A DNA stretch of 64,000 nucleotides from Paralichthys olivaceus (taxonomy: Eukaryota > Chordata > Actinopteri > Pleuronectiformes > Paralichthyidae). A program made the position numbers and the translations under genes. The notes beneath the pieces are model-generated. The model worked only from the letters and a program-made list of their open reading frames with translations, had not been told where the DNA came from and ran no database searches. Positions 1-64,000 of the stretch are shown one piece after another. The DNA lies in the NCBI RefSeq assembly GCF_024713975.1, contig NC_091095.1, positions 8,385,501 to 8,449,500 on the forward strand, given 5' to 3'. Position 1 is the stretch's first letter; every line of letters begins with the position of its first letter.

Positions 1-104
1 TCCTGCCTGTTAACGTGTGATATGTGTCAACATTAGCAGGCTCACATGCTCACAAAGACAAGGATTGTGAGTGTTATGCCTTTTCATCTGTGGATGTTTC
101 TCAG

Positions 105-2108
105 GGTCTCCATGGATGGAAATCAACATAACGCCACATTGCTGCTGAAAGTAAAAGGTACAGTGTCGGGCCTGGCCGTGGACTGGATCCACCAGCTCCT
201 CTACTGGACCGGCGTGGAGAGTGGTTCGATTAACGTCAGCCTGCTGGACGGTTCAATACAGCGTCAGCTCATCACAGGGCTGGACAAACCTTCTGCAGTG
301 GCTGTGGATCCTCTCAGAGGGTAGAGCTACACACAGATTTCCATTTTTACCTGGAACAAGGTTACGTTTTCATCTGTCAGACAGATTCCCACAAAACTTG
401 GTAGAAGGATGCAGTCTGGGTCAGAAAATCACCCATTCAGTTTTGGTGGGGGACTGCATCAGTGTGCTGATACAGAATAATTTTTCTCTCTCTTTCGACT
501 TTCACTTTCTCAACAGTTTGTTAACGGGGCCCAGATCTAGAAGTGGGCAGGGGTGGGCAATACCCACCCAAATGTCTACTCTACCCACCCAATAGTCAAC
601 TTTAGTCTATACCATTTGAATCTGCCAATCACATTTATTTCATTCTCCCCGCCTGATTGGACATAGGTTGAGGTTTCAAAAAACTATTTTCTGATTACGA
701 TTGATCTTCATTAGAATGATGTGTCATTGATTCATAAAAACACTACACAGAGGACAACCTAGCCAAAGTCTAAACCAAACCGGGCTGTTGAAGTTTTTTT
801 GTAACATATTTTAAATGAATGACATAAAAAAATATTTTCAGTGTTGTGTTTAATTACACAATTGCAATTTTTACAATATTGGAAAAAGCATGAATGCAAG
901 AAGTACAAACATAAAGAACAATTAAATGGGATGAGTCAAGAATCTTATCGCAGAACTCTGCTGCATTTTGTTTTCTCAGGTTTCTCTTCTGGGCTCAATG
1001 TGGCAGTTTCCCAAAGATTGAGAGTGCTGGCTTGGACGGCCGAGACACTGTGGCCCTAGTCACTTCCTCAATACGCTGCCCTGTTGCCCTCTCTGTAGGT
1101 ATGTTGTGATAATTATCAAAGAAAGTTTTTGTACTTGGAAACTTGGAAAATCTCTATACTCCATATGTTTTCATTTTGCAATGTATCTGAATTGATTTTG
1201 GAAAGTTTAAAGAAATTTAAAAAAGGAATGGCCTCCCCTTTAAAACAATATGTGTGAGCAGTGCTGTTTACCACATCCATTTATGTGTTCATGTGTTTTT
1301 TTCCCCCTAGATATGCCTCGTCAGCTGTTGTACTGGGCTGATCAGAGAAGCATCTCCAGAGTAAATTTTAAAGGCCGTGATCGTAAAACAGTGGTGGAAT
1401 CTAATGGTTATCTGGACCGACCCTTCGGACTGGCTGTGTTTGAGGTGAAAAAGATGTTACAGCCCTGTGGTGTACTGATGCGCCTATAAATCTTCACACT
1501 CAAAGCTGCAGTCAATTTAGAGTCTGCAATCAACCTCACCCTGATCTGCATTTATTTGAACTGTAGGAAGAAGCCTAAGAAAACCCACAATCAAATAATG
1601 CTTACTCCCTCTCTCTGTTTCAACAGGGTTTTGTATATTGGAGTGAAGAAGTCACACGCTCCATCTGCAGAGCAAACAAGCACAATGGCAGCCAACTTCA
1701 AATACTGCTGACAAATGTAGCATCACCAGGTGGTGTGGTCGTCATTCAGCCCGTCCTCCAGCCTGATGGTACGATCAAGGACATTTCTGCACATGATATG
1801 TCTCAGATTTCATGATATGTTAAGGTTTGTGTTTAGGTTTGATTAATAAAAACAGGGTGTACTTGGCCACCTCACAATCGCTGATTCATCTCAAGTGACG
1901 GCATCCTGTTGGTTCTTAGGGTCATCTGTATGTGGACGTCCTGGGACAGCGTGCCACCACGGGTGTGTGGTCGACCTGCTGTCTGAGAGTCCAGAGTTCA
2001 GCTGTGTTTTTCCAGACACTGAACAAAATTCTCATGAAACTCCTTCTATCGCTGTTCGGGCCTCGAGGTTATCTGATCCCACCTTCACTGGAGTCCTCTC
2101 TCTTATCA
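105..2108 (+). CDS. LDL receptor-family protein, partial (YWTD propeller end and EGF-like module)
   Basis: Five exons join in frame: 105-320, 980-1098, 1311-1444, 1627-1768 and 1920-2108, all with AG/GT borders and matching phases. The joined protein shows LDLR class B (YWTD) blades: LLYWTG, then FLFWAQ with PKIE and a GLDG turn, then PRQLLYWAD, then GFVYWSEE. A cysteine-bearing module follows (C-GRPGTAC-HHGC, SPEFSC, PD), which is where the EGF-like domain sits after the propeller in LDLR/VLDLR/LRP proteins. In that family the propeller releases lipoprotein or vitellogenin ligand in endosomes. The usual fifth EGF cysteine after SPEFSC is Phe here. The ligand-binding repeats lie left of the window. 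I could not find transmembrane or NPxY tail exons before the next gene at 6.4 kb. The member is not resolved; a fish-specific LRP-like receptor is possible. Confidence 0.72.
321..979. other. Intron with degenerate dispersed repeat
   Basis: Intron of the LDLR-family gene. At about 330-470 it has a weak copy of a dispersed repeat (a 'cttggtagaaggatgcag..gggtca' core) also seen at 14365-14510. The rest is AT-rich with no exon I can support. Confidence 0.4.
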
Positions 2109-2487
2109 GTAAGATTCAGTTTCCTGGGTCAAATAAAGTCTGTCTTTGAGCAGTCTTTTGATATATGTAATGACTGTTCAAACACACACTTTATTGTTTT
2201 TAACACTTCAAATCCAAGGAAGGAAATTCATTCTGCTCTCTCAGTTTAAAACTCCAAAAAGTGTACTGGACTGAGAAAATGATTTTTAGTCCATGATGAT
2301 GTTTTTTTTTTTTTAATTTTGTGCACTCTCTGGTACTCTGAATTCTTTTTTAAACACATCTCAGTCATTTTAAACTTGAAAACCAAGTTTAGTTCTTCAG
2401 AATCATGAACATGTGTCTCCTGAAAGACACAACATGTTTAAGGTGTGGGGATTTAGAGTTGATGGGGATCATTTTTATCGGGGAACT

Positions 2488-2760
2488 TTAACTTGCCAGC
2501 TCTTTCTCTAAAAGCTCATTTTTCTGGAACGGGGGCACATTAGAGATAATGACCTTTTTAGCAGGGCTGACCAGGGACAACACGGGGCTGAAAAAGCCTT
2601 GAATTACAACTCCACTCTCTAATAACTGGTTTGCTTTGTCGATGCTATCCAGAAATATTACCGCAGCGCTGTTCATTCTTGAGGCAGACTTCACACTATT
2701 GTAGCCAACAACCTCACCTACAGCCAGACTGACCTCTTCTACAGAGCAGTCCACAGCTGG
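2488..2760 (-). mobile_element. Non-LTR retrotransposon ORF1-like remnant
   Basis: An 88-codon open frame on the minus strand contains the stretch SPAKKVIISNVPPF. This resembles the segment before the zinc knuckles in gag-like ORF1 proteins of fish L1/Tx1-type LINEs. There is no reverse transcriptase frame nearby, so this is a short broken fragment. The family assignment rests on recalled similarity only. Confidence 0.4.
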
Positions 2761-2944
2761 ACACAGTTTGATGGCGTTTCAGAGTGTTAGCTTGTGGAGG
2801 CTACTAGACAAAACACAGTACTACTACTACACAAAAACACACTACTAATATAAGTAAAGAAAGAAGAGCGAAGAAAAGATAGAAAACTATTTGACACATT
2901 CTCCAAAGCACCAACCACACTCACTCCCAGCATGCACTCTGACA

Positions 2945-2981
2945 GAGAGAGAGAGAGAGACACACACACACACACACACAC
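2945..2981. repeat. (GA)n-(CA)n microsatellite
   Basis: A run of GA dinucleotides passes directly into CA dinucleotides. A simple repeat next to the retroelement remnant. Confidence 0.9.
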
Positions 2982-3773
2982 TTAACTTCAGATGAAGTTA
3001 AATTCCAGGAGCAGATTTAACACCACAGGGCTCTTGAACAAACCTGTTTATTATGTATTCTTGCTCAACCTCCTGTCATCATCGTCTCCTGCTGTTGGGA
3101 TTCTTTGCCCCACCCCACAGTGTTTGAGATGTCTGATCTCTGTGTTCATCTGTGCTTTGTCACATCTGGTTTAGTTCAGATTCTCAGGACTTCACAGCTC
3201 TGTTCCACTCTGGTTTAGTTCCTTTTTGTTCTCCAGTTTATCAAGTTTCTATTTGAATTTTTTGGAGGTTTTTGTATCTTCAGGTTTTCTTGTTGCCTGC
3301 CGGCCAGCTTTTCCACCGACTGAATGTAAGCCTACTTATTTTGATTTCATATTTCAAAATGTTTTCTAATTTCCACATTTAAGTTAAACAGGCAGAAATG
3401 ATGAACTCTGGTAATCTGGAATATTTTGTAAGATTGTTTATAGGGCTCCACATTATTGATGATGTTATGACTTGCGATAAACCCCATACATTAATTGGTC
3501 TACGCAGACACAGAAAAAAAAGAAAAGCATTATTTCCATTCCAACATTTACATTCAATTCCATTCCATGGTTTTATTGAAACGATTACACATGGCTACGG
3601 GCGCAGGAAGAAGGCACATGCACAGCTGCACTAAGTGTTTATTTTGGCTCTATTCATACGTTTGGACAGTAAAGAAGTTAGGTTTTACAGTTTTTACCGA
3701 GCGCACCGCCATACATTGACTGTTTAAAAATGATCTTTTTTTGACACAGTCTGAGTTTCACTTGTCCTATAAC

Positions 3774-3775
<2 letters not shown>

Positions 3776-3853
<78 letters not shown>

Positions 3854-3878
3854 TGTGTGTGTGTGTCTGTGTGTGTGT
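3776..3878. repeat. (GT)n microsatellite
   Basis: About 50 GT units with two single-base interruptions (GTCTGT) near the right end. Likely length-polymorphic. Confidence 0.97.
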
Positions 3879-4019
3879 GACAGAGAGAGGGGGAGATAGA
3901 GCAGGAGGATGAAAGCGTAGCTGGACGGATGATGAATGCGCTCACTGCTCTGAAGAAAGATTTAACTAATGAAGAACGTATCGATCATTATGTGAGGATC
4001 AGAGTTAATATTGTGTCAT

Positions 4020-4303
4020 TTTAAACAAATCAACATTTAAACTGTGGTCAGAGAAGTTCAGCTGAGAGAGAGAGAGAGAGCGCAGCGGAGTCAGTGTGTG
4101 CTGTGACTTTTCCCTCAGGTTCTGGGACTCATAAATAAGCTGTGTTTGTTTCTTTGTGACTTGAGGACCATTTTGAGTAAAGACCTTACCTTAAAGACAT
4201 TTTGTCAAAGTCAGGACATGATCCTCACTTTTTCAAAGGTCTGCTGGAAGACGTTTTCAAAGAAGTTTGAATTAAGTTTAGCAATTACTGTGCGATGGTT
4301 AAG
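4020..4303 (+). other. Possible untranslated first exon of the first b3gnt3 copy
   Basis: The stretch ends in a good donor (AAG|GTAAGAG at 4304) and contains TATA-like 'cataaataagc' near 4129. The first b3gnt3 coding exon opens with a clear acceptor at 6438, so an upstream leader exon must exist. This is the best candidate I see, but nothing in the sequence ties the two together. Confidence 0.2.
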
Positions 4304-4607
4304 GTAAGAGCAGTGGCGGCTGGCGAAAAATATTCTTGGTGGGTCTGTGCCGTGCCATACTCAGTTTTCTGTAACCATCCCGCTACAATTTAACACAAAC
4401 TGCAGGATACCAGTTCTTTGTGAAATAGAAGGTAATTATTTGATCAATAAACAATAACTAGAAAATCTTTTGAATGGGTGCCTTGTGCTCGTTGCCGACG
4501 ACGCTCGCACAGAGAGACGCATATTATCCAGGTTCACATGAAATCCAATTTCAGAGACACATTTTCAGCATTGAGAAAAGCTGCATTTTGATCACATGAT
4601 CCAGGAT

Positions 4608-6295
4608 AGTGACAGAGAGACTGTACCAATTTCAGAGACAGAGAGAAACCATGTTATAAGGTCTGATCACCATCCATGGGATTTTATTAAAAAAATTCAG
4701 CCTCCTTCAGGCTTCCTGGGACCATCCCGTAACTATCTGGGGTCTTTATTTTGAATGTCCAGCCTTTTTTAGGCTTCTTAGTAACATCCCGTAACTATCT
4801 GGGGATTTTATTTTGAGAATCCAACATCTTTCAGGCTTCCTGGGAACATCCTGTAACTATTTGTGTGTTTTATTTTGAAAATCCAGACTACTTCAGGCTT
4901 CCTGGTAAGGTCTTGTCATCATCTAGGACTTTTATTATGAAAAACCAGCATCTTTTAGGCTTCCTGGAAACATTCTGTAACTATTTGGGTGTTTTATTTT
5001 GAAGGTCCAGCATTTTTTAGACTTCCTAGCGACATCCTGTAACTATTTGGGGTTTTTATTTTGAAAATCCAGTGTCTTCCAGGCTTCCAGGGAACATTCT
5101 GTAACTATCACTATGACAGAGAGAGAGTGAGAAACTGTACCAGTTCAAGAGTAAGGAGAGAGACCCTGAGCCAGAGAATGAGACAGTGAGAGAGAAAGAC
5201 ATGTATAAAAGCTGCATTTTGATGTCAACATGGGGACTGTACCAATTTCAGAGAGAGAGAGAAACCATGTTGTAAGGTTGTAAGGTCTTATCACCATCCA
5301 TTTCATTTTAAAAATTCAACACCTTTCAGGCTTCCTGACAATATTCTGTAACTATCTGGGGGGGTTATTTTGAAATTCCAGCCTTTTTTAGGCTTCTTAG
5401 GAACATTCTGTAACTATTTGGGGATTTTATTTTGAAAATCCAGTGTCTTTCAGGCTTCCTGGGAACATTCTGTAATTATTTGGGCATTTTATTTTGAAAG
5501 CCCAGACTTTTTTAGGCTTCTTAGGAACATCCCTTAACTATCTTGGCATTTTATTTTGAAAATCCAGTGTTTTTTAGTCTTCCTGGAAACATTCTGTAAC
5601 TATTTGGGGGTTTTATTTTAAAAATCCAGCGTCTTTCAAGCTTCCTGGGAACATTCTGTAACTATTTGGGAGTTTTATTTTGAAAATCCACTCTTTTTCC
5701 GGCTCCCTGGGAACATCCTGTAACCATCTGGGGGTTTTATTTTGAAAAACCAGGCTCATTACTTGTTTCCTAGGAACATTCTATTATAATGGGGGGGCTT
5801 ATTTTCAAAATAAAGGGTCTGTACAGACTTCCTGGTAACATCCAGTTACTATTGGGGGGGCTTATTTTCAAAATAAAGGCTCATTACATGTTTCCTGGTA
5901 ATATCTAGTTACTATGGGGGGGACAGAGAGACTGTACCAATTTCAGAGAGACAGGGAGAAACCATGTTTTGAGGTCTTATCACCATCCATGGCATTTAAT
6001 CTTAAAAATTACTATTACTAACTATTTGTGGATTTTATTTTGAAAATCCAGACTCCGTCGGGCTTCCTGGTAAGGTCTTGTCATCATCCAGGACTTTTAT
6101 TTTGAAAAACCAGCATCTTTTAGGCTTCCTTGAAACATTCTGTAACTATTTGGGTGTTTTATTTTGAAGGTCCAGCGTTTTTTAGACTTCCTAGGGAAAT
6201 CCTGTAACTATTTGGGGGTTTTATTTTGAAAATCCAGTGTCTTTCAGGCTTCCTGGGAACATCCCGTTACTATCTGGGGGTTTTATTTTGAAAAT
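4608..6295. repeat. Minisatellite of ~62-bp units with higher-order structure
   Basis: More than twenty diverged copies of a unit of about 62 bp. The recurring core is 'aggcttcctgggaacat', then 'ctgtaactatttggg', then 'ttttattttgaaaatcca'. A separate block (ctgtaccaatttcagaga ... gaaaccatgtt) interrupts the array at about 4621, 5237 and 5932, which suggests that a larger ~0.6-0.7 kb unit was also duplicated. The array probably lies in the 5' intron of the first b3gnt3 copy. Confidence 0.88.
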
Positions 6296-6448
6296 ATTAT
6301 ACACTATTGAAGTAGTGTGACAGAAGGTGCATGTCTGATATCTTTATCATACCTAAGCAATTCATTTCTAATCAGTCATTTGAATTATTTGATGTCTGAC
6401 TGAGATGTGTTGATTAAATTTATTTTTTTTCTCTGCAGAGTTTTAAAG

Positions 6449-7588
6449 ATGAGGAAAATCAGCATCACGACATTCTTGCTGGCAGCAGCTGTTGGTCTGT
6501 TGGTCTTCCATCTCTTTAAAGAGTTTACTGACAAAAGCCCCATCTGCAGCCCCATACATGTAAGAGAGGAGGGCACTAAAATAAGAAAGTCCCCCTCAAA
6601 CAACTCCTATGTATACTCCTGGCCGAAATGCCAAACAAACATGTCTGCTGGAAATGTCGAAGACTTCAGCTCTTTTCCTCAACATTTACAAGACTTTCTC
6701 TACAATAAACACTGTCGACATTTTCCCATGATACTGGACGTTCCTGACAAATGTGATGGAGCTGAAAATTCTGCAGAAGTCTTCCTCCTCCTGGTCATTA
6801 AAAGCCCCCCTGATAACTACGAACGTCGAGAGGTACTGCGCAAAACCTGGGCTAAAGAGAGGTTGCACAATGGTGTGCAGATCAAGAGGATCTTCCTCTC
6901 AGGAGTGACGGGTTCTGGGTTTGAAAAACTAAGACAGAACAAACTTCTTGAAATGGAACAAAATGAACACAATGACATTCTTCAATGGGACTTTAGAGAC
7001 ACACACTGCAACCTCACCTTGAAGCAGGTACTCTTCCTAGAATGGATGGAAAGAAATTGTCCCCAAGCTCGCTTCTTGCTAAATGGTGATGATGATGTTT
7101 TTGCTCACACAGACAACATGGTTGAGTATCTCCAAGGCCTCAGGGACAATGATGGAAGCAAGCACCTCTTTACTGGAAATTTGGTCCAGAACTCGGGGCC
7201 CATTAGAGACCCAGGGAGCAAGTACTATGTCCCAGTACAAGTACAGGAGTCAGACTCTTATCCCTCTTTTTGTGGTGGTGGGGGCATCCTCCTGTCTGGC
7301 TATACAGCTATGGTCATATACAATATGTCCCAGTCCATCCCTTTTTTTCCTATGGATGACGTTTATTTAGCAATGTGTTTGGTCAAAGCAGGACTTAGTC
7401 CTGTTTCCCATATGGGTGTGTGGACCTCAGGAATGTACATTCCCTCTAAAAAACTAGATGAATTTGATCCTTGCTTTTATAAAGAGATGTTACTGGTGCA
7501 CAGATTCCTTCCAGCAGGCATCTATCTTATGTGGCAAAGAGTAAATGACCCCAATCTAATATGTGAACTGTCAAAGAAATCATTTTAG
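6449..7588 (+). CDS. b3gnt3: Beta-1,3-N-acetylglucosaminyltransferase 3-like, copy 1
   Basis: A 379-residue type II Golgi enzyme of family GT31. It adds GlcNAc in beta-1,3 linkage to galactose on N- and O-glycans, including core 1 extension in the case of B3GNT3. A short cytoplasmic end is followed by a hydrophobic anchor at residues ~6-22, then the catalytic domain: EVFLLLVIKS, RREVLRKTWAKE, the metal-binding DxD motif as NGDDDVF (D214-D216), GGGGILLSGY and MDDVYLAMCL. The open frame extends upstream to 6407, but that part crosses a pyrimidine tract and acceptor (ctctgcag, exon from 6439), so the ATG at 6449 (MRKIS) is the start. The coding region is one exon. Human B3GNT3 is 372 residues and also maps to 19p13.11. 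A tandem paralogue lies 5.5 kb downstream on the same strand. No broken motif is seen. Confidence 0.92.
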   Translation: MRKISITTFLLAAAVGLLVFHLFKEFTDKSPICSPIHVREEGTKIRKSPSNNSYVYSWPKCQTNMSAGNVEDFSSFPQHLQDFLYNKHCRHFPMILDVPDKCDGAENSAEVFLLLVIKSPPDNYERREVLRKTWAKERLHNGVQIKRIFLSGVTGSGFEKLRQNKLLEMEQNEHNDILQWDFRDTHCNLTLKQVLFLEWMERNCPQARFLLNGDDDVFAHTDNMVEYLQGLRDNDGSKHLFTGNLVQNSGPIRDPGSKYYVPVQVQESDSYPSFCGGGGILLSGYTAMVIYNMSQSIPFFPMDDVYLAMCLVKAGLSPVSHMGVWTSGMYIPSKKLDEFDPCFYKEMLLVHRFLPAGIYLMWQRVNDPNLICELSKKSF

Positions 7589-9290
7589 TAGCATTAATCT
7601 CACTGGTGGTGACAATACCCTGTGATCATTTGATGGCAGGTCTATGACGCAACTTCTTATGTCACTGGTAGAGGTTTCACCTAAACCAGACAGAGTACTT
7701 TTATTTGCAATGTAAAAGTTATGTTTGTATGAAACACAAGAATTATTGTCCAAAATATAGTGTAACGCTGAAACAACGTTGCCTTTGCGAACTGAAGTTG
7801 GTTCATTTTTAACTTCTTCATATACGTAATTTAACACTTTGCATCCAGCACCTACTCTCAAGAAGAATTTTTAATTTGCCTCCAAACAAAAGTGTGTGGT
7901 GCCCCCTACTGGCCAATTTTAAGATTATTTAACAAACTTGACCTCAATGTGACAGACAGCCTACACAGTGATTTATTGAACAAACTTGATATATGGCACA
8001 ATTTTCACCTGGTTCTAGCACATGTTGGAAACATGTGCTGTCCCCTACTGAGCAATTTTAGAAGAGTTTTACACACATGGTTACAATAATGTTATGAAAT
8101 TAATCTTACAAGTTTTGTCATTTGACATTAGGGCTCTTTCTTCAAGCTGTAAAGTGGCAGAACCCAAAGAATGGGACAATAATGAGTTGAGATTCATTGG
8201 AAAACTTGTGAAAACCATTCAAACATAAATTGAAAAGCTTAACTACACCCCTGATAGCAGTTATCCATAGCATAACAAGCACAGCCAGTCAGGTGACTTT
8301 AAAATTCTTATGGAGGAAGTTATGCCCATTATGTTTGTAGGTCGTCCCACAATGAATGTAAAGAGTAGAGAAGATGCAGGACAGGCCTAATCAGCAAAAC
8401 AAATATAGACCGACAGTACGGCACTGGAATGAGTGTGGATGGCCTTTTTAATAATTGTTGTCATTGTTTTATTTTTTTGTAGATGCAGTATAATCACACA
8501 TATGATAGAAAGTGGTTTCTGACACAGAATTTGTTGAAGATCCCATATTTTACCATTGTATCTGTGGGTGGGTCTCTAATGATGATTGCATCTGGGTGTG
8601 TGTTTTGTGTGTTATATATAATTTTTGTCAGTTTGGTTGGTGTGTCTGTGGGATTTTGTTTTGACTGGGGCTTGGTGTTGGTCCGCAATTCTAGGAAGGG
8701 GCGTGGTGTGGCTGCCCAACCGATTTTAAACAGCAGACCGGCGCCACCCAGCAATCAGGGGACCATAACCCTAGCATAGTGCCACACAGTGGCCGGGAGG
8801 AAGAAGAAATTCTGCATAACAAACATAAGGTGGTAATTTCAGTTATACCATTTGTACTTCATGTAATCTTTTTTGTAAACCTTTACTCCAATCTTTTGAA
8901 CAATACCTTTTACTACTGCAGTACTCCAAAAAGTCTTGAAAAATAATTGCTCAGTAACATGTGATGTTATTTAATTTTCAGCTTAAGCTCATATATGTAC
9001 AGTTTTCTTTATTTTTGTAGAACATCCTGTGTATTTATGTTTGAACAATATGTTCTACTTGCAACACTTTGCCTCGACCAAATTATGTCAAACAAATGTT
9101 AAATCTAGTTGTAAATACAAGAGAAATATAACTCAGGGTTCAGGAATAAAGCTGCCACAATGGTTACTATTAAACAGGGGTTTTGATTGTTGGTTTTTCA
9201 TTTGTTTCATTGTCAAACATTTGTAAAAATGTAATTGTATTAAAACAGTGATGGCAGCGGTGTGTTTATGTACTGTTAGAATAAATGTTT
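7589..9290 (+). other. 3' region of b3gnt3 copy 1
   Basis: Non-coding. AATAAA signals occur at 9145-9150 and 9280-9285, either of which could end the transcript. A 'gtgccccctactggcca' motif near 7900 is typical of a dispersed fish repeat. The open frame at 8483-8779 lacks any recognisable domain and lies in T/G-rich, repeat-like sequence. Confidence 0.4.
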
Positions 9291-9477
9291 GTTCGTTGTT
9301 TCAAAAGTTAAATGAGTAATTGTAAATCCTTGCAAAAATTAAAAGTAATTTAATTCATTAAAGAGAAGAAAACACATAAATCAATACATGTGTACTGTGG
9401 TGTAACATAAACTTAGAGGAGCTAATTTCCATCAGATAATCTGCTGGTTCTTCAACGAAACAGCTCGAGCATATTAT

Positions 9478-9735
9478 CACTTTTTTTTCGTAATACAACT
9501 TCTTTCCTCACTACATTACGACTTATTCTTGTAATATCCCAATTTTATTCTGGTAAAAATACAACGTCATTATCGTAACATGCCGACTTAATTCCTGTAA
9601 ATTAACGACTTCATTTTGGGAATATATTGATTTTATTGTCATAACACCCAAACTTTATCCTTGAAATATTACAACTTTATCCTCGTTACACCCGGACTTT
9701 ATCGTTGTTGTATTACGACTTAATTCTCGAAACCT
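9478..9735. repeat. Degenerate ~21-bp tandem repeat (tacgac-ttta-ttctcgtaa type)
   Basis: Roughly a dozen diverged units share 'acgactt(t/a)attc' followed by 'gtaa(t/c)a'. The period is about 20-22 bp. It lies directly upstream of the GC-rich leader of the second b3gnt3 copy. Confidence 0.7.
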
Positions 9736-9990
9736 CCCCTGTGAGTAGCCCCCAATACTCTGTTGTGGCGTTCACTGTGTCGTCATGACATCGACTCACA
9801 GTAAACACGCGCACTGTGACTGGCCTCTAGCGGCCATGCTCAAACGATCGATGCTGACGAGCTACTTGACGCAGCAGTCAGGAGGGCGGGGCGTCAGGCT
9901 GCAGGTGGATGCGCGTAGTGTCGTCACGTTTCAAGCCCCTCCCTCTCGTTACGTCGCAACCGCCAGACTCGCAGTTCGAAAACCGGCGGG

Positions 9991-9998
9991 TGACGTCA
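9991..9998. promoter_or_regulatory. Consensus cAMP response element
   Basis: A perfect palindromic TGACGTCA in the CpG-rich block. CREB/ATF proteins bind this sequence in vertebrate promoters. Use here is inferred from position only. Confidence 0.55.
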
Positions 9999-10038
9999 CG
10001 GTGGTCGCTCCATGCAACAAACTGGACGGACAGAGACA

Positions 10039-10134
10039 GAGAGACAGAGAGACAGACAGCTGAGGCCGCAGAGAGACAGAGAGACAGACAGCTGAGGCCG
10101 CAGAGAGACAGAGAGACAGACAGCTGAGGCCGCA
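10039..10134. repeat. 32-bp unit repeated three times in the leader exon
   Basis: Three exact 32-bp copies at 10039-10070, 10071-10102 and 10103-10134, each a GAGACA-rich stretch ending in 'gctgaggccgca'. They sit just before the donor site. Confidence 0.95.
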
Positions 10135-10145
10135 GCGTGAGACAG

Positions 10146-12010
10146 GTAAGCAGAGAATGTCACTGTCAGACGTCTGTTGTAGTTCAGAGACTTTTATCAC
10201 CTCACCGCGTTAAACACTGACAAACATCATGACGCCAGCTAGCTCGGCGCAATGAGGGGGCTTCTCAAGCTAGCTACTGAAGTCACGGTCAATGATGGTG
10301 TGTCCATAGCTCTTTATATACAGTCTATGGTCCATAGGCGAAGCAGGAAACTGTCCTGGGAGGCAAAATGTGAATTGCTGAGGAACGTGTCAATCACCTG
10401 CACCTGCTGCCGCCTCCTTCACCACCTCCCGCCCCCGGCTCCCAAGAGCCAGAGGTCAATTCAGTTGAACTTTAGTGAACTTTATTTCAGACTCATACGT
10501 AGGTCCAGAGATCTTTGAGAACAAAATCTCCTGAGGATACTGCAGTGTGTCAAAACCACCGGGAGGATCTGGCTGCAAATATAAAAAAGAGCTTCAGAAA
10601 CAGACAGGGGTTCAAATCCATCCATCCCAGGCAGTGTTGTGCATGAACACGTTCAATCAACATGCTCAGATTTTGTGTGAACGTTGAACTGAACGAATCA
10701 GTTTACATATGATGAACGTGAGCAGTTCCTACAGAGCTGCAGTTTCTGTGACCTGCTCTCACTTTAGCTAATAAACACCAACATTTATCACAAGTTGTCA
10801 GGACCATCATCCATTAAAAAACGGAACAAATGGACGTGAACTAGTTAATTTAGTTCAAACCTGCCTGGCTATAATGTTCCTGTGTAACTGCAACGCTTCC
10901 AACTCCTACTTTTCCTACGTCATTCCTATGGAATGTAACAAAACAAGTTAGCTAGCTATTTGCCATTAAGCCCATCCTTTCAACATCAATCTGATAAACA
11001 TTGAGGTTGAGATGCTTTTCTTTAAATTCTGTGTAAATGAGGTTCGGGTGTTGTCAGAAAAAAATTGAAGAGTAAGAATATTTTTTGACATTAAAGTAGA
11101 ATATTTCTGTGGAACAAAACTCAGGTGTTCTCTGACAAAAAGCTACAGAGCCACGCATTTATTAGGGAAAAATGAATTCATACATTTATCTTGTCTTGTT
11201 CAGACTAACAAACATTAAAAGAACGTTGAAATAATTTTTTTGTAAATTTAGAGGACGGGTAATGTTGTGAGAAATGTAATGGACCAAACAGGAGAGTTAA
11301 AAAGCTAGCTAGTTAGCTAATATTTTGCGACAACACGTTGATTTAACGATGCACTTTTGAGACGGTAAAACAGACAATCCTCCCCCACTCTCCTGACCCC
11401 TACACTCATGGCTCTACAGCCTACTGGTCACTTCCGTCTAGAGGTTCAGAATACGTGGGTCTGTGTTCTGGGGTGGTGATTGGATTATTAACTGATTTTG
11501 GGTGTGACTGTGGAAAACATGAATAAATGAACTCTCTAATAATGGTCATGTCCAAATATCGAACAACAATAACGTAATTATCGTGACAAATTAAAGGCAA
11601 CAAAATATCTGAGAGCAAGTGCACAGTTTGAGCACAAGCAGAGCAAATCTAAGCACAAGTGGGGTTATTTAAGTGTAAGTGCAGGTTTTTTTGTGAAAGT
11701 GTTAACATCTGAACGTGAAGTCAAGTCTTGCTTACAAATGAAGGGAGACCACAGGCTTAAATAAAGATAAGCGGGCGGAACTTAAATGTCTTCTATCTAA
11801 TAATTCCCGAACTCTCTGTTTGTCTCTTTGTGGTTCAAAAATCTTTAGATCTGGTCATCTTATCAACTTCACACTTGGCGTGTGCAGGTCTGATATACTT
11901 AACTTACCTGAGCAATTCATGTCAACTTAGTCATTTAAATTAAATCATTAAAATTCCTTAATGTTTGACTGAGATGTGTTGATTAAAAATTGTTTTGTTT
12001 TTCACTGCAG
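10146..12010 (+). other. Probable 5' intron of b3gnt3 copy 2
   Basis: No coding exon is seen. At about 10300-10330 it has one end of a MITE (tctttatatacagtctatgg) whose fuller copies occur at 42.8 and 52.1 kb. The remainder is unremarkable AT-rich sequence, closing with a pyrimidine tract and acceptor at 12009-12010. Confidence 0.4.
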
Positions 12011-12017
12011 AGTTTCA

Positions 12018-13160
12018 ATGATGAGAAGGATTGGTGCCAGAAAAGTCTTGCTGGCGATAGCTCTTGGTCTGTTGGTCCTTCATCTCAATAAAAATTTTAG
12101 CGATGAAAAAACCATCTGCATCCCCAAAAATGTGAGAGAGGGCAGTGAAATAAGGGAAGCCACCACAAGGGACATCAATGTTTTCTCCTGGTTAAGATGT
12201 CAACAGAACATCTCTGCTGCCAACATCACAGGCTTCAGCTCTCTTTCTGGTAATATACAAGATTTTCTCTACTATCGACACTGTCAACATTTTTCCATGA
12301 TACTGGACATTCCTGACAAATGCGGAGGAGCCGATAAATCTGCAGAAATCTTTCTCCTTCTGGTCATTAAAAGCTCCCCTATGAATTATGAACGTCGAGA
12401 GGTTCTGCGCAAAACCTGGGCTAAAGAGAGGTCGCACAACGGCATGCAGGTCCGGAGGCTCTTCATCTCAGGAGTGACGGGTTCTCATGTTGAAGAAGAG
12501 AGACAGAACAAACTTCTTGAAATGGAACAAAATGAATACAATGACATTCTTCAATGGGACTTTAGAGACACGTTCTACAACCTCACCTTGAAGCAGGTAC
12601 TCTTCCTACAATGGATGGAAAGAAATTGTCCGAAAGCTCGCTTCTTGCTAAATGGCGATGATGATGTTTTTGTCAACACAGACAACATGGTTGAGTATCT
12701 CCAAGGCCTCAGGGAGAATAATGGAAGCAAGCACCTCTTTACTGGACATTTGATCCAGAACGTGGGGCCCATTAGATCACCAGGGAACAAGTACTATGTC
12801 CCAGTACAAGTACAGGAGTCAGACTCTTATCCCCCTTATTGTGGTGGTGGGGGCTTCCTCCTGTCTGGCTATACAGCTATGGTCATATACAAAATGTCCA
12901 AGTCCATCCCTTTTATTCCTATTGATGATGTTTACATGGGGATGTGTTTGGCCAAAGCAGGACTTAGTCCTGTTTCCCATATGGGTGTGAAGACCTCAGG
13001 AATGAACATTCCCTCGGAAAAACTTGATGATTATGATCCTTGCTATTATAAAGAGATTTTACTGGTGCACAGATTCCCTCCAGGTTACATGTATCTTATG
13101 TGGCAAAGAATACATGACCCAGATCTGAAATGTGAACAGTCAAAGAAATCCATTTCATAG
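12018..13160 (+). CDS. b3gnt3: Beta-1,3-N-acetylglucosaminyltransferase 3-like, copy 2
   Basis: A 380-residue GT31 enzyme, tandem paralogue of the gene at 6449-7588. From residue ~85 on the two proteins are close to identical in long stretches; the N-terminal stem differs more. It has a membrane anchor (residues ~9-25), RREVLRKTWAKE, NGDDDVF (D214-D216), YCGGGGFLLSGY and IDDVYMGMCL. The CGGGGFLLS and FxPIDDV forms are nearer to human B3GNT3 than those of copy 1. The exon opens after acceptor ctgcag at 12010. Two ATGs are adjacent and the first (12018) is chosen. The frame running upstream to 11976 is intronic. The coding region is a single exon and looks functional. Confidence 0.92.
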   Translation: MMRRIGARKVLLAIALGLLVLHLNKNFSDEKTICIPKNVREGSEIREATTRDINVFSWLRCQQNISAANITGFSSLSGNIQDFLYYRHCQHFSMILDIPDKCGGADKSAEIFLLLVIKSSPMNYERREVLRKTWAKERSHNGMQVRRLFISGVTGSHVEEERQNKLLEMEQNEYNDILQWDFRDTFYNLTLKQVLFLQWMERNCPKARFLLNGDDDVFVNTDNMVEYLQGLRENNGSKHLFTGHLIQNVGPIRSPGNKYYVPVQVQESDSYPPYCGGGGFLLSGYTAMVIYKMSKSIPFIPIDDVYMGMCLAKAGLSPVSHMGVKTSGMNIPSEKLDDYDPCYYKEILLVHRFPPGYMYLMWQRIHDPDLKCEQSKKSIS

Positions 13161-13375
13161 CATCAAATTGTAACTTACTGGTGGTGACCGTTCTTGTTTA
13201 CACGTTGCTTCCTGCACAATCTCTTAGCCTGTGAGGGCTATCACTGTTTCTACCTGTTTGTTTGATGTTTGTTGATGTGTTTGTAGCATACAGTGAATAT
13301 GAAAGTCACTTCAGATAGTTAGTCTGTTTTGTTTGTGACACTAACAGCACATTCAACTCTGCCAGTGTTATGATT

Positions 13376-13381
13376 AATAAA
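13376..13381 (+). terminator. Polyadenylation signal of b3gnt3 copy 2
   Basis: AATAAA about 215 bases after the stop codon, the first on this strand. It fits a short 3' UTR. The gene converges with mast3, whose 3' end is at about 13.9 kb. Confidence 0.6.
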
Positions 13382-13404
13382 GTAAATCCAGAAGCACAAC
13401 TGTT

Positions 13405-13600
13405 CCCTTATGAAACCACATTTAAATTCAGATCCGGGTTTTTTTGGGCGGGGGTCTGCACCAAATCGCACATTCTCATAAATATCAGTCCCCTATACAT
13501 GTCTTTTTTACCGTCTAGATCCATGAATTATTCTTTGAGAAATTAACAAATGTTGAAAAATGTTACTATGTTAAAATAGATGGAAGAAAAAAATCCTGGA
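13405..13600. repeat. Dispersed repeat copy
   Basis: Begins 'gaaaccacatttaaattca' and includes 'cataaatatcagt(c/t)ccctaaacatg'-like sequence. Related copies lie at 23917-24120 and 41160-41225. Probably a non-autonomous DNA transposon fragment; family not named. Confidence 0.6.
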
Positions 13601-13905
13601 CCCACAGCGAAATTTAATTGGTTCTTCCTTGACAGGCGGATAGACGCACTAAGATTGGATGTGCTTGCTGACTACTAACGTCTTAATGCTCCTGCCAACA
13701 AAGCTACGTGATGCAGCCACTTTTGTGAATACGTTTTTGTCAGATGATGGCAAACAAAGTGACAGAACAGGATATGTTGGATTCTCACGTTCATAACAGC
13801 CTGCGTTTAAGCTAATTATTTACCCACAACGGATATAACTGTGTGGTGAAAATTGCAGTGTTATATAAAACTCGAATCAAGATGGGTCAGAGAGAAATAC
13901 AAAGT

Positions 13906-13911
13906 TTATTT
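13906..13911 (-). terminator. Polyadenylation signal of mast3
   Basis: AATAAA on the minus strand (tttatt on plus), the first good one I found after the mast3 stop at 16784. It would give a 3' UTR of about 2.9 kb. Confidence 0.5.
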
Positions 13912-14364
13912 GTTACACAAGAAAACACAGTACGGGGCAACAATGCCGGTATACCATGCAGTCAAGTATTACAGATGTGTGCTTGTGTCATGCAACATGC
14001 ACTGAACAGAAGAGTCCACAGGAGAACACATGTACGTGTACAACAGTTGGACCTGCCAGTTTGCTCTGTAAAGACATGAGTCTAACACCAGCTGAGTGTT
14101 GTGCTGTCCTCTGGTGGTTGAAGCTGCCCTGACACAAGACTTTGAACCAGGAGAGACGAGCAAAGCAATACATTTTACATTCACACAAGGAACCAGGTTT
14201 TTCAAAGGGATTCATTGGTATGAATGCGATTTAAAACATGTTTACATGCAGCTGGACAGTAATCTGGGTCCTAATTTCAATGTATTCTTTAGGCATGAAG
14301 CCTTTTCAATTCTGTTTGTCCCTTCGTGTGTCTGAAATCTGTGGTTTTAGTTCTGGTTTTACCT

Positions 14365-14510
14365 CTGCCAAGGAGGTTATGTTTTTAGCAGTATTACACA
14401 AAATCTACTGGATGACACTTGGTGGAAGGATGCTGTATGGGTCAGTTAAGGACTCATTCAATTGGAGCAGATCCAAATCAGGGTGCGGATCCAGGAATTT
14501 CTTTCCCCCT
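14365..14510. repeat. Dispersed repeat ('ctctgccaaggaggttatg' type)
   Basis: Carries the core 'ctgccaaggaggttatg', 'cttggtggaaggatgc' and 'ggatccaggaattt'. A common fish genomic repeat by recollection; a diverged copy lies at 330-470, and a short 'cctccttggctgaggtaat' end (reverse orientation) is at about 24100-24118. Confidence 0.6.
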
Positions 14511-16783
14511 TCAAACAGGGTAAGAAAATATATTTTTCCAATATTTCCATTAATTTCTCATAATTATTCATGGGTCTTCATTTAGAACATAAGGCATATT
14601 GAGGGGACTGGTATCTGTGTGTCCCAAATAAAAATCTGGATCTAGAGAATTAAAAGTGGTTTCATAAGGGGACTGTTTCTCCTTGGTGCAGATATTGTGC
14701 TCTACTGAGTGCCCTTGTAGTTTGACTTGGATCCTATTATATTACATACATGAATGCACCTCTGGGGTAATGATATTTCTAAAGACATAGTTCTCATTCA
14801 GATGTGCACATGTAAAAACCACATTGTAAACCAGCATGCTCAATGTGTTTCTCTGAAAAGCCTGATTCTTCCTCGTCCATTCATCCAGCTAAGGAAAGAG
14901 TTTCTTTCTCTTCCTAATATCTTCTAAATGCTGATGATAACTCTGTTACCAAAGTGCATGTAAAATTGTTGAACAATTCTCAGCTTGGTGTTAAATTCAT
15001 TTTCATGGACACTTTCTTCAAACAAAGACAAAAGACAGATCTGCACCTCTTTCGAGTGTCATCTTCTTCAAAGGGTATTAAAGTGAGCAGTTTCATCATA
15101 TACAACCAAAAGGATATAAAATGTTCATACAGTACATAGCATGTTTGTTCATTGTAAACCATTCTGTCACGCTGACTGAACCATTCAGGAATCTATCTGC
15201 ACTGACACAACAGGAGAGGAGTATTCTTAAGGTGGAAGAGGGGGGCTTAAGTAACATAAAAAAAAAAACTGATGCTATAGAAACCGGAGATAAAGTACAA
15301 AAGCCAGCAACAGCCACTGACAGATACGAAAATCAAGCTGTCATTGTGCATTATCACGACCTTCAACACGTTAGGAATTATACACAACCTCGTTATCAAA
15401 ATATACATTAATATTTGTACAATACAAACACAAAACATATGTTCAATGAAGCCCTGGGTTTGGATTCAATGTAAATGCATCCCTCTTCAACATTCGGTTA
15501 CAAAAGTCGTGTCAAAATACATTAGTGCACTTTTCCCCACCTGATGTAAACATCACTACACAGTAAATGAAGTAGGAAAAGATCGTTTCAGGCAGGGTGT
15601 CTCTCACACGTTAGTGAGAAAAAAAAAAGACAAGGCAAAATGCCAAAGAACGCAGCACTTCTCAAATGTGTAGTCACTCTAACAGAGGTAAAAAACCCAA
15701 AACAAAGATATTCCTGTGATTCCCTCCAGGCTCAGAAGACGATTCGGTCTTCACTCGATTTGGCTGCTCTGTGCGTTGAGACGGAGTTGGGCCGTATCAG
15801 TGTGCACAGATGTCAAAAGGTGAGCAGGAAGCAGATTTTGGGGGGGGGGTGACATCTTTACTTTTCGTGAGACTTTAACAAGACTGGGATATTTTCAGAA
15901 AAGAGACACTTGGGAAACACAAATTAACTTTTTTTTTTAAAGAAGATATAGCTTAGAGGACACTGCACAAATATGGCAGGTAAAACAGATTGTACTTTAA
16001 AGTCACACCTGGGTGACCTGCGATGGTACCCTGCTCTGACTGGTTTCATGTTTAACACAAAAAGGAGTTCCAGTTCCAGTTGTGCAAAGTTTCCAACTTT
16101 TGCTCAACTTTCAATCTTGAATCATTTTTACTGCGGCTTCATTAAAGCTCGGTAGCTTTTGTGTTAATGCTTGTTCTGAAGGATGTACATGTAGTGCTAT
16201 GGAAGGCTAATCTGTTATCTCAGAGAGTTCATCAGAAAATGACACAAGTTTCTCACAGTGTGAACTAAAAGTCACTGTTATGTTTATGAAGACCATGATC
16301 ATACTGTAGCAGATTTACATTACTGGAAGCTGCACGGTTCAGATTAAAAACAGACACTGAACGGGGAAAAAGAAACAAACACTTTGCTTCTCGTACCTTT
16401 TGGTCCTGCAACAGTTATCCCCAACATTATCAAACTACTCTGTGCCACAACTATTGTTTTAAAAAATAGACATTTATAGCAAAAAATCCAGTCAAAAGAC
16501 ATAAAGCCACATTTTATGGATACAAAAACGTTCCCTCATTCCCTGTTACTAATTCATCAAATGTAATAAATACGACCAGAACGTCCTCGATATTTACAAA
16601 AAAACCCAACAACAATTCAGGTAAAATCTTTTCCCACCGTCTTTCAGCAATTTGTTAATGAGTTCAGATTCCAGTTCATCTGGCTCAGACAAAAAACACC
16701 TGGGAGTTTCCTTCAGCAATGATGCGTATTACGCTTGAAAGAAGAGAAACGAGCAGCTGAAATGAGAGTTCAGTGTTGAGCTC

Positions 16784-47596
<30,813 letters not shown>

Positions 47597-47599
47597 TCT

Positions 47600-48070
47600 C
47601 CCTGAACTCATGCACCAGGCGGCCGGGCGGCGGGGGCTTCACTCAGCGCAGCACCTCTCCTCTCACAGCCGGATCCCAGCCACTCATCGCCGCGGTGGGT
47701 GACTAAAAATAACCCATCTAACCGGCTGAGTGTGCGTATCCTTTACCAGCGTCTTCAGCAGATTCCAGGGGAGGTTTTTCTAACTATTCCCTAGATGGAA
47801 CTAACACGCTAAACAGTCGTATGTAAAGATAATAGAAAGAGAATAACATGACGCGCCCCGGCGGTTCTGCGCGCTTCGCCCCTCTTCCGTCCTCGATGCG
47901 CACTGAACAGCGACTGCTCCGAAACCGGAGGGAGCGACGGGTCACCGCTAACCTCCATGTGACTGGTGGGAAGCGAGGGAGGGAGGGAGGGAGGGAGAGG
48001 GGAGTCAATAGGAGAGAGGGGGGGTGACAGTGAGTGGAGGTGAGTTTTGGTGAGGACGGGGTGGGGGGGT
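47600..48070 (-). promoter_or_regulatory. mast3: CpG-rich promoter region of the mast3 long form
   Basis: Strongly GC/CpG-rich (ggccgggcggcggggg, cgcgccccggcgg). A run of GGGA units at about 47977-48002 could form a quadruplex. It directly precedes the MKSRRDK start on the minus strand. Confidence 0.55.
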
Positions 48071-48427
48071 TGGAGCGGAGATGTGATCCACATTACGCGT
48101 GCGAACAGATATAGAAGCGTGACGAGGTATCGATTGTTGTGGCTTGTGATTTTCGTGTCACGACGTGAAAATACAAGTTCGCAGTGTGTTCTTCATGCCT
48201 CGTCTCTCTCTGCGCGCACTGGAACAAAACAGCAGCCGAGGAGTGAACAGGCTGCTGCTGGTGGTGATGAGGCTGGGGAATACCTCCACTGGTGACAGCT
48301 GCCACGCTGGAAGCGTTTCTCACTCTGCCCGTGCGTGTTAGTGTGTGTGTGTGTGTTCCTGCACTAATTGTGAGGACTATTTTAAGCAAAAACCCTATAG
48401 AGTGAGGACATTTTTTTTAGTGAGGGT

Positions 48428-48615
48428 TAAAGGTTCAGTTTGTAGAATGTAGTGACATCTAGTGGTGAAGTGTCATGTTGCAGCTGAATACCCCTCACCT
48501 CACCCTCCCCTTCCAAACATGACAGAGAACCTGTGGAAACCTTCACTTGTAATAAAAACCAACAGGTTTAGTTTGTCCAGTCTGGATTACTGTAAGAAAC
48601 ATGGCGGCCTCCATG
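48428..48615. repeat. Partial copy of a TIR element
   Basis: Begins 'ttaaaggttcagtttgtaga' and matches, in reverse, the right half of the complete element at 57136-57508 up to 'aacatggcggcctcc'. The other half is missing or replaced. Confidence 0.7.
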
Positions 48616-49611
48616 CCAGCTCTGTATGTTTGCTGCCGTGTTTTCATTAGAACTTGCACAGTATTAAATTTGAGGAGTTTTCAGTTAATTCTTGTGACTC
48701 TTTGTCCGCAGCCTACGACCAAGAAATGGCCTCCCTGTTGTTGCTGATCGATCTCCTTCCTCCACCACCAGGACTGAAGACTCAAAAATACTGTGCAAAG
48801 GCAAAAATAATTGATTTCGGGTTTTTTTTATTCGTCCTTGTAATTATTATTTTTTCTGCATAGATAGCTTAACACCTAGGGAGTGAAACCAGCACTACCC
48901 CATTGTAGCAGGAACTCTGACATAGTGTTACAATTTTAACTATTTTGCAAATGTCAATTTAACTCTTAAAAGTGTGAAGCTATATAAACCCTTCAAAAGC
49001 GTAAAAATCAACTCTGTGGGACTTGACTTGTTGCTGATTAGGGTTAAGGTAAGTGTTTAGGGGTTGCTTTATGCCACTGACTGTCTTCACTAAGACAGAA
49101 GTAAGAATGTATGTGTTTTAGATATTAACCGTGTTTTTGGGACCTAAATCTGTTGATGTAGTCACATTATAGGGACTTGTCTTCCTCAGGGGTGGCAAAT
49201 AGCTGTTGTCCATATCATTACATTTCAAGGTGAGAACATGTTATAGAAGGTTGTAGGTTAAGGTGTTTGTTATTAGGGTTACACAAATATCCACTAAAGT
49301 CATGGAGACATGTGTGTGCGCACATGCAGCACCATGTCTATGTAGTTTAGAGGAGTATCTGCAGTGAAAGCAAGAGTCTGTGCGAGCACGTGCAGACGTG
49401 GTTTTGACACGTTTGTGGGGCATGCTTGAATTTTCCCTTGCATGTGAAGGAGTGCGTTTATGCATGTGTGTGGTTGCAAGTGCGTGCTTGAGAGTCAGTT
49501 CTCTTGTAGCCTACCTATACTGCAGGGTAAGCCTGTGTGTGTGTGGTATATGATAATTACATACTTGAAAGTCAATTTGTGACCATCCAGTCCATACACT
49601 GTCTTTTTTTC

Positions 49612-49649
<38 letters not shown>

Positions 49650-51220
49650 AGCTTCAGCTTGGTTTCTATGGAATGCCTGCATCTCCAATAGCAACTGGTG
49701 ACTGCAAAGACACCGGTCTCTTTCTGGTTGCTAGGGAGCTTGTGATGGTTTGCCTGGTTTCTATGAACATTAGGGCGACCCAAGTACAACAGTTAACAAC
49801 CAGAAGAGTTTAACAAACACACACATACACACACACTTTAGTAGTGGTTGCGGTAATAGTTATTTGTATTTATGGGAAATTTTAGTGATGTGTGACTTTC
49901 TAAATTTTAGTGATGTGTGACTTTCTAAATTTTTTCTAAGTGTCTCTTGTAATTTTTCTAAATAAGATGCCTTAACCTCTATCAACAGAATCAATTTGAC
50001 CACTAGGGGGCACTGTATAAATGTTTCTGTGATAGACGTTAGACGATAGATGTCTCGTGAGGTTAATATCTGACTGTACGGTATATAAAATATCCACTAT
50101 GTTCACCAGCTCCAGTGTGTTTTCAGAGCTGCAGCCAAGAACAACACTATGTGAGCACTAAGAGTGAACCAATGCAGATTATATTAGTCTGCACAGAAAA
50201 TCATAATCAGTCCTATAGAAAAATGCAGCCTCCTCAGGGGGATTCCTGCTCCTGATTGCTTGGTAATTGTTTTGTTGGAGCGACATTTAAAAGGAGAGTC
50301 GGTGTCTCAGTTGCCATGGCAACGAGGGCTTTCCTGCTCTTCCCTTCCCATGAGTGCGTGTGCTTCCTTCAATCTCTGCTGTGTGAGATGAGGCTTTAGT
50401 CTAAGCGTCGTTTCTCACATGTCCCTCAGCAAATGGCAGCCGAGTCAGATTCAATCCACCACCAGTGAGAAGGATGGTGTTTAACATTCCATCACGTTTT
50501 GTTTTGTCTCCTCTGCTGTGTGTAAAACTAAAAAGTGAATTGCCGTACAACCGTGGAGATCACAGCAAATGGTTGCAAAGTGTAAATACAGTATATCTGA
50601 AACAAAAGAAAAAGCTGGGGAACAAAAAACTGAGTATGCTACATCCTAGTAAATAAGACATAGAGTGGAGTGTTTTTGGATAAAAGTAGCTGGTAGATTG
50701 AGGCTCACACACAAAATGTCCCCCACAGATGATGAAGGCTTCAGTTACAAGTGAGAGGCCTCAGGCAGGAGTCACAGTGCAACAATACGTGAGAAATATA
50801 GAGCTGTTTCAGTTACAAATTACCAATTCAAAAGAAGCTTGTTGCAAGTGAAAAAAAACATATGCACAAAAAGATGCTGTGAATATTTACAAAATTTCAT
50901 GTTCACAAGCAAACGTGTCGTAAACTGATCAGCAACAATAGAAAACATTCTCTGTAATAATAAACCTCAAAGAATTGATATGAAAAAGGTTGAACTCTGC
51001 TGGATAATGACAAAAGTATACATAACACAGTTTGTAAGTGAAGAGACAAAGGAAGTTGTTTTATCACAAACTGTGATGCAGGAAATGATATAGCACCACA
51101 GGGTTGGTGAGCAGCAGTAACTGAGAGTATACTGTATGTGTGTGTATCAGTTTGTTTCTGTATTTGTGATTGTGAGGGAGAAAAAAATATTGAGGTGCAT
51201 CTCAGTCCACAAGATGACAC
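48616..51220. other. Intergenic sequence
   Basis: No gene supported. It holds a (GT)n array at 49614-49646 and a tandem duplication of 'ttttagtgatgtgtgacttt' at about 49880-49930. The open frames lack domains and show no splice support. Confidence 0.45.
49614..49646. repeat. (GT)n microsatellite
   Basis: About 16 GT units, uninterrupted. Confidence 0.95.
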
Positions 51221-51350
51221 ATAATCTTTATTGAATGTAATGTATGAGTTGACTGTGTGGTCATTTTGTTTTTGTAGTTATTTTATGTCTCTCCGTGTCA
51301 TTTTGTTGCCAGTTGTGTACGTAACCACCAAGTAACAAAACTCGTCAGTT

Positions 51351-51532
51351 CTAGTAAACACGATCAACTCCAGACTTCCATCTGTGATTTACAGAAGCTG
51401 AATCATTTAAGGCCCCTGAGTTATCTGCTTGAATGGTTTTGGATACGGGGTCTTCCTCTGCACCTTCTGCTGGGGTTTCCGAGTGAAGATTGAGAACAGG
51501 AGCTGCTTTCGAATGACCACCTCCGTTAACCA
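51351..51532 (-). CDS. Possible terminal exon of an unknown gene
   Basis: On the minus strand an acceptor-like 'tttggtttcag' precedes an open frame of about 60 codons ending at a TAG (51351-51353). AATAAA follows about 120 bases later at 51227-51232. Many codons begin with G and the frame is acidic and hydrophilic (SETPAEGAEEDPVSKT), like a disordered tail. A second frame (exon 51407-51589, acceptor aatttag, reading DETLFAARGDSVGGD and ending ITQGP) is also possible. I found no convincing upstream exon on this strand, so the gene is unproven. Confidence 0.25.
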
Positions 51533-51915
51533 CTGAAACCAAACATCCCCACCAACAGAATCCCCCCGAGCTGCAAACAGTGTTTCATCCTAAATTTATA
51601 AACCAACTTCCTCAGGTGTGGTTGAAGTGTTGCAGTGTGTGCGTGTGTGTATAATTTTTACCAGCATACCAATACTGTTTGTTAATACTTTTTAGCATTG
51701 TAAGATCTGAAGTTAATATTATGAGTCTTTACTTTGGGCTGATTACTTTGTTGGACACAAAACAGTGAGTAAGAATCTGTGTGTTTATGTTTTGCTGATA
51801 TTAAAATCAACATCCTGAGTCACACAGTTTATGAAGAAACCCACTGAAATAAGAATGAAAACACTGAAACCTGAACCTCAACTGTCTCTGTGACCATTTA
51901 TTTTGTTTCATTTAT

Positions 51916-52070
51916 AAAAGTATGACGGAGGAGGTTGTCCACTAACCAGAGGGTCGGTGGTTTGATACCTGGCTCCAAAGTGTCCCTGAGCAAGTCACAG
52001 AATCTAATTTTCCACGAGCAGCAGTGTATGAATGATGTGTGATATGAAGAAATGTTACATATACATGGTT
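51916..52070 (+). mobile_element. tRNA-derived SINE fragment
   Basis: 'gtcggtggtttgatacctgg' is a B-box-like Pol III element, followed by 'ctccaaagtgtccctgagca' and, further on, 'gtatgaatgatgtgtgata'. This order is that of a widespread teleost SINE (recollection). The A-box end is degenerate. Confidence 0.6.
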
Positions 52071-52084
52071 GATGTGACTTGTAC

Positions 52085-52565
52085 TGTGAATTGCACAGAC
52101 TGTATTTAAAGATGGATGACATGCCCCAGAAGTGAAGCCAAAAAGTCTCAATTCCCACCTGGTGGCTGGTTGCGGTATAGGTCATAAATTATGTCTCCTA
52201 TATGTTAGCAAATGGGACATGAACCAAACTACGAAGTCTAATACATTTTTCTCAAAGATAGTTTCTGTGATTTAAGTAGTTCGTATCACACTGATGTAAG
52301 TCCTTGTGTTTATTTGTGTGCTAAGTTTGGTTTTAATTAGTTATTTGATTTTGTAAACATCATGATTGCCAGCTGCGACTGATTTGCGATTGGTCGAGCC
52401 AGGTTGTTGGTGTGACCTCGTTACTTTATCAGCGTTATCCCACCATTGCTACTGGGCTGACTGGCTCCAAATGTGTAGGATGGTGGCGTTTATATTATGG
52501 TATTTCGACTTTTCTATAGTGGGGGTAAGTAGAGACGTGTCATCTTTATATAAAATCTATAGTAA
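52085..52565. repeat. MITE-like element with inverted ends
   Basis: Left end 'agactgtatttaaagatgga', right end 'tcatctttatataaaatcta', inverted relative to each other. The inside shares 'agaagtgaagccaaaaagtc' and 'gttagcaaatgggacatgaa' with 42770-43090. No transposase frame. Confidence 0.7.
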
Positions 52566-53329
52566 AAAGCCTTGTGTGATCAATAAGACAAAAAAGCAGT
52601 ATTTACCTACAGTTTTTTTTTAACTTACTTTCGTGCTTACTGACTTTATTTCTTGAGCAAGTTGTCGCTGAATTTAAGAAATTTTATAAATTCTTCTTAC
52701 CGTGAAGTTAAACTTTGACTTGACTTTGAGCAACAAAAATAAAATCATGTTCACGTTGCTGAATGTCAAAGATGAAGATCTCAAAGACAAAACCAAAACT
52801 TTATCTAAAAATAGAAACATGGGGTTTTTTTTTTTTGGTATTCAAGTTTCTTTTGAGAGAAAAACAGGATATAGCGATTTGACTGCTTCAACTCACCAGC
52901 TTGTATTTTGAGAAAAAATAAACTAAGGTATATAGCCTACAGGCTTTATATCAGGACACATCCAATCCCATGTCTGCTGAATGGAGAGTTCGATGATTTT
53001 TTTCTGCTGGTAAAATTTTATCTCAAAATATGAAGGAAACTATTTGCTCTTCCTGAATTTGCAGACACCATGTGAGTGAAAGCCTCCCCGACCGAGTTCT
53101 CCACCATCTGCCCCACATGTCCATGAATGTCTTCTTAGTCTTCCGTTACAGGAGGTGCCTGTAATGCTGTTGATATAAATCTGTGTTGTGCAAGTTCCTG
53201 TAAGCATTTCCTCCTGACAGACACACAGACACTGACTCACTAGCTAAATCAACCTAAGGACCCAACAAACCAGGGCAAGTCACTCGAGGGACACCTCACC
53301 AGGTCAGTAAGCGAAGCATTTCCTCCACC

Positions 53330-56300
53330 ATGGTCGACTACATCATCAGGAAGCCACTTGGGTTAGTTTTGCTCGCCACAGCTCACATGGTTTTCAATGG
53401 TAAGCTTCTCCATCGCTGATGTTTTAATCTGTGATGTCTGAAAGGTTTTCACCATTTTGATTGCTTTTATGTATTTCTTTATTCTGTTACAATCATAGTG
53501 CCTGTTTTGAAAACATGGGTTATCGTTCCGCTTATATATTGTTGTCCCATAGTTGTATCGCACAGTGACTGTCAGCTGCAGTTTGACTTTGATGTCTTTT
53601 GTTTTGTCACTGCTAAAAACTAATATCATAATCACAGTAATGTGCACTAACGTAAATATACAATAATGTGTAAGTAGACATCTTAACAAAACTATTACCT
53701 GTTTGTGTTTGAGATAATCAGATCTTTAACTTGAGGAAACTTTAAGAGATAAGTTGAATGAAGCAAAACTGGGAGTTTGTTTTCAGTCAGAGTCTACAAC
53801 TCATAATTAACGTAGTTAAACAGAACATACTGACATCGATGACATACAGTATGTCCTCACATGAGGTGAAAACACATTGACACTATATAGAAAATAAAGG
53901 GTTTCCACTTTTCAGGCTGAGCCTAAAAATGATTGAGACAGAGAGTTTGCTCTACTCCTCACAGGAGGCTCGAGGAAAATGATTTTGTGACGATATCACT
54001 ATTTTCAATCTAATCATTTATGGGTGAAATGTCATAGAGATGGGCTTTATCTCTGTTTAGCTACAGTAGTTGTCTGTACATCCAGGCTGCCAATATTCAT
54101 ATGAGATCAATTTAGATTAGTTAAAAAACTTAAAGCCCCATCAGGATGAATTCAGCTACTTCCTCAGTCAGACATCAAACTGAGTAATTCAGATGTTGTT
54201 CATGAAAGTGGACATTTTTGTGAGGGGAAAAAATGCAATGAAGCATTTGTAAACCTGAATAAGTAGAGTGCTGCCGCCTGTACAGACACACAGTCAGAGA
54301 GCAGCTGTTCGCAGCCGCTCAGCGACTGTGGTTTATTTGTTTTTTGAGTTGCTTTTGCCTTTATAGAACGTATAGCTAATGTTCACTGCATCCACTCACT
54401 CACACTCATCTCTGGTTTTGTCCTCACGCAGGCCCCAGTCAAGCAAAGCTCACCGGGATCCTGGGCAGCAACATCACCCTCCTCTTTAGATTTCATGACA
54501 CTTTCATTAATGAGAGCAGTCATTTAGCAGTTTATACAACAGGCCAGAGAAAAATTGCAGAGTGCTCAAAGAGCAAATGCAACTTAATTCTTGAAATTTA
54601 CCAAAACACTTCTGTTCTGTACCACATTAAAAAACTCCAGCTGAATGGCAGTGGAATTTATTGGGCCAGCTTGTTCCCTGGCTCCGGACCCACCATAGAA
54701 AGCGATAAGGTGCAGCTGCTCGTCCAAGATGGGAACGGAAGTGTCACAGGTAAAATCTGACCATATCATTATCTCACAAGAAATGACACCAATATAGATC
54801 AATATAAGGAAGACACAATCAGTCTGTGATGTGCAGCATATAGACGGACATACTACTACTAATAATAATAATACTTGATACAGCTTTTTTAAAAATAAAT
54901 ATTTCAGATTAACAACCTCATTCTCATTTACTGCAGTTTGCACATCACCATATGTTAACAGAAGGAAATGTCCCCTAACACAGGGGAATATTTTCATCCT
55001 ACAATGAATGACCAGATCCTGCCATTATATCGTTTAAAGGATAAGCCTGGTCATACACATACTGTATTTTTCTAATTTGAACTAATATGGCAATACCAAA
55101 CCAAAGAAATGATCCTGCGATCAATTTTTTCCAACAACTAATCCTGATATAACTTATTTCTCTGTGCTATAGAACTACAGTGTTGTCACACTGGGTGAGA
55201 CAAATCAAGGCAGGACTTTCAAAGATATGTTATTATATATTTTTAGTTTTCATTCGTAGTTTGAGACTTTGAATTGAATTAGTTGACAACAAAAAAAAGG
55301 ATAATGACTGGAGCTCCGACACTTCCTCATTGTTGGCACAGTGTTACTGTCACTGCTGGTTAAAGACTCATATGTCTGCAAAAGTGTTTGCGTCATCACT
55401 TTGTAAGGACGACTTTGTATGTAATTTAAAAAGTGGTTCTCACTCAAATTGTGGCATTAAATTGCCATTGCTGTAGATGTTTAAAGAGATTTTATTTCTA
55501 CACAAAGACATGAGTATGTATTCTCATCATCTCCCACAGTTTCTCCTCTGCCGACTAATACAACAATATTCGAAAACCATGGAAATTCCAGTGTCTTTTC
55601 CTTTCACCACATCGCCATCCTTGTGGCTCCTGTCGTACTGCTGGCTGCAGCACTTACCCTGCTGATCTGGTGTCTTGTGAGAACCAAAGGTAGTTTACTG
55701 CTGTCTGACATAACTGTAACATAGTTCTCTGGGATATTGTGTTCTGTCTTCTGTCAAAATATCACCCTCGATATTAACTTACACCAACTACTGGTTGGTG
55801 ATAATTTAGATCAATTAAATTTAAGTCTAATCTCACATTGTACAGACAGGTCAGCTGAAAACCAAAAACACAGTCTTAATGTTTGACATAATACAATCCA
55901 AGGTTGTGTTTGTGTTATTCTCCTGAAATTACTTTAAAACCACAAAGTTCAAAGTAAAGGGTCACATTTAATAAAGTGTTTTCTACCACATTAAGTTAGT
56001 TTGAATAAATCAACTGTTGGGAGTGATTTGATTAAATAAATAATGACAATAGTTGACAATATTTAATGTATGTGTATGTTCATGTTTAACTTTATTTATT
56101 TAAATCACTCTCAAGTTATTTTATTTGTTCAAACTAACTCATAATATGTAATTTAAACACATAAAGCATAATTACTTTTGAGTGCAGATTAAGTCTAGAG
56201 AGAGTTACCTACTCAGGGCTATAATGAGTCTTTTGAAAAAGTCTTTTCAAGTAAAAGAAAGTGAAGATGACAAGAATAATTGTTATTCTTCTGGAAAATA

Positions 56301-58257
56301 TGTGCACTTGTGTGGTTAGACGCTAACTAAATTGCAGTTTCACATCATTCAGATTCATGTGATGATTCACAGTTCCCTCCACGGAGCAGGCACAAGTAAA
56401 CGTGTCTACTATCACTGAAGGATGTGTGGAAAAACTTGAAAAAGAAGACGACAGAAAAATGTGTTCACTAATATGGCCTAGTTTGAGCAGAGACACTATC
56501 ACTTGGAAATATCTGATCTCAAGTCCCTGTGACCTCAGAAACCACATTAGATGAGTTTATGTGTATGCACATGCAGGCTTTTGCTGACTGTGTATTCCTG
56601 TGTCGTGTCGTGCTAACCTGGTCCAACAGATAGCACGTCTCCCACAGGCCGATGAGCCTTCAGCTGAAAAAAATTTCACACATCTGCATACTGACAGTTT
56701 GATGAGATAAACAGATTAGCTAGATAATGTATATGTATGTATCCGTATAATCTAACAATTGCATTGATCCCGCAATGGGCAAATCCACTTATTACAGCAG
56801 ACCAGACAGAATGAGGTAGACGAGAGAAAAAAAAATCGTTAAATAAAATTAAAATTAGATTTAAAAAACCTATAGAGTAATGCATTGGTATTTTTAGATG
56901 TATTTACATTTTTGCAGACCACAAGATAGGAACTTTAGCACACAGTATCTGCATTTAAACATGTATGAATTTTCACCCCTTCTTCACGCTGTCGATCATA
57001 ATGTTTCTCCATTTTCACAGCATCAAATAACTGATAAAACCAAACTTTCTGGAATAATTAACACTTTATCAAACAGTGTGATAACAACTATATCTAATAT
57101 GACAGGAACCATCTTAGTTTCCATGTCCCCTCTATTAAAGGTCCAGCATGTAAGATTTAGGTGACAGGGAACTATTGGCAGAAATTTTATGTAGAATAAC
57201 CCACATGATGTTTTCACTAGTTCATTTCATCTAAATTGTATGAGCTGTAGTTTTCTTGACCCCAGAAGAGGCCCTTTATATTCAAATACTTTATATTTAC
57301 ATCGAGGGGACCCTCTCTACGGAGGCCGCCATGTTTTTTACAGTAGTCCAAACTGGACAAACTAAACACCTTTTGAGTTTTTATGACAATTAAAGGCTAC
57401 CACAGTTTATTCTTCATGTTTGGAAGGAGAGGGTGAGGTGAGGGGTGATCAGCTGCAACATGCAGTTTCAACTCTAGATATAACAAAATTCTACACACTG
57501 TACCTTTAATATAGAGAAGGTGGGATTTATGATCTATACTGCTGCCAGCTGTCAGGGGTTGATCCAAATGAATGGGCTTCACTTTTGGGGAACTGTCGTC
57601 AATCTGAACATATGTGTGAATATGAACTGGGCTCAAGAGTTGATTAGCTTAGCTTAGCACAAACACTGAAAGTTGGGGAAAGGGTTAATCTGGATCGTGA
57701 AACTGAAATATAAAAAACTATTTTGTGAACAAAATGACAGATTATATGTTCAACAGTACTTCTGTGCAGCGTCTTCAGGTCTGTGGTAATATTAGCAGAT
57801 GTCTTTGTACATGCATGATAGCACCAAACATGGAAAACGAATTTTAAAAAAATATTTAATTATCAGAAAGAAAATTAACAAGCGTATTTGCCAAGATGTC
57901 AAACTATTCTTCCAGTGACATGAACTGAAATGATTTCTGATGCTGATTATTTCCCTGACTGAATCAACATCTCATATGCTTTGCTTCATATACAGAGAAA
58001 CAACAACCACAACAAAACTCTAATCACACAGTGCAGGTAAGAGTTGTGATTGCTTCCCACTAACATGCCAAAGTAAATAAATCTGCAGAACTGCTCTAGC
58101 TTTACTCGACTTGTGTTTTTAGGAAACAGTGGCTGGGTCCCACACCGTGCCTCCGCCCTCACTAATCTACAGTGTCCTGGACTTTGCTCGAAGACCTCCT
58201 GCAGCTTTGGACAAGAGTCTCGATGATACAGAGTACACTGCTGTCACCTATCCCTAA
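53330..58257 (+). CDS. Single-Ig SLAM/CD2-like receptor with ITIM and ITSM motifs
   Basis: Exons 53330-53399, 54432-54749, 55540-55689, 57996-58036 and 58123-58257 join in phase to 237 residues. Residues 1-24 form a signal peptide (MVDYIIRKPLGLVLLATAHM). Residues ~28-128 are one Ig V-type domain, with SNITLLFRF as the B strand and LNGSGIYWASLF as the F strand. The canonical disulphide cysteines of both strands are absent, as in CD2/SLAM-family N-terminal domains; two other Cys lie in AECSKSKC. Several N-glycosylation sites follow the NxS/T rule. A transmembrane helix spans 154-176. The tail carries an ITIM-like LIYSVL (Y209) and an ITSM TEYTAV (Y231), which bind SHP phosphatases or SAP-type adaptors in known receptors. 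A leukocyte inhibitory or SLAM-type receptor is the best reading. Other SLAM proteins normally have a second C2 domain, missing here. Confidence 0.8.
57136..57508. mobile_element. Non-autonomous DNA transposon (MITE) with terminal inverted repeats
   Basis: About 373 bp bounded by 'taaaggtccagcatgtaaga' on the left and 'tacacactgtacctttaa' on the right, which are inverted repeats with few mismatches. Flanking AT/TA bases fit a short target duplication. It contains 'ggaggccgccatgttttt'. No transposase. Confidence 0.8.
57525..57665. repeat. Fragments of MITE-like repeats
   Basis: Reverse-orientation piece of the 42.8/52.1 kb element (aatgggcttcacttttgggg) followed by 'gattagcttagcttagcac', related to 26.8 kb. 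Confidence 0.5.
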
Positions 58258-58356
58258 GAAACAAGACAAATGTGAAGCACAGGTGAATGTAAACCTGCTG
58301 GTCTTTCTTAGTCTGAGTATAAAAATAAATTCTTTGTAAACCAAATGCTGTTATTG

Positions 58357-58362
58357 CAATAA
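58357..58362 (+). terminator. Polyadenylation signal of the SLAM-like gene
   Basis: AATAAA about 100 bases after the stop codon; another AATAAA lies slightly upstream at about 58325. Gives a short 3' UTR. Confidence 0.55.
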
Positions 58363-58399
58363 ATTACAAACAAAACAGTTTTGAGGGGGAAGGTGGGCA

Positions 58400-60120
58400 G
58401 GTAAAGATTGAACATCACAACCTGAAACCCACAGGGGGGGAAAGGTTCTCATCAGACACACATTTTTACAATTTGCTGAATTAATTTTAATATTTGTTTT
58501 CGTTTTGTTTAAAATTATTTATGCCAAATATCTTTTTATTTTTTTTAAGTTAAGTGGAGCTCATGAGCTAGTTCAGTCAGCCAACTCATGCTGCACTACT
58601 CCATATTATGTGATTTGCCTCATTCTCCACAATCCTCCTTCCTGATTTGGCGGTCTGTTAAAGCTACATTATTTCCCATCACTCCCGTCGCTAGCCCCCC
58701 CACTGCTGCTGCTGCATCATGTTGTTTCAGTCACTCCACCACCCCAGCAGCTCAGACAGGGGGGGGTTATAAATATTTGTTCATCACTCCCATTATGTCT
58801 ATGTAATCGTATCTGGGGGAGTGATGAAGTGGGAGCATAGACGCCAAACACTAACTATGTTCAGCTGCAATAAACATTTCAAACGTGAATTGTTTGACTG
58901 AACCTTTTTATTCTATTTTGGGTTCAACCATTACTTCTCAATCAAAATATTGATTAAATGAGTGGAAAGTGGAAGTGGAAAGCGGAGGTGGAAAGAAACT
59001 TTTTTTTTTTACAGCCCGGGCACATAGAGAAGGTTAAACCCCAGAAATACCATTACTTTATCTTCATGTATTTATTGTTTAGTCTTTTGATAATGGAAAT
59101 TGATCTGCAGTATATAAAGTAGAAGTTCCATACGAGGCTGGTTTACTCACTGGGGAAATCTGGATCCTAGACCTTCACTGTGCGCCAATTTATATGCACC
59201 ACTAATGGAGAAAATATACTGTAAACCTTATTACTAACTGTACATGCAGAACATCATTCTGCTCAGTGGTGGTCAAAATAACACATGGGCTAATTTTTGG
59301 GGGGCATTTTTCAATCTGCCTTCATTTTCACAACAAAACAAATATTCCAAGTTCGAAGTTTTTGGGTAAAATATATGAAACCAGACTCCATTGACTTCTG
59401 TTAGTGAGCATGTTTGCAGGCTGTTGCAATATCACAGACAAACAACATGCCGACCCTTTGCACAGCACAACACCCACACACTGCACCAGCATTTCTCATA
59501 AACAAACCAAAACCTTACTTTCCCCACACTGCTGAGCTTTCGCATCTACCCAGCAACATTCAAATGCAGGCATTGACAAACAAGATGCAGGCTATGGAAA
59601 TATGCAGCTTTTTTACTTTCTCTGTGATAGTCTTTATGATTTGTTTAGTTTTCAGGAACTTCAATATTAGATCTGGGGTTTGTTTTTGTAAGAAATATAT
59701 CTGTCATAAAAAGAAATTCTTTTTTATCCCTGTGATCATCTTGCAATGCCCCCAGATTGATTTGTGGAGTCACTGGTTCTGAAACTGTAAAACTGTAATA
59801 ATCCACCCTGCTTTTTTTAAAACTCCCACCAGCTTTGTTATGACCATTATCCTGATTCTTTTTGGCCTCTTACGCTCGCACGTCACTGCTTTACTCTTTC
59901 TTGGTGAAACCCTGACCCAGTAAACTTTTTCCGTTTCAACAAAAGCCACAGAAACCGGTTTTCTTTGTGATCACATCATCATTCACTGACATTAGTCACA
60001 GACCTTTATTGAAACCTGCGTTGTGTTGGTGTGTGACCCTGCAGAGCTGTTGATCTATAGGTGTGGGGTTAATCTTGTTTTCCACTTGACATCAGCAGAA
60101 AGAGCAGCAGCTTTTGATCT
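58400..60120. other. Intergenic sequence
   Basis: No gene supported. It includes a poly-T/A-rich stretch at about 59000 and an open frame at 59414-59782 that has no recognisable domain, no splice context and composition like its surroundings. Confidence 0.4.
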
Positions 60121-60141
60121 GAATGTAAAGATGTTTGAGAT

Positions 60142-60145
<4 letters not shown>

Positions 60146-60178
<33 letters not shown>
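60146..60178. repeat. (AC)n microsatellite
   Basis: About 16 AC units. Confidence 0.95.
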
Positions 60179-60452
60179 CCTGTATTAATATCAAGACAAC
60201 ATGCACACACTCACAAAGCTGTAATCCACTTTTCTCTGTGCTGAGCTGAAGTAGTAAATATAATGGAAACAGATGAAAGAGCGCCATCTGCAGGCCTTCA
60301 AGCGAATAGGAGTCAAGGAGTAGTCATGTGCTTTTGTAACTTAAAGGCTGGAGTCAGAAATGAGGAGCTGACTACTACAAAAGATAAAAGTAGTTGTAAT
60401 AACATGACACCAAGACCATCAGTCATGGTACTATTTTACACAGCACAGTAAT

Positions 60453-60815
60453 GCCGCACTGACTCTACCCCACCACACCCCACCCCCTGCACACCGCACT
60501 GACTCTACCCCACCACACCCCACCCCCTGCACATAATTTATAATTTATTATATACTACTGGCACTATCACCAATCTCTGCACCTTCGCACAGCACGTGCC
60601 CATAACCCTGTTACTCTGTTACTGTATATATGTATATATTTTATTTTATTCTATTTTTATTTTATTCAATTTCTTATATATTGTTGTTTCTTATATTGTT
60701 GTTTTATGTACATAAGTAGTGCACCAATGACACCAAGGCAATTTCCTGTATGTGCAAACATACCTGGCAAATAAAAGAATTCTGATTCTGATTCTGATTC
60801 TGATTCTGATCTGAA
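60453..60815 (+). mobile_element. 3' end of a non-LTR retrotransposon-like element
   Basis: A 40-bp C-rich segment (gccgcactgactctacccca...) occurs twice in tandem. Further on, 'gcaatttcctgtatgtgcaa' and 'cctggcaaataaaagaattc' lead into a (TTCTGA)n tail. This order matches 3' ends of fish LINEs with microsatellite tails (recollection). No coding part remains. Confidence 0.55.
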
Positions 60816-62009
60816 TACTACAATACTTAAATAGTATTTCTACAGAGGTGTGTGGGATTCTTTCCACAGCCTGTGTATACCTGGCTGACCAGCTGGGTCC
60901 TGAACAGTTGAAGACATTTAATCCTATTAGATATCTGCACCAACCAAGAGGTAAACGATGAAAATGAATTCCATGTTAGAGTTTTCAATTGAGATGAAAT
61001 GATTTGAATAATAAAATTATGCAAGTGGACATCTGTATGAAGACGGTCACTTGTTACTGTCAATCAGTAATATGAGTATATATCTAAAAGGCTTATTTTT
61101 CTAAGCTGTAGTTTTCTGAAGCTACGATGTGATAATTCAGACTCAGAAACTCTAAAGTCAAGATTCCCAGTGCATCTGTACTGCCATCTATTGGACAAAC
61201 TGTGGTACAATATCTCACAGACTGAAATATCACAGGCCTATTAAAGACAAGAAATAGATTTAGAAAAGTGGAAAAACAAGTTGCAGCTCTTATTTATTTA
61301 CCTGTAAATAAACACATGTAAATAAGCTCTCTATTGGCTGTTGAATAATTATGTTGAGAAATGAAATGGCTTATAGTGCGGAGAGCTTTTTAAAAAAAAC
61401 TAATCAATACAAATTTAAACATAACCAATCAAAGTCAATACTTAAACAGATTAAAATAAATCTAGCCTTAAAATTGCAGACGTGAGAGCATCTTACATGG
61501 GTCAGTTTAACTATTTGTAAATTCTTGGATGTGTGAACAGGAGCCCCCTTTACAAAATGAAAGTGCAAGTGATTTTAATACGAAACTGTAACTTGCATAA
61601 ATGGGAATTGGGGAGAAAAATGAGGATGTAGGATGAAGTCAGAGTCTCCAAGACCACAACACAAGCTGGGGGGGTGGTGTGCTGTTAGATATCACAGTTC
61701 AGTTGTGTTGTTGAATAGTTTGATATCACAATATGCAACAGATTAAAAGCATTTATCGTACATTGAGTTACACAAATTTTGAGATTATAGGATCATCACA
61801 TGTGGAATACCTGAATTAACAGCTCCATGAAAACCTCTTATCTGTCCATTACGTCCATTGTTGTTACAGGATAGTTTGTTTCTCAATTATTCTTTGGGTT
61901 GGGTCGATGCTGAGGAAAACGTTTATTTTCCCAAATATAAGACAGTAATGCTACAGTCAAATAAAAATCTGGATCAAGACTTTTTTTGGCTGCTTTTCTA
62001 GTCTTGATC

Positions 62010-62061
62010 ACCACTCAAAGCGCTTCATAGTAGAGTTAAGCCATTCACTCATTCACACACA

Positions 62062-62102
<41 letters not shown>
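62010..62102. repeat. Dispersed repeat ending in (AC)n
   Basis: 'actcaaagcgcttcatagta' and 'gccattcactcattcacaca' run into about 19 AC units; this phrase is common in fish repeats. Confidence 0.6.
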
Positions 62103-62107
<5 letters not shown>

Positions 62108-62268
62108 GTGCATCTATGTGCAGCCCTTTTTTCAATGTTTCTTTTAGTCTGAGCCCTGATGAGAACAAAAGCAATTGGGGAAAGAAAGATGAAAAGAAAT
62201 GAGAGGCACTTCATACACTTCACACTTTCAGAGTGGTTGTTGTGTCTGTGCTGAATGCATCACCCGCC

Positions 62269-62270
<2 letters not shown>

Positions 62271-62302
<32 letters not shown>

Positions 62303-62312
62303 CCCCCGCCCC
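62271..62312. repeat. Poly-C tract
   Basis: Thirty-one consecutive C then CGCCCCCGCCCC. Can form i-motif/quadruplex structures and is prone to sequencing error. It lies ~0.2 kb before the cytokine receptor start. Confidence 0.95.
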
Positions 62313-62494
62313 TTGCTGCAACTCATAGGCTTGTTATGCCTGTCTTAAGCCTAGTTTATGCTTCTGCGCCACGTACCTAACCTGGTCTTGAAACTGCTGT
62401 GACATTTCTGAAAAAGAAACTGTTACGTGAAGGCAGACAATCAACTCTCAGGCACTGGAGGATGATCACCTCTTTGGACTTTCCACTACACCCC

Positions 62495-63716
62495 ATGGAA
62501 ACTTTGAGATACTGGAGTTTACTATGTGGATATTTTGTGTTTATGTTCCTCACAACAGGAAGCAAAGGTAAAGGAATACTCTCTTTACTTTTTCACTACT
62601 TTTGTGTTGTTAATGTGGTTTATGATTCACTTTTAATATCAAACTCATATTGATCAGTACATGGTGTATGATACTAATCAGATTTGAAATTAAGTTTCTG
62701 CAGTAAAACTAGAACATCAGTCACAGAATGTTTTTTCACAAAATGTGGGCTTGTCAACCACTAACAGATGCACGGCATTGTGCAGCTTTCTCAGGTGTCA
62801 GCCTGTAGTTTCCACTTATAGATTGGATGTATTTGTATTTCACTGATGTATATAACTTTAGCCTCTTCAGAATGGCAAGACTGAATTAATATAGAAGGTA
62901 TTTTCAAGTGCTTTGCAGCAAAACAAAAAATTAAACAGGAGAGGTAAATGTAAAAGTGGAATAACAATAAATGAAAAGTTTTATAAAATAAGAACACTGC
63001 AGCTGCTTGTTGTTTATTTTTTGCTTGTTTATCTCTACAGAAAATACTTCTCTTTTTCTTCTGTAAAAATATGTAAAAACCAATTTTACTTGTGAATTTG
63101 ATCATCGTTTTAAAGACGTGTTCCTCTGAAGGGTCTGCGTGTATAGCTCCTACAAGTCCTGAGTGCTTCAGGAAAAATGCTGACGATTCTGTTTACACGT
63201 GTGAATGGAGCATGAACACGACTGATGGCAATGTGACATTTGACCTTTATTTTAAGTGAGTATGCTTTAAGTGTTTGAGCTGCAAAATATTGAAAAATCA
63301 ACTCAACTAACAAATTATCCATGGCAATTTCCCCTTTAAGTCTTACTTTAAGTTCTAAGTTGACTTTAAATTCTTTATCGCAAAGTTTACATATGTCCGA
63401 CTAGGTTTTGGGTTAGTGTGTCAAAAATAATGCATTAGAAATAAGATATTGTCTGATACTGTGTAGTAGTCTCAAGTCTGCTAATTATAAAACCTCATAT
63501 CTAATGACAATGTATTTCAGTTTCGTCCACTTTTTACGACTCATACCTAAATATTTATCCTTAGTCAAAAAAAGATTGAAAGCATTAACAAGACCAGGTA
63601 TACGATCTGTGAGGAAGAGCTCATCCGACGTCGAGAGGTTTACATTTGGGTGGAAGCTCATGTAAGAAACTCCAGCTGCTCATCGCCCAAGAGGTCTGTG
63701 GTGCTCGAAAACATAG
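62495..63716 (+). CDS. il12rb1: Class I cytokine receptor, 5' part; probable IL-12 receptor beta-1
   Basis: Exon 62495-62567 encodes a signal peptide (METLRYWSLLCGYFVFMFLT); an in-frame upstream ATG (62399) also exists. Exons 63116-63255 and 63565-63716 join in phase and encode an N-terminal cytokine-receptor domain: SPECFRK, VYTCEWSM (the Cys-x-Trp hallmark), FDLYFN, then EVYIWVEAHVRNSSCSSPKR. The YxCxW and 'LWVEAxxRN-SPK' order is that of IL12RB1 domain 1, and human IL12RB1 adjoins MAST3. IL12RB1 pairs with IL12RB2 or IL23R to sense IL-12/IL-23. Exon 1 ends in phase 1 but exon 2 reads in phase 0 from its acceptor, so an intermediate small exon, another acceptor or an indel is needed. The WSxWS motif, transmembrane and tail lie beyond the window. 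Confidence 0.65.
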
Positions 63717-64000
63717 GTAATTGATCATTCTCTGATTCCAGCTTCCACAATAGGAGATTTTTACAGTGAGTCTCATTCTCCAATATCCTCTGAAATTTTA
63801 AAATCACATACGTGACATTTTCTTCAAGTGAAAACGATGAATCTCATTGTTCACGTAAATTGAAAGTTCCTAGTTCCTAGCATTGGTAGATAACATGCAG
63901 GAGACTGCAGGAGAAGTGCAACCACAGAAATTGAACACACAGAAAAGAGAAGTCCTAACAAACAATCTATACAGACAGAGGAGCACGGGACTCCGAACGA
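63717..64000. other. Intron of the cytokine receptor at the window edge
   Basis: Sequence after donor ATAG|GTAATT. No further exon can be supported before the end. Confidence 0.5.

Follow-up and report, generated by a model that had tools for sequence, protein, structure and literature searches.

A five-exon gene near il12rb1 predicted to encode a single-V receptor with ITIM and ITSM, a probable fish PD-1

Results

A gene split over five exons lies on the + strand at positions 53330-58257 of the window, the whole 64,000-nt stretch of DNA that was analysed. When 53330-53399, 54432-54749, 55540-55689, 57996-58036 and 58123-58257 were joined, 714 nt were obtained, encoding 237 residues and a stop codon. 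All four introns run from GT to AG, with phases 1, 1, 1 and 0. Joining the exons at these GT/AG junctions confirmed the original prediction of five in-phase exons and a 237-residue receptor. Exon 1 (53330..53399, +) opens with an ATG in good Kozak context (ccaccATGG), encodes a hydrophobic leader and ends in a phase 1 donor. It is followed by a V-type Ig domain that lacks the cysteines of strands B and F and the tryptophan of strand C (exon 2, 54432..54749, +), and by a Ser/Thr/Asn-rich stalk with the transmembrane helix at about 55611-55667 (exon 3, 55540..55689, +); residues 154-172 are the most hydrophobic 19-residue segment of the 237-residue protein. A membrane-proximal cytoplasmic exon of 41 bases (exon 4, 57996..58036, +) is entered in phase 1 and left in phase 0, and exon 5 (58123..58257, +) encodes the remaining tail with the ITIM, the ITSM and the stop. 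Two AATAAA polyadenylation-type signals (58324..58363, +) start 67 and 101 bases past the stop codon. The predicted product is an intact inhibitory-type receptor with one V domain and an ITIM followed by an ITSM, and its gene is close to il12rb1. The single V-type Ig domain lacking the canonical disulphide, the transmembrane helix and the tail with LIYSVL and TEYTAV, as described earlier, were all found.

The whole protein contains three cysteines (68, 73 and 174). In a hand alignment, F42 and A102 occupy the Ig cysteine positions and V57 that of the core tryptophan. Sequons in exon 2 are N37, N50, N82, N95 and N125. Y58 and K64 align by hand with PD-1 Y68 and K78 if a gap of four residues is allowed, and by the same means the N95-x-S-G-x-Y stretch resembles N116-x-S-G-x-Y of PD-1. 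Among the V-domain positions named for PD-1 in the main text of PMC12151841, 11 of 19 match exon 2.

We scored the V exon against a panel of 14 V domains, seven of them human CD2/SLAM-type. The four best of the 14 were CD2 (z 5.2), SLAMF7 (4.1), CD48 (3.8) and SLAMF6 (3.6); CD28 reached z 3.0, and mouse and human PD-1 only 0.7 and 0.4. The remaining CD2/SLAM-type domains scored low (CD84 1.2, SLAMF1 0.9, CD58 -0.6). The core tryptophan is kept in six of the seven CD2/SLAM-type panel domains, SLAMF1 being the exception, and is absent from exon 2. Neither the whole protein nor the Ig exon had a meaningful match in Pfam, NCBIfam and PDB sequence searches. The AlphaFold2 model of the Ig exon, made from single-sequence input, had a pLDDT of 41.8 and was set aside. 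Genome searches found neither a second copy of exon 2 nor a related exon of SLAM-like type.

To detect a possible C2 exon, we screened for open blocks of 210-360 nt running from AG to one of the listed donor types in phase 1-1. The screen recovered exon 2 as a control and gave no candidates in introns 1, 2 and 3. After relaxing the length to 150-209 nt, a single block was obtained (56926-57075). The C2 exon between 54749 and 55540 that would have contradicted a V-only gene was thus looked for in the genomic sequence and not found.

In the tail, the ITIM region LIYSVLDF (Y209) lies at 58162..58185 (+) and the ITSM region TEYTAVTY (Y231) at 58228..58251 (+), both as sequence motifs, with TEYTAV fitting the ITSM definition. 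The two tyrosines are 22 residues apart, where about 20 had been estimated. A strict ITIM+ITSM pattern matched once in the window, at the gene itself, and not at all in 60 first-order Markov copies of the window or in C3:10340001-10540000; a loose pattern gave three matches in the window, the gene included, and two in C3:10340001-10540000. Because both patterns were written after the gene was seen, these counts speak of rarity only.

The tail was also compared with 16 known tails, TREML1 being represented by a short fragment only. The best scores were obtained with mouse PD-1 (z 4.9), human PD-1 (4.0) and CEACAM1 (2.9), all others staying below 2, including those of the SLAM family (1.0-1.9). 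The tails of BTLA, Siglec, CD33, CEACAM1, LAIR1, SIRPA, CD22 and PECAM1 all scored below PD-1. That PD-1 tops this panel supports the PD-1-like tail noted in the original prediction. In a three-way alignment, P..S..Y..LDF and TEY are in register with mammalian PD-1. The published tail consensus of ray-finned fish PD-1 is (I/V)(D/E)Y(A/G)(E/V)L(D/E)F and (T/V)EYATIx(F/Y); the gene matches 9 of its 15 defined positions, the mismatches being two residues before the ITIM tyrosine, one after it, and ATI of the ITSM.

When the 588-Mb genome was searched with a consensus-built PD-1 tail, the single match was the gene (48% over 34/34 residues; E 2.04, a weak value), and this match leans partly on a linker composed after the gene had been seen, since the human and mouse PD-1 tails did not retrieve the gene and the consensus query with an X linker had no match in the genome. 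Matches on C8, C1, C22 and C18 were inspected and judged to be chance, the one on C1 being retroelement sequence by eye. No other similar Ig exon or tail was found in the genome searches, and no second PD-1 candidate within their limited sensitivity. Likewise, neither 200 kb around dynlt2b (C3:10.34-10.54 Mb) nor some 20 kb next to pcyt1a (C16) showed a rival PD-1 tail.

A MAST-type kinase and il12rb1 were the closest genes recognised around it, il12rb1 being the cytokine receptor noticed earlier at this place; neither is among the PD-1 markers in the published descriptions consulted. The linkage markers named in the main text of PMC12151841 are dynlt2b/tctex1d2, pcyt1a, rtp, tsc22d2, ephb3b and sox2, with pcyt1a consistent, and DYNLT2B and TSC22D2 are given there as PD-1-linked. 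DYNLT2B, whose best PDB match is DYNLT2B, lies at C3:10.43 Mb, about 2 Mb from the gene, which is on C3 too. At C3:10.49-10.52 Mb, also about 2 Mb away, there is a gene of the TSC22 family reading as TSC22D2; pcyt1a is on C16, not C3. The main texts of PMC12151841 and PMC11599192 do not mention il12rb1, and among the literature matches listed none was relevant to il12rb1/mast3 together with fish PD-1.

Discussion

PD-1 is an immune "brake" and a target of cancer therapy. Its fish counterpart was once reported missing and was recognised in 2024-2025; the main texts of PMC11599192 and PMC12151841 describe its tail as conserved and its V domain as eroded. According to these texts, teleost PD-1 lacks two canonical residues of the V domain, the cysteine C23 and the tryptophan W41 (PMC11599192), and PD-1 retains the PD-L1-contacting Y68 and K78 (PMC12151841). 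The gene has the ray-finned layout of a single V, stalk, transmembrane helix and ITIM then ITSM, and by hand alignment has F42 and V57 at the two lost positions. We therefore consider it probably a fish PD-1 (PDCD1), a further member of this recently recognised family. Teleost PD-1 fits better than SLAM because of the tail, the exon plan, the degenerate V domain and the chromosome shared with DYNLT2B and a TSC22 gene. Gene structure, motifs, their spacing, the single copy found and the chromosomal linkage underlie this reading.

By analogy with the family and with mammalian PD-1, the gene would be expressed in T cells and its degenerate V domain would bind the B7-type ligand PD-L1. Engagement beside the T-cell receptor may let Src-family kinases phosphorylate Y209 and Y231, and both phosphotyrosines could then offer a docking site to the tandem SH2 domains of SHP-2, or of the paralogous SHP-2L, by which T-cell signalling would be dampened.

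Several results count against PD-1. On the panel of 14 V domains the V exon appears closer to CD2, SLAMF7, CD48, SLAMF6 and CD28 than to PD-1, with a clear margin for the four CD2/SLAM-type domains. No more than 9 of the 15 tail consensus positions match, pcyt1a is on C16, the recognised neighbours are outside the PD-1 markers, and the human and mouse PD-1 tails did not retrieve the gene. The ITSM is a standard TEYTAV, unlike that of fish PD-1, which the main text of PMC11599192 calls divergent from TxYxxV/I.

The CD2/SLAM family has a domain 1 without the disulphide. The gene could be such a receptor after C2 loss, its V domain binding itself or a SLAM-type V, its ITSM recruiting SAP or EAT-2 and its ITIM phosphatases. 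The four top V scores point this way, as do GILGSNITL and NGSGIY, which are similar to SLAM domain 1 stretches. However, CD84, SLAMF1 and CD58 scored low, no SLAM-like V-exon relative was found in the genome, and SLAM tails are not known to combine both motifs in a single exon with an LDF extension. SLAM, put forward in the original prediction, is not supported as the best reading because the C2 exon was not found, the core tryptophan is missing and the tail differs from SLAM tails, and we regard it as unlikely. What stands of that proposal is the likeness of the V domain, for which four of seven human CD2/SLAM-type domains outscore PD-1; SLAM identity overall is not supported. A separate checkpoint with a CD2/SLAM-type V on a PD-1-like tail, lying between the MAST-type kinase and il12rb1 and with its PD-1 architecture reached from SLAM stock, also seems improbable.

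Somewhat more doubtful still is a distinct and undescribed fish receptor of inhibitory type, with one V domain, between the MAST-type kinase and il12rb1, for example an old PD-1/CD28-family paralogue or an orphan ITIM receptor. A locus unlike the published PD-1 neighbourhoods, without il12rb1 in the two main texts, the 6 of 15 consensus positions that differ and the CD28 score would suit it, whereas the plan and the lost cysteine and tryptophan are as described for teleost PD-1 (PMC12151841, PMC11599192), and the searches, of limited sensitivity, gave no other PD-1 candidate in the genome, at dynlt2b or beside pcyt1a. If the gene is PD-1, the term 'undescribed' used for it earlier does not hold, because degenerate-V teleost PD-1 was published in 2024-2025 (PMC11599192, PMC12151841). 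A degenerating or non-expressed gene is hardly credible: the V domain is highly divergent and the gene model comes from genomic sequence, but the five exons keep a 237-codon frame intact, their splice sites are GT/AG, and polyadenylation-type signals follow the stop.

Read as PD-1, the gene would extend the known PD-1 gene models to another fish; its ITIM is intact, its ITSM is a standard TxYxxV, and its V domain would be eroded towards CD2/SLAM resemblance. It makes testable whether fish PD-1 still binds PD-L1 or has taken a new ligand while keeping its inhibitory tail, which is relevant to checkpoint work in farmed fish. The interval between the MAST-type kinase and il12rb1 is a search locus that the main texts of PMC12151841 and PMC11599192 do not name.

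Comparison with known systems

Compared through published descriptions and consensus (PMC12151841, PMC11599192), ray-finned fish PD-1 shares with the gene the leader, single degenerate V, stalk, transmembrane segment and ITIM+ITSM tail, possibly, in the gapped hand alignment, residues like Y68 and K78, and a chromosome with DYNLT2B and a TSC22 gene; it differs in that only 9 of 15 tail consensus positions agree, the neighbours are others and pcyt1a is elsewhere. CD28HL3 is also a fish single V with an ITIM/ITSM tail, reported among teleosts from cypriniforms and siluriforms, but its CDR3 motif YxCxxxxx(I/A/V/L)P has a cysteine that is absent from the gene (main text of PMC11599192).

The gene has in common with CD2/SLAM domain 1 the V type without canonical disulphide and GxxVTL- and SGxY-like stretches, and with the family an ITSM in the tail. 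It departs from the V plus C2 extracellular plan in having no C2 domain, and it also lacks the core tryptophan and has a tail unlike SLAM tails.

In a hand alignment the gene has sequons resembling N49 and N116 of mammalian PD-1, from which it differs in lacking the canonical Ig cysteines and tryptophan. The tail of the gene stops just past the ITSM and does not have the long C-terminal extension of mammalian PD-1. Human PDCD1, whose exons 1-4 have 76, 360, 156 and 35 coding bases, shares the plan of leader, V, stalk with transmembrane helix, tiny exon and one tail exon with both motifs, in phases 1, 1, 1 and 0.

Structure of the receptor gene

The receptor gene lies on the plus strand at window positions 53330-58257, and the originally predicted five-exon model was borne out, with a product of 237 residues and GT..AG boundaries at all four introns (phases 1, 1, 1 and 0). 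Exon 1 (53330-53399) encodes a hydrophobic leader and exon 2 (54432-54749) the V-type Ig part, which is followed by a Ser/Thr/Asn-rich stalk and a helix (residues 154-172). Exon 3 (55540-55689) and a membrane-proximal exon 4 of 41 bases (57996-58036) precede terminal exon 5 (58123-58257), which carries LIYSVLDF (Y209) and, 22 residues further on, TEYTAVTY (Y231). The strict motif pattern matched once in the window, in none of 60 Markov copies of it and nowhere in 200 kb elsewhere on chromosome C3; the loose pattern matched three times in the window and twice in that 200 kb. The original prediction had named a C2 exon hidden between 54749 and 55540 as a finding against it; such an exon was looked for and not found. 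Introns 1 to 3 were scanned for a second Ig exon (210-360 nt): none was detected, exon 2 was recovered as a control, and a single open 150-nt block lies at 56926-57075.

Genomic neighbourhood

In the 588 Mb genome (25 contigs), the window is located at C3:8385501-8449500. Upstream of the receptor gene is a minus-strand kinase gene with a PDZ exon, which we read as a MAST kinase; the best PDB match of its kinase exon was greatwall. Further upstream are an LDL-receptor class B repeat and two galactosyltransferase genes, present as uninterrupted single-exon tandem frames on the plus strand (6404-7588 and 11973-13160; Pfam Galactosyl_T). These are 72% identical over 395 columns and are a local duplication. 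The neighbouring cytokine receptor noted originally proved to be il12rb1, also on the plus strand: all five PDB matches of its joined pieces were IL-12 receptor beta-1 (best E 9e-8), and its first recognised exon, at 63077, is 4.8 kb past the receptor gene. A Kelch/BTB gene further downstream was read as klhl26. This gene set resembles human 19p13.11, where no Ig receptor is known between MAST3 and IL12RB1. The flounder MAST-type kinase and il12rb1 retain the head-to-head arrangement of human MAST3 and IL12RB1, here with the Ig receptor gene in between.

Tail and V domain comparisons

Sequence searches with the Ig exon gave no meaningful match and its single-sequence fold prediction was unusable, so the tail, the V domain, the plan of the gene and its linkage were each tested on their own. 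Against a panel of 16 tails, one only a short fragment, the receptor tail scored best with mouse PD-1 (z 4.9) and human PD-1 (z 4.0), followed by CEACAM1 (z 2.9), with all others below 2. In a three-way alignment with mammalian PD-1, P, S, Y, L, D, F, R, P and T-E-Y were invariant, and the tail agrees at 9 of the 15 defined positions of the PD-1 consensus published in PMC12151841.

The V exon, compared with a panel of 14 domains, scored highest with CD2 (z 5.2), SLAMF7 (4.1), CD48 (3.8), SLAMF6 (3.6) and CD28 (3.0); the other three CD2/SLAM-type domains gave 1.2, 0.9 and -0.6, and PD-1 reached only 0.7 (mouse) and 0.4 (human). These scores are the strongest result against a PD-1 identity, and would favour a CD2/SLAM receptor that lacks C2. 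Their weight is softened because PD-1 sequences from distant vertebrates often share less than 20% identity (PMC12151841), and because the V exon lacks the canonical cysteine and tryptophan, as reported for teleost PD-1 in PMC11599192, whereas six of the seven CD2/SLAM-type panel domains retain the tryptophan. Aligned by hand, the exon agrees with PD-1 at 11 of 19 named V-domain positions, including Y68-, K78- and N116/S118-like residues, and with tarpon PD-1 at five of six, D117 differing.

Taken together, the receptor gene is probably fish PD-1. The tail scores, the lost tryptophan and the failure to find a C2 exon in introns 1 to 3 make PD-1 a better reading than the SLAM label first given. 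A CD2/SLAM receptor lacking C2 is an unlikely alternative. Some other undescribed receptor is slightly less likely again, and a non-functional gene, given the intact five-exon frame, is very improbable. If the gene is PD-1, the earlier description of it as undescribed falls.

Genome search and linkage to PD-1 markers

The published-consensus tail query had a single genome match, the receptor gene (E 2.04), with a linker composed after that gene had been seen. Human and mouse PD-1 tails, and the consensus joined by X residues, did not retrieve it; the negative result for another PD-1 is therefore weak, and the consensus match rests partly on the linker. Used as genome queries, the receptor gene's tail and Ig exon retrieved only themselves and chance matches.

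Two papers link bony-fish PD-1 to pcyt1a, tctex1d2 (dynlt2b) and rtp (PMC11599192), and to tsc22d2, ephb3b and sox2 (PMC12151841). The receptor gene, at 8.44 Mb, shares C3 with dynlt2b (10.43 Mb; DYNLT2B gave the best PDB matches of its exon), a TSC22-box exon (10.488 Mb) and a long exon, read as TSC22D2, at 10.518-10.520 Mb. Since C3 comprises 29 of 588 Mb, a single chromosome match is expected by chance at roughly 5%, and the adjoining dynlt2b and TSC22 genes were counted as one. Linkage is only partial, because pcyt1a, queried with a human piece, is on C16. The marker set is thus divided, as though sorted onto two chromosomes following the teleost genome duplication. Neither the 200 kb around dynlt2b (C3:10340001-10540000) nor a stretch of about 20 kb next to pcyt1a yielded a PD-1-type tail. 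C3:10340001 to beyond 10355387 is occupied by a long tandem array (period ~408 bases) whose units have open frames of 98-135 codons on each strand; it looks like a satellite rather than genes.

Proposed mechanism

If the gene is PD-1, ligand engagement by the V domain would bring the receptor to the T-cell synapse, although PMC11599192 raises doubt whether the eroded V domain of fish PD-1 still binds PD-L1. Lck-type kinases would then phosphorylate Y209 and Y231, SHP-2 (or SHP-2L) could dock on both phosphorylated tyrosines, and the docked phosphatase would strip phosphates from TCR and CD28 signalling. Motif order and the spacing of the tyrosines are seen in the tail itself; the further steps are inferred from mammalian PD-1 and from fish PD-1, whose expression in T cells is reported in PMC12151841.
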